Source: Myxococcales bacterium (GTDB lineage: Bacteria > Myxococcota > Myxococcia > Myxococcales > JAKAPL01). From it: DNA of 49,633 bases. This document shows, one piece after another, positions 1 through 49,633 of this stretch. Location of the stretch: positions 1 to 49,633 of the forward strand of contig JAJXUD010000029.1 of NCBI GenBank assembly GCA_021783235.1, given 5' to 3'. Position 1 is the stretch's first letter. Each line of letters begins with the position of its first letter. The notes beneath the pieces were generated by a model that made no database searches, was not told the DNA's origin, and saw only the letters and a list, made by a program, of their open reading frames with translations. The position numbers were made by a program, and so were the translations under genes.

Positions 1-86
1 GACTGCGGAAGCGTCATCGCCTTGGGGATCGTCCCCGACGGCGGGCCGCCCTGGGTCTGGTTTCCGTTGTTGTTGTTGTTGACCAT
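1..86 (-). CDS. Unknown protein, N-terminal fragment (runs off window)
   Basis: An ATG at 86 (minus strand) is preceded by a purine-rich AGAAAGGA ribosome binding site about 8 nt upstream. It opens a frame of 28 residues that leaves the window at base 1. The N-terminus has a run of five asparagines followed by a Gln/Gly/Pro-rich stretch and then IPKAMTLPQ. There is no signal peptide in the visible part. I do not recognise the family. Its leader contains the long palindrome at 128-200. The good ribosome binding site and the non-GC-driven codons (AAC repeats) argue for a real gene start. Confidence 0.5.
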   Translation of the reverse strand, partial: MVNNNNNGNQTQGGPPSGTIPKAMTLPQ

Positions 87-127
87 ATTCGATTGTCCTT
101 TCTGCCGGGCTCGCGGCCGGCCTTCGC

Positions 128-200
128 GGCGCGTCGGTGGTCCTCGGGAAGGCCCCATGCCTTCCCCGCGGAGGACAGCGCTTCTGACCACCGCCGCGCC
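128..200. repeat. Long imperfect inverted repeat upstream of the first gene
   Basis: Nested arms pair across 73 bp: GGCGCG (128-133) with CGCGCC (195-200), CGGTGGTC (135-142) with GACCACCG (186-193), and GGGAAGGC (146-153) with GCCTTCCC (159-166) around the 5-nt loop CCCAT. The right side has extra unpaired bases, including 174-185. On the minus strand it would form a structured leader about 40 nt ahead of the ATG at 86. It has no T-tract, so it is not a classical terminator. The remaining intergenic sequence to 376 shows nothing else I can name. Confidence 0.6.
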
Positions 201-376
201 TGCATCGTCCTCTCACTCAGTAAGGGGGCCTGGCCGACGCGAAAGCGCGGCGACAAAATGCAGACGGACCGACGCGGGCCCGTAGGCCAGCGCAACGACT
301 GCCGATTTCGGCCGCCCAACGGCCGGGTGCGCTCCAGCCGGCGACTTCGTCAGTTGCACGAGCTACGATTGGACCC

Positions 377-799
377 ATGCAGCGCCTCCATCTGCCCGGG
401 GTGGGCCCCGCCGAGCGGCTGGCGGACCTCGCGACGCGCTGGCGAGAGCTCGCTGCGGCCTCGGTGGAGCCGCTTGGGCTCTCGCTGATGCAGGCTGCGA
501 TTCTCCTCGCGCTCCTGAAGCGCCATCCCGAGCCGCTGTCGCAGCAAGAGGTCATCGAGAAGACGCAGCTCCCGCCCTTCGAGGTCTCCCGGCGGCTCTC
601 GTCGCTCGAACGGGCGGGCCTGTCGCTCCGCCCGCCGCGCGTTGGGCGAGAGCGGCTGGTCTCGCTCACGAAGGAGGGCCTCCTCGCGGCCCAGCGGGCC
701 CGCGCCGCGCTCGATTTGGCCGAGCGTCGCTTCCTCTCGCCGCTCGGTGAGCAGGTCCGCCTGCTCACGGCGGTCTGCAAGCGGCTCGGGTCAGGCTAG
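377..799 (+). CDS. MarR-family winged-helix transcriptional regulator
   Basis: The product is 140 residues, the usual MarR length. Residues about 35-110 fit the winged helix: LGLSLMQAAILLALLKR, then the recognition-helix region QQEVIEKTQLPPFEVSRRLSSLERAGL, then a basic wing (PPRVGRERLVSLTKEG). The C-terminal helix would form the dimer interface. The family binds palindromic DNA and often responds to small phenolic or oxidant ligands; no ligand can be inferred here. The ATG at 377 has only a weak ribosome binding site. It is transcribed divergently from the unknown gene at 1-86 and is followed directly by the 21-bp repeat array, which may or may not be related. Confidence 0.8.
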   Translation: MQRLHLPGVGPAERLADLATRWRELAAASVEPLGLSLMQAAILLALLKRHPEPLSQQEVIEKTQLPPFEVSRRLSSLERAGLSLRPPRVGRERLVSLTKEGLLAAQRARAALDLAERRFLSPLGEQVRLLTAVCKRLGSG

Positions 800-849
800 G
801 CACGGCTCGCTCGGAGCCAGGACGGGCTCCCTTGGATCGCACCGAGGCC

Positions 850-1122
850 TCGTTGGGCTCCAGCTCGATCGAGCTGGCCTCCACCGAGGGCTCGTTGGAT
901 TCCATTTCGGCCGAGTTGGAATCGAATGGGCCCGAGTTGGAATCCAATCGGCCGGAGTTGGAATCCAATCGGCCGGAGTTGGAATCCAATCGGCGCGAGT
1001 TGGAATCCAATCGGCGCGAGTTGGAATCGAATGGGCCCGAGTTGGAATCCAATCGGCCCGAGTTGGGATCGAATGAGCCGGAGTTGGAATCCAATCGGCC
1101 CGAGTTGGAATCCAATCGGCGC
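850..1122. repeat. Phased 21-bp tandem repeat array, 13 units
   Basis: Ten near-identical units of GAGTTGGAATCCAATCGGCC plus one base run head to tail from 913 to 1122. Three diverged units at 850, 871 and 892 keep the same 21-bp phase. Most units hold the short palindrome TTGGA-A-TCCAA. Variant units (913, 1018, 1060) carry correlated changes to CGAATGGG or CGAATGAG. Because 21 is a multiple of 3, several frames stay open. The plus frame starting at TTG 832 reads as heptads ELESNRP and runs to 1239, antisense into the end of the permease gene. I cannot decide between a coding repeat and a DNA-level array. The gap 800-1153 holds nothing else. Confidence 0.85.
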
Positions 1123-1153
1123 GGTGAGCCCCCCAGCGCGCGCTCCCACCCCG

Positions 1154-2065
1154 TCAGCGCGCCTCGGGGTCCCACGGCACGCCGTCGGCCGCGGGGGGCA
1201 CGGCGCGGCCGACGAAGCCCGCGAGCGCGAGGAGCGTGAGCAGGTAGGGGAGGGCGAGGAAGAGGCCGCGGGGCACGAGCGCCGCGAGGGCGCCGCCCGA
1301 CGAGGAGATCTCGATCTGCAGCGCCTCGGCGCCCGCGAAGAAGACCGCCGCGCCGAGGGCGCCGAGCGGGCTCCACTTGCCGAAGACCACCGCGGCGAGC
1401 GCGATGAAGCCCTGTCCCGCCGGCATCCGGTCCTCGAAGCGGCCGAGCACCGCGAGGGGGAGGAGCGCGCCGCCGAGGCCGGCAGCGACGCCGCTCGCGG
1501 TCACCGCGAAAAAGCGGAGGCCCCGCACCGAGACGCCCGCGGCCGCGACCGCGCGGGGGTTCTCGCCGACGGCGCGCCAGCGCAGGCCGAGCGGCGTCTT
1601 CGCGAGTAACAGGGAGGCGAGGGCGGGGAGCAGCAGCATGGCCGCGGCGGCGACCCAGGGCAGCCGGCCGAGGCCGCCGAGCGAGAGGCTCGGCAGCGCG
1701 GGGACGGGATCGGTGATGCCGCCCGCGGCGCCGAGCGCCCACTCGAGCAGGAAGGTGACGAGGCCGAGCGCGAGCAGGTTCAGCGCCACCCCGGCGACGA
1801 TCTGATCGGCCTCGGCGAAGATCGCGAGGGCCGCGAGCAGCGCGCCCGCGGCGCCGCCCGCGAGCGCCCCCGCCGAGAGGCCGACCCAGGCGCTCTGCGA
1901 GGCGAGCGCCGCCCAGGCGCCGAAGAAGGCGCCGAAGCGCATGATCCCCTCGAGCCCGAGGTTCACGACGCCCGCGCGCTCGGAGAGGACGCCGCCGAGC
2001 GCCGCGAGCGCCACCGGCGGGGCGAAGGCGAGGATCGAGACGACGAGCGTCGTCAGCTCGCTCAT
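1154..2065 (-). CDS. Nucleoside ABC transporter permease (NupQ-like)
   Basis: This 303-residue protein consists almost wholly of hydrophobic helices, about eight to ten. The motif GGVLSERAGVVNLGLEGIM near residues 24-42 is characteristic of the BPD_transp_2 permeases that pair with BmpA/PnrA-type binding proteins. It would form half of the inner-membrane channel for nucleosides. It is last in a four-gene leftward operon. Its ATG overlaps the upstream permease stop by 4 nt (ATGA, 2062-2065), indicating translational coupling. Substrate assignment rests on family and on nearby nucleoside phosphorylase genes. Confidence 0.85.
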   Translation of the reverse strand: MSELTTLVVSILAFAPPVALAALGGVLSERAGVVNLGLEGIMRFGAFFGAWAALASQSAWVGLSAGALAGGAAGALLAALAIFAEADQIVAGVALNLLALGLVTFLLEWALGAAGGITDPVPALPSLSLGGLGRLPWVAAAAMLLLPALASLLLAKTPLGLRWRAVGENPRAVAAAGVSVRGLRFFAVTASGVAAGLGGALLPLAVLGRFEDRMPAGQGFIALAAVVFGKWSPLGALGAAVFFAGAEALQIEISSSGGALAALVPRGLFLALPYLLTLLALAGFVGRAVPPAADGVPWDPEAR

Positions 2066-3195
2066 GCGGGCGGACTCGCGAGCGGCGGAGGGGCGGGCGC
2101 GGGGGCGGCCGAGGCCGTCCTTCGCTGCCGGAGCGGCAGCCGGTAGAGGCCGCGCAGGAGCCGCTGCCCCGCGACGAGGACCACGGCGACGCCCTGGGCG
2201 ATCTCGGGCCAGGAGCGGTGGAGTCCGACCTCGGGGTCCTGGAGCCGGACGGCGCCCGCGCGCAGGACGCCGAAGAGCGCCGCCGCGAGCGCGACGCCGA
2301 CGGGGTCGCCCGCGCCGATGAGGGCGATGGCGATGCCGTCGAAGCCGTAGGGGTCGCGGTAGTTCTCGGGGAAGCGGTAGTCGGTGCCGCCGCCGAGCAA
2401 GAGCAGGGCGCCGCCGAGGGCGGCGAGCCCCCCGCCGAGCGCGAGCGCCTGGATCGTGCGGGCGCCCACCGGGATGCCGACCGTCCGCGCCGCCTTCTCG
2501 GAGGCGCCGAGCGCCCGCAGCTCGAGGCCGAAGCGGCTGCGGCGGAGCAGCAGCGCGGCGGCGAGGATCCCGAGCGCCGCGAAGAGGATCCCGGCGTTGA
2601 GGCGGCTGTCGGGCCCCGCGAGCAGCGGCAGGTGGGCCGCCGAGCGCACCGCCTCGGTGCCGGAGTGGGAGAAGCCCGAGCTGCCCGAGGCGTGGAGCGG
2701 CCCCACGACGAGCCAGGAGTCGACGAGGTGGATCGCGATCCAGTTGAGCAGGATCGTGGAGATGACCTCGTGGACGCCGCGCGAGGCCTTGAGGAAGCCC
2801 GCGAGCGCCCCGAGCGCCGCGCCGGCCGCGAAGGCCGCCGCGAGCGCCGCGCCGATGAGCAGCGGCCCCGGCAGATCGAGGGCCGCGCCGATCCAGGCGG
2901 CCGCGATCGCCCCCGCGACGAACTGTCCCTGGGCGCCGATGTTGAAGAGGCCGCCCGCGTACGGGACGGCGACGGCGAGCCCGGTGAAGGCGAGCGCGGT
3001 GGCCTTGAGGGACGACTCGCCGAGCGGGCCGAGGCCGCCGAGGCCGCCGTCCCAGAGCGCCTCGGCCGCGAGCAGGGGCGAGCGGCCCAGCGCGGCGATG
3101 GCGACGGCGCAGAGCCCGAAGGCGAGCCCGACCGCCAGGACGGGGAGGAGGAGCGGCTCCTGGGCGAGCCAGCGGGCGCGCGCGCGCGGCGTCAC
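2062..3195 (-). CDS. Nucleoside ABC transporter permease (NupP-like)
   Basis: The product is a 377-residue polytopic membrane protein of the BPD_transp_2 family. Diagnostic stretches are PYAGGLFNIGAQGQFVAG around residues 78-95 and the cytoplasmic segment SRGVHEVISTILLNWIA about residues 138-154, which match permeases of the BmpA-linked nucleoside importers. The C-terminus ends in an Ala/Pro-rich tail. The start is GTG at 3195, overlapping the ATPase stop by 4 nt (GTGA). It should pair with the permease at 1154-2065 as a heterodimer. Confidence 0.85.
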   Translation of the reverse strand: MTPRARARWLAQEPLLLPVLAVGLAFGLCAVAIAALGRSPLLAAEALWDGGLGGLGPLGESSLKATALAFTGLAVAVPYAGGLFNIGAQGQFVAGAIAAAWIGAALDLPGPLLIGAALAAAFAAGAALGALAGFLKASRGVHEVISTILLNWIAIHLVDSWLVVGPLHASGSSGFSHSGTEAVRSAAHLPLLAGPDSRLNAGILFAALGILAAALLLRRSRFGLELRALGASEKAARTVGIPVGARTIQALALGGGLAALGGALLLLGGGTDYRFPENYRDPYGFDGIAIALIGAGDPVGVALAAALFGVLRAGAVRLQDPEVGLHRSWPEIAQGVAVVLVAGQRLLRGLYRLPLRQRRTASAAPAPAPPPLASPPA

Positions 3196-4724
3196 GCCGC
3201 CGCTCCGGACATGAGCAGCCCGAGCCGGCCGTCCGTCGCCTCGCGGGCGGCCGCCTCGCCCGTCACCCTCCCGGCGCAGAGGACGACGATCCGGTCGGCG
3301 ATCTCGCGCAGCTCGTCCAGGTCGAACGAGACGAGGAGGACGGCGGCGCCGCCCGCCGCGGCCTCGCGCAGCCGTGCGCGGACGAGCGCCTGCGCGTTCA
3401 GATCGAGCCCGCGGGTGGGGTGGACGGCGACGACGAGCTTCGGGCGGCGGCCGAGCTCGCGCGCGAGGAGCAGCTTCTGCTGGTTGCCTCCCGAGAGGGC
3501 GGAGGCCCGCATCCCCGGCTCCGGCGGGCGGATGTCGTAGGCGCGGATGGCCGCCGCCGCCTCGGCGACCAGCCGCCGCCGGCGGAGCGGGCCCGGCGAG
3601 CCGAGCGCGAGGTTCTCGGCGACCGAGAGCGCGCCGAAGAGGCCGCCCCGCAGCCGGTCCTCGGGGACGTGGGCGACGCCGCGCGCGCGCAGCTCCCGCG
3701 CCCGGGCGAAGGTGAGGTCGACGCCCTCGACTTCGAGCCGGCCGGCGTCGAGGGGGCGAAGCCCGGTCAAGACCTCGGCGAGCTCTCGCTGGCCGTTCCC
3801 GTCGACGCCCGCGACGCCGACGATCTCGCCCGTGTGCAGCGCGAGCGAGACGCCGCGCAGCGCGGGCGCGCCGCGGTCGTCGCGGCAGGCGGCGTCCGAC
3901 AGGCGGAGGACGATCTCGTCGACCCCCCGACTTCGCGGGGGAGGGGAGGCTGCTCCCCCGGGCGAAGGGCGGGGGAGGCCGGTCGGGGGGGCAGAGGCGT
4001 CGCCCACCATCAGCCGCGCGATCCGCTCGGGCTCCGCCCCCTTCGCGTCCAGCGTCGCGACGAGCCGCCCGGCCCGCAGCACCGCCACCCGGCTCGCGAC
4101 CGCGAGGACCTCGCGCAGCTTGTGGCTCACGAAGAGGACCGCCCGCCCTCCCCGCGCGAGCCGGCGCACCGTCTCGCAGAGCGCCTCGGACTCGGCCGGG
4201 CCGAGGGCGCCGGTGGGCTCGTCGAAGGCGACGACGCGGGCGCCGCGCCAGAGGACCTTCAGGATCTCGACCCGCTGCCGGCTCGCGACCGAGAGCTCGG
4301 CGACGCGGCCCCTTGGATCGATCGGCAGCCCCTCGCGCTCGGCGACCTCGGCGACCTCGCGCTCCGCGCGTCGCCGGTCGAAGGGGCCGGCGAGGCCGAA
4401 CCGGCGCGGCTCGCGTCCGAGGACGACGTTCTCGGCGACGGTGAGCGGCTCGACCAGCGTGAAGTGCTGGTGGACCATCCCGAGGCCCCGGGCCTCGGCG
4501 TCGGCGGGCGAGCGCCAGCGGCGGACGGCGCCGTCGAGCGCGATCTCCCCCTCGTCGGGCCGGTAGAAGCCGAGGAGGAGGTTCAGGAGCGTGGTCTTGC
4601 CGGCGCCGTTCTCGCCGACGAGCGCGAGCACCTCGCCCGCGGCGAGGGCGAAGGAGACCCGGTCGACGGCCCGCAGCTCGCCGAAGGATCTCGAGAGCCC
4701 GCGCGCCTCGAGGATCGGCGTCAA
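3192..4724 (-). CDS. Nucleoside ABC transporter, double ATP-binding subunit (NupO/RbsA-like)
   Basis: This 510-residue protein has two fused ABC ATPase domains. The first has Walker A GENGAGKTTLL near residue 38, a signature-like LSVASRQRVEI, and Walker B VVAFDEPTGAL. The second has the degenerate P-loop GVDGNGQ typical of the C-terminal half of this family and the signature LSGGNQQKLLLA. The domains are joined by a Pro/Ser-rich linker around residues 245-268 that is encoded by a GC-rich palindromic insert (3923-3990). The TTG start at 4724 overlaps the stop of the binding-protein gene by 4 nt (TTGA). It would energise import by the two permeases downstream. Confidence 0.88.
   Translation of the reverse strand: MTPILEARGLSRSFGELRAVDRVSFALAAGEVLALVGENGAGKTTLLNLLLGFYRPDEGEIALDGAVRRWRSPADAEARGLGMVHQHFTLVEPLTVAENVVLGREPRRFGLAGPFDRRRAEREVAEVAEREGLPIDPRGRVAELSVASRQRVEILKVLWRGARVVAFDEPTGALGPAESEALCETVRRLARGGRAVLFVSHKLREVLAVASRVAVLRAGRLVATLDAKGAEPERIARLMVGDASAPPTGLPRPSPGGAASPPPRSRGVDEIVLRLSDAACRDDRGAPALRGVSLALHTGEIVGVAGVDGNGQRELAEVLTGLRPLDAGRLEVEGVDLTFARARELRARGVAHVPEDRLRGGLFGALSVAENLALGSPGPLRRRRLVAEAAAAIRAYDIRPPEPGMRASALSGGNQQKLLLARELGRRPKLVVAVHPTRGLDLNAQALVRARLREAAAGGAAVLLVSFDLDELREIADRIVVLCAGRVTGEAAAREATDGRLGLLMSGAAA
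3923..3990. repeat. 68-bp palindromic insert in the ATPase linker
   Basis: Terminal inverted repeats CCCCCCGAC (3923-3931) and GTCGGGGGG (3982-3990) match perfectly over 9 bp. Inside, TTCGC (3932-3936) is mirrored by GCGAA (3962-3966), and GGGGGAG (3937-3943) by CTCCCCC (3953-3959). The element lies wholly inside the ATPase coding sequence and keeps the frame, adding a Pro/Gly/Ser/Arg-rich linker between the two ABC domains. It resembles the small palindromic elements that insert in frame in other bacteria. Confidence 0.55.
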
Positions 4725-5851
4725 CGGGGCGCCGCCGCGAGCGGCTCGGGGCGGCTCGGGACGGAGATCTGGCCGGCGATGATGGCGGCGCGGAGCGCGG
4801 CGAGCTTCTCGAGCGCCGCCGCCTTGCCGGGGAAGTCGATCCGGATCGGCGCGAGGCCGACCCCGCCCTCGGCGAGCCCGAGCTCTCGGTTGCCCGGCGA
4901 GAAGCGGCCCGCCGCGGCGTCCCGCGCCGCCAGGTAGACCGCGTAGTCGACGTGCTTGATCATGGAGGTGAGGACCGAGGCGGGCGCGAGCTGCGACTGG
5001 TCGCTGTCGACGCCGACGACGAAGCGGCCGGCCTCCTTCGCGGCCTCGATGACGCCGAGGCCGTCGGCCCCGGCCGCCTGGTAGGCGACGTCGACGCCCC
5101 CGGCGTAGAGCGCCTGCGCGACCCGCTTGCCGGCGCTCGAGTCGTCGAAGCTGCCGGTGTACTGGACGATGGCCGCCGCGGCGGCCGCGGGGTTCGTCGC
5201 CGCGAGCCCCGCGCGGAAGCCGGCCTCGAAGCGCTGGATGAGCGGGACCTGCATGCCGCCGACGAAGGCCACCTTGCCGCTCCTCGTCGCGAGCCCCGCG
5301 AGCGCGCCGACGAGGTAGCTCCCCTCCTGTTCGCGGAAGGTGAGGCTCTCGACGTTGGGCAGGGTCACCGGCCGGCCGGCCGCGTCCAGGATCGGGCTGT
5401 CGATGAGCAGGAAGCGCTGTTCGGGCTGCGCCCGCGCCTCGGCGGCGACCGCGTCCTCGAGCATGAAGCCGACGCCCAGCGCGAGCGCGACGTGGCGGGA
5501 GACGAGCAGCTCGAGGTCGGGCCGGTAGTCCTCGGAGGCGCGCGCCTGCAGGACGTAGGGGCGCAGTCCGGCGACGCGGGGCAGGCCCGCCGCGCCGGCT
5601 CGCTCGATCACGTCGGCCGGCACGCCCGCGAGGCGCTCGGGCTCCGAGAGCGGGCGGTAGCCAGAGGCGCCGTAGGCGAGCCCGCAGGCCCAGCCCTCGA
5701 GGCCCCGGAGCGCGCCGTCGTTGAAGGACTGATCGCCGCGGCCGCCGACGTCGGTGACGACGCCGATCGTCTTCTCGCCGCTCGCCCGGGGCGCCGGAGG
5801 AGGGCGCCGGCAGGCGGTCGCGGCGAGGAGCGCGCAGAGGAGCGGGCGCAT
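4721..5851 (-). CDS. BmpA/PnrA-type nucleoside-binding lipoprotein
   Basis: The product is 376 residues. It starts with a lipoprotein signal (MRPLLCALLAATAC), with lipid attachment expected at Cys14. The mature part begins with IGVVTDVGGRGDQSFND, the hallmark of the BmpA/Med/PnrA (PF02608) purine-nucleoside binding proteins, and later has GGMQVPLIQRFEAGF and VDSDQSQLAPASVLTSM. It would capture nucleosides and deliver them to the ABC complex encoded just downstream. ATG 5851 was chosen because it has GAAGGCGGG upstream and gives the signal peptide; the frame stays open far beyond it only because of GC bias. It is first in the operon and divergent from the phosphorylase gene. Confidence 0.87.
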   Translation of the reverse strand: MRPLLCALLAATACRRPPPAPRASGEKTIGVVTDVGGRGDQSFNDGALRGLEGWACGLAYGASGYRPLSEPERLAGVPADVIERAGAAGLPRVAGLRPYVLQARASEDYRPDLELLVSRHVALALGVGFMLEDAVAAEARAQPEQRFLLIDSPILDAAGRPVTLPNVESLTFREQEGSYLVGALAGLATRSGKVAFVGGMQVPLIQRFEAGFRAGLAATNPAAAAAAIVQYTGSFDDSSAGKRVAQALYAGGVDVAYQAAGADGLGVIEAAKEAGRFVVGVDSDQSQLAPASVLTSMIKHVDYAVYLAARDAAAGRFSPGNRELGLAEGGVGLAPIRIDFPGKAAALEKLAALRAAIIAGQISVPSRPEPLAAAPR

Positions 5852-5886
5852 CCCGCCTTCATACCACGACCCTGAGGCGAATGCGG

Positions 5887-5916
5887 TTGACGTGGGCCGA
5901 ACGGCGAGGGTACGAC
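5887..5916 (+). promoter_or_regulatory. Possible promoter for the pyrimidine phosphorylase gene
   Basis: TTGACG (5887-5892) is followed after 18 nt by TACGAC (5911-5916), a weak -10. If used, transcription would begin almost at the GTG start (5924), giving a leaderless message. The -10 matches consensus poorly. The 72-bp gap also has to hold the divergent promoter of the importer operon. Confidence 0.25.
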
Positions 5917-5923
5917 CCGAGCC

Positions 5924-7231
5924 GTGATCGCCTACGAGCTCATCAAGCGGAAGCGGGACGGCGGGGCGCTCACGCCCGACGAGATCGACTGGTTCCTCGA
6001 CGAGGCGACGGTCGACCGGATCCCGGACTACCAGATCTCCGCGCTCCTCATGGCGATCTACTTCCGCGGCCTCTCGCCGGAGGAGCTCACCGCCTGGACG
6101 ATGGGGATGCTCCAGTCGGGCGACGTCCTCGACCTCGGCGACATCCCGGGCCCGAAGGTGGACAAGCACTCGACGGGCGGAGTCGGGGACAAGGTCTCGA
6201 TCTGCCTCGCGCCGCTCGCCGCCGCCTGCGGGCTGCGGGTGCCGATGATCTCGGGGCGCGGCCTCGGCCACACGGGCGGCACGCTGGACAAGCTCTCCGC
6301 GATCCCGGGCTTTCGGACCGACCTCGGCGTCGACCGCTACCGCGAGCTCGTCGCCCAGGTCGGCGCCTGCCTCATCGGCCAGACCGATCGGCTCGCGCCG
6401 GCCGACCGGAAGCTCTACGCGCTGCGGGACGTCACGGCCACCGTCGAGTCGATCCCGCTCATCGCCGCCTCGATCATGAGCAAGAAGCTCGCCGAGGGGA
6501 TCGACGCGCTGGTGCTCGACGTCAAGGTCGGCAGCGGCGCCTTCATGAAGGAGCTCGGCGCGGCGCGCGAGCTCGCCGAGACCCTCGTCGGCATCGGCCG
6601 CTCGATGGGGAAGCGGACCACCGCCCTGCTGACCCGCATGGAGCAGCCGCTCGGGCTCGCGATCGGGAACGCCCTCGAGGTGGCGGAGGCCGTCGAGCTG
6701 CTCGAGGGCGGCGCGCCCGCGGACCTCGTCGAGGTGACGATCGCGCTCGGCGTCGAGATGCTCTCCCTCGGCGGCGTCGCGCAGGGCGAGGCGGCCCGGG
6801 ACGTCCTCTTGCGGGCGATCGCCGACGGGAGCGGCCGCAAGAAGCTCGACGAGATCGTCGAGGCGCAGGGCGGCGATCCCAGGTCGCTCGAGAAGGGCTG
6901 CGCCGGGCTGCCCCGCGCCCCGCGCAAGGAGGAGCTCCTCGCCTCCTCGGCGGGCGCCGTCGCCGCCATCGACGCGGAGCTCGTGGGCCTCGCCGGCGTC
7001 GCCCTCGGCGCGGGCCGCGAGCGGACCGACCAGGAGATCGATCCCGCGGTCGGGGTCGTCCTCCACCGCAAGCTCGGCGATCGGGTCTCGCCGGGCGAGC
7101 CGCTCTGCACCATTCACGGCCGCGAGCCCAGCCGCATCGAGCGCGCCCGCGAGATGCTCGGCCGCGCCTTCGCGATCGCCCCCGAGGCCCCGCCGCCCGG
7201 GCCGCTGATCCTCGAGCGGATCGCGAGTTAG
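5924..7231 (+). CDS. deoA: Pyrimidine-nucleoside / thymidine phosphorylase
   Basis: The product is 435 residues, the normal length for the DeoA/Pdp family. It splits thymidine or uridine with phosphate into base and (deoxy)ribose-1-phosphate in the cytoplasm. The phosphate-binding motif KHSTGGVGDK lies near residues 80-89. The substrate segment YALRDVTATVESIPLIAASI is followed by MSKKLAEG, holding the expected Arg, Ser and Lys. The C-terminal alpha/beta domain is complete (VVLHRKLGDRVSPGEPL). The start is GTG 5924, since the family N-terminus (MIAYELIKRKRDGG) begins there. It faces away from the nucleoside importer, which fits salvage. Sequence reading alone cannot separate DeoA from Pdp. Confidence 0.9.
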   Translation: MIAYELIKRKRDGGALTPDEIDWFLDEATVDRIPDYQISALLMAIYFRGLSPEELTAWTMGMLQSGDVLDLGDIPGPKVDKHSTGGVGDKVSICLAPLAAACGLRVPMISGRGLGHTGGTLDKLSAIPGFRTDLGVDRYRELVAQVGACLIGQTDRLAPADRKLYALRDVTATVESIPLIAASIMSKKLAEGIDALVLDVKVGSGAFMKELGAARELAETLVGIGRSMGKRTTALLTRMEQPLGLAIGNALEVAEAVELLEGGAPADLVEVTIALGVEMLSLGGVAQGEAARDVLLRAIADGSGRKKLDEIVEAQGGDPRSLEKGCAGLPRAPRKEELLASSAGAVAAIDAELVGLAGVALGAGRERTDQEIDPAVGVVLHRKLGDRVSPGEPLCTIHGREPSRIERAREMLGRAFAIAPEAPPPGPLILERIAS

Positions 7232-7290
7232 CCGCGCATCGCCAATCGCCCTGGAGCCGCGCGCGGACTCCCCCTCGTCTCGACGGATCA

Positions 7291-7322
7291 GCGGCCCCGC
7301 TGTCCGGTGGACAACCGGCCGC
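7291..7322. terminator. Hairpin downstream of the phosphorylase gene
   Basis: GCGGCC (7291-7296) pairs with GGCCGC (7317-7322), enclosing the inner palindrome TGTCC-GGT-GGACA (7301-7313). It lies 60 nt after the phosphorylase stop and about 40 nt before the next ATG. There is no T-tract, so it could be a factor-dependent end, an mRNA-stabilising hairpin or an operator for the next gene. Confidence 0.35.
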
Positions 7323-7364
7323 TCGGCCCGTAAACTGACGACTTCATCCGGGAGCGGGAGACCC

Positions 7365-9044
7365 ATGAAGACGAAGGCCTTGCTCGCGCTGCTCTGCCTC
7401 GCCTCTGTGGGTTGCCCCGGCAACGGAGGCTCCGACGCCGGACCCGAGTGCTCGGGCGGTTGCCCGCTCCACGAGACCTGCGTGGGCGGACGCTGCCAGT
7501 GCGAGGTGAACTTCGCCGCCTGCCCCGCGAGCGCCGACGGCGGCGCCGCGGACGCCGGGACCGTCTGCGTGCAGACCTCCCAGGACCCGCAGAACTGCGG
7601 CGGCTGCGGCGTCGTCTGCCCCGCGGGCGAGGCCTGCCTCGGCGGAAGCTGCCAGTGCAACGCCGCCCAGTGCCCCGGCCCCGACGGCGGCCTCGTCTGC
7701 TCGGACCTCCAGTCCGACCCGCAGAACTGCAGCCAGTGCGGCGAGCTCTGCCCCGAGAACGAGCAGTGCGTCGGCGGCCTCTGCCAGTGCCCGAGCGGCA
7801 ACACGATCTGCCCGCTCGCGGACGGCGGCGTCGTCTGCACGGATCTCTCGTCGGACCCGAACAACTGCGGCGGCTGCGCCCTCGGCTGCGACGGCGGGAG
7901 CTGCCAGTGCGACCCGGCCACCCAGCTCTGCCTCGCGCCCGCGCCGGGCCAGCCGGGAAGCTGCAGCTGCCAGGGGACCTTGACCCCCTGCGGCGCGAAC
8001 GGCGGCGGCTGCGTCGACACCAACGGCGATCCGAACAATTGCGGCGGTTGCGGCCAGCTCTGCCCGACCGGCAACTGCGTGGGGGGGGTCTGCGTCTGCG
8101 ACGCGCCGTACACGAAGTGCGGGACCGACTGCACGAACCTGCTCTCCGACGTCCACCACTGCGGCGCCTGCGGCAACGACTGCGCCCTCGGGCCGGGCGC
8201 GGGGCTGTCGGGCGTGGCCTGCGACCAGGGGAGCTGCGTCTGCGCCCTCGCGAGCGGCTCGAGCGGAAGCATCTGCGCCTCGGGCAGCGGCGGAAGCTGC
8301 GTCGACCTCATGAGCGACGCGCAGAACTGCGGTCGCTGCCAGGCCCCCTGCCCGGCGCCGACCACGAGCTGCACCGACGGCAACTGCACCTGCCCCGCCC
8401 AGACGCAGCTCTGCACGAGCGGCGGGAACGCGAGCTGCACAGATGTCTCGCGCGACGTCTCGAACTGCGGGAGCTGCGGCAACGCCTGCGCCCAGAGCTT
8501 CGCGCAGGGTTCGAGCTGCAGCCTGGGCCACTGCGTCTGCACCGACGTGCAGATCCTCTGCATCGGCCAGACATCGCCGCTCGCCTGCGCCTGCGAGGCG
8601 GCCGACGGCGGCAGCGCCTGCCAGCAGCCGCGCCTCGCCTTCGCCGACGTGGCGCCCATCCTGACCGATCCGAGCGCACCCCTCGGCTGCGCCACCTCCG
8701 GCTGCCACAGCGCCCAGGCCCACGCCGGGGGCCTCGACCTCTCGAGCGCGCAGGCGGCCTACGCCGGGCTGCTCGGGAGCGCCGACGGCGGCGTGGCCTC
8801 GTCCTGCGACGGCGGCCCGACCGGCGGCTTCGGCAGCGTCCCCTCGCAGGCGTGCCCCTGCGCCGCCCGGGTCGTCCCCGGCGTGCCGGCCTCGTCCTTC
8901 CTCCTCCAGACGCTCTCCAACTCGTCGAGCCTCTGCGCCGGCGCCCTCCCCATGCCGGTCGACTCGGACGGCGGCTTCCACTCGCTGAGCGCCTGCGAGA
9001 TTCAGCTGCTCACCGTCTGGGTCGCCCAGGGGGCCAATCCCTGA
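7365..9044 (+). CDS. Cysteine-rich lipoprotein with C-terminal haem-like CX4CH motif
   Basis: The product is 559 residues with a lipoprotein signal (LLALLCLASVGC, Cys17). Residues about 25-400 form roughly ten cysteine modules of the type DPQNCGGCGxxCPxGxxCxxGxCxC, common in myxobacterial surface proteins and probably disulfide-linked. The last 130 residues differ: Cys442, Cys447 and His448 form CATSGCH, followed by AGGLDLSSAQAAYAGLLG, which resembles the atypical c-type cytochrome-like domains of Myxococcota and Planctomycetota. Haem binding is inferred. ATG 7365 has GGGAGCGGGAG upstream. The next gene begins 5 nt after its stop. Its role is unknown; it probably sits on the cell surface or in the outer membrane. 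Confidence 0.8.
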   Translation: MKTKALLALLCLASVGCPGNGGSDAGPECSGGCPLHETCVGGRCQCEVNFAACPASADGGAADAGTVCVQTSQDPQNCGGCGVVCPAGEACLGGSCQCNAAQCPGPDGGLVCSDLQSDPQNCSQCGELCPENEQCVGGLCQCPSGNTICPLADGGVVCTDLSSDPNNCGGCALGCDGGSCQCDPATQLCLAPAPGQPGSCSCQGTLTPCGANGGGCVDTNGDPNNCGGCGQLCPTGNCVGGVCVCDAPYTKCGTDCTNLLSDVHHCGACGNDCALGPGAGLSGVACDQGSCVCALASGSSGSICASGSGGSCVDLMSDAQNCGRCQAPCPAPTTSCTDGNCTCPAQTQLCTSGGNASCTDVSRDVSNCGSCGNACAQSFAQGSSCSLGHCVCTDVQILCIGQTSPLACACEAADGGSACQQPRLAFADVAPILTDPSAPLGCATSGCHSAQAHAGGLDLSSAQAAYAGLLGSADGGVASSCDGGPTGGFGSVPSQACPCAARVVPGVPASSFLLQTLSNSSSLCAGALPMPVDSDGGFHSLSACEIQLLTVWVAQGANP

Positions 9045-9049
9045 CGCCT

Positions 9050-9880
9050 TTGGCGGAGAGGGGCCCATTCGACGACGCGCGGGAGACCTCCGAGCTCGTC
9101 CTCGGTCGCTCCAAGGTCGGCGCTCCCCGGGTCGGACTGGTCCTCGGCAGCGGGCTCGGCCGCTACGCCGAGCGGCTCTTCGACGCGGTCGACGTGCCGT
9201 ACTCGGAGCTGCCGCACTTCCCCGGGGTCGGCGTGCCGGGCCACGCCGGTCGGCTCTGGATCGGCCGGGTGCGGTCGACGCCCGTCGCCGTGCTCCAGGG
9301 GCGGGTCCACCTCTACGAAGGCCACGATCCGGCGCGGGTGGTCTTCGGCGTTCGGCTCCTCCGGGCGCTCGGCTGCGAGGTCGTGGTCCTCACGAACGCC
9401 GCGGGCGGCGTGCGGACCGACCTCGCTCCCGGCGAGCTGATGCGGATCACCGACCAGCTGAACCTCACCGGCCGCAACCCGCTCGTCGGGCCGAACGACG
9501 AGCGGCTCGGCCCGCGCTTCCCCGATCTCACGGACGCCTACGACCCGGCCCTCGCCGAGCTGCTCGATCGCGCGGCCGCGGAGGCGGGGATCGGGCTGCG
9601 GAGCGGCGTCTACGCGCAGCTCCTCGGCCCCTCCTACGAGACGCCCGCCGAGATCCGGATGCTGCGGCTGCTCGGCGCCGACGCGGTCGGCATGAGCACG
9701 GCCCTCGAGGCGATCGCCGCGCGCCACGCGGGCCTGCGCGTCGCCGGCCTCTCCTGCATCACGAACCTCGCCGCGGGCCTCGCGCAGAGGCCGCTCTCCC
9801 ACGCCGAGGTCTCCGAGACCGCCGCTCGCGTCGAGGGCGACTTCGCGCGGCTGCTCGACGCCTTCGTCGCCCGGATCTGA
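9050..9880 (+). CDS. punA: Purine nucleoside phosphorylase (trimeric type)
   Basis: This 276-residue enzyme phosphorolyses inosine, guanosine and their deoxy forms. Family motifs occur in order: GLVLGSGLG (residues about 30-38), PGHAG, QGRVHLYEGH, TNAAGGV, GPSYETPAEIRM and VGMSTALEAIAARHAG. The Asn in SCITNLAAG corresponds to the Asn that selects 6-oxopurines, which separates it from methylthioadenosine phosphorylases (Asp there). The start is TTG 9050, giving the usual N-terminal length; the open frame further upstream is antisense-like read-through of the lipoprotein gene. It probably shares a transcript with that gene. Confidence 0.9.
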   Translation: MAERGPFDDARETSELVLGRSKVGAPRVGLVLGSGLGRYAERLFDAVDVPYSELPHFPGVGVPGHAGRLWIGRVRSTPVAVLQGRVHLYEGHDPARVVFGVRLLRALGCEVVVLTNAAGGVRTDLAPGELMRITDQLNLTGRNPLVGPNDERLGPRFPDLTDAYDPALAELLDRAAAEAGIGLRSGVYAQLLGPSYETPAEIRMLRLLGADAVGMSTALEAIAARHAGLRVAGLSCITNLAAGLAQRPLSHAEVSETAARVEGDFARLLDAFVARI

Positions 9881-9911
9881 CGGTCGTGATCCGGCGGGGC
9901 GGGCGGCGCCG

Positions 9912-10289
9912 CTACGGCCGCCCGAGCAGCTCCGTCACCTTCGCGACGAGCAGCGGCGCGTCGACCGGCTTCGTCAGGTACGCCGTGGCGCCCGCCGCGA
10001 GGAGCCGGCGCCGGTTCTCCTCGTCGCTGACCGTGGTGAGCACGACGATGGGGACCGCGCGCGTCTGCGGCCGGCCGCGCAGCCAGGTCACGAGTCCGAG
10101 GCCGCCGACGAGCGGCATGTTGAGGTCGGTCAGCACGATGTCGAAGGTGGCCGCGCTGGCCACGCGGATTCCCTCCGCGCCGTCGCCCGCCTCGGTGCAG
10201 GCGAGATCCGGGATGAGGCCGAGCGCTCCCACGACCGCCTGGCGGATCGACGGGGAGTCGTCGACGACGAGCGCGCGCCTTTGGGGCAT
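9912..10289 (-). CDS. Single-domain CheY-like response regulator
   Basis: The product is 125 residues, a receiver domain only. It shows the acidic pair in VVDDSPSIRQ, the phosphoacceptor Asp in VLTDLNMPLVGG, the switch Thr in VVLTTVSD and the conserved Lys in AYLTKPVDAP. With no output domain it would act by binding a partner, as CheY-type proteins do. No histidine kinase is adjacent. It is convergent with the purine phosphorylase gene and divergent from cytidine deaminase, so it looks like an independent insertion among salvage genes. Its partner is unknown. Confidence 0.9.
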   Translation of the reverse strand: MPQRRALVVDDSPSIRQAVVGALGLIPDLACTEAGDGAEGIRVASAATFDIVLTDLNMPLVGGLGLVTWLRGRPQTRAVPIVVLTTVSDEENRRRLLAAGATAYLTKPVDAPLLVAKVTELLGRP

Positions 10290-10354
10290 CGGGCCGCCAT
10301 CTTAGCACGGCCGCCGCTGGCGCGCCGCCGTCTCTCTCTGGTAGAGAGGCAGCC

Positions 10355-10858
10355 GTGCCGGCGCGTGTCGACCAGAGGACCGTTTCGCGCAGAAAGCCCC
10401 CTTCGGCCGCGAACGGCCGGAAGGGACGGCCGGCGGCCGCCGCACGGCCTCGCCAGGTCGCGGGCGAGCTGCTCGAGGATCTCGCCCTGCAGGCGGCGAG
10501 GATTCGCGAGCACGCCTACGCCCCCTACTCGCGCTTCAAGGTCGGCGCCGCGGTGCTCGGCGCCTCGGGGCGGGTCTACACCGGCTGCAACGTCGAGAAC
10601 TGCTCGTACGGACTGGCGCTCTGCGCGGAGCGCGGCGCGGTGGCGGCGGCGGTGGCGGCGGGCGAGACCTCGCTTCTGGCGGCCGCCGTGCTGACCGGCT
10701 CCGAGGAGCCGAGCCCGCCCTGCGGCATGTGCCTGCAGACGCTCGCCGAGTTCGGCTCGCCCGAGATGCCCGTGCTCCTCGTCAACCTGCGCGGCGTCCG
10801 GCGGCTCCTCGCGCTCGGCGAGCTGATGCCGCACGCCTTCGCCCGCTCGTTCCTTTAG
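10355..10858 (+). CDS. cdd: Cytidine deaminase
   Basis: The product is 167 residues. Residues about 45-165 form the homotetrameric cytidine deaminase domain that converts (deoxy)cytidine to (deoxy)uridine. The substrate motif GCNVENCSYGLALCAERGAV contains the first zinc Cys and the proton-shuttling Glu; PCGMCLQ supplies the other two zinc cysteines. YAPYSRFKVGAA is the usual N-terminal strand. The first 40 residues are an extra basic Ala/Arg/Pro-rich tail not typical of the family; I see no better internal start codon, so GTG 10355 is kept. The activity feeds cytidine into the uridine branch handled by the phosphorylase at 5924-7231. Confidence 0.9.
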   Translation: MPARVDQRTVSRRKPPSAANGRKGRPAAAARPRQVAGELLEDLALQAARIREHAYAPYSRFKVGAAVLGASGRVYTGCNVENCSYGLALCAERGAVAAAVAAGETSLLAAAVLTGSEEPSPPCGMCLQTLAEFGSPEMPVLLVNLRGVRRLLALGELMPHAFARSFL

Positions 10859-10870
10859 AGCCACGCCGGG

Positions 10871-11821
10871 ATGCGCGTCTTCGGGTCGATCGACGAGGCG
10901 AGCGGATCGGCGGGGCTCGCCCCGGGGGCCGCGCTCGCCATCGGCAACTTCGACGGCGTCCACCTCGGGCACCGCGCGCTCCTCGCCGAGGCGCTCCGTC
11001 TCGCCCGCGCGCAGGGGACGCCCGCCGCGGCGCTGACCTTCGAGCCGCACCCCGGCAAGCTGCTCGGCCCCAAGGTGGCCCCGCGGCTCCTCACGACCCC
11101 CGCGCGCAAGCTCGAGCTGCTCGCCGAGGCCGGCCTCGACGCCGTGGTCGTGCAGCCGTTCGACGCGGCCTTCGCGGCGGTCTCGGCCGAGGCCTTCGTC
11201 CAGGGGCTGCTCCTCGGGGGGCTGCGCGTCGGCGCCGTCGTGGTCGGCGAGGACTTCTCCTTCGGCCAGGGGCGGCGAGGGCGCGCCGAGCAGCTTCGCG
11301 CCTGGCTCCCCGCGGGGGGGGCGCGCCTCAGCCTCGTCCCGAAGGTCGAGCTCGACGGCGCGCCGGTCTCTTCCACCCGCGTCCGGGAGCTCGTGCTCGA
11401 GGGGCGGGTCGCCCAGGCCGCGCGGATGCTCGCGCGCCCCTTCGACGTCGACGGCCGCGTCGTCACCGGCATGGGGCGGGGTCGCGGGCTCGGCTTCCCC
11501 ACCGCGAACGTCCTGCCCGACGCCGAGCTCCTGCCGGCGAACGGCGTCTACGCCGTCCGCGCGCGCGGCACCTTCGGGGAGCTCCCCGGCGCCGCGAACC
11601 TCGGCCGCAAGCCGACCTTCGGCGAGGACGCCGGGCAGACGCTCGAGATCCACCTCATCGGCTTCGCCGGCAAGGAGTCGCTCGTCGGCCAGCCGATGCG
11701 GGTCGCCTTCCTCGAGCGGCTGCGGGACGAGCAGCGTTTCCCGTCGGTCGAGGCGCTCGCGGTCCAGATCGGCCGCGACGTCGCGCTGGCCGCGCGGATC
11801 GGGAACGCGCCGGGCCGTTGA
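10871..11821 (+). CDS. ribF: Bifunctional riboflavin kinase / FAD synthetase
   Basis: The product is 316 residues, normal for RibF. It phosphorylates riboflavin to FMN and adenylates FMN to FAD. The N-terminal nucleotidyltransferase half shows AIGNFDGVHLGHRALL (about residues 24-39), FEPHPGKLL, and VVGEDFSFGQGRRG. SSTRVRELVLEGRV leads into the C-terminal kinase half with GRVVTGMGRGRGLGFPTANV and the FMN-binding region around NLGRKPTFGED. It starts 12 nt after the cytidine deaminase stop and probably shares its transcript. The short run of eight Gs near 11310 does not disturb the frame. Confidence 0.93.
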   Translation: MRVFGSIDEASGSAGLAPGAALAIGNFDGVHLGHRALLAEALRLARAQGTPAAALTFEPHPGKLLGPKVAPRLLTTPARKLELLAEAGLDAVVVQPFDAAFAAVSAEAFVQGLLLGGLRVGAVVVGEDFSFGQGRRGRAEQLRAWLPAGGARLSLVPKVELDGAPVSSTRVRELVLEGRVAQAARMLARPFDVDGRVVTGMGRGRGLGFPTANVLPDAELLPANGVYAVRARGTFGELPGAANLGRKPTFGEDAGQTLEIHLIGFAGKESLVGQPMRVAFLERLRDEQRFPSVEALAVQIGRDVALAARIGNAPGR

Positions 11822-11833
11822 CCTCCGCCGGCA

Positions 11834-11862
11834 TTGACCTCCGATGGACCGCAAGCTATCGT
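11834..11862 (+). promoter_or_regulatory. Sigma-70-type promoter for pilB
   Basis: TTGACC (11834-11839) and TATCGT (11857-11862) are separated by 17 nt, the optimal spacing, with five and four matches to consensus. Transcription would start near 11869, about 37 nt ahead of the pilB ATG, which has GAGGTCGGAAG as its ribosome binding site. Confidence 0.5.
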
Positions 11863-11905
11863 TTCGCCTGTCGTTCGACGCCTTCTCAGCCCGTGAGGTC
11901 GGAAG

Positions 11906-13636
11906 ATGCCCGAGGGTCAAGCCCCTCCCCCAGCACAGGCGGGCCGCCGGCTCGGCGAGCTCCTCATCAGGCAGAACCTCATCTCGCTTCAGGCGCTGAA
12001 GAAGGCCCAGGACGCCCAGACCAAGGACGGCGGCCGGCTCGGCTACCACCTCATCAAGACGGGCGCCATCGAGGAGCAGAAGCTCACCGACTTCCTCTCG
12101 AAGCAGTACGGCGTCCCCGCGATCAACCTGAAGGACTTCGAGATCGACCCCGAGGTCTTGAAGCTGGTCCCGAAGGAGGTCGCCGAGAAGCACCTCGTCA
12201 TCCCGGTGAACCGCGCCGGACCGTCGCTCATCGTCGCGATGAGCGACCCCTCGAACATCTTCGCGGTCGACGACCTCAAGTTCCTCACCGGCTACAACAT
12301 CGAGAGCGTCGTCGCCTCCGAGGTCGCCATCAAGGAGGCGATCGAGCACTACTACGCCGCGAAGGGGCCGTCGGTGGAGGAGGTGCTCGGCGCGGCCGAG
12401 GACGACATCTCCGTCGAGCACGAGGAAGAGGAGTCGATCTCCGACATCGAGAAGGCCGCCGACGACGCCCCGGTGGTCAAGCTCGTGAACCTCATCCTGC
12501 TCGACGCCATCAAGAAGGGCGCGAGCGACATCCACGTCGAGCCGTACGAGAAGGACTTCCGCGTCCGCTACCGGATCGACGGCGTGCTCTACGAGGTGAT
12601 GAAGCCGCCGCTCAAGCTGCGCAACGCGCTCACCTCGCGCCTCAAGATCATGGCCGAGCTCGACATCGCCGAGCGGCGGCTCCCGCAGGACGGCCGCATC
12701 AAGCTGCGCATCGGCCAGGGCAAGGAGATGGACTTCCGCGTCTCCGTCTGCCCGACGCTCTTCGGCGAGAAGATCGTGCTGCGGCTCCTCGACAAGTCGA
12801 ACCTGCAGCTCGACATGACGAAGCTCGGCTTCGAGGAGAACCAGCTCAAGTGGTTCCTCGAGGCGATCGAGCGGCCGTACGGCATGGTGCTCGTCACGGG
12901 CCCCACCGGCTCGGGCAAGACCACGACGCTCTACTCGGCCCTCTCGCGGCTGAACCAGGTGTCGGACAACATCTCCACCGCCGAGGACCCGGTCGAGTTC
13001 AACTTCGCCGGCATCAACCAGGTCCAGATGCACGAGGACATCGGGCTGAACTTCGCCTCGGCCCTCCGGTCGTTCCTCCGGCAGGACCCCGACATCATCA
13101 TGGTGGGCGAGATCCGCGACTTCGAGACGGCGGAGATCGCGGTCAAGGCCGCGCTCACCGGCCACCTCGTGCTCTCGACGCTCCACACGAACGACGCCCC
13201 GGCGACGATCAGCCGGCTGCTCAACATGGGCATCGAGCCGTTCCTCGTGACGGCCTCCTTGAACCTCATCCTCGCGCAGCGGCTCTGCCGCAAGCTCTGC
13301 CAGGAGTGCAAGAAGGAGTCGCCCGTCGAGCCGCAGGCCCTCATCGACGCGGGCGTCCCCGCCGAGGAGGCCGGGAGCTACACCGTCTACGAGCCGGGCG
13401 GCTGCAAGCTCTGCAACGACCGCGGCTACAAGGGGCGCCTCGCCATCTACGAGGTCATGCCGTTCTTCGATCCGATCAAGGAGCTCGTCATCAACGGCGC
13501 CTCGACGGCCGAGATCAAGCAGGAGGCGATCCGGCAGGGCATGCAGACCCTGCGCATGTCCGCCATCGCCAAGATGAAGGGCGGCATCACGACCCTCGAA
13601 GAGGTCGTCGGCAACACGGCCCCAGACCGCTTCTAG
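11906..13636 (+). CDS. pilB: Type IV pilus assembly (extension) ATPase PilB
   Basis: The 576-residue cytoplasmic hexameric ATPase powers pilin polymerisation. The N-terminal MshEN/GspE-N domain (about residues 10-170) contains RLGELLIRQNLIS and LGYHLIKTGAIEEQKL. The C-terminal motor has Walker A GPTGSGKTTTLY, the Asp box (TAEDPVEF), Walker B DPDIIMVGEIRDFETAEIA and the His box LSTLHTNDAP. The zinc tetracysteine set is complete (CRKLCQEC and CKLCNDRG). It is first of the pilB-pilT-pilC-pilS run, the same order as in Myxococcus xanthus. In that organism extension ATPases can bind c-di-GMP through the MshEN domain; that is not shown here. Confidence 0.96.
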   Translation: MPEGQAPPPAQAGRRLGELLIRQNLISLQALKKAQDAQTKDGGRLGYHLIKTGAIEEQKLTDFLSKQYGVPAINLKDFEIDPEVLKLVPKEVAEKHLVIPVNRAGPSLIVAMSDPSNIFAVDDLKFLTGYNIESVVASEVAIKEAIEHYYAAKGPSVEEVLGAAEDDISVEHEEEESISDIEKAADDAPVVKLVNLILLDAIKKGASDIHVEPYEKDFRVRYRIDGVLYEVMKPPLKLRNALTSRLKIMAELDIAERRLPQDGRIKLRIGQGKEMDFRVSVCPTLFGEKIVLRLLDKSNLQLDMTKLGFEENQLKWFLEAIERPYGMVLVTGPTGSGKTTTLYSALSRLNQVSDNISTAEDPVEFNFAGINQVQMHEDIGLNFASALRSFLRQDPDIIMVGEIRDFETAEIAVKAALTGHLVLSTLHTNDAPATISRLLNMGIEPFLVTASLNLILAQRLCRKLCQECKKESPVEPQALIDAGVPAEEAGSYTVYEPGGCKLCNDRGYKGRLAIYEVMPFFDPIKELVINGASTAEIKQEAIRQGMQTLRMSAIAKMKGGITTLEEVVGNTAPDRF

Positions 13637-13685
13637 CCCGCGCCCGCTCGCGCCCTCGCAGCCCCACCGCTGAACGGAGTCCGAA

Positions 13686-14795
<1,110 letters not shown>

Positions 14796-14876
14796 CCGAT
14801 GATTTCCCGCCGTCGCCCTCCCGTGCGATACTTGCCTTTGGACCTCGTCCGTCCGGGACGCGATAGGAGCTGAGGG

Positions 14877-16136
14877 ATGGCCACCGCCGCCGCCGCGACC
14901 AAAGAAGCCGCCCCCAAGAAGGTGAAGAAGAAGGCCGCGCCCGTCTGGATCTGGAAGGGCACGAGCAAGGAGGGGCAGGAGCGGCAGGGCGAGATGTCGG
15001 CCGCCGACGCCGACTCGGTGCAGCAGCGGCTGCGCCAGATGGGGATCAACCCCACCAAGGTCAAGAAGAAGCCGCTCGAGATCAAGCTTCCGAGCTTCGG
15101 CGGCGTCCCGCGCAAGAACCTCATCATCTTCACCCGCCAGCTCTCCACCATGATCGACGCCGGCCTGCCGCTCGTGCAGTGCCTCGAGATCCTCTATGGC
15201 CAGCAGGACCACGCCGGCTTCAAGCAGGCCCTCGGTGAGATCAAAGAGCGCGTAGAGTCCGGATCGACGTTTGCGGACGCCCTGCGCGAGCAGCCGAAGA
15301 TCTTCGACGAGCTCTACCGCGAGCTCGTCGCCGCCGGCGAGGTCGGCGGCATCCTCGACACCATCCTGAACCGGCTCGTCGTCTACATCGAGAAGGCGGC
15401 CAAGCTCGCGAGCAAGGTCCGGGGCGCGATGGTCTACCCGAGCATCGTGCTCGTGATCGGCGTCGTGGTCACGGTCGTCCTGATGGTCTTCGTCACGCCG
15501 ACGTTCGAGAAGATGTTCAAGGACTTCGGCGGGACGCTGCCAGCGCCGACGCAGGTGGTCGTCGACATCTCGCACTTCCTCGTGGACCATGGCTTGATGA
15601 TGGTCGTGGTCGCTGGAGCCTTCGTCGCAGGCATCGCCGCGGCCTTGAGAACCGAGAAGGGGACGCGATTTCTTCACATGGCGTTGCTGCATACCCCGAT
15701 CATCGGCGACGTCGTCCGCAAGACGGCCGTGGCGCGCTTCACGCGGACCCTCGGCACGATGATCTCGTCGGGCGTCCCGATCATGGACGCGCTCAACGTG
15801 GTCGCGAAGACCGCAGGGAACCGGGTCGTCGAGGACGCCATCCTGCACGTGCGGGCCAAGGTCGGCGAGGGCAAGAACATCGCCCAGCCGCTCGGGGAGT
15901 CGAAGGTCTTCCCCACCATGGTCGTGCAGATGATCGGCGTCGGCGAGGCGACCGGCGCGATGGATCAGATGCTCTCCAAGATCGCCGACTTCTATGACGA
16001 GGAGGTCGACGCCGCGGTGGCCGCGATGACCGCCGCCATCGAGCCGCTCATGATGGTCTTCCTCGGCGGCGTCGTCGGCGGCTTCCTCATCGCCATGTAC
16101 CTCCCGATCTTCACGATCGCGAGCGCCATCAAGTAG
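14877..16136 (+). CDS. pilC: Type IV pilus inner-membrane platform protein PilC
   Basis: The product is 419 residues. A Lys/Ala-rich N-terminal extension precedes two GspF/PilC domains (about residues 80-205 and 285-405) with three membrane helices, including VLVIGVVVTVVLMVFV and the C-terminal FLGGVVGGFLIAMYLPIF. FTRQLSTMIDAGLPL and FTRTLGTMISSGVPI are the paired family motifs. It couples PilB/PilT to the growing pilus base. ATG 14877 has TAGGAG and GAGGG upstream. A short stretch near 15585-15720 has more A/T at third positions than the rest of the gene. Confidence 0.95.
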   Translation: MATAAAATKEAAPKKVKKKAAPVWIWKGTSKEGQERQGEMSAADADSVQQRLRQMGINPTKVKKKPLEIKLPSFGGVPRKNLIIFTRQLSTMIDAGLPLVQCLEILYGQQDHAGFKQALGEIKERVESGSTFADALREQPKIFDELYRELVAAGEVGGILDTILNRLVVYIEKAAKLASKVRGAMVYPSIVLVIGVVVTVVLMVFVTPTFEKMFKDFGGTLPAPTQVVVDISHFLVDHGLMMVVVAGAFVAGIAAALRTEKGTRFLHMALLHTPIIGDVVRKTAVARFTRTLGTMISSGVPIMDALNVVAKTAGNRVVEDAILHVRAKVGEGKNIAQPLGESKVFPTMVVQMIGVGEATGAMDQMLSKIADFYDEEVDAAVAAMTAAIEPLMMVFLGGVVGGFLIAMYLPIFTIASAIK

Positions 16137-16142
16137 CCGGCG

Positions 16143-17717
16143 GTGGCGCGCGAGCTCGCGGAGGACGCGCGGCGGCTCTCCGGGCTCGTCCTCGTCCGGG
16201 TGCTGGTCGTCAGCGCGCTCTTCGGCGCCGCCCTCTCGACCTCCCTCAGCGGGTCGGCGCAGGAGGCGGCCGCCCGCTCGGCGCTCTACGCCTTCCTCGT
16301 CTCCGCCTATGCCGCCGCCGCCCTCGAGCTCGTCTGGCTGCTCACGCGCCGTGCCTACGGGCTGCTCGCCTGGGTCCACGTGGCGGCCGAGACGCTGCTC
16401 GCCGGCTGGCTGGTCGCGCTCACGGGGGGGACCGAGGGGCCGTTCACCTTCCTCTTGCTCCTCAGCACCGTCCACGGCGCCCTCGCGGCGGGGAGCGCGG
16501 GCGCCCTGGCCGCCGCCACCGCCTCGACCTTCGAGCTCGTCCTCCTCGCCAGCGGCGCCTCCTGGCTCGGCCTCTCGCCGTCGGACTCGAGCCGGGCCGC
16601 TGCCGCCGTCTTCGCGAACAGCGGCGGCTGCTTCGCCACCGCGGCGCTCGCGAGCTACCTGACCGAGCGGCTCAGCCGGACCGACAGGGCGCTGGGGCAG
16701 CGGGAGCGGGAGCTGCAGCGGCTCGGTGAGCTCTACCGAAACGTCGTCCAGTCGCTCGGCAGCGGCCTCATGACGCTCTCTTCGTCGGGCGAGATCCTCT
16801 TCGTGAACCAGACCGGCGCCGAGATTCTCGGGATCGACTCCGAGGGTGCGAGCGGCCAGTCCATCGAGCGGCTCGCGCCAGAGCTCGCCCCCGAGCGGCT
16901 CGCGGGCCGGGGAGAGCTCTCCCTCGAGCGGGCCGCCGGCCGCCGGCTGCTCGGCTACTCCAGCTCGCCGCTCCGCGAGGGCGGCGGTCTGCCGTCCGGA
17001 AAGGTCGTCAGCTTTCAAGACGTGACCGACCTCCGCCGCCTCGAGGCGTCGGTCCGCCGCCAGAGCCACCTCGCCTCGCTCGGCGAGCTCTCGGCGAGCC
17101 TCGCCCACGAGATCCGAAACCCGCTGGCCGCCCTCTCCGGCGCCGTGCAGATGCTCTCCGCCGAGCCGAAGAACGAGGGGGACGCCCGGCTCTTCGAGCT
17201 GATCCGCCGCGAGTCGGCCCACCTCGGCAAACTCGTCTCCGACTTCCTCGCCTTCGCGCGTCCGCCTCGCCCAGCGCTCCAGCCGACGGACCTGGCGACG
17301 CTCGTGCGGGACCGCTGCGCCTCCTTCGACCCCGTCGCCCAGCGGCAGGGCAGAGGCCTCGCCTGCGAGGTCGAGGCCGCGTCGCTCGAGGTCGATCCGG
17401 GCCAGCTCCGGCAGGTCGTCGACAACCTCTTGCGAAACGCCCTCGAGGCGACCGGCCCCGGGGGGAAGATCGCCGTCTCGCTGCGGCTGGCCGAGGAGCG
17501 CGTGCTGCTCTCCGTGGAGGACGACGGCCCCGGGGTGCCTCCCGAGGTCGCGCTGCGGCTCTTCGAGCCGTTCTTCACCACCAAGGAGAAGGGGACCGGC
17601 CTCGGCCTCGCCCTCGTCGCCCGGATCGTCGGCAACCACGGCGGCACCGTCGACCTCGAGAGCCCCCCCGGCGGCGGCGCCCGCTTCGTGGTCTCGCTGC
17701 CCGTCCGCAGCTCTTGA
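16143..17717 (+). CDS. pilS: PilS-type sensor histidine kinase
   Basis: The product is 524 residues. About six N-terminal membrane helices (residues 15-175) are followed by a PAS domain (LYRNVVQSLGSGLMTLSSSG onward), a HisKA domain with the phosphoacceptor His in LAHEIRNPLAALSG, and a HATPase domain with N box NLLRNALEA, G1 DDGPGVPP and G2 GTGLGLAL. In the known system it detects inner-membrane PilA and phosphorylates PilR to control pilA transcription. It starts with GTG 16143, 6 nt after pilC. Its stop codon lies within the -35 of the toxin-antitoxin promoter, which separates it from pilR. Confidence 0.93.
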   Translation: MARELAEDARRLSGLVLVRVLVVSALFGAALSTSLSGSAQEAAARSALYAFLVSAYAAAALELVWLLTRRAYGLLAWVHVAAETLLAGWLVALTGGTEGPFTFLLLLSTVHGALAAGSAGALAAATASTFELVLLASGASWLGLSPSDSSRAAAAVFANSGGCFATAALASYLTERLSRTDRALGQRERELQRLGELYRNVVQSLGSGLMTLSSSGEILFVNQTGAEILGIDSEGASGQSIERLAPELAPERLAGRGELSLERAAGRRLLGYSSSPLREGGGLPSGKVVSFQDVTDLRRLEASVRRQSHLASLGELSASLAHEIRNPLAALSGAVQMLSAEPKNEGDARLFELIRRESAHLGKLVSDFLAFARPPRPALQPTDLATLVRDRCASFDPVAQRQGRGLACEVEAASLEVDPGQLRQVVDNLLRNALEATGPGGKIAVSLRLAEERVLLSVEDDGPGVPPEVALRLFEPFFTTKEKGTGLGLALVARIVGNHGGTVDLESPPGGGARFVVSLPVRSS

Positions 17718-17750
17718 CATCAAGATGTTCCATTCATAGCATCAAGATGT
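17714..17750 (+). promoter_or_regulatory. vapBC promoter with two palindromic operators
   Basis: TTGACA (17714-17719) and TAGCAT (17737-17742) are 17 nt apart. ACATC-AA-GATGT (17717-17728) is a perfect palindrome covering the -35, and CATC-AA-GATG (17740-17749) repeats it over the -10 and start. The two copies are 22 bp apart, placing them on the same DNA face. This is the layout expected for autorepression by a ribbon-helix-helix antitoxin. The predicted transcription start (about 17748-17749) coincides with the GTG start, suggesting a leaderless message. Confidence 0.65.
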
Positions 17751-17994
17751 GCGAACGACGATGACGCTCGATGAAGACGTGGACTTGGAGCTTCGCGCGG
17801 CGGCTCGACGCAGCGGGCAGTCCTTCAAGGAGTTCGTGAATGAGCTGCTCCGTCGAGCGCTCCATGCACCGCAGGGCAGCGGCCCCAGGGTTCCGTTCGA
17901 GGTGCGCGCCCGCCCGATGGGCCTCAGGCCGGGATTGAGCTACGACCAGACCGCCGAGCTTCTCGAGCAGATCGAAGGGCCGAGCCATCGGTGA
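17749..17994 (+). CDS. vapB: VapB-type ribbon-helix-helix antitoxin
   Basis: The product is 81 residues. The N-terminus MRTTMTLDEDVDLELRAAAR is the strand-helix part of a ribbon-helix-helix DNA-binding domain, followed by GQSFKEFVNELLRRAL. The C-terminal 35 residues (with LRPGLSYDQTAELLEQIEG) would bind and neutralise the PIN toxin. GTG 17749 is preferred over ATG 17761 because family members begin MRTT and the first strand needs these residues. Its stop overlaps the toxin start (GTGA). The pair interrupts pilS-pilR. Confidence 0.88.
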   Translation: MRTTMTLDEDVDLELRAAARRSGQSFKEFVNELLRRALHAPQGSGPRVPFEVRARPMGLRPGLSYDQTAELLEQIEGPSHR

Positions 17995-18428
17995 CCCTCG
18001 TCGACGCCAACGTGCTTCTCTACGCCTACGACTCCAGCTCACCGAGCCACGCGAGGGCGAAGCGATGGCTCGAGGAGGCGCTCTCTGGAACAGCCCCGGT
18101 GGCCCTCGCCTGGGTCACCTTGCTGGCCTTTCTTCGGATCAGCACGAACCCGCGAGCGATGGCGGTGCCGCTGTCGATGGACGAGGCGCTCTCGATCGCC
18201 TCGATGTGGCTGAAGCAGCCGCCGGTCGTCCTTCTGGAAGCCGGCGAGCGTCACCTCGAGATCTTCGCGAGGCTGTGCACCGAGGGGCAGGTCCGCGGCC
18301 CTCTCGTGACGGACGCGCATCTGGCGGCGCTGGCGGTCGAGCGCGGCGCCGTCTTGTGCACCACCGACCGGGACTTCATGCGTTTCCCGGGGCTGAAGGT
18401 CATCAACCCGCTCGATCCCGGACGCTGA
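17991..18428 (+). CDS. vapC: VapC-type PIN-domain toxin
   Basis: The product is 145 residues, one PIN domain with presumed magnesium-dependent ribonuclease activity. Acidic residues are visible in LVDANVLLYAYD (Asp5), VTDAHLAALA and CTTDRDFMRFPG. The motif TLLAFLRISTNPRA marks a common VapC subfamily. The GTG start overlaps the antitoxin stop by 4 nt, so the two are translationally coupled. The cellular RNA target cannot be read from sequence. It appears intact and therefore likely needs its antitoxin. Confidence 0.88.
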   Translation: MTLVDANVLLYAYDSSSPSHARAKRWLEEALSGTAPVALAWVTLLAFLRISTNPRAMAVPLSMDEALSIASMWLKQPPVVLLEAGERHLEIFARLCTEGQVRGPLVTDAHLAALAVERGAVLCTTDRDFMRFPGLKVINPLDPGR

Positions 18429-18509
18429 TGGATGCGAAGCTGGTCGTGGCTGCCCCGTCTGGCTCCGCTTCGTTGGTCTCGCCGCCGAGTTCGCGCTACG
18501 ATTCCGGGG

Positions 18510-18776
18510 ATGGAGATCATTTCGCCCCTGCTGCGCGCGAGGCTCGTGCGCCGCGTCCTGAGTGCCCTACCCGAGGTCGTCGCGCTCTACGCCCACGGGT
18601 CGATGGTTCGCGGAGAGCCACGCCCGGACTCCGATCTCGACCTCGGGCTTCTCCTGCCGCCGGGGGCCCTCGCCTCCCCGCGCGCCTGGCTCGTTCTCGC
18701 CGCCGACCTCTCCGCCATCGCCGGCCGCAAGGTCGCCGAATTCCGCGACGCGCTCGGTCTGAGGATCGCCTCGTGA
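18510..18776 (+). CDS. Short MNT-type nucleotidyltransferase, probably truncated
   Basis: The product is 88 residues. It contains the nucleotidyltransferase motif GSMVRGE followed by PRPDSDLDLGLLL (residues 30-47), with the Asp pair needed for metal binding. Homologues paired with HEPN toxins usually continue with another 30-50 residues holding a third Asp in a VDLVDL-like strand; here the chain reads GRKVAEFRDALGLRIAS and stops. No HEPN gene follows. It may be a remnant of an MNT/HEPN toxin-antitoxin pair or a solitary minimal form. ATG 18510 is the first in-frame ATG giving the family N-terminus. Confidence 0.65.
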   Translation: MEIISPLLRARLVRRVLSALPEVVALYAHGSMVRGEPRPDSDLDLGLLLPPGALASPRAWLVLAADLSAIAGRKVAEFRDALGLRIAS

Positions 18777-18854
18777 GGCCCCTTCGCCGGCCGCCAGCCG
18801 CCATGCGACCCCTTCCGCCACCGTTGCCCGCGGCGCCGATCCGCGGCCGCTGAC

Positions 18855-20228
18855 ATGTCCACCCTCCTGGTCCTCGACGACGAGCGCTCCATCCGCGAGA
18901 TGCTCGAGGTCTACCTGACCCGCCAGGGCCACCAGGTCACCTGCGCGAGCAACCTCTCGGACGCGCTCGTCCTCCTCGGGGGGCGCCCCTTCGATCTCGC
19001 CCTCACCGACCTCCGCCTGGGAAAGGACTCGGGCCTCACCCTGCTCGACGAGGTGAAGAGGCGCGCCCCCGGCTGCGAGGTCATCGTGATGACCGCCTTC
19101 TCCACCATCGAGACCGCGGTCCAGGCCATGAAGGCCGGCGCCTACGACTACGTCCAGAAGCCGTTCAACCTGGACGAGCTGAAGCTCCTCGTCGACCGCG
19201 CGCTCGAGCGCCGCTCGCTCGTGGCCGAGAACGCCCGGCTCCGCAGCGAGCTCGGCGAGCGGCCCCGCAACGAGAAGCTCATCGGCAAGAGCGAGGCGAT
19301 GCGCGAGCTCTCGAAGCTCGTCGACAAGGTCGCCCAGGTCCGCGCCAACGTCCTCATCACGGGCGAGAGCGGTGTCGGCAAGGAGGTGGTCGCCCGGGAG
19401 ATCCACGCGCGCGGCCCGCGCCGCGACGCTCCCTTCCTCGCGATCAACTGCGGCGCCATCCCCGAGGGGCTCATCGAGAGCGAGCTCTTCGGCCACGTGA
19501 AGGGCGCCTTCACGGGCGCCGTCTCGAACCGGCAGGGGCTCCTCGCCGCCGCCGGGGAGGGGACCCTCTTCCTCGACGAGATCGGCGAGCTGCCGAAGGA
19601 GACCCAGGTGAAGCTCCTGCGGGTCATCCAGGAGCGGAAGGCGCGGCCGGTGGGGAGCGTGCAGGATTTCGACGTGCAGGCGCGGCTCGTCGCGGCGACG
19701 AACCGGGATCTCGCGTCCGAGGTGGCGAAGGGAAACTTTCGCGAAGATCTCTTCTATCGCCTCAACGTCATCCAGGTGAGGGTCCCTGCACTTCGAGATC
19801 GTCCTCAGGACATTCTTCCCTTGGCAGAGCATTTTCTGGCCCGGCTCGCCCTGGCACTGGGCCGATTGCCATGGAAAATGACTACGGATGCGGCCAACCG
19901 CCTGATTCAGAATCCTTTCCCTGGTAACGTGCGAGAACTCGAGAACTTGATTGAACGGGCGGTCGCTCTGGCAGATGGAGATGAAATTGGCCCGGATCTT
20001 CTCTGCGCCGAAGAAGCCCGACCGGTTTCATCCACTACGGCTGGCGTAAACCTACCCGCGGACGGCATCGACATCGACCACGAACTCGAGCGCGTCGAGA
20101 GAGCCTATCTCGAGCAAGCATTGGCTCGAACTGGGGGCGTGAAGGTCGCTGCCGCAAGACTGCTTAGGACCTCGTTCCGATCGCTCCGATACCGCCTCCA
20201 GAAGCTCGGTATGAAGGCCGAGCCTTGA
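18855..20228 (+). CDS. pilR: PilR-type sigma-54-dependent response regulator
   Basis: The product is 457 residues of the NtrC class. The receiver domain has the phosphorylation Asp in LALTDLRLG and the Lys in YVQKPFN. The AAA+ domain shows Walker A GESGVGKE, ELFGHVKGAFTGAVSN (with the sigma-54-contacting GAFTGA loop), Walker B GTLFLDEIGELP and FREDLFYRLNV. The C-terminal Fis-type helix-turn-helix ends VKVAAARLLRTSFRSLRYRLQKLG. It should activate the pilin promoters. The first 290 codons use nearly all G/C third positions. From about 19735, at the FREDLFYRLNV motif, A/T-ending codons become common through to the stop, suggesting a recombination junction. Confidence 0.93.
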   Translation: MSTLLVLDDERSIREMLEVYLTRQGHQVTCASNLSDALVLLGGRPFDLALTDLRLGKDSGLTLLDEVKRRAPGCEVIVMTAFSTIETAVQAMKAGAYDYVQKPFNLDELKLLVDRALERRSLVAENARLRSELGERPRNEKLIGKSEAMRELSKLVDKVAQVRANVLITGESGVGKEVVAREIHARGPRRDAPFLAINCGAIPEGLIESELFGHVKGAFTGAVSNRQGLLAAAGEGTLFLDEIGELPKETQVKLLRVIQERKARPVGSVQDFDVQARLVAATNRDLASEVAKGNFREDLFYRLNVIQVRVPALRDRPQDILPLAEHFLARLALALGRLPWKMTTDAANRLIQNPFPGNVRELENLIERAVALADGDEIGPDLLCAEEARPVSSTTAGVNLPADGIDIDHELERVERAYLEQALARTGGVKVAAARLLRTSFRSLRYRLQKLGMKAEP

Positions 20229-20237
20229 CTGCCCTAG

Positions 20238-21005
20238 TTACTTGAGATCCCTTTGGCCGAAGATCATCGCCCCCGCCGCTACAACCACAATCGCGTAAGC
20301 GAGCCCGTAAAGCGATCGGATGCCCGCGTTTGGCCAACTGAGCATTTGGTGGTGAGCCGCGAGGGTCTTGATGTTCATGAATTCGAGATTCGGGATGACG
20401 CGAGCCGCGCCCTGCGTCAGGGACCGCGACAGTGCGGAGGTTGATTTGCCTCCAAAATAAGCCAACTGACTCGTCAGGTGGCCAATTATGGCAAAGGAAA
20501 GGCCAAATGTCGCCGCGAGTGTCGTCGACGTGAACGAAGAGAATAGAATGGAAAGGCCCCCGATCGTGATTGCCTGAACCAGAAGAAGCATCCCGGCCTG
20601 GAGAACGGGGCCGAAGCCGCGCTGGCGCGCGAGAACCAGCATTGCCGCCGTCCCCAAGATCATCGCGAGCGCCAGCGAGGCGAGGACCGCGACGAGGCCG
20701 AGAAATCTCCCGGTGACGAAGGCCCGTCGACTGACTGGCTTTGCGAGCAAGGGATAGAGCGTTTTCCGCTCGAGATCCCCCGCGATCAGCGAAGCGCCCA
20801 AGAAGATCGCGAGGAGAGATAGAGCGGCATCGGTCGATGCGAGGCCGACGTCGGTGATGAGCCGGTACCATTGACCGATCGTGAGCTCTCGGAGTGGAAA
20901 GGAGAGGAGAACGAGCCCGACGGCAAAAAGGGCAAGCACCACGAAGACCCTTCGACGGACCAAGTCGCTGAATGTCAGCCGAGCTATTTCAAGTGTTGGC
21001 ATCAT
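20238..21005 (-). CDS. pilI: PilI-like ABC transporter permease
   Basis: The product is 255 residues with about six membrane helices (for example VFVVLALFAVGLVLLSF and the C-terminal LYGLAYAIVVVAAGAMIF). It has the ABC-2 permease layout, including LERKTLYPLLAKPVSRRAFV near residue 75. In Myxococcus the PilG, PilH and PilI proteins together are needed for pilus assembly or export. The ATG at 21005 overlaps the PilG stop (TGATG), so it is coupled to pilG. The gene converges on pilR with only 9 bp between them. Third positions are less GC-rich than in pilB/T/C. Confidence 0.8.
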   Translation of the reverse strand: MMPTLEIARLTFSDLVRRRVFVVLALFAVGLVLLSFPLRELTIGQWYRLITDVGLASTDAALSLLAIFLGASLIAGDLERKTLYPLLAKPVSRRAFVTGRFLGLVAVLASLALAMILGTAAMLVLARQRGFGPVLQAGMLLLVQAITIGGLSILFSSFTSTTLAATFGLSFAIIGHLTSQLAYFGGKSTSALSRSLTQGAARVIPNLEFMNIKTLAAHHQMLSWPNAGIRSLYGLAYAIVVVAAGAMIFGQRDLK

Positions 21006-21937
21006 CAATTGACGGCCTTCTCGATGGCTGGCTCGCCGGGATGAACATAGAGGTGAAGGAGATGATTCGCGCTCGTCGTCACGACCTGTTTCCGCGCGGA
21101 ATTCCACTCGAATCGCCCACCGAAGGGGTCTTGCGGCAGCCGAACGAGGCCAGAATAGCCGATGAGGTCCGAAATGACGTTGATCGGAAGCCCAAGCCTT
21201 GAACGCTCGCGGGCAGCGGTCTGGAGTCGCTCCAGGGCTTCTTGAAGCCTCAGCGACTTCAGTCGATCCTCGAGTGCAACTCGCTGCTTCTCTTCTTTCG
21301 CCTGGCTAAGGGCCGAGCGCGTCATCTCGATTGCCGTCTGGACTTGCGCCCCCTGCGCGAGGAGGCGGATGGCCATTCCGTGGAGGTACGCCGGTGCCTT
21401 GGGGCGCTCCGCGGCTAGCTGCATGTACCTCCCGGCATCCGCATAGTCTCCTCGAAAAGTGTAGAGGCAATAGGCGAGCAACCAAGGAATCTGCCACCGA
21501 TTCGATCGGCTCTCGACCCCCCTCTCGAGCAGATCGATCGTCACCCCCGTGTTGTACCAATTGCCGGTCTTCTGGTCTCTGAACGGAAGGGCTTGTCCAG
21601 CGAACTGGAAGAGGTATCCGAAGTCGGGATCTTGACTTGCGGCCTCGCGGAGCAGCGGAACCAGGCCACGGTTGCGCTCCTCGTTGCTCATGAACGAGCC
21701 ATAGTACTGGATGGCTCGTAGCCAGTCGTAGTCGGCCTCGACTGCAGAGAAGCCGAGCGCCGCCGAGCGCGCCGCGGCGGACGGCAGGATGACTGGGACA
21801 TCATCCTCGGGCAGTGCTGGTTGGGGCAGCCGCGAGGTCGCCTCTGAGAGAGGGCCCACCACTGCCAGGAACGCCGCGAGGACGGCGATCCAGAGCATAC
21901 CGCGGGTCAAAATCGATGCCATCGTCGATGCCATCAT
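21005..21937 (-). CDS. pilG: PilG-like accessory protein
   Basis: The product is 310 residues with one N-terminal membrane anchor (MLWIAVLAAFLAVVGPL) and a helical, TPR-like periplasmic body containing SAVEADYDWLRAIQYYGS, IDLLERGVESRSNRWQIPW and repeated helix pairs. This matches the PilG accessory protein of the Myxococcus PilGHI system, assigned also from position next to pilI and pilA. The start is uncertain: ATG codons occur at residues 1, 2 and 7, none with a strong ribosome binding site. It lies 73 bp after the pilin stop, beyond a hairpin that may limit read-through. Confidence 0.75.
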   Translation of the reverse strand: MMASTMASILTRGMLWIAVLAAFLAVVGPLSEATSRLPQPALPEDDVPVILPSAAARSAALGFSAVEADYDWLRAIQYYGSFMSNEERNRGLVPLLREAASQDPDFGYLFQFAGQALPFRDQKTGNWYNTGVTIDLLERGVESRSNRWQIPWLLAYCLYTFRGDYADAGRYMQLAAERPKAPAYLHGMAIRLLAQGAQVQTAIEMTRSALSQAKEEKQRVALEDRLKSLRLQEALERLQTAARERSRLGLPINVISDLIGYSGLVRLPQDPFGGRFEWNSARKQVVTTSANHLLHLYVHPGEPAIEKAVN

Positions 21938-21940
21938 GGA

Positions 21941-21976
21941 GCCGAAAACGAAGGGAGCGCCCGGACGGGCGCCCCC
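21941..21976 (-). terminator. Partial terminator or attenuator between pilA and pilG
   Basis: On the minus strand GCGCCCG and CGGGCGC (21957-21972) form a perfect 7-bp stem with a 2-nt centre, extendable by a few G-C pairs, followed by the T-rich TTCGTTTTCGG. Placed between the pilin and pilG, it would let abundant pilin mRNA end here while some transcription continues into pilG-pilI. Confidence 0.5.
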
Positions 21977-22010
21977 TCCTCGGGACTCTTCGACTTCTAG
22001 CGAAACGTCG

Positions 22011-22715
22011 CTACAGGTTCACGTCATTGCATTCGTTGACCGGCTCGCCCTCGGCAAACTGGTTGACCGAGCCGCTCGAGGCAGCGCCCGGGCAGGCGAC
22101 CGAGGTGTCCGCAGCTCCAGCCTGGGACGAGATCGACCAGACATCCCACGACTGGTCGTTGTCGATGTTGCCGACTGCTCCCGCCAGGAACTCGCAGAGG
22201 CCGTTCGGGCAGCAGGCATTGGCGGCCGCGACCGGCAGGACGCCGACAGCAGAGAGGCCAGTTCCAAAGCCTCCCGTGGTCGCGGTCCTTGGGGCCAGGG
22301 CGGGAGCGGTGGTGCCGTAGTAGTCCGCGACGCCCCACTTGGTTTCGTCGGCCGAAACAACGCCGATGCCGGAGAGATTTGAGCACGACGTGGAAGCCGT
22401 CGGGGTCAACGTCGGGTTCCCAAGAGTGGCTCGAATCTCGGTTCCCGAACCGCCCGCATAGTAGGTGTAGCGATTGTTGAACTCCGGTTCGAAGCCGATC
22501 ACGTTCAGCAGGTCCAGGTACATCTGCTTGTCGCCGTAGTAAGACTTCTGGGCCGTGAAGACCGACTTCAGGTTGGCCTTGGCCTCGGACTGCTTCGAAC
22601 GGGCCTGGAACTTTAGGAAGTTCGGGATCGCAAGTGCAGCGAGAAGGCCGATGATCGCGACGACGATCATCAGCTCGATGAGGGTGAAGCCATTCGCTAG
22701 GCTTGAACGTCGCAT
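22011..22715 (-). CDS. pilA: Type IV major pilin-like protein (copy 1)
   Basis: The prepilin is 234 residues. A 9-residue leader ending in Gly precedes [20 protein letters not shown], the class III signal cleaved and N-methylated by PilD; Glu5 of the mature chain is present. The variable globular part contains FKAQ-like KFQARSKQSEAKANLK and a cysteine-rich C-terminal half (CCPNGLCEFL, ending VNECND), likely held by disulfides. ATG 22715 has AAAGGAG upstream. A sigma-54-like promoter lies at 22761-22776. It is a close paralogue of the pilin just upstream (22851-23561). Confidence 0.95.
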   Translation of the reverse strand: MRRSSLANGFTLIELMIVVAIIGLLAALAIPNFLKFQARSKQSEAKANLKSVFTAQKSYYGDKQMYLDLLNVIGFEPEFNNRYTYYAGGSGTEIRATLGNPTLTPTASTSCSNLSGIGVVSADETKWGVADYYGTTAPALAPRTATTGGFGTGLSAVGVLPVAAANACCPNGLCEFLAGAVGNIDNDQSWDVWSISSQAGAADTSVACPGAASSGSVNQFAEGEPVNECNDVNL

Positions 22716-22760
22716 GGTTCAGACTCCTTTGGGGTGGGGCGATGCGCTACTCGTACCGAA

Positions 22761-22776
22761 TGCAATCAGAGTACCA
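22761..22776 (-). promoter_or_regulatory. Sigma-54-type promoter of pilin copy 1
   Basis: The minus strand reads TGGTAC-TCTGA-TTGCA, matching TGGCAC-N5-TTGCW at 10 of 11 positions with exact spacing of the -24 GG and -12 GC. Transcription would start around 22750, giving a leader of about 35 nt with the AAAGGAG site. This agrees with the known PilR/sigma-54 control of pilA. Confidence 0.75.
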
Positions 22777-22850
22777 CAGCCATTCCGCTCTGGATCCTCC
22801 CGTTCTTGGCTGTTGCTGGCCGAAATGCGTCGGGCAGGTGCCGAAAAACG

Positions 22851-23561
22851 TCACAAGCCGGCGAGCGAATCGTCGCACTCGTTGACAGGCTGACCGCCGG
22901 CGAAGGAGTTGACTGTGCCCCCCGGCCCGCTTGGGCAGGCGATGGAGACGTCGGCGGCCCCCCCCTGGGAGGAGATTGACCAGATGTCCCAATCCACGTC
23001 GTTGTCGACGTTTCCGACAGCTGCCGCGAGGAACTCGCACATTCCATTCGGACAGCAGGCTCCGTTCGAGGCGACCGGAAGAACCCCAGCGCTGCTCATC
23101 CCCGTCGCAAAGCTGCCACTGTTCGGCGTTCGAGGCGCTATGGAGCTGTTCGGCGGCGTCGCCCCGTAGTAGGCGGCCGTACCCCACTTGGCTTCGTCCG
23201 TACTGATCGTTCCGATGCCATTCACGTCGGGGCACGATGTGGATGCGGCGGGGGAGAGCGACGGATTGCCAAGAGCCACGCGGTGCTCGATTCCAGAGGC
23301 GCCGCCGTAGTATGAGTATCGGTTGTTGAACTCCGGCGAAAAACCGACTGCGTCGAGGATGTCGAGATAGGTCTGATGCTCACCATAGTAGGACTTCTGG
23401 GCAGTGAAGATCGACTTGAGATTGGTTCGCGCTTCCGCCTGTCGCGCGCGCGTTTGATAGTGGCGAAAGCTCGGGATGGCGAGGGCAGCGAGAATCCCGA
23501 TGATCGCCACCACGATCATGAGCTCGATCAGCGTGAACCCGGCTGGTCGCCGCCTCTTCAT
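22851..23561 (-). CDS. Type IV pilin-like protein (copy 2)
   Basis: The prepilin is 236 residues. An 8-residue basic leader (MKRRRPAG) precedes [20 protein letters not shown], with mature Glu5 present. The body closely parallels copy 1: [49 protein letters not shown] and a C-terminal VNECDD. This suggests tandem duplication followed by divergence. ATG 23561 is chosen because GGGGAGG lies 8 nt upstream and the leader is then of normal length; the longer frame is unlikely. It has its own sigma-54-like promoter. It could be an alternative major pilin or a minor one. Confidence 0.93.
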
Positions 23562-23585
23562 GGCTCGTCCTCCCCGGGGCTTGGA

Positions 23586-23601
23586 TGCACGGATGATGCC
23601 A
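23586..23601 (-). promoter_or_regulatory. Sigma-54-type promoter of pilin copy 2
   Basis: The minus strand reads TGGCAT-CATCC-GTGCA, with correct -24 GG and -12 GC spacing and 9 of 11 matches. It lies 25-40 bp ahead of the pilin ATG. It overlaps the ATG codons of the divergent glycosyltransferase gene (23593 and 23596), so the two divergent genes share this short region. Confidence 0.6.
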
Positions 23602-25344
23602 TCCAACGCTAGCCTAGCAGGCTTCTTGCCGAGTGGAAAACAGCGCTGGTTCTCGATAGCGAGCCCCGCAACCGCTGGTGCGCTGGCCTTCGCCCTCCGC
23701 ATGTGGGCCGTCGTCTCGACGGCCAGGTCCCCGTATTGGAATTCTCCGGTCGTCGATCAGGGGCAGTACGACAGGAATGGCTGGGAGATCGCGCGCGGGC
23801 TCCGAGAGAGCGGCTTTTTTCGTCTCCATGGGCCGGTCTACCCGCATTTCCTGGCTTTCCTCTACATGGTTTTTGGTCACTCTCCCTGGATGCCACTGCT
23901 CATTCAGGCGATCTTCGGCACCGCAGCCACGGTGGCGCTCTGGTATGCCGCCCGTTCATTGGGCTCACCTCTCGCCGCGACGGTTGCGGCCCTGCTCTGG
24001 GCAACGTACTGGGGCGCTGTGCTCGTCGATGCGAGTCTCCTCTCGGAGTCCTTGGCGACCGCGTTGACGATCTCAGGGGTCGCTGGGCTGTCTTGGAGCG
24101 ACGCGTCCGGGACTCACTGGGCAAGGGCACTCTGGGCATTCTCGAGTGGGGCTGCCATCGCTCTCGCCTGTGGATGCCGGCCGACGATCCTCATATTCGT
24201 TCCAATTGCCCTCGTGTGGCTTCTGGCCGGCAAACGGAGTCTCGCGATCTGCGCTTTCGTCGCAGGGATGGCAGTGGGTTCCATCCCTTTGGCCGTGCGC
24301 GTGGTCCGGCGGGGACCGACTGAGGCGGTGCTCCAAGACAACGGGGGCCTCGCGGTGTTCATCGCCAACGGTCCCATGGCCGACGGGACGCCCAACGTGG
24401 ATGGGGGAAGCTCCTGGGCGAAGGTCAATGATCTGGCGAAGCAGTCGGGTGCCCGGACCGAGCGCGAGCGGGATCGATTCTATCTCGGCCTGGTCCGAAG
24501 ATTTGCGTCCGAACAGCCCGTCAGCTTCGCGCGCCTGCAAGCGAGAAAGCTGCTCCTCGCCTGGAATGTTGCCGAAGCTTCGGCTGGAGAGGATCTCACG
24601 TACTTCAGGCGTCGGATCCCGTGGTCGATGCTTCCGGGCCTGTTCCCGGTCTTCATCCTCGCACCGCTGGGCTTACTGCCGCTTTGGCAGAGCCGAGCCG
24701 GCCGGCTTTGGCTCTCGCTCGGGGGGGCCTCGCTCCTCGGCCTCCTGGTGAGCGGGGTGTCCTTGCGCTACCGGCTGCTTCTCGTCCCCGTCTTGTGTTT
24801 GGCCGCAGGGGAGGGGGCTGGGAGGCTTCTCGGGTTGATGAAGTCACCAGTAAAGAGATGGATCGACGTCGCCTCGTGGATCATCCTCGCTCTGGGGGGC
24901 TCGGCGCTCTCGCTGGAGCCGATGACCACTCAAATCGAGCGCGGATTCATCTGCTACAATCGAGGCCTCGCGTTTCATCGCAGCGGCGACTTGTCTGCAG
25001 CGAGGGATGCGTACCTTCGGGCAATCGAGTTGGACCCCGACACCGCTTCTCCCTACACAAACCTCGCCGCCATGGCGCTCGCGCGGGGGGATCTCGAAGC
25101 GGCCATCAAGCGCTCCAGGCAAGCCCTGGCGCGATCACCGGCTTCCAGCAACGCGAGGATGAACCTCCTGCTCGCGCTCGCTCTGCGAGGGGACTTTGGC
25201 GAAGCGGCGATCCAGATGAAGCAACTGCCGCCGAGCATCGTGCAAAGTTCGACCAGTCGCATCATCGCTGCGGCGCAAGAGGGCGCCAGGCTTCATCCTG
25301 CTGCCGGCGGAGAAGAGTTTCTTGCCCTGCTCGGCGCGCACTGA
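23593..25344 (+). CDS. GT39-like membrane glycosyltransferase with C-terminal TPR domain
   Basis: The product is 583 residues. Roughly ten membrane helices cover residues 25-450, with the periplasmic acidic motif [18 protein letters not shown] after the first helix, as in PMT/GT39-type lipid-linked sugar transferases. Further features are [14 protein letters not shown] and a soluble loop. Residues about 465-570 form TPR repeats ([29 protein letters not shown]). Its place between the pilins and pilH suggests pilin O-glycosylation or surface sugar transfer, which is inference. Third positions are A/T-richer than the genome norm, as in the neighbouring pilin genes. The start could be ATG 23593 or 23596. 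Confidence 0.7.
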
Positions 25345-25383
25345 GGGGTTGACTGTTGCCGGTGGCCCCGCGAAGCTCGAAGG

Positions 25384-26319
25384 ATGCTTGAGGTTCGTAA
25401 CCTGACGAAGGTCTACCGGGTCGGCTTCTGGGGTCGGCGTGTGGATGCGCTTTCCGAGCTGACCCTTGAGGTCGAGACAGGAAGGATCTTCGGCCTCGTC
25501 GGTCCGAATGGCGCCGGCAAGTCCACCGCCATCAAGCTCTTCCTCGGCCTCATCCGGCCGACCTCGGGGACCGGGATCATCGACGGCCACCCCATCGGCT
25601 CGCCTGAGAGCCGGCGGAGGCTCGGGTTCCTTCCCGAGAACCCCGCGCTCTACGAGTTCCTCACCGCGGAGGAGTACCTCGCGCTCGCGGGTTCGCTCGT
25701 GAAGCTCGAGACGAAGGTCCTTCGCGAGGAGGCGGACCGCTTGCTCGAACTCGTGGGGCTCACTCACGCCCGCGACCTCGCGATCCGCAAGTTCAGCAAA
25801 GGCATGGTGCAGCGGCTGGGGCTCGCGCAGGCGCTCGTCGGCGACCCGGCCATCGTCATTCTCGATGAACCGATGAGCGGGCTCGACCCGATCGGTCGCA
25901 AGGACGTGCGGGACATCATGTTCAAGCTGCGGGATGAGGGGCGCACGGTCTTCTTCTCGACGCACATCCTGCCGGACGTGGAGGCCATCTGCGACCGGGT
26001 GGCTCTGCTCTCCAAGGGCAGGCTTACGGACATCGGCCGGCTCGACGATCTGCTCTCGAATCGGGTGCGGGCCGTCGAGGTGACTGCCTCGAGCCTCGCC
26101 CCCGACCTCGCCGAGCGACTCGTCAAGGAGCGCAGCGGGCGCGCGCAAGGCGAGGGCCGTGTGCTCGTCAGCTTTCCGTCTCACGACGAGGCGAACCGGT
26201 TCGTCGCCGAGATCGTGGCGGCAAAGGGGACGGTGGAAAGCGTGGTCGCCTCGCGCGAGAACCTCGAGGATCTCTTCATGCGGCGCGCTGAGGAGGCGAA
26301 AGAGGTGGCGCGCCGCTAG
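25384..26319 (+). CDS. pilH: PilH-like ABC transporter ATP-binding protein
   Basis: The product is 311 residues. It has Walker A GPNGAGKSTAIKLFLG, Q-loop region FLPENPALYEFLTAEEYL, signature FSKGMVQRLGLAQAL (a variant of LSGGQ usual in this subfamily), Walker B IVILDEPMSGLDP and switch His STHILPD, then a C-terminal extension. It matches the ATPase of Myxococcus PilGHI and would energise PilI. Unusually it is encoded on the opposite strand from pilI and pilG and lies 3.4 kb beyond pilG, past both pilins. The first ~60 codons are less GC-rich than the remainder. Confidence 0.85.
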   Translation: MLEVRNLTKVYRVGFWGRRVDALSELTLEVETGRIFGLVGPNGAGKSTAIKLFLGLIRPTSGTGIIDGHPIGSPESRRRLGFLPENPALYEFLTAEEYLALAGSLVKLETKVLREEADRLLELVGLTHARDLAIRKFSKGMVQRLGLAQALVGDPAIVILDEPMSGLDPIGRKDVRDIMFKLRDEGRTVFFSTHILPDVEAICDRVALLSKGRLTDIGRLDDLLSNRVRAVEVTASSLAPDLAERLVKERSGRAQGEGRVLVSFPSHDEANRFVAEIVAAKGTVESVVASRENLEDLFMRRAEEAKEVARR

Positions 26320-26587
26320 TCCGCAGAAGCTCGGCCAGGTGGCCGATGGCAGCGTGGCGCCCCTCGTACGGAAACCACTGTGGGAGCTCTCCCGCGCGCA
26401 GCCGCGCGCTCGCGTAGGCGCGCAGCGGCAGGCAGGTGTCGAGGAGGTCCCGGTAGTAGGGGATTCCGCCCGTGAAGAGGGCGCGGGCGAAGAAGAGGGT
26501 GAACGCGCCGGCGAGGAAGACGAAGACGGCGATCCAGCCAGTCCTCTCTGCCGACGTGACGCCTCGCGGCCTCACGGTCCTCGTCAC
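26276..26587 (-). pseudogene. Truncated N-terminus of a YfhO-like membrane protein
   Basis: The frame starts at GTG 26587, overlapping the upstream stop (GTGA), as an intact coupled gene would. It encodes one membrane helix (AVFVFLAGAFTLFFARALF) and the segment IPYYRDLLDTCLPLRAYASA and LRAGELPQWFPYEG, which resembles the start of large multi-helix YfhO-type proteins. Beyond about residue 75 (near 26365) the resemblance ends. The frame then runs antisense into the end of pilH and stops at 26276. Such proteins are normally 600-900 residues, so most of the gene is missing. Confidence 0.55.
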
Positions 26588-27519
26588 TCGCCGACGGGCG
26601 TGGTCTGCACGAGCGCCTTCGGCGCGCCGCCCGAGAGCGACCAGAGCGCGGCGGAGCTGCCGTCGAGGGTGGTCACCTCGTAGAAGAGCTCGTCGAGGCC
26701 GTCGCCGTCGAGGTCGGCGACCTGGACGAGCTCGCCGCCGGCGCCACCCTCCTGCCGATCGACGAGCTTCGTCAGCTTGCCCGCGGCGTCGGCGAGGTAG
26801 AGCAGGCTGAATCGGTCGTCGAAGGCGTTGCCCCAGCGGAGCGAGACGGCGTACTGCCGCTCGCCCTTCGCGCTGAAGTGGCCGGGGAAGAGGTTGATGG
26901 CGACGGAGGCGGGCGCGAGCCGCTGGGCGGCGAGCCCCTTCTCGAGGGCGGTGGTGACGGAGCCGTAGAGCCGGTCGATGGCCGCCCGCGGCGCGTCCTC
27001 GGGGACGGCGGGCGGGGTGTCGGCGCCGGCCGGCGGCGGGAGGAGGGAGCCCACGGCGAAGCCGCTGCCCTCCTCGCCCACCTTCACGTCGAGGTAGACG
27101 ACGATCTCCCTCGCGTCGCAGAGGCTCTTCGCGAGCTCGACGCCTTCGATGGGGACGACCTCGCCGCCGTTCCAGCCCTGCGACGAGGTCCAGAGGTAGA
27201 GCCGGCCGGCGGCGGCGCCGGGGGCGGCCTTGGGCCAGAGCTTCGGATCGACGAGGTGGCGAACGCCGGGCCTTCCGCCGGGCCAGCCGACCTCGCGGCC
27301 GCCCGGAGCGGCCTTCGCCCAGAGGCGCGCGATCTGCGCGCTTCGGCTGGCGCCGATCTCGAGGACGCCGGCCCCGGCGCCGTAGCGGCCGAGGAGGAAG
27401 GGGCTGCGCTCGGCGCCAGCGGGGGCGCAGGCGGCCCAGGCCGTCGGCTCGGCGGAGAGCTCACCGGCGGGCTCCGCGGCCGCGGCGGCGAGGACGAAGG
27501 CGAGCGCGGCCCCGATCAT
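26584..27519 (-). CDS. Exported hypothetical protein with FG-GAP-like C-terminus
   Basis: The product is 311 residues. The first ~16 residues (MIGAALAFVLAAAAAE) are a signal peptide. The middle is Ala/Gly/Pro-rich without recognised domains. Near the C-terminus VADLDGDGLDELFYEVTTLDGS resembles the calcium-binding blade of FG-GAP/VCBS repeat proteins. It is probably periplasmic or secreted; the function is unknown. Its stop overlaps the GTG start of the truncated membrane gene downstream, and it follows the lipoprotein gene by 32 nt in the same operon. Confidence 0.7.
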   Translation of the reverse strand: MIGAALAFVLAAAAAEPAGELSAEPTAWAACAPAGAERSPFLLGRYGAGAGVLEIGASRSAQIARLWAKAAPGGREVGWPGGRPGVRHLVDPKLWPKAAPGAAAGRLYLWTSSQGWNGGEVVPIEGVELAKSLCDAREIVVYLDVKVGEEGSGFAVGSLLPPPAGADTPPAVPEDAPRAAIDRLYGSVTTALEKGLAAQRLAPASVAINLFPGHFSAKGERQYAVSLRWGNAFDDRFSLLYLADAAGKLTKLVDRQEGGAGGELVQVADLDGDGLDELFYEVTTLDGSSAALWSLSGGAPKALVQTTPVGE

Positions 27520-27551
27520 GCAACGCTTCTATCCCATCCGCTCCCCGCCCG

Positions 27552-28478
27552 CTATGGCAGGGCGAGCTGGGCCGACAGGCCGACGGGGTTCGTCGCGGTG
27601 AGCTCGACGCTCTTTTCGGCGGTGCCGGGCGCGAAGAGGACGGTCGCGGCGGCGTCCTCGAGCGGGATGACGGTGGCGAGGCCGGCGATGCCGAAGGTCC
27701 AGGCGGGGAGCCCGAGCAGCTCGGTGCCGTCGAGCGCGAGGGCGCGGGCAAGGACGATGGCGGAGCCGTCGGGGGCCTTGCGGACGAGGAGCGACGCGGA
27801 GGCGGCGCCGCCGGCGACCTCGACCGGGTAGGTGAGGGCGCTCTCCGGGTCGCCCGCGAGGGCGCCCGCGAACTGGCCGTTCAGCTGGCCGCCGCCGGGG
27901 GTGGGGAGGGCGGTGAGGAGGAAGCGCTCGGGCTCGACCTTCTCCACGTCGACGGCCCCGCTCCCCGCTCCGACGGCGAGCCGCTGGGAGAAGAGCGGGT
28001 CGCCGGTCGCGTCGCTGATGACGGCGTCGATCTCGGCCTGTCCGCTGGAGAGCAGGGAGAAGCGCGCGGGCAGGGCGGGCTCGCCAGGAATGGCGGCGGC
28101 GGCGCGGGAGGGGTCCTCGAAGGCGATGGCCGCCGGGAGCGCGGTCGTGATGGGCAGGGAGCCGAGCTGGCCGCCGGCGGCCGAGACGGAGAGCTGGGCC
28201 GAGCCCGCGGTGAGCGCCGTCACCTGGACGACCTGGCCGCCGAGCTCCTCCGCCGTCAGGACGCTCGGCGCGCTGCTCTGGACCGCGTAGCCGCCGTCGC
28301 AGCAGGCCTCGCCCGAGACGAGCTCGAACGAGAGCGTCTCCGCGCTGCCGACGGCGAGCGGTCGTGGGTCGGCGCCGATCCAGCGGACCACCGGGGCGGG
28401 GGGCTGCGGGTCGCTCCGATCGGGCCCACAGGCGGCGGCGAAGGCGAGGACCGCGAGCAGGGGGTGGAGCCGGCGCAT
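27552..28478 (-). CDS. Hypothetical lipoprotein with Ig-like segment
   Basis: The product is 308 residues with a lipoprotein signal ending AVLAFAAAC, so Cys17 is the likely lipid attachment. The N-terminal part alternates short strands (LAVGSAETLSFELVSG and QVVQVTALTAGSAQLSVSAAGG), as in bacterial Ig-like Big_2 domains; the rest is Ala/Gly-rich beta structure. No catalytic motif is seen. ATG 28478 gives the signal peptide; GAGG lies immediately upstream. It sits 25 nt after the TPR/membrane protein gene, in the rarA-yidD run. Confidence 0.7.
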   Translation of the reverse strand: MRRLHPLLAVLAFAAACGPDRSDPQPPAPVVRWIGADPRPLAVGSAETLSFELVSGEACCDGGYAVQSSAPSVLTAEELGGQVVQVTALTAGSAQLSVSAAGGQLGSLPITTALPAAIAFEDPSRAAAAIPGEPALPARFSLLSSGQAEIDAVISDATGDPLFSQRLAVGAGSGAVDVEKVEPERFLLTALPTPGGGQLNGQFAGALAGDPESALTYPVEVAGGAASASLLVRKAPDGSAIVLARALALDGTELLGLPAWTFGIAGLATVIPLEDAAATVLFAPGTAEKSVELTATNPVGLSAQLALP

Positions 28479-28503
28479 CCTCGGAAGCGTAGCAGATCGC
28501 CCT

Positions 28504-29346
28504 TCAGGGCCCCACCGTGGCCGATCTCCAGTCGTGCTCCTCCTCGAGGCCGTCGGTGTAGTTCCGCCAGGCGTCCCGGTCGAACTTGTGCGCCCCGGAG
28601 ACACTCCCGAAGATCGCGCCGCCGTACCACATGGCCTCGAGCACTCCGAGGACGGAGGCGATGCCCCAGAGCCGGTGGGCCGCGGCGTCGTAGACGCCGA
28701 AGCCGAAGAGGCCGTTCCAGGCGATCGCCGCGAGGCCGGTGCCCGGCTCACCCAGGTAGAAGTAGCCCGCGCCGGGGAGGACGGCGGAGAGCAGGCCGGC
28801 GAGGAGGGGACTTCGGTGCGGCAGCCGCTTCGCGCCCTCGGCCTCGGAGGCGAGGGCGCGCGCCTCCCGCCCCCAATCGGGCGAGGCCGCGGCGGCGCCG
28901 AAGGTCCGGATCGCCAGGTCGGGGTCGTGGCCGAGCAGGTACGCCCAGCCGAGCAGGTAGGTCGCGCGGTCCCGCAGCGCGGGCGAGAGGGCCGGGTCGG
29001 GGACGAGCTCCAAGAGCTCCTGGACGGCGAGATCCTGCTCGCCGCCGCGCGAGCGGGCCGCGGCGGCGTCGAGCCGCGCGAGGCCGCGCAGGGCGGGATC
29101 GCGGCTCTGCTCGGCGATCGTGTCGAAGTGGGCCGCGGCCTCGGGAAAGCGCTCGCCGCGCAGGTAGCTCTGGCCGATCCGGATCTGCGCGTGGGCCGCG
29201 GCGTCGCCGGCCGGATCCTCGAAGAGGTAGCGCTCGTACTCGCCGATGGCGCGGTAGTAGTCGCCCGTGTCGTAGAGGTGATCGGCGAAGGCGACGCTCG
29301 GGGGCGGGGCGGCCGCGGAGAGCGCGAGCGAGAGCAGGGCGATCAA
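28504..29346 (-). CDS. TPR-repeat protein with C-terminal membrane domain
   Basis: The product is 280 residues. A signal peptide (MIALLSLALSAAAP) is followed by TPR-like helices (HLYDTGDYYRAIGEYERYLF, QIRIGQSYLRGERFPEAAAHF) to about residue 165. The C-terminal 90 residues have hydrophobic segments (LLAGLLSAVLPGAGYFYLG and LAAIAWNGLFGFGVYD), resembling small membrane proteins annotated as DUF5683-like. The TTG start at 29346 overlaps the yidD-like stop (TTGA). Coupling to a yidD-like gene suggests an envelope role, unproven. Confidence 0.75.
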   Translation of the reverse strand: MIALLSLALSAAAPPPSVAFADHLYDTGDYYRAIGEYERYLFEDPAGDAAAHAQIRIGQSYLRGERFPEAAAHFDTIAEQSRDPALRGLARLDAAAARSRGGEQDLAVQELLELVPDPALSPALRDRATYLLGWAYLLGHDPDLAIRTFGAAAASPDWGREARALASEAEGAKRLPHRSPLLAGLLSAVLPGAGYFYLGEPGTGLAAIAWNGLFGFGVYDAAAHRLWGIASVLGVLEAMWYGGAIFGSVSGAHKFDRDAWRNYTDGLEEEHDWRSATVGP

Positions 29347-29750
29347 AACGGCCGCGTCCTCGGCCGTCCCGGCAGCCAGAAGTCGCTCTCGGAGAGCGGA
29401 TCGTCGTAGGAGGCCTCGTTGCCGCGGACGTAGACCGGGAGCTTGCGCAGGGCGCTGCTCTCGTCGCCGCGCCAGAGCCGGTCGATGGCGAGGCCGATGC
29501 CGGCGAGGCCGTGCCGGGCGACGGCGCGCATGGCGTAGACCGAGCAGACGGGGCGGTGGACGCAGCGGGGGCCGTCGAAGACCGTGATGCTCCAGCGGTA
29601 GACGTCGAAGGCGAGGTAGAGCGGGTTCCCGGTCGGCGGCACGACGCGGGAGGCGGCCGGGAAGCGGGCGTCGTGCGTCACGGGCGCGCCGTCGCTCTCG
29701 AAGGGGCCGAAGGGCGCCGAGAGCGCCGCGGCGAGGGCGAGCGCGATCAC
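29343..29750 (-). CDS. yidD: YidD-like membrane protein insertion factor
   Basis: The product is 135 residues. The YidD core YRWSITVFDGPRCVHRP then VCSVYAMRAVARHGLAGIG (about residues 50-85) contains the conserved Cys motif and the C-x-Y-x2-A-x3-HG pattern. YidD is a small membrane-associated protein thought to aid YidC-dependent insertion. This version is longer than the typical 70-90 residues, with a hydrophobic N-terminus ([15 protein letters not shown]) and an extra ~35-residue tail. The GTG start overlaps the rarA stop by 4 nt. It lies far from the rnpA-yidC context where yidD is usually found, so it may be a specialised paralogue. Confidence 0.75.
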   Translation of the reverse strand: MIALALAAALSAPFGPFESDGAPVTHDARFPAASRVVPPTGNPLYLAFDVYRWSITVFDGPRCVHRPVCSVYAMRAVARHGLAGIGLAIDRLWRGDESSALRKLPVYVRGNEASYDDPLSESDFWLPGRPRTRPF

Positions 29751-31120
29751 GGCTTCTGCTCCGGGTCTCGCGAGCGCCCGCTCGGCTCCGCCGCGCTCGC
29801 AGCCTCGCGCCAGCGGGCAAGCCGCTCGCCGATCTCGCGCTCGCGGCCGCTCTGGGACGGCTCGTAGTAGCGGCGGCCCGAGAGCTCGCCCGGCAGGTAG
29901 CGCTCGGGGACGAAGTGGCCGGGGAGGTCGTGCGGGTAGCGGTAGCCCTGCCCGTGGCCCTGGGCCTTCGCGAGGGAGGTGGGCGCGTTCCGCAGCCGCA
30001 GCGGCACCTCGAGCGGCCCGTGGGCCTCCACGTCCGCCTTCGCCGCCAGGTAGCCCTTCATGGCCGCGTTGCTCTTCGGCGCGCAGGCGAGGTAGGCGAC
30101 CGCCTGCGAGATCGGCAGGTAGCCCTCGGGCATCCCGACGAGCTCGAAGGCGTGGAGCGCGTTCACCGCCACCATGAGCGCGATGGGGTCGGCGTTGCCC
30201 ACGTCCTCGGAGGCGAAGATCACGAGGCGCCGCAGGACGAAGCGCGGCTCCTCGCCCGCCTCCAGCATCCGCGCGCAGTAGTAGAGCGCGGCGTCGGGGT
30301 CGCTGCCGCGCAGCGACTTGATGAAGGCCGAGACGACGTCGTAGTGCTGATCGCCCGCCCGGTCGTGTCGAAGGACGGGCCGCGCGAGCGCCTGCTCGGC
30401 GAGCGGCAGCGTCACGATCGCGCCGTCGGGGAGCCCCGCGCAGGCCGACTCGAGCGCGCCGAGCGCGCGGCGGGCGTCGCCGAAGGCGCCGCGCGCGAGC
30501 GCCTCGCGCGCCGTGGGATCGAGCGCGAGCCCCCGGCGCTGCAGCGCCGCGTCGCGCGCGAGCGCCCGGTCGAGCAGAAGGCCGATCTCCTCCTCCCCGA
30601 GCGGCCGGAGCGTGAGCACGCGGCAGCGCGAGAGCAGCGCGGAGGTGAGCTCGAAGCTCGGGTTCTCGGTGGTGGCGCCGATCAGGGTGATGGTGCCGCG
30701 CTCGACGTGAGGCAGAAACGCGTCCTGCTGCCCCTTGTTGAAGCGGTGGATCTCGTCGACGAACAGGATCGTCCGCAGCCGGCGCTCGGCGTGGCGGCGC
30801 TCGGCCTCGAGGACGATCTTCCGGATCTCGGCGACCCCGCCGAGCACGGCCGAGAACGGCACGAACTCGCTCCGGGTGTGGCGGGCGACGATGCGGGCCA
30901 GGCTGGTCTTGCCGGTGCCGGGCGGCCCCCAGAGGACCAGCGAGGGCAGCTCGTCGCGGTCGATGGCGCTCCGCAGCCACTTGCCCTCGCCGAGGAGCTG
31001 GTCCTGCCCCACCACGTCCGCGAGCGCGCGCGGCCGCATCCGCTCGGCGAGCGGGGCGGTCAGCGCGGCGGCGCTCTCCGCCGCCTGTTCGAAGAGGTCC
31101 ACGTCCGGACGGATTACCAC
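29747..31120 (-). CDS. rarA: Replication-associated recombination ATPase RarA/MgsA
   Basis: The product is 457 residues, normal for this AAA+ clamp-loader-like protein acting at stalled forks and gaps. Visible motifs: [18 protein letters not shown], Walker [16 protein letters not shown], Walker [21 protein letters not shown], sensor 1 [19 protein letters not shown], and the C-terminal tetramerisation segment ([20 protein letters not shown]). The start is GTG 31120. It is first of a tightly coupled leftward run with the yidD-like gene and others. Confidence 0.93.
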
Positions 31121-31208
31121 GGCGCGGGCCCGCGGCCCAACCCGCAGAAATGTGTTCTCGCCGGCGGGGAGGCTGTGTTATTGGGGAGGCGAGCCAAGGA
31201 GCCCTCGC

Positions 31209-31715
31209 ATGCCCCGCCGATCGTCGAACAAGAGCCAGAACCAGAGCTGGATCAACGTCCCCGCCGCCCGCGCCCGCCTGGCCGAGATCCCGGCCGAGAT
31301 CGCGCGGCTCGAGCGCGAGCGCGACTTCCTCAGGGATGCGCTGACCGCGACGGGCGCCGGCGCGGGGGCTGCCCCCGCTCGCCGCGGCCCAGGCCGTCCC
31401 CCGGGGCGTCCGGCAGCGGCGGCTCCGCTCGGCCGCCGGCCCGGCCGCCCGCCGCGCGGCGGCGGCCCCTCGCTGCTCGACATCATCACCGACGTCATGA
31501 AGGCCGGCCCCGCCTCGAAGGGCTGGACCGTCGGCGACCTCCGGGTCGAGATCGCGAAGCGGCACCCCGAGAAGGTCGCGGCGGCGAACGCCAGCGCGCT
31601 CGTCTCCTCTGCGCTCGTGCAGTCGATGCGCGCGAAGCAGCCCCGCTTCACCGGCACCAAGGCGGGCCGCGGGCAGGCGCGCAAGTACCGGCTCGCGGGC
31701 GGCGAAGCGGCCTGA
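31209..31715 (+). CDS. Small DNA-binding-like protein with AT-hook motifs
   Basis: The product is 168 residues. An N-terminal helix rich in Arg/Glu (residues 20-45) precedes a basic segment with repeated GRP cores (GPGRPPGRP and RRPGRPPRGGG), the AT-hook pattern that binds the DNA minor groove. Residues about 90-165 (ITDVMKAGPASKGWTVGDLR to KYRL) look like a small winged helix. ATG 31209 has AAGGAG 7 nt upstream. It could be a nucleoid-associated protein or a regulator; no target is apparent. It is divergent from rarA. Confidence 0.8.
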   Translation: MPRRSSNKSQNQSWINVPAARARLAEIPAEIARLERERDFLRDALTATGAGAGAAPARRGPGRPPGRPAAAAPLGRRPGRPPRGGGPSLLDIITDVMKAGPASKGWTVGDLRVEIAKRHPEKVAAANASALVSSALVQSMRAKQPRFTGTKAGRGQARKYRLAGGEAA

Positions 31716-31731
31716 AGCAAGTCGCCCCGCG

Positions 31732-32010
31732 ATGCTTACGATGTCCTCTGGCGTGCAGGACATCGAAGACATCGATCTGAGGGAGTTCGCCGGTCGCCTG
31801 CGCGAGCGGATTCCGCTCGGCAGCCCGGTCGGCTACCTGCGGGGCAAGGCCTACTTCCGCGATCTCGCGACCGAGCTGCTCGGCTGCTCGGCGCTCGTCG
31901 CGGAGGAGCTCGTCGACACGCTCGAGATGCGCGGCTACCTGCGCTTCCAGGGCGACCCGAGCGACCGGTCCGGCGCGACGACCCCGTGGGAGATCGGCGC
32001 CGGGGATTGA
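31732..32010 (+). CDS. Small conserved-looking hypothetical protein
   Basis: The product is 92 residues, soluble and acidic, with a helix-rich centre (GYLRGKAYFRDLATELLG, ALVAEELVDTLEMRGYLRF) that could form a winged helix. The codon use matches real genes and the end of the AT-hook gene is 16 nt away. I do not recognise a named family. The start may be ATG 31732 or 31741. Confidence 0.65.
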   Translation: MLTMSSGVQDIEDIDLREFAGRLRERIPLGSPVGYLRGKAYFRDLATELLGCSALVAEELVDTLEMRGYLRFQGDPSDRSGATTPWEIGAGD

Positions 32011-32055
32011 AGCGGGGCGAGGCGGTGTCGAAGGCCGGCCGGCCGAGCGGGCCGT

Positions 32056-33363
32056 CTACTTCTCGAACTCGAGCCAGCCGAAGCGCGGCAGGTTGTGGAA
32101 GTCCGGCTGGAAGAGCGGGCTGAAGGCGCTGCCCTCGTTGACCTTGCGATTCTGCGACCAGTCGAGCCGGTAGAGGTTCAGCCGCCAGCGGTCGCCGGGC
32201 TGCGGCGGTACGTGGGGCACCGAGGAGAGTTTCGCGATGGGGATGGCGAGCTCGGCCGTCCAGCCGCGGTCGACGTCGGAGGGGTCGTTCAGCGTGCCGT
32301 CCACCACGACGGCGGTCTTCATCCCCGACTCCCAGGTCAGATCCATCCCCTGACGGCGCGCCGGGAAGTAGGCGTCGAAGGTCACGTTCGCGGGCGAGAG
32401 CTCGAGCTCGTCGTAGGTCTTGCCGTCGCCGTCGGCGTCGATGAAGACCTCGACGGCCTCCTCGTTGTAGAGCGGCTCGTCGTGCTTCGTGTAGCTCGAC
32501 CAGACGTCGGGGTCCTCGCACTGGAATCCGACGTAGAGGTTCTGGTCGTCCCAGAGGATCCGCGCCTGCGTCGGGAGCTTCGTCGGGGCGCCGTCGAGGC
32601 TGCGCACGAGCTGCACCGGCGCGGCCCGTTGCCAGTCGGCCTCGTCCAGCTTGCCGTCGATCACGATCGGCCCCTTCGCGCGGGCGGCGCGATAGGTGGG
32701 CAAGGGCGCGCTCGGTCCGTCGCCGATCGGGATCTCTCCGACGTGGAGCCGGTTCTCGGCGCCGAGCTTGGGATCGTCGAGCGGAAGCCGCGTCTCGCCC
32801 TGGAAGAGGCCGACGTACAGGTCGAGCGCCTTGCCCGAGAGCTGCGGCGGGAGCCGGAGCAGCTCGTCGTCGCGGAAGAGCTGGCCCGGCTTCCACTCCG
32901 AGGTCGGCAGGCTGCCCGAAATCGCGACGTGGTCGCCGTTGACGACGATGCCAGGCTCCCCGGGCCGCTCGAGGTGGACGAAGATCGTCCAGTCGCCGCC
33001 CGCGAGCGGCTTCTCGACCTTCCAGTAGTGGGTGAGCCGCATCAGTCCCCCCGGGAACGGCTGGGCGGGGGCCCACTCGTAGCCCAGGTAGCGGACGGCT
33101 CCGCCGCCGAAGGTGGCGCCGTCCTTGGCCGAGGCAAGCGGGTGCATCGTCGCGGGCGGCGCGGCGAGGAACGCCTGCTTCGGCGGCTCGCGCGGCGCCT
33201 GTGGCTGGGGCTGGTTCGGCGCGTAGGGCGAGGTCGGTGAGCCCTCCGGGGCGTAGGGCGTGCGAGGGCGCGAGGGGTTCGGCGCGAGCGAGTCCTTGCA
33301 GCCCGCGGAGGCGAGGCCGACGGCGAGGAGCGCCGCGAGGGCGCTGGAGCGGGGTCTGTTCAT
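32056..33363 (-). CDS. Lipoprotein with CBM9-type carbohydrate-binding-like domain
   Basis: The product is 435 residues with a lipoprotein signal (AVGLASAGC, Cys22) and a Pro-rich spacer to about residue 65. The middle part is a beta-rich domain (YLGYEWAPAQPFPGGLMRL). The C-terminal ~200 residues match the CBM9/DOMON-like fold: IVIDGKLDEADWQRA, ILWDDQNLYVGFQCEDPDVW, AVEVFIDADGDGKTYDELE and WTAELAIPI. In other proteins this domain binds sugars or haem-like ligands; here the ligand is unknown. It is probably on the outer membrane. It converges on the 92-residue gene. Confidence 0.8.
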   Translation of the reverse strand: MNRPRSSALAALLAVGLASAGCKDSLAPNPSRPRTPYAPEGSPTSPYAPNQPQPQAPREPPKQAFLAAPPATMHPLASAKDGATFGGGAVRYLGYEWAPAQPFPGGLMRLTHYWKVEKPLAGGDWTIFVHLERPGEPGIVVNGDHVAISGSLPTSEWKPGQLFRDDELLRLPPQLSGKALDLYVGLFQGETRLPLDDPKLGAENRLHVGEIPIGDGPSAPLPTYRAARAKGPIVIDGKLDEADWQRAAPVQLVRSLDGAPTKLPTQARILWDDQNLYVGFQCEDPDVWSSYTKHDEPLYNEEAVEVFIDADGDGKTYDELELSPANVTFDAYFPARRQGMDLTWESGMKTAVVVDGTLNDPSDVDRGWTAELAIPIAKLSSVPHVPPQPGDRWRLNLYRLDWSQNRKVNEGSAFSPLFQPDFHNLPRFGWLEFEK

Positions 33364-33445
33364 GGCGGCGAGAAGCTAGCAGATCGCGCGCCGCCCGCGC
33401 CACGCCGGGGGCGGCGCCGGAAGAGGCCCCCTCGCGACGGTCCGG

Positions 33446-33859
33446 TCAGGCCTGGTTCAGCCGGGCGCCTCGGACGATGAGATCGAAGAGCTCGCGGTGG
33501 CCGCGAAACCAGCTCGAGAACTGGATGGGGCCGCGCCGCGTGAAGACCTCGTAGACGGTCATCGCGGGGCCAGGCGAGATCTCGACGCGGAGGATGTCGC
33601 CGAAGTCGAACGACTGGAGCCGCAGGAGGCGGCGGACCGTCAGCCCGTCCTCGTGCACGGCGATCGACTGGCTCGCGTGGTAGACGAGGAAGACGCCGAA
33701 GAAGCCGAGGAAGAAGAAGACGGTGAGGTAGGTCTTTCCGCCCACGCCGGGGAGGGTGCAGAGCACGAGCAGGACGAAGAGCCACGACGCCGCGCCGGCA
33801 GCGAGCGCCCCAATGAGCGCCGGGCTCGGGCGAAACGTCCGGTCGGCCTTCTCCGCCAC
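33446..33859 (-). CDS. Small inner-membrane protein with PH-like domain
   Basis: The product is 137 residues. Two membrane helices (ALAAGAASWLFVLLVLC and FFFLGFFGVFLVYHA) are followed by a beta-rich cytoplasmic part (IAVHEDGLTVRRLLRLQSFDFGDI) that resembles bacterial PH-like domains. The function is unknown. It lies 38 nt after the cyclic-nucleotide-binding gene in the same direction. Confidence 0.7.
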   Translation of the reverse strand: MAEKADRTFRPSPALIGALAAGAASWLFVLLVLCTLPGVGGKTYLTVFFFLGFFGVFLVYHASQSIAVHEDGLTVRRLLRLQSFDFGDILRVEISPGPAMTVYEVFTRRGPIQFSSWFRGHRELFDLIVRGARLNQA

Positions 33860-33897
33860 GAGAAAAGCCTAGGGGACGCCGGGCGTCCGCGCAACCG

Positions 33898-35019
33898 TCA
33901 GGCCGCGAGTCCGGGGACGCCCGTGTCGCCCACGAAGACGTCCCGCGCCACGAGGAGCCCCTCGGCGCGCAGCCGCTCCGGAAGCTGCTTCAGCTCGGGC
34001 TGATCGCGGAGGAGCTCGGCGAAGGCGCGGTGTGAGAGGAGCGCGAGGGAGCAGGGAGTCGCCGCGACGGCCGCGACGGAGGTGGGCGTCCCCACCAGGG
34101 CGGAGACGTGGCCGAAGAACTGGCCGCGGGTGAGCCGCGCGATCTCCGTGGGTTTCTCGCCCTTCGGCTGGCGACGCAGGACGACCTGGCCGTTCATGAC
34201 GAGGAAGAGGCCGTTCGTCACCTCGCCCGTCGACACCAGGATCTCGCGGGCCGCGACGTCGACCGACGTGAAGCGGGCGGTGACGGCCGGCCGCTCGGCG
34301 TCTGGGATCTCGGCGAAGAGCGGCGACGAGGCGAGGAACACCGTGAGCAGCCGCTCCTGGTAGAAGCGACGGAGGGCGATCCGGGCCGAGGCGTGCCGCT
34401 TGACGAGCCGCGCGAGCGCGGTGCCGGGGACCTCGAGCAGCACCGCCCCGCTCGCCGCGCGCACGGTGGCGGCGCGGCGACGCCCGGCGAAGAGGCCGAA
34501 GACGCCGAGCAGCTCGCCGGGTCCGACGCGGCGGAAGGGCGTCGGCACCGGCGAGCGTCGACCCCGGGCGCGCACCGCCTGGAGGTCCCCCTCGACCACG
34601 ATGAAGAAGCTGCGCGCCGGCTGCCCCTCGTAGAAGACGATCTCGCCCGACGCCAGCTCGCGCCGGTGGCAGGAGCGGGCGAGCTCGGCGCAGGCCGCGG
34701 CCGAGAGCTCGCCGAAGAGCGGCACCGCCCGTAGATCGGGGTCGAGGGGGGATGGTGCGGCCGGGGGCAGCTCCGGCCGCTCCTCGCCGGCCTCCGCGGC
34801 GCCGAGATCGGCCAGGCTGAAGACGCGCGTCAGCTCGAGCGCGTCGACCAGCCGCTCCTGGCCGGCGTCGCGCACGATCGGCTCGAGCGCGCGGGCCAGC
34901 CGCACCGGCGCGGGCGGCAGCGGCACGGCCACGTGCGTCTCGGGCCGGCGGCCCGCGGATCTCCGGTAGGCCCGGACCAGCTCCATCAGATCCGGCGGCT
35001 TCGTCTTCGCACGCGCCAT
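33898..35019 (-). CDS. Protein with two cyclic-nucleotide-binding domains
   Basis: The product is 373 residues. After an Arg/Pro-rich N-terminal 100 residues come two cNMP-binding beta-rolls. The first begins VPLFGELSAAACAELARSC with GEIVFYEGQPARSFFIVVEG and RVGPGELLGVFGLF. The second begins SSPLFAEIPDAERPAVTARF with ILVSTGEVTNGLFLVMNGQV and LTRGQFFGHVSALVG. The phosphate-binding cassettes lack a clear canonical Arg-Ala pair at the expected place, except RRRAATVRA in the first, so cyclic-nucleotide binding is uncertain. No DNA-binding domain follows. ATG 35019 lies 13 nt after the TIGR02757-like gene, suggesting co-transcription. Confidence 0.8.
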   Translation of the reverse strand: MARAKTKPPDLMELVRAYRRSAGRRPETHVAVPLPPAPVRLARALEPIVRDAGQERLVDALELTRVFSLADLGAAEAGEERPELPPAAPSPLDPDLRAVPLFGELSAAACAELARSCHRRELASGEIVFYEGQPARSFFIVVEGDLQAVRARGRRSPVPTPFRRVGPGELLGVFGLFAGRRRAATVRAASGAVLLEVPGTALARLVKRHASARIALRRFYQERLLTVFLASSPLFAEIPDAERPAVTARFTSVDVAAREILVSTGEVTNGLFLVMNGQVVLRRQPKGEKPTEIARLTRGQFFGHVSALVGTPTSVAAVAATPCSLALLSHRAFAELLRDQPELKQLPERLRAEGLLVARDVFVGDTGVPGLAA

Positions 35020-35032
35020 GGCGCGAGGGATG

Positions 35033-35995
35033 CTAGTGAACGGGGAGCGGCCGCGCAACGGGGGCCTCGCCCGCTCGACGGGCGATCGCGCCCAGCCGGA
35101 CGACGCGGGGCCCGGGGCCGCAGACGCCGAGCAGGGAGCAGGCCCGGCAGCCGTCGGCGCGGCGCGCGGGTGGGCAAGCGCCGCTCATACCGTAGTGGCA
35201 GAGCGCGAAGTCGTACTTGATCGGGTCGTCGGGGTCGAGCTGCCGCAGCGAGGCGGTGACGTCGAGGGCGGTCTTCCAAGAGGCGTCGCGGCGGCGCGTC
35301 AGGCCGAGGTTGCCCGCCATCCGCGCGACGTGGGTGTCGAGCGGGATGACGAGCGCCCGCTTCGGGACGCCCTGGGCCGCCCAGACGCCGAAGTCGACGG
35401 CGTCGGGGCCGCGGACCATCCAGCGCAAGTAGAGGTTGAGCCGCTTACAGGCCCCGCCGGTCGCGGGCCCGGGCAGGAGGTGATCGAGCGAGCGCGGCGG
35501 GCCGAGCCGCGCGATCACGGACGAGAAGTCGCGCCCCTTGAGCCAGGCGGTGAAGCGGCCGAGTGCGCCGGCGAGCGGATCCTCCGAGCCGCCTGCCAGG
35601 GAGAGGCAGCGCGCGAAGAGGGCGCCGAGGCCGCCGTGCTCGCGGCGCGCCTCGCCCGCGGCCCAGAGGAGGCAGGCGACGTCGGCGCCGACGTTGAAGC
35701 GGTAGACGAAGCGCTCGAGCCCGGCCCAGTCGGAGGACTCTCTCAGCGCGTCCACGAAGCGGGCGGGCGAGGGGCCCATGCGCTGGAGCAGCGCCGCCAC
35801 GAGGGGCTTGAAGAGGTCGACGCGGCCGTAGGCGAGCGCGGAGGCGAGCAGGCCGGCGACCTCGATGTCGGCCGGGTCGTCGTAGGCGTGGACCAGCTCG
35901 ACGGGATCGTGCGGCAGCCGCGCGCGGAGATCGGCTCCTTCGAGGAACCGGTCGAGCACGGGGCGGAGCCGCTCGGCGCGCTCGGGGGTCAACAT
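35033..35995 (-). CDS. TIGR02757/DUF2400-like protein with possible 4Fe-4S motif
   Basis: The product is 320 residues. Family-like segments are DPVELVHAYDDPADIEVAGL, RFVYRFN, KRLNLYLRWMVRGPD and IPLDTHVARMAGNLGL, the last resembling the HhH-GPD DNA glycosylase hairpin region. The C-terminus has cysteines spaced C-x8-C-x2-C-x5-C (within ACPPARRADGCRACSLLGVC), close to the C-x6-C-x2-C-x5-C iron-sulfur loop of endonuclease III. A DNA-repair-like role is therefore inferred, not established. ATG 35995 was chosen because the family N-terminus starts there. It lies 22 nt after the moaB-like gene. Confidence 0.72.
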   Translation of the reverse strand: MLTPERAERLRPVLDRFLEGADLRARLPHDPVELVHAYDDPADIEVAGLLASALAYGRVDLFKPLVAALLQRMGPSPARFVDALRESSDWAGLERFVYRFNVGADVACLLWAAGEARREHGGLGALFARCLSLAGGSEDPLAGALGRFTAWLKGRDFSSVIARLGPPRSLDHLLPGPATGGACKRLNLYLRWMVRGPDAVDFGVWAAQGVPKRALVIPLDTHVARMAGNLGLTRRRDASWKTALDVTASLRQLDPDDPIKYDFALCHYGMSGACPPARRADGCRACSLLGVCGPGPRVVRLGAIARRAGEAPVARPLPVH

Positions 35996-36017
35996 CGGGG
36001 ATCCCGGGGAGCCAATG

Positions 36018-36590
36018 CTAGTGTGCCCCCGCTTCGCGCTGGAACGGGCTGGCGGCCTCCGCCTGGCCGTGCCGGGGGCCGAGCAGTCCCACCGCGTGGC
36101 CGAGCTCGGGGACGATGAGCCGCTCCAGGGCGAGGCGGACCGCCGAGGGGCTGCCCGGGAGGGCGAAGACGACGAGCCCGGCGGCGGTGCCGGCGGCGGC
36201 GCGCGAGAGCCACGCGGCCGGCCCGATCTCCTGGAACGAGAGGGCACGGAAGAGCTCGCCGAAGCCGTCGAGCCGCTTGTCCCAGAGCGGCTCGAGCGCC
36301 TCGAGCGTCCGGTCGGTCGGCGAGAGCCCCGTGCCGCCGGTGAGGACGACGGCCCGCGCGCCGGCCTGCGGGGCGCGCCGGATCAGGGCGTCGCGCAGCT
36401 CGGCGGGATCGTCGCGCACGAGGCACGCCCCGACGACCTCGTGCCCGGCCCCGGTCAAGAGCTCGCGGGCGATCCGGCCGCCCAGGTCGTCGGCCTCGGT
36501 GCGGGTCGACGAGCAGCTGATGACGAAGCAGGGGACCCGCCGCGGCGCCGCCTGCCGATGGCGCTCGTGCGGTCGCGGCTCCTCGCTCAC
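36018..36590 (-). CDS. moaB: MoaB/Mog-family molybdopterin adenylyltransferase-like protein
   Basis: The product is 190 residues. The MPT-binding fold is shown by VISCSSTRTEADDLGGRIA, VVLTGGTGLSPTDRTLEAL and FRALSFQEIGPAAWLSRAA, with VVFALPGSPSAVRLALE near the C-terminus. The family adenylates molybdopterin or is a non-catalytic relative in molybdenum cofactor synthesis. No other cofactor genes are visible nearby, so its job here is unclear. The GTG start at 36590 overlaps the stop of the PEGA lipoprotein gene by 4 nt (GTGA). Confidence 0.85.
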   Translation of the reverse strand: MSEEPRPHERHRQAAPRRVPCFVISCSSTRTEADDLGGRIARELLTGAGHEVVGACLVRDDPAELRDALIRRAPQAGARAVVLTGGTGLSPTDRTLEALEPLWDKRLDGFGELFRALSFQEIGPAAWLSRAAAGTAAGLVVFALPGSPSAVRLALERLIVPELGHAVGLLGPRHGQAEAASPFQREAGAH

Positions 36591-37198
36591 GGCGGGGCGC
36601 TCGAAGGCAGGTCGATGCCGCCGCGGTAGGAATCGACCGCGTGCCGCACCCGGGCCGCGTCCGGCGCGTCGGGCGCGAGGAAGAGGTACTGCTCGTACTC
36701 GCGGATCGCCTGCTCGTCCCGCCCCATCTTCGCGAAACAGCTCCCCATGCCGCGGTGGGCCCGCGCATCGCGGGGCGAGAGCTCGAGCAGCCGGGCCCAG
36801 GCCTCGGCGGCGTGGCCCCAGTCGCGTCGCCGCTCGAGCTCGCGGGCCAGGGCGCCGAGGCCCTTCGGCTCGTTCATGTCGAGCGGCCTCGGCGGTCGCC
36901 AGCCCTCGGGCGTGAGCACGACCCCGAGTCGATCGCCGCCGCCGAGAAGCTGCGCGCGGCTGCCCGTCAGCGTCCGCGGCGTGAAGCCCTGGAGCGCGAT
37001 GGTGAGCGTCACCGTCCGTCCCGCCGGCAGGTCGACCCCCGTCGGCGCCCGGCCGGCCGGATGGCCGTCGAGCGCGACGAGCGCTCCCGCCGGCAGCGAA
37101 TCGACCTGGACGCCGTTCGACAGCTCGTCCAGCGTCAGCTTCCTCGGGCCCGAGCAGCCGGCGCCGATCAGCGCCGCGCACAAGAGCAATCGCCTCAC
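36587..37198 (-). CDS. PEGA-domain / TPR lipoprotein
   Basis: The product is 203 residues with a lipoprotein signal (MRRLLLCAALIGAGC). Residues about 28-75 form a PEGA-like domain (VQVDSLPAGALVALDGHPAG then VTLTIALQGF), typical of surface proteins. Residues about 115-180 form two TPR-like helix pairs (HAAEAWARLLELSPRDARAH and DEQAIREYEQYLFLAPD). It is probably a periplasmic or outer-membrane scaffold. The GTG start lies 1 nt past the esterase stop, so the genes are coupled. Confidence 0.75.
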   Translation of the reverse strand: MRRLLLCAALIGAGCSGPRKLTLDELSNGVQVDSLPAGALVALDGHPAGRAPTGVDLPAGRTVTLTIALQGFTPRTLTGSRAQLLGGGDRLGVVLTPEGWRPPRPLDMNEPKGLGALARELERRRDWGHAAEAWARLLELSPRDARAHRGMGSCFAKMGRDEQAIREYEQYLFLAPDAPDAARVRHAVDSYRGGIDLPSSAPP

Positions 37199-37199
37199 G

Positions 37200-39155
37200 T
37201 CAGGGTTCCGCGTCGATCTGGCTGTCGCCGCTCTTCAGGTAGGTCCCCGCCTGGGCGCGGGCCGCGGACACCAGCTCGAACACGCCGTGGGGGTTGTCCT
37301 TCTTGGGATCGGGGAAGCCGTAATGGGACAGGTCGAACTTCCAGAGGCCGCTGATCCCGCCGCTCGCGGAGGCCGCCGCGTCGAGGGCCGGGATGCCGAA
37401 GGCGGCGGCCAGATCGTCGGTCGCCTCGTTCGGAATCGTCTGGTCGTTCAGCCCCTCGATCAGGAGGAAGTGCTTCTTCGGATCGAGCGTCTGCGCGTAG
37501 TCGATGGGGTCGCCCGACTCGAGGATCACCTGGCCCACCGTCTGCACCACCGGCAAGAACTCCTGGAAGTTGGGATCGATGCCCCCATTCGCCCCGAAGA
37601 GGCTGACGCCGAGGTTTCCCGCGATGAGGAGCCCGAGAGAGCTCTCGATGCTCGGCGAGCCGATGATGGTGGAGAGTCCGCCGCCGGGGACGAGGAGCAC
37701 GCCCCCGGTGACGCGCGGGTCGAGGGAGACGAAGGTCGCCCCCATGATGCCCCCGAGGCTCTCGCCCAGGTAGCCGAGGCGGGTCGGGTCGATCGTGGCG
37801 CCGTCGAGCCCCGCCGGCCACGAGGCGGCGATCCGCATCACCTGCATCATGTCGAACGCCATCTCGCGAAAGTAGTCGCGCGTCACCGTGAGGTCTTGTA
37901 GGTCGAAGAATTCGAGCGAGCTGCCCCGGCTCTGGTGGCTCGGCGCGTCGATGCCGATGCAGCCGAAGCCCGCCTGGGCGAGCCACTCGGCCTTCGAGAG
38001 GCAGAAGGTCGGATCGGGCCCGCCGTTGCCGTTCTCGTGGAGGCTGTTGCCGCCCCCGAGGCCGTGGCCGGCCACCACGATCGGATAGCCGCTGGCGGGC
38101 ATCGGGATCGTGGCGGGATTCGGGAGCGCCAGGACGAACTGCCGGGTGACGTCGCGGGCGCTCCCGGGGTCGGCCACGGACGCGGGCTGGAAGTGGCCCT
38201 GCTCACCGTCGCGCAGATCCTTCATCGGCAGGGCGCCGGCGACGACGGTGCCGACGTCGACGGGTGGGCTCTCCCAGCCCTCCTGGTGGAACCAGGGGTC
38301 GAGGGTCGAGATCGTTCCCGCGTCGGCGCTGAAGACGCCCTCGGGGCACTGGCCCGAGAGGCTCGTTGCGCCCGAGCCGCACTGGGTGAGCGGCGTCGAG
38401 GCGACGATCAGCGTCGGAAAGGTGGAGAGCGGCTGGGAGATCCAGGGCACCACGGCCTCGAGATCGGAGCGCGCCTTCGCCGTCGTGAAGAGATCCGCGA
38501 AGACCACGTGCGCGGCCGTGGTCCCGAGAGCGGCCGCGATGGCCGAGACGTCGCCGGCGCCGGGGCCGTTCTTCCAGGCCCAGAAGTCGGGCGAGGCGAC
38601 GAGCGGCGTGCCGCCCGCGGTCGCGGCGTCGGTGAGCACGAGCGCAAAGGGCGTCCCCTCGTCGAGCGGGACGGACGGGTGGACGCGGGCCACGGGAAGG
38701 GTCGGATCGACCGAGACGACCGGCGGCGGGCCCAGCTTCGGGCTGCTCCCGAGCTGGACGTAGGCGAACGCGCTCGAGAGGGAGGCGGCGTCGGGCGTGC
38801 TGGAGAACGGCACGAGCTCGGCCGCGAAATTGCCGAAGCCCTGGCTCGTCTCCATCAGGGCGCCGAGTTGGTCGAGGTAGGTGGAGAAGGCCGTGCCGCC
38901 CTCGGCCGCGAGCGCCGGCGGGGTGAACGGCTGCCAGTAGTTCGGCCGGGTCAAGACGCCGCCGTCGGCGTCGACCAGCCGGCCATCCGGAAACGGGTTC
39001 GAGGGGTCATTTGCGTCGGCGGTCCAGAGCGGGTGCGGCCCCGACGGAGGAGGGCCCGCGTCCGACTGGCCCTGCGACGGCTTGCCGCCGCAGCCGAGCG
39101 CGAGGTCCAGCGAGAGAACGAGCGGGACGACCGAAGCGAGGACGAGAGATCTCAT
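37200..39155 (-). CDS. Large esterase/lipase-like lipoprotein (alpha/beta hydrolase)
   Basis: The product is 651 residues with a lipoprotein signal (SLDLALGC, Cys22) and an unstructured Gly/Ser/Pro region. The C-terminal half is an alpha/beta hydrolase: oxyanion-hole-like YPIVVAGHGLGGGNS, nucleophile elbow GYLGESLGGIMGATF (Ser in GESLGG), a later acidic region LLIEGLNDQTIPNEATDD and a candidate catalytic His in KDNPHGVFEL. The N-terminal half carries an unassigned beta-rich domain with a possible disulfide (TQCGSGATSLSGQC). It is likely outer-membrane anchored; the substrate is unknown. It leads the operon to the PEGA and moaB-like genes. Confidence 0.78.
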   Translation of the reverse strand: MRSLVLASVVPLVLSLDLALGCGGKPSQGQSDAGPPPSGPHPLWTADANDPSNPFPDGRLVDADGGVLTRPNYWQPFTPPALAAEGGTAFSTYLDQLGALMETSQGFGNFAAELVPFSSTPDAASLSSAFAYVQLGSSPKLGPPPVVSVDPTLPVARVHPSVPLDEGTPFALVLTDAATAGGTPLVASPDFWAWKNGPGAGDVSAIAAALGTTAAHVVFADLFTTAKARSDLEAVVPWISQPLSTFPTLIVASTPLTQCGSGATSLSGQCPEGVFSADAGTISTLDPWFHQEGWESPPVDVGTVVAGALPMKDLRDGEQGHFQPASVADPGSARDVTRQFVLALPNPATIPMPASGYPIVVAGHGLGGGNSLHENGNGGPDPTFCLSKAEWLAQAGFGCIGIDAPSHQSRGSSLEFFDLQDLTVTRDYFREMAFDMMQVMRIAASWPAGLDGATIDPTRLGYLGESLGGIMGATFVSLDPRVTGGVLLVPGGGLSTIIGSPSIESSLGLLIAGNLGVSLFGANGGIDPNFQEFLPVVQTVGQVILESGDPIDYAQTLDPKKHFLLIEGLNDQTIPNEATDDLAAAFGIPALDAAASASGGISGLWKFDLSHYGFPDPKKDNPHGVFELVSAARAQAGTYLKSGDSQIDAEP

Positions 39156-39251
39156 GGGGCACCGGGAGGAACGGGTGGTGCCGAGCGTAGCACACGGTCC
39201 CTGCGCCGAGTATCATCCGCGCGGTCGGGCCGCACCTTCCGGAGAACCCGC

Positions 39252-40901
39252 TTGCTGCCGCTGCGCGTCGCGCTCGCCCAGATCGACACCACCGTCGGCG
39301 CCTTCGAGGCGAACGCCGCGGCGGTGCGCGAGGCCACGGCCCGCGCCCGGGCGGCCGGCGCACAGCTCGTGGTCTTCCCCGAGCTCACCCTCACCGGCTA
39401 TCCGCCGCGCGATCTGCTCGAGCTGCGCCGCTTCGTCGACCGCTCCGAGGCGACGCTCGCCGCGCTGGCGGCGCCCGCCGACTGGTCGAAGGGCATCGCC
39501 GTCGCGGTCGGCTTCGCCGAGCGGCACGGCGGGATCGGCGCCGGCGTCTACAACGCGGCGGCCGTCCTCCAGGACGGTCGGGTCGACCGGATTCGGAAGC
39601 GGCTCCTGCCGACCTACGACGTCTTCGACGAGCGACGCACCACCGATCCCGGGCCGCCGAGCGCGCCCGTCGCCATCGCCGGCCGGCGCGTCGGCTTCAC
39701 CATCTGCGAGGACGTCTGGAACGACGAGGCCTTCTGGCGGACGCGCCGCTACCCCGAGGATCCGGTGACGGAGCTCGTGCGGGAGGGGATCGACCTGCTC
39801 GTCAACCTGAGCGCGAGCCCGTTCGCGCAGGGGAAGTCCCAGCTTCGCGAGGAGATGCTCGCGGCGCTCTGCCGGCGCCACCGGGTCCCGCTCGCCTACG
39901 CGAACCTCGTCGGCGGGAACGACCAGCTCGTCTTCGACGGCCGGAGCGTCGCCCTGGGGGCGGACGGCGGCGTCTCGGCGCGCGGGCCCGCCTTCGAGGA
40001 TGCGCTGGTCCTCGCCTGGCAGGAACGGCCTCTGCCGCCGCTGCCCGCCGCCGGGAGCGACGCCGAGCTCGACGAGCTCGAGCGCGCGCTCGCCGTCGGC
40101 CTTCGCGACTACGCCCGCAAGACCGGCTTCTCGGGGGCGCTGCTCGGCCTGTCGGGCGGCGTCGATTCCGCCCTCACCGCCTGCCTTGCGGTCCGGGCGC
40201 TCGGGCCCGACGCCGTTCGCGGCGTCGCCTTGCCCTCGCGCTTCACCTCGTCGATGAGCGACGAGGACGCGGAGCGGCTCGCGCGCGCCCTGGGCATCCG
40301 CTTCGACGTCGTCCCCATCGAGCCGGTCTTCGAGCGCTACCTCACCTCGCTCACGCCCGTCATCGGGCCCCCCGCCGGGGTGACCGCCGAGAACCTCCAG
40401 TCGCGCGTCCGGGGCGCGCTCCTCATGGCGCTCTCGAACCAGAGCGGCGCTCTGCTGCTCGCCACCGGGAACAAGAGCGAGCTGTCGGTGGGCTACACGA
40501 CGCTCTACGGCGATCTGTCGGGCGGCCTCGCCCCGATCGGCGACGTCACGAAGACGGCCGTCTACCGGCTCGCGCGCCACCAGAACCGGGAGCGCGATTT
40601 CATCCCCGAGCGGACGCTGACCCGGCCGCCCACCGCTGAGCTGCGGCAAGGCCAGACCGACCAGGACACGCTGCCGCCCTACGAGCTTCTCGACGAGGTC
40701 GTTCGGCTCTCGACCGAGGAGCGGCTCTCGGCGGACGAGATCGTGGCCCGCGGCCTCCCAGAGGGGCCGGTGCGGCAGATCCTCTCCCTGCTCGTGCGCA
40801 GCGAGTACAAGCGGCGCCAGGCGCCGCCGATCCTGCGCGTGACCTCGCGGGCCTTCGGCGACGGCTGGCGCTTCCCGATCGCCCACCGCTTCGAGCGGTA
40901 G
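39252..40901 (+). CDS. nadE: Glutamine-dependent NAD synthetase
   Basis: The product is 549 residues, matching the two-domain bacterial type. It amidates nicotinate adenine dinucleotide to NAD. The N-terminal glutaminase (nitrilase fold) has the Glu-Lys-Cys triad in VFPELTLTGYPPRDLLEL, KRLLPTYDVFDERR and GFTICEDVWND. The synthetase domain has the P-loop LSGGVDSALTA (about residue 300), FTSSMSDEDAERLARALGI and the ATP/NaAD site TGNKSELSVGYTTLYGD. TTG 39252 has GGAG upstream. It is divergent from the esterase gene across 96 bp. Confidence 0.94.
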   Translation: MLPLRVALAQIDTTVGAFEANAAAVREATARARAAGAQLVVFPELTLTGYPPRDLLELRRFVDRSEATLAALAAPADWSKGIAVAVGFAERHGGIGAGVYNAAAVLQDGRVDRIRKRLLPTYDVFDERRTTDPGPPSAPVAIAGRRVGFTICEDVWNDEAFWRTRRYPEDPVTELVREGIDLLVNLSASPFAQGKSQLREEMLAALCRRHRVPLAYANLVGGNDQLVFDGRSVALGADGGVSARGPAFEDALVLAWQERPLPPLPAAGSDAELDELERALAVGLRDYARKTGFSGALLGLSGGVDSALTACLAVRALGPDAVRGVALPSRFTSSMSDEDAERLARALGIRFDVVPIEPVFERYLTSLTPVIGPPAGVTAENLQSRVRGALLMALSNQSGALLLATGNKSELSVGYTTLYGDLSGGLAPIGDVTKTAVYRLARHQNRERDFIPERTLTRPPTAELRQGQTDQDTLPPYELLDEVVRLSTEERLSADEIVARGLPEGPVRQILSLLVRSEYKRRQAPPILRVTSRAFGDGWRFPIAHRFER

Positions 40902-40925
40902 CCGGCCGCCGGCCCGTCGCGGACG

Positions 40926-43900
40926 TCAGCCCGCGGCGGGGGATTCGAAGAGGCCGCGGGCCATCTCGATGCCCTCTTCCCAGCCGATCTTCTGGCAGAT
41001 CTCGGTGGCGCGGACCGCGAACGAACGGGCCGCCTGACCGAGCCCCTCGCGGTGGCGGAGCTTCGCGAGCGAGAAGAACTCCCGGGCGGCGGTCTCGAGG
41101 TCTCCCGCGGTCTCGGCGGCCATCGCCGCCGCCTGGTGGTGGGAGGCGGCGGAGGCCCACTCGCCGGCGACCTCGGCGAGGGCGGCGAGCCGCTGGAGGA
41201 TCCGCGCCTCGAGCGAGGGATCGCGCCGGGGCCTCGCGCGGCGCAGCGCGAGGTCGAGCTTCTCGGCGGCCTCCTCGACGTGCCCCGCCCGCGCGTGGGC
41301 CGCGCCGAGGTCGGCGAGGGTGTCGATGTCGAGGCTGAGCAGGCCGAACCAGGGGCCGAGCCGGTCGCCCTCGGTCGCCGGGAGCGCCTCGGCGAGCATC
41401 TGGATCGCCTCGAGCGGCTCGTTGCAGGCGAGCGCCGCGCCGCCGGCCTGCGAGGCGAGCAGGCCGAGCCGCCGCGTCGGGACCGCTCCCCCGAAGGCGC
41501 CGAAGGCGGCGTGAAGCTGCGAGCGGTAGCGATCCGGCTGCTGGCGCGCGCGGCCCACGAGCGCATCGGCGAGGAAGATCTCCGAGCGGACGGCCGGATC
41601 CGTCACCGCCTTCCCGAGCTCCCTTGCCTTCGCGAGGAGCGCCTCGGCCCGGTCGAGGTCCCCGGCGGCGGCCGCGAGGGCCGCAGCGCGCGCCTGGCAC
41701 TCCGTGGCGTTCTGCAATCCCGCCGGCAGCCCCGTCCCGGTCGCCTCGGCCTCCCTCGCGGCCTCGGCGAGCGCCTCGCTCGCCGAGCGGAGGTTGCGGG
41801 CGGCGAGATCCTGACCGGCGGCGCGGACGAGGCCCACGATGGCCCCCGACCGATCGCCCGAGCGGGCGAGGTGGCGGGCCACCAGCCGTTCGGGGATCGG
41901 GGCGCCCGCGCTGGTGGCGTCGCGCCGCAGCGCCTCCGCGAGCATGCGGTGGAGCTTCGCCGCCTCCGGAGGAGAGAGCGCCTCGAGCAGGGCGGCCCGG
42001 ATCTCCTCGGTGACGAAGCGCTGCTGCGCGTGGCCGAGGCCATGGGTGAGCAGCCCCTTGGCCTGGGCGTCGGTGAGCAGCGCCGGGACGTCCATGCCGC
42101 TGAGGGCGCGCCGGAGGAGCTGGCCGTCGAACGAGTCGCCGAGCAGCCCGCCGACCTGAAGGAGGTATCGCTGGTCGGCGGGCAGTGACGCCGTCCGTGC
42201 CCGGGCGAGCTCCCGGCCGCTCGAGGGGAGCTCTCGGGGCTCCTGGACGAGGAAGATCCCCTTCGGCCCCTCGACGAGGATCCGCCGGTCGAGCAGGAGG
42301 TGGAGCTGCTCGAGCAGCAGCCGTGGGTTGCCCCTCGCCTGCTCCGACAGCCGGGCGAGCGGCGGCGGCACCCCCGAATCGCCGAGGACCGACTTGACGA
42401 GCGCGAGGCTCGCCTCCGGGCTGAGCGGTGGCACCCGGTAGAGGGTCGCGGCCTTCGGCCGATCCGTCGGGTCGGCGCGGCTCGTCCCGAAGAGGAGGCT
42501 GCCGACGGGCTGGTGGCTGTCGCAGAGGAGGCGGAAGACCTCCTGGCTGCCGGCGTCCAGCCGGTCGAGATCCTCGAAGACGAGCATCGCCGGCCGCTCG
42601 CGCGTGGCCGTCGCCTCGAGGGCCTGGAGCGCCCCCGCCACGGCGCCGGCCCTCAGCCGCACGAGCCTCGGGGCGACGCCCGCGACCTGCTCGAGGATCG
42701 ATCGGGGGCCGACCGGCTTGACGGCCTTGGCGAGCGCCTCGCGCAGCGCCTGGTGGCGGGCCGCGCGGGGGATGCGCAGGATCTCGAGCACGAGCTCGCC
42801 CACCGGCGCGAAGGGCTCCTGGGACTCCTCGTCGAGGTGAGCCACGGCGACGCTCCAGCCGCGCCCCTCGACGAAGCGGCGGACCTCCTCGACGAGCCGC
42901 GACTTGCCGATGCCGGCGTCGCCGACGAGCACGACCGGCTTCGTCTTGCCGCTCTCGGTCGCGAGCGCCAGCCGCTGGAACGCGCCGATCTCCTTCTCCC
43001 GGCCGCAGAGCTGCGGCCGATTGACGCGCGCGGGGGTCTTGAGGCCGACGAGCCGCAGCACGGCGAGCGGCTCGGTCTGCCCCGCCGGCGCGAGCGGCGG
43101 CGCCGGCTGCGTTTGGAGGTAGGGGGCCGACTGCTCGGCGAGCAGCGCGCTCGCGTAGACGCCGCCCTTCGGGGCGGCCTCCGCGAGCGCGCGGGCCGTC
43201 GCCTCGGTGCCGCGGTCGCTCGCGGCCTCGGTGCCGAGCTCCTCCTCGGCGCCGACCTCGCCCGGGACCGCGACGCCGGCGTGCAGGCCCACCCGCAGGT
43301 CGACGGCGTCGGTCCGCGGCATCGCTCGCAGCCGCCGCTGGATCTCGAGGCCGGCGGTCATGGCGCGGTGCGCGTCGTCCTCGCGGGAGGAGAGCGAGCC
43401 GAAGAAGGCGAGCAGCCCCTTCTCGCCGATCCGGTGCAGGACGCCGCCGCCCTCGTGGATCACCTCGAGCGCCGCCGCGAGGCTGCGGTGGCGCGCCTCC
43501 CGCGGCCCGTCGTCGATGGCGATCCAGAGGGCCGTCACGTAGCGCCGGTCCTCGCCGCGGACCTGCGCGCGCGCGTCGATCAGCGCCTCGAACGTCCTCG
43601 GCGGCAGGAAGGGGGCGATCTGCTCGAGCTCGGTGGCCGTCCGCTCGCTGGGCCCGCCCTTGGGCCCGAGGCCGCGCATGGCCTCGAGCGCCGAGCGGGC
43701 CGCGAGCTGGCGCGAGGGCGAGGCGGCGGCCGACACCTCGAGGCCACAGGAGGGACAGAAACGAGCGTCCGGCGAGGTGGGGCTCTGGCAGCGCGGGCAG
43801 GGCGGCGCCACCGGCGCGCCGCAGGCGTCGCAGAAGCGCTCTCCCGGCGCAACCCGTGCGCCGCAGCGGTTGCACGGCGTGCCCCCCGGCGCGATCGCGG

Positions 43901-45197
43901 GCGGCTCGGCCGGGATGGGCGCCGTCGCGGAGCGGGCCGCGGCGGGGAGGGCCCTCCCCTCGAGCCCCGCGCGGAGCGCCTCGGCGAAGCTCGCGGCGCT
44001 CGGGAAGCGGCGCTCGCGTTCCTTCTCGAGCGCCCGCACCACCGCCGCGCAGAGCTCGGGGAGCGACCGGAGCTTCGGCTGGACGTTTTGAAGCGGGGGC
44101 GGGGGCTGCGTCAGCTGCATCGTCACGACGTGGCGGAGGTTGTCCGAGTAGAACGGCAGCCGGCCCGCGATGAGCGTGTACGCCATGATGCCGAGCGAGT
44201 AGACGTCGGCGCGTGCGTCGAGCGGCTGGCCGAGCGCCTGCTCGGGCGAGAGGTACTCGGGCGTTCCGACGACGATGCCCCGCCGGGTCACCGCCTTGCC
44301 GCCGAGCGACTGCTCGTCCGCGAGCCGGGCGATGCCGAAGTCGAGGACCTTCGCCGACTCGTCGTCCCGTCGCTTCGTGACGATGACGTTCGCGAGCTTG
44401 AGGTCGCGGTGAATGATGCCGTGGGCGTGGGCGTCCTGGACCGCGTCGCAGATCTGCGACATCAGCGCCACCGCGCGGCGCGGCTCCATGGCCCCCTCTC
44501 GCACGAGGAGGTTCTCGAGCTCCTCTCCCGAGACCAGCTCCATGGAGAGGAACAGCTTGCCGTCGGGCGTCTTTCCGAAGTCGAAGACGCGCACGATGTT
44601 CGGGTGATCGAGCGAGCTGGCGATCTGGGCCTCGCGCTGGAAGCGCGTCGCCATCTCGGCGTCGTTTCCGAACTCCTGGTGGAGGACCTTCAGCGCCACG
44701 GTCCGCCGCATGTAGATGTGCTCGGCCTCGTAGACCTCGCCCATCCCGCCCGAGGCCAGGTGGCGCGTCACCCGGTAGCGGCCGTCGACGAGCGTCCCCG
44801 GCTCGAGGAGCCCCTCCGCCGGCTTGGGCAACGTGGAGGCATGGGTGGGCTCCGGCGCGCCCTTCCCCTTCACCTTGCTCTCGGCGCGCTGGCAGAGCCG
44901 ATCGATGGCGGAGCGCTGGTTCGTGGTGAGCGCCTCGAAGCGGACGCCGACTCCGTCGGCGCGGGTGTGCGCCACGACGGCCGGGAGGGAGATCTCGTCG
45001 TCGATCCCCTCGATGCTCAGGTTCAGGATGACCTGGGTCCCCGGCAGCGGCGGGTTTTCGGTGTGGACGAACATCCCACCCTTGCCGACGTTGACGCTGA
45101 AGGCCGAGAGGTACTCTTCCGCGCCGGAGAAGCGCAGCGCGACCCGGTGGACCATGGCATGCCGAGGGATGGTGCGTTCGTCGATCGGCGGCGGCAT
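40926..45197 (-). CDS. Giant PilZ / Ser-Thr kinase / zinc-ribbon / cyclase-like / STAND-ATPase protein
   Basis: The product is 1423 residues. Domains in order: PilZ-related (about 12-105, with FSVNVGKGGMFV); Hanks-type kinase (about 140-410) with GGMGEVYEAEH, catalytic Lys170, HRDLKLANV (Asp265) and DFG (287); double zinc ribbon (442-486) with four CxxC pairs; a nucleotide-cyclase-fold domain (about 545-690: LHRIGEKGLLAFFG, DLRVGLHAGVAVPGEVG) that seems to lack metal-binding Asp residues; an AAA/STAND ATPase from about 715 (LCGREKEIGAF, Walker A GDAGIGKSRLVEE, Walker B MLVFEDLDRLD); and a long TPR-like helical tail. It is probably a cytoplasmic signalling hub. ATG 45197 starts it; the frame upstream is GC-driven read-through. 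Confidence 0.85.
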   Translation of the reverse strand: MPPPIDERTIPRHAMVHRVALRFSGAEEYLSAFSVNVGKGGMFVHTENPPLPGTQVILNLSIEGIDDEISLPAVVAHTRADGVGVRFEALTTNQRSAIDRLCQRAESKVKGKGAPEPTHASTLPKPAEGLLEPGTLVDGRYRVTRHLASGGMGEVYEAEHIYMRRTVALKVLHQEFGNDAEMATRFQREAQIASSLDHPNIVRVFDFGKTPDGKLFLSMELVSGEELENLLVREGAMEPRRAVALMSQICDAVQDAHAHGIIHRDLKLANVIVTKRRDDESAKVLDFGIARLADEQSLGGKAVTRRGIVVGTPEYLSPEQALGQPLDARADVYSLGIMAYTLIAGRLPFYSDNLRHVVTMQLTQPPPPLQNVQPKLRSLPELCAAVVRALEKERERRFPSAASFAEALRAGLEGRALPAAARSATAPIPAEPPAIAPGGTPCNRCGARVAPGERFCDACGAPVAPPCPRCQSPTSPDARFCPSCGLEVSAAASPSRQLAARSALEAMRGLGPKGGPSERTATELEQIAPFLPPRTFEALIDARAQVRGEDRRYVTALWIAIDDGPREARHRSLAAALEVIHEGGGVLHRIGEKGLLAFFGSLSSREDDAHRAMTAGLEIQRRLRAMPRTDAVDLRVGLHAGVAVPGEVGAEEELGTEAASDRGTEATARALAEAAPKGGVYASALLAEQSAPYLQTQPAPPLAPAGQTEPLAVLRLVGLKTPARVNRPQLCGREKEIGAFQRLALATESGKTKPVVLVGDAGIGKSRLVEEVRRFVEGRGWSVAVAHLDEESQEPFAPVGELVLEILRIPRAARHQALREALAKAVKPVGPRSILEQVAGVAPRLVRLRAGAVAGALQALEATATRERPAMLVFEDLDRLDAGSQEVFRLLCDSHQPVGSLLFGTSRADPTDRPKAATLYRVPPLSPEASLALVKSVLGDSGVPPPLARLSEQARGNPRLLLEQLHLLLDRRILVEGPKGIFLVQEPRELPSSGRELARARTASLPADQRYLLQVGGLLGDSFDGQLLRRALSGMDVPALLTDAQAKGLLTHGLGHAQQRFVTEEIRAALLEALSPPEAAKLHRMLAEALRRDATSAGAPIPERLVARHLARSGDRSGAIVGLVRAAGQDLAARNLRSASEALAEAAREAEATGTGLPAGLQNATECQARAAALAAAAGDLDRAEALLAKARELGKAVTDPAVRSEIFLADALVGRARQQPDRYRSQLHAAFGAFGGAVPTRRLGLLASQAGGAALACNEPLEAIQMLAEALPATEGDRLGPWFGLLSLDIDTLADLGAAHARAGHVEEAAEKLDLALRRARPRRDPSLEARILQRLAALAEVAGEWASAASHHQAAAMAAETAGDLETAAREFFSLAKLRHREGLGQAARSFAVRATEICQKIGWEEGIEMARGLFESPAAG

Positions 45198-45253
45198 CCG
45201 GCCGACACGATACCGGAACCGGGCGATCTTAGGAACTGCCGCCCGACGGCTTC

Positions 45254-45616
45254 TCAGCGCCTCGGGGCGTTGGCGGGCAGAAGGGCCGAGACGGGTCGAT
45301 CCCTCCCCACGTGCTCCTCGACGATCGCCCTTGCTCGCGCGGGGTCCATGCCGGGGTACAGGTACTCGCCCGCCTCGCCGACGAGACGGAAGTCGGCCGA
45401 CGAGAGCGATTCCGCGGGCCCTGACTCCTCGTGGACCCGCACGACGAGGTTCGGGCCGAAGGCGCACATCCCGTAGCAGCCGCCCCACGCGATCAGGCAG
45501 CGGGCCCCGAGCCCCCGATCCTCGACCGCCTGCTTCGCGGCTTGGAAGACCTCGTTCGCGCCGTTGAAGGCGCAGTTCGGTCCCTTGCAGACGGCGAGCC
45601 GGTAGACGCGGGCCAC
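45254..45616 (-). CDS. Thioredoxin-like 2Fe-2S ferredoxin
   Basis: The product is 120 residues. Cys pairs in LAVCKGPNCAFNGA and AWGGCYGMCAFGPNLVV give the C-x4-C and C-x3-C spacing of the thioredoxin-like [2Fe-2S] ferredoxin family (related to NuoE). The fold would bind one 2Fe-2S cluster and pass electrons; no partner is adjacent. The GTG start 45616 gives MARVYRLAVC, the usual N-terminus. It lies 56 bp upstream of the kinase gene and 38 bp after the cysteine-rich gene. Confidence 0.82.
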   Translation of the reverse strand: MARVYRLAVCKGPNCAFNGANEVFQAAKQAVEDRGLGARCLIAWGGCYGMCAFGPNLVVRVHEESGPAESLSSADFRLVGEAGEYLYPGMDPARARAIVEEHVGRDRPVSALLPANAPRR

Positions 45617-45654
45617 GCCCGAGCGTAGCACGGGCGCCGCGAGGCCACGAGCCG

Positions 45655-48513
45655 TCAGGTGCTGCAGATGCCCGGAGTGCTCTTGCCGCAGCCGCAGCCC
45701 GTGCAGGAGGCGCTGCACGTGCCACCCGCACAGCACGGTTCGTTCAGGCCTCCGCAGGTGATGCAGACGCCGGTGACGCAGACCTGCGTCGCGGTGCAGG
45801 GCGTGGCGGAGCAGCCCCCGCAATGGTTCGGATCGCTCTGCGTGTCGATGCATGTCCCGCCGCAGTTCGTCTCGCCGGTCGGGCAGCCGCATGAGCCACT
45901 CGTGCAGACGCCGCCCACCGCGCACACGCTGCAGTTGCCGCTACCGGCCGCGCCGCAGGCGCCCGGATCGGTCCCCGGCTGGCAGTCGCCGGTCGAATCG
46001 CAGCAGCCGTAGCCGCACGAGGTTGCGTTGCACGAGCCCACGCTCGTCGAGGGGCACGCCACGCCCAGGTTGCAGACGCAGATCGACCCGTTCGACGTGA
46101 GCCCGGCGTTGCAGCTATTCCCGGCGCACGGCGCCTCGTTCAGGCCGCCGCAGACCCCGTTGCAGCTGCCGGAGGAGCAGGTCTGATCGGCGCCGCAGAG
46201 GTTGCAGCCGTTGCCCCCGATGCCGCAGGCGCCGGTCGTGTCCCCGGGCTGGCAGTTGCCGCTCACGTCGCAGCAGCCGTGCGCGCACGAGGTCGTGTTG
46301 CAGGAGCCCGCGCCCGTCGACGGGCAGCTCACGCCGGGGCTGCACGCGCAGACGTTGCCGGACTTCGCGAGCCCCGCGTTGCAGCTGGTCCCGCCGCACG
46401 GGGTCTCGTTCAGCCCCCCGCACACCCCGCTGCATGCGCCCGAAACACAGGTCTGGTCGGCGCCACAGGCGAAGCAGCCATTCCCCCCGGTGCCGCAGGC
46501 GCCCGTGACGTTGCCCGGCTCGCAGTTGCCGTTGAGGTCGCAGCAGCCGCTCGCGCAGGAGGTCGTGTTGCAGGAGCCCGCGCCCGTCGACGGGCAGCTC
46601 ACGCCGGGGCTGCACGCGCAGACGCTGCCGGACTTCGCGAGCCCCGCGTTGCACGTACTGCCGGCACAGGGAGGCTCGTTCAGCCCGCCGCAGGCGGCGC
46701 TGCAGGAGCCCGAGACGCACGCCCGGTCCGCGCCGCAGGCGCTGCAAGCGCCGCCGTTCTTGCCGCAGGCGCCGGTGCCGGTGCCGAGCTGGCAGTTGTC
46801 GCTCCCATCGCAGCAGCCGTGCGCGCACGAGGTCGTGTTGCAGGAGCCCGCGCCCGTCGAGGGGCAGGTCGCGGCCGAGTTGCAGACGCAGAGCGATCCG
46901 TTCGACGTCAAGCCGAGGTTGCAGCTCCCTCCGGCGCAGGGCGGCTGGTCGAGGCCGCCGCAGGTCGCGCTGCCGCAGGCGTGGCCCGTGCAGAGAGCGT
47001 CGGCGCCGCAGGTGGCGCATCCGGCGCCGCCGCTGCCGCAGGCGCCGTTCGTGTCCCCAGGCTCGCAGTTCCCGCTCGCGTCGCAGCAGCCGCTCGGGCA
47101 CGAGCTGGCCGAGCACGAACCGCCCCCGGTGGACGGGCAGGCCGCGCCGCCGCTGCATGCGCAGCTGCTGCCCGAGACCGTGAGCCCCGGGTTGCAGCTC
47201 CCTCCGGCGCAGGGCGGCTGGCCGAGGCCGCCGCAGGTGGGCCCGGTGCATGCCTGGGAGGCCGAGCAGCTCTGGTCCGCGCCGCAGGCGGTGCAGGTCG
47301 CGGCGCTCTTGCCACAGGCGCCGCTCGTGTTCCCTGGCTCGCAGTCGCCGCTCGAATCGCAGCAGCCGTCGGGGCAGGAGTTCGAGTTGCAGGATCCGCC
47401 GCTCGTCGACGGGCAGCTTGCCCCGCTGTTGCAGGCGCAGATGCTGCCGGAGACGACCAGGCCGGGGCCGCAGCTCGTCGACGCGCAGGTGGGCTCGTTC
47501 AGCCCGCCGCAGTCCCTGCACTGGCCGCTCTCGCACTGCTGCCCGGCGGTGCACTGGATCCCGCAGTTGCCGCAGTTCTTGTCGTCGTTCGCGAAGTCCA
47601 CGCAGAGGGAGCCGCACTGGTTCTCACCCGAGAGGCAGGTGACGGCGCAGGCGCCGGACCCATTGCAGATCTCTCCGCTCGGGCAGAGGTGGCCGCAGCT
47701 CCCGCAGTTGTTCAGGTCGATGTTGGTGTTGGCGCAGTAGGGCCCGGTGCCGCCGTCGCAGGTGGCGAAGCCGGCGGCGCAGCTCCCCGAGCAGTGGCCG
47801 GTACCGTCGCACGTCTGGCCGCCTTGGCACGGATTGCCGCAGGCGCCGCAGTTGGCGATGTCGGTGTCGGTGTCGGTGCAGAAGGTGGCGGGCGCGGTGC
47901 CGCAGAGCTTCGGCACGCTGGCCGGGCAGGCGCAGCCGCCGTCGCTGCAGCTCTCGCCCGCGGGGCACGCCGTGCCGCAGGCGCCGCAGTTCTGGTCGTC
48001 GGCCTTCACGTCGACGCAGAGACCCGTGCTCGCGCAGAAGGTGCCCGTGGGCGGGAGGCAGGTCGAGGCGCAGATCCCACCCGTGCAGACTCGCCCCGCG
48101 CCGCACGCCTCCCCGCCGTCGCCCGCGCAGCCGCCGCAGTTGGCAGGGTCGTTCTGGAGATTCGCGCAGTAGGCGGTCGCGCCGCTGCCGCACGTCGTGA
48201 GCGGGCTCGCGCAGGTGGCGGCGCAGGCGCCGGCCGAGCAGCTCTCGCCGGCGAGGCAGGCGTGGCCGCAGCTCCCGCAGTTCTTCGGGTCGGTCGCGAG
48301 GACGGCGCAGGTCGATCCGCAGATCGTCCCCCCGGCGAGGGTGCAGGTCGACTGCGCGCTCGGGAGCGGCGCGCACTGTCCGGCGACGCAGCTCTCGCCC
48401 GTGGCGCAGTCGGCGTTGCTCTGGCAGGGCCCGGGGGAGGAGGTGTACTGGAAGCAGCCCGCCAGGGCGGCGACCGCCATCAGGAAAGGCAGCGTCCGAG
48501 CGGAGATGGTCAT
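45655..48513 (-). CDS. Large cysteine-rich repeat lipoprotein
   Basis: The product is 952 residues with a lipoprotein signal (LMAVAALAGC, Cys20). Residues about 30-330 are short modules of the type DPKNCGSCGHACLAGESC. Residues about 330-890 are six long modules of about 90 residues, each running CGGLNxPPCAG, then SGSxCxCxxG, CPSTGxGSC, GCCDxxGNCxPG and CGADQxC; a seventh starts near the end. They are encoded by DNA with a 270-bp period. It likely forms a rigid, disulfide-rich surface stalk. ATG 48513 gives a proper signal. Myxobacteria encode many such proteins; no activity is known for this one. Confidence 0.85.
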   Translation of the reverse strand: MTISARTLPFLMAVAALAGCFQYTSSPGPCQSNADCATGESCVAGQCAPLPSAQSTCTLAGGTICGSTCAVLATDPKNCGSCGHACLAGESCSAGACAATCASPLTTCGSGATAYCANLQNDPANCGGCAGDGGEACGAGRVCTGGICASTCLPPTGTFCASTGLCVDVKADDQNCGACGTACPAGESCSDGGCACPASVPKLCGTAPATFCTDTDTDIANCGACGNPCQGGQTCDGTGHCSGSCAAGFATCDGGTGPYCANTNIDLNNCGSCGHLCPSGEICNGSGACAVTCLSGENQCGSLCVDFANDDKNCGNCGIQCTAGQQCESGQCRDCGGLNEPTCASTSCGPGLVVSGSICACNSGASCPSTSGGSCNSNSCPDGCCDSSGDCEPGNTSGACGKSAATCTACGADQSCSASQACTGPTCGGLGQPPCAGGSCNPGLTVSGSSCACSGGAACPSTGGGSCSASSCPSGCCDASGNCEPGDTNGACGSGGAGCATCGADALCTGHACGSATCGGLDQPPCAGGSCNLGLTSNGSLCVCNSAATCPSTGAGSCNTTSCAHGCCDGSDNCQLGTGTGACGKNGGACSACGADRACVSGSCSAACGGLNEPPCAGSTCNAGLAKSGSVCACSPGVSCPSTGAGSCNTTSCASGCCDLNGNCEPGNVTGACGTGGNGCFACGADQTCVSGACSGVCGGLNETPCGGTSCNAGLAKSGNVCACSPGVSCPSTGAGSCNTTSCAHGCCDVSGNCQPGDTTGACGIGGNGCNLCGADQTCSSGSCNGVCGGLNEAPCAGNSCNAGLTSNGSICVCNLGVACPSTSVGSCNATSCGYGCCDSTGDCQPGTDPGACGAAGSGNCSVCAVGGVCTSGSCGCPTGETNCGGTCIDTQSDPNHCGGCSATPCTATQVCVTGVCITCGGLNEPCCAGGTCSASCTGCGCGKSTPGICST
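46021..47190. repeat. 270-bp tandem period inside the cysteine-rich gene
   Basis: Matching blocks occur at 46021, 46291, 46561 and 46831, exactly 270 bp apart, with a diverged copy at 47101. The blocks at 46291-46380 and 46561-46650 differ at one base in 90. Units of 90 codons keep the frame, so copy number could change by recombination. Confidence 0.75.
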
Positions 48514-48525
48514 GCGGTGCTCCCG

Positions 48526-49449
48526 TCAGAAGGTGAAGCTGATGGCGGCCCCGGCGAGCAGGAGCACCATCGTGGCTCCGAGTCCCTGCGCCCAGGCGAG
48601 TTCGTTGTTGGCGCGCGCGAGGATCTCCTGCCGGCTCGTCGACGCGCCCGACCGGACCTCCGGCGTCGCGCGGTACTCACCGTTCGCGCCGGCGGCGAGG
48701 CCGTACGAGACTCCCGCGCCGACGGCGAAGAGCGCTGCTCCGCCGAGGAGGGAGTACTGGATCGTGCGGCCGCTTCCCCGATCCACGCTGCTCGCGGTCG
48801 CGCCGGAGGGCGGCTCGGCGGTCGAATCCGGGGGCGGATGGGGCGAGAGCGCGAGGGTCGCCTTCGCCTTCGGCGAGCGCTTCGCGGGCGCGCTCGGAGC
48901 CAGCGGCTCGGCGGTCAGGGGTGCCGGGGAGAGCGTCAGCGGCGCGGCCTCGAGGGGCGCCGCGGCGAGCGGCTCGGGGGCGAGCGGCGCGGGCGCCAGC
49001 GGCGCGAGGGCGAGCGCGGCCGGGGGCGACCCCTGCAGCCGGAGGGAGACCACCGCCGAGCCGCCCTGCGCGGAGATCACGACCTCGTGCCGCCCCTCGC
49101 CGATGCGGATGCGGCGCGCCACCAAGGGACCGGGCGCGGTCGGGTGCTGGCCGCGGAACCGGCCGGCCGCCGCCCCCTCGAGCGGCACCTGGAGGATCTC
49201 GGAGCCGTCCACCGAGACGCGGACCGTGGCTCGCCCCTCGCCGGCCTCCGCCACCTGCACGCGCAACCCGAGCGCGAGGTCGCCGGGGCCGACGACGATC
49301 GCGTCGACCGGCCAGCCGATGCCGATGGGGTGGTAGGCCTCGACCTCGCCGCGGACGAAGACGGGCTTGCGGGTCCCGCGAACGCGGACCTCGCCCGCGA
49401 CCGCGGGGAGGGAGAGGGACAGGAGGCAGAGGAGGGTGAGCCGTCGCAC
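48526..49449 (-). CDS. Exported hypothetical protein with Ala/Pro-Leu repeats and C-terminal membrane helices
   Basis: The product is 307 residues. The signal peptide MRRLTLLCLLSLSLPAVA precedes a beta-rich domain (VDAIVVGPGDLALGLRVQVA, RIRIGEGRHEVVISAQGG) to about residue 150. A low-complexity stretch with many APLAPEPL-like repeats follows (about 155-205). Two hydrophobic helices near the end (YSLLGGAALFAVGAGVSYGL and GLGATMVLLLAGAAISF) may anchor it. GTG 49449 is preferred to the longer ATG start because only then is the signal peptide N-terminal. It lies 12 nt ahead of the cysteine-rich gene, suggesting one operon. Confidence 0.7.
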   Translation of the reverse strand: MRRLTLLCLLSLSLPAVAGEVRVRGTRKPVFVRGEVEAYHPIGIGWPVDAIVVGPGDLALGLRVQVAEAGEGRATVRVSVDGSEILQVPLEGAAAGRFRGQHPTAPGPLVARRIRIGEGRHEVVISAQGGSAVVSLRLQGSPPAALALAPLAPAPLAPEPLAAAPLEAAPLTLSPAPLTAEPLAPSAPAKRSPKAKATLALSPHPPPDSTAEPPSGATASSVDRGSGRTIQYSLLGGAALFAVGAGVSYGLAAGANGEYRATPEVRSGASTSRQEILARANNELAWAQGLGATMVLLLAGAAISFTF

Positions 49450-49517
49450 GGAGTGGCTCTGGATGCTAGAGCGGTTTGCGGGCGACCGCAAGAAGCCGGC
49501 GCGCATCGGGTGCACGT

Positions 49518-49546
49518 CACCGAAGTTAGGGGTGCAGATTTCGGTG
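49518..49546. promoter_or_regulatory. Operator-like dyad in a divergent intergenic region
   Basis: CACCGAA (49518-49524) and TTCGGTG (49540-49546) form a perfect 7-bp dyad with a 15-nt centre, between the leftward exported-protein gene and the rightward gene at 49593. It could bind a dimeric regulator of either gene. No regulator is identified. Confidence 0.3.
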
Positions 49547-49560
49547 GCCACGGCATGAGG

Positions 49561-49588
49561 CCTTGCGGTTATCATCACCGCAAGGAGG
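49561..49588 (+). promoter_or_regulatory. Hairpin overlapping the ribosome binding site of the last gene
   Basis: CCTTGCGGT (49561-49569) and ACCGCAAGG (49577-49585) form a perfect 9-bp stem with the 7-nt loop TATCATC. The ribosome binding site AAGGAGG (49582-49588) is half inside the stem, so folding would hide it. The ATG follows at 49593. Confidence 0.5.
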
Positions 49589-49592
49589 CCAC

Positions 49593-49633
49593 ATGCCCGA
49601 GTCTCAGGTTCCGCCCGACGTCCGTACCTTGGC
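49593..49633 (+). CDS. N-terminal fragment of an unknown gene (runs off window)
   Basis: ATG 49593 follows a strong AAGGAGG ribosome binding site and opens a frame of 13 residues (MPESQVPPDVRTL) before the window ends. Too little is visible to name it. The site is partly enclosed in a stable hairpin, hinting at translational control. Confidence 0.45.
   Translation, partial: MPESQVPPDVRTL

Follow-up and report, generated by a model that had tools for sequence, protein, structure and literature searches.

The window analysed here, a stretch of 49,633 nucleotides from a Myxococcales bacterium, contains an intergenic array of 21-bp units in strict phase. Two other arrays of the genome are related to it, and it is part of a genome-wide, mostly intergenic set of arrays. 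The factor common to these arrays is their period, and not their sequence, strand, neighbours or reading frame. We consider the array in the window to be probably a non-coding minisatellite, which arose from an expansion process biased towards units of 21 bp, that is, two helical turns. The unit length of minisatellites outside genes is usually regarded as arbitrary, and the fixed length of 21 bp, rather than the single array in the window, is the point of interest. If a two-turn length is imposed across unrelated loci and lineages, the expansion step is set by DNA geometry or else the cell makes use of the phase.

The array was confirmed as a head-to-tail series of units that lies between genes and has zero indels (Table 1). 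The matches given in the table refer to the consensus TTGGAATCCAATCGGCCCGAG, with the diverged units counted as 0-3 and the near-identical ones as 4-13. In the preliminary description the array began at 850, which is one unit late: the register begins at 832. The ten near-identical units described there were recovered, but the diverged units number four and not three, and the array reaches further to the left. The exact period of two helical turns was borne out by TRF, which calls positions 894-1120 with period 21 (and a score of 340 at period 63), and by the self-identity of the array, which is 0.79 at lag 21 versus 0.34 at lag 20 and 0.33 at lag 22. TTGGAATCNAATNGG has 9 matches, compared to 0.00 expected from 100 shuffles. 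The linked change from CCAATCGG to CGAATGGG that had been described was found again in two units (916 and 1021), with a related form in unit 1063.

Table 1. Coordinates of the array, its parts and the adjoining reading frames in the window
Feature	Position	Strand	Details
MarR-type transcription factor ORF, upstream of array	377..799	+	PF12802 (MarR_2), E 4e-7, above cut-off
Whole array	832..1125	.	14 head-to-tail 21-bp units
Four diverged units, 21-bp register retained	832..915	.	10-16/21 matches to consensus
Ten near-identical units	916..1125	.	16-21/21 matches to consensus; TTGGAATCCAA in 7
ORF through array (LESNRPE heptads), judged spurious	832..1239	+	best Pfam match sub-threshold, 16.8 bits vs cut-off 36
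ABC permease (BPD_transp_2) gene, convergent, ends just beyond array	1154..2065	-	PF02653, E 2.2e-38; gene call

With head-to-tail units in the class of ~10-100 bp that are located outside genes, the array falls among the minisatellites or VNTRs. It is not a CRISPR array, as the units abut without unique spacers, and an origin from heptamers was rejected as well, since there is no 7-bp sub-period (lags 7 and 14 give a mean identity of 0.17-0.30). Positions 800-1153 fold better than shuffles on both strands (z ~-5.8), which is expected of a palindromic repeat, and a role of an RNA structure was rejected. Rfam gave no match at the arrays in the six loci scanned, and plasmid and phage collections gave no match. 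The inverted symmetry of the array as a whole (0.66) is not better than the phase-shuffled maximum (0.66), whereas the arrays of family B, which are described below, do show such symmetry.

Searching the genome and its relatives for the unit, as had been suggested, was productive, and yielded two related arrays as well as the genome-wide 21-bp set. The DNA of array 1, as we call the array in the window (also A1), matched one further place in its own genome, on contig C23 (A2; 67 percent identity), and had no match in 98 other genomes; a pattern search added the third array of this family A, on contig C95 (A3). Of the 145 genomes examined in the order, two contain a two-unit pattern, with 20 matches in the own genome and a single one-mismatch match in the other. 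The diverged flanks of the family A arrays retain the 21-bp register for up to ~300 bp, each phased flank ranking first of 21 phases. The z values are 3.6 for A1 left (in-phase profile score of positions 820-894), 6.7 for A2 left, 5.7 and then 3.0 in the two halves of the A2 right flank, 6.1 for A3 left and 3.5 for A3 right. The stretches beyond lose the phase (A1 right, z 0.1; A2 right3, z -1.2). As a side observation, the gene next to array 2 (L002, 508-1146) encodes a BMC-like domain (PF00936; its 21.8 bits fall below the cut-off), which hints at a microcompartment locus.

The frame 832-1239 named in the preliminary description exists as an ORF, and a coding heptad repeat (ELESNRP) had been one of the two readings offered. 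Open frames run through arrays 1 and 2, and related heptads are present in all three A arrays. In addition, A2 lies within an open minus-strand frame of 301 aa that matches PF12072 (RNase_Y_N) slightly above the cut-off (35.3 vs 32 bits); we read this as a low-complexity match, but it does count against a minisatellite. However, a period divisible by three opens frames trivially, and synonymous changes are not in excess. In the LESNRPE frame of array 1, 2 of the 13 distinct unit changes are synonymous, compared to an expected fraction of 0.27, and no frame of arrays 1-3 has a convincing synonymous excess (the largest being 5/8 versus 0.35, at small counts). Taking the best of six frames, the synonymous fraction was no better than simulated for the 22 arrays of the own genome (G000; 0.402 vs 0.443); the observed and simulated fractions were 0.424 and 0.446 in a genome of the same family (G001, 6 arrays) and 0.375 and 0.421 (G145, 17 arrays), 0.462 and 0.424 (G146, 8 arrays) and 0.433 and 0.429 (G147, 5 arrays) in three MAGs from other phyla. 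The array on C95 is broken by a 2-bp shift, with stop codons in five of the six frames, the one on contig C17 has them in all six, and the 125 indel events in 79 arrays comprise 122 of 1 bp, 3 of 2 bp and none of 3 bp. The synonymous fraction, the stops and the sizes of the indels led us to reject a heptad-repeat protein, whether in the ELESNRP or in the minus-strand frame; we hold it to be very unlikely. Coding is not supported, and the ELESNRP frame of the array is probably coincidental.

The gap between the MarR-type ORF and the convergent permease gene (800-1153) is filled by the array. The iterons of a replication origin would adjoin the gene of a replication initiator; the two adjoining genes here are those just named. 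While the adjacency to a MarR-type gene was noted correctly before, we found nothing beyond it in favour of the suggested binding of MarR to the array. The adjacent protein would bind TTGGA-N-TCCAA, the unit is palindromic, and 32 bp separate the MarR-type stop from the first unit. Yet the array lies downstream of the MarR-type gene, where the 3' ends of two convergent genes face each other, and TTGGANTCCAA, allowing for up to 2 mismatches, is absent from positions 200-376 upstream of the MarR ORF, i.e. from its own promoter region. Moreover, the related arrays on C23 and C95 adjoin other genes, and the permease locus of G001 (8 kb around) has neither a MarR gene nor a 21-bp array. An array of MarR operators is therefore extremely improbable; the link is one of adjacency, has no support beyond this, and the neighbour is best regarded as coincidental. 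With respect to orientation, 6 arrays lie between co-directional, 4 between divergent and 1 between convergent neighbours, versus 117, 68 and 47 among all gaps of 150 bp or more. Because this shows no preference, a role as terminator or promoter was rejected; a pattern scan detected nothing promoter-like, and its one terminator-like site lies outside the array.

Arrays of this period are a feature of the whole genome. In 714 kb of G000, TRF detected 53 arrays with a period of 60 or less, 19 of which have period 21 and 2 period 42. The corresponding search in 323 kb of G001 gave 13 arrays of the period 21 type out of 34, and 279 kb of three genomes from other families (G003, G006 and G009) gave one of period 21 and one of period 42 among 9 arrays. 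When only intergenic arrays scoring at least 70 were considered, with genes called by a home-made hexamer caller and not a standard one, 14 of 22 in G000 had period 21 (12 arrays) or 42 (2 arrays), and 11 of 13 in G001 had period 21, one of the latter lying on C2, a presumed contaminant. Arrays inside called genes mostly have periods that are multiples of three, and period 21 accounts for 5 of 24 in G000 and 2 of 19 in G001. Overall, 17 of the 23 listed arrays of the 21 type overlap no called gene.

To compare densities, we counted 21-type arrays of at least 105 bp, without the pieces of G000 that had been targeted and without contig C2 of G001. There were 14 in 648 kb of G000, 6 in 307 kb of G001, 1 in 86 kb of G002 and 3 in 542 kb of nine genomes from eight other families of the order (G003-G011). 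The family thus has 21 such arrays in 1041 kb versus 3 in 542 kb for the other families, which is a ~3.6-fold difference in samples that are mostly contig starts and so favour arrays that break assemblies. The family is clearly enriched in the period and moderately so in density, and the fact that the excess in density is only ~3.6-fold counts against a minisatellite from a 21-bp-biased process. The units are unlike from locus to locus although the period is common, and some of them recur at a few loci (CGATCAG, GGATGGATCGTCGTCC and GAAGCAGAATC cores).

The main rival of an expansion process is a DNA-binding protein that reads the phase: a dimeric nucleoid-associated protein or regulator would sit on the unit dyads, all on one DNA face, with the register held by selection. 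Two of the features that speak for such a protein also count against a minisatellite. First, the register survives in the diverged flanks, and neutral decay need not preserve it. Second, the unit is palindromic, which would suit a dimer. An embedded palindrome had indeed been described before, though as present in most units, while exact TTGGAATCCAA occurs in just half of them (7/14, starting at 937, 958, 979, 1000, 1042, 1084 and 1105). In the weighted consensus of the three A arrays, 16 of 21 positions are self-complementary, a value that was reached by 177 of 20,000 shuffles (p ~0.009). Unit dyads are also in excess in G145 (27 arrays, Fisher p 9.5e-7) and G146 (14 arrays, p 2.5e-4). The palindrome is genuine in family A, but it is not a rule across this genome, as dyads are not in excess among the units of G000 overall (21 arrays; the mean stem is 3.48 vs 3.61 shuffled, p 1). 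In addition, units change between loci, so that one binding protein would not fit. The ratio of indels to substitutions is 0.04-0.08, which does not support a strict register constraint overall; in bacteria, neutral ratios have a similar order of magnitude. We therefore regard a helically phased binding array as a rather unlikely explanation.

A remnant of a mobile element, with the minisatellite inside a MITE-like element of the BrickBuilt type, would account for the recurrence of unit families at several loci. Family B, with the unit CGATCAG, is found on eleven contigs of G000, and at the four loci that were inspected (contigs C27, C116, C120 and C61; L119, L222, L226 and L223) two inverted arms of units point inward to a similar centre, as might be found in such an element; several contigs end inside the arrays. 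Three of the four inspected loci and further B loci show a higher-order repeat of 85 bp (21+21+22+21), a length that is not divisible by 3. However, the flanks of family B have almost nothing in common beyond the array within the genome, and in the course of the other analyses no leader, tail or terminal inverted repeats came to notice at array 1. Taken together, we think a mobile origin quite unlikely. Family B also occurs on contig C2 of G001, of which positions 4757-7939 (L133) are 99.5 percent identical to contig C116 of G000 over 3183 bp, whereas other sampled contigs of G001 have best matches with 66-91 percent identity. This sharing was first read as conservation, which was dropped because the sequence identity indicates that G001:C2 is likely a misbinned contig. 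For the locus of array 1, no second strain was found; C2 and C116 meet in an array other than array 1, and where they join there may be an insertion or a chimeric assembly.

For the minisatellite that we favour, the following course can be envisaged. Arrays would grow by tandem duplication of local sequence, through slippage or unequal recombination, and the process would favour units two helical turns long (21 bp), a step that we infer. New loci would be seeded now and then, which would give rise to small unit families. The units would then drift, and those at the edges would be older and diverged.

Arrays of this kind are not confined to the order. A scan for a three-unit pattern in ~85,000 species genomes returned 24 stretches, which include true-looking coding heptads (by eye, two stretches from Thermoanaerobaculia and one from Halothiobacillus) as well as arrays of ambiguous coding status; several of them hold additional 21-bp arrays with other units. 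Two stretches with the pattern were found in viral contigs, for which unit tables and TRF were used. Among the arrays of at least 105 bp, a period of 21, 42 or 63 was seen in 22 of 23 in a Bacteroidetes MAG (G145, 120 kb sampled), 7 of 7 in a Spirochaetaceae MAG (G146, 37 kb) and 4 of 6 in a Tannerellaceae MAG (G147, 95 kb); the first two are far richer in such arrays than the genomes described above. As the three were picked by a match to the 21-bp pattern, the presence of such arrays in them follows from the selection, but the period of 21 in nearly all of their other arrays does not. The caller places 14 of 26 arrays in G145 and 7 of 13 in G146 inside called genes, so that an intergenic location is not established for these two genomes. 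In the Bacteroidetes MAG CAIMUP01 (L236-L242) 21-bp arrays occur at a density of roughly one in 5 kb, nearly all with a unit of their own and many with a unit dyad. We put forward, tentatively and as a doubtful generalization, that some bacteria of at least three phyla may have in common a process that generates or maintains non-coding tandem arrays, of any unit sequence, with a unit of exactly two turns (21 bp); in the richest cases such arrays make up ~3 percent of the sampled DNA. If true, this would mean either an expansion machinery of a new kind or an element of chromosome architecture that is read by helical phase rather than by sequence.

The full-text literature searched, a scope outside which most subscription papers fall, yielded no description of a genome-wide class of intergenic 21-bp arrays, and this absence is weak. 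Like bacterial intergenic minisatellites and VNTRs, the arrays consist of tandem non-coding units with divergence at the edges; unlike VNTR loci, they have one period that dominates intergenic arrays genome-wide while the units vary. The phrase "21 bp tandem repeat" occurs in papers on the typing of Coxiella burnetii and Mycobacterium leprae, for single loci. The BrickBuilt MITE of Porphyromonas gingivalis has a unit of 23 nt, forms one family and contains leader and tail subunits with inverted-repeat ends (PMC4596501). It resembles our array in being made of spacerless short tandem repeats at several loci, and differs from the 21-bp unit and from array 1, where such ends were not seen. SPADE found abundant intergenic repeats of tandem heptamers whose function is not known (PMC6344855). 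These share a fixed period that is widespread in intergenic DNA, and 21 is 3 x 7, but the 21-bp arrays differ in lacking the sub-period of 7 bp. A survey of DNA structural patterns lists tandem units up to 11 bp, and the related literature includes a paper on triplex repeats.

Some observations were made elsewhere in the analysed sequences. Contig C17 of G000 (L109) contains an ORF of 1148 aa (1868-5314) with the RuvC and Nuc-II domains of C2c1 (Cas12b). Close to the contig end (7777-7885) a 36-nt repeat occurs twice, 73 nt apart, and judging from these elements this is a probable type V-B CRISPR locus. The 21/63-bp array of this contig (414-1142) is located upstream of the Cas12b ORF and is distinct from the CRISPR. 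A Cobalamin riboswitch (RF00174, 59.1 bits) was found at L098, 10940-11071. In the window itself, a tandem repeat of 270 bp with 5.5 copies (45952-47451) lies inside a large predicted gene, and an ORF of 1324 aa (4721-8695) has a C-terminal Bmp/PnrA substrate-binding domain (PF02608), its long N-terminal part probably not being translated as called.
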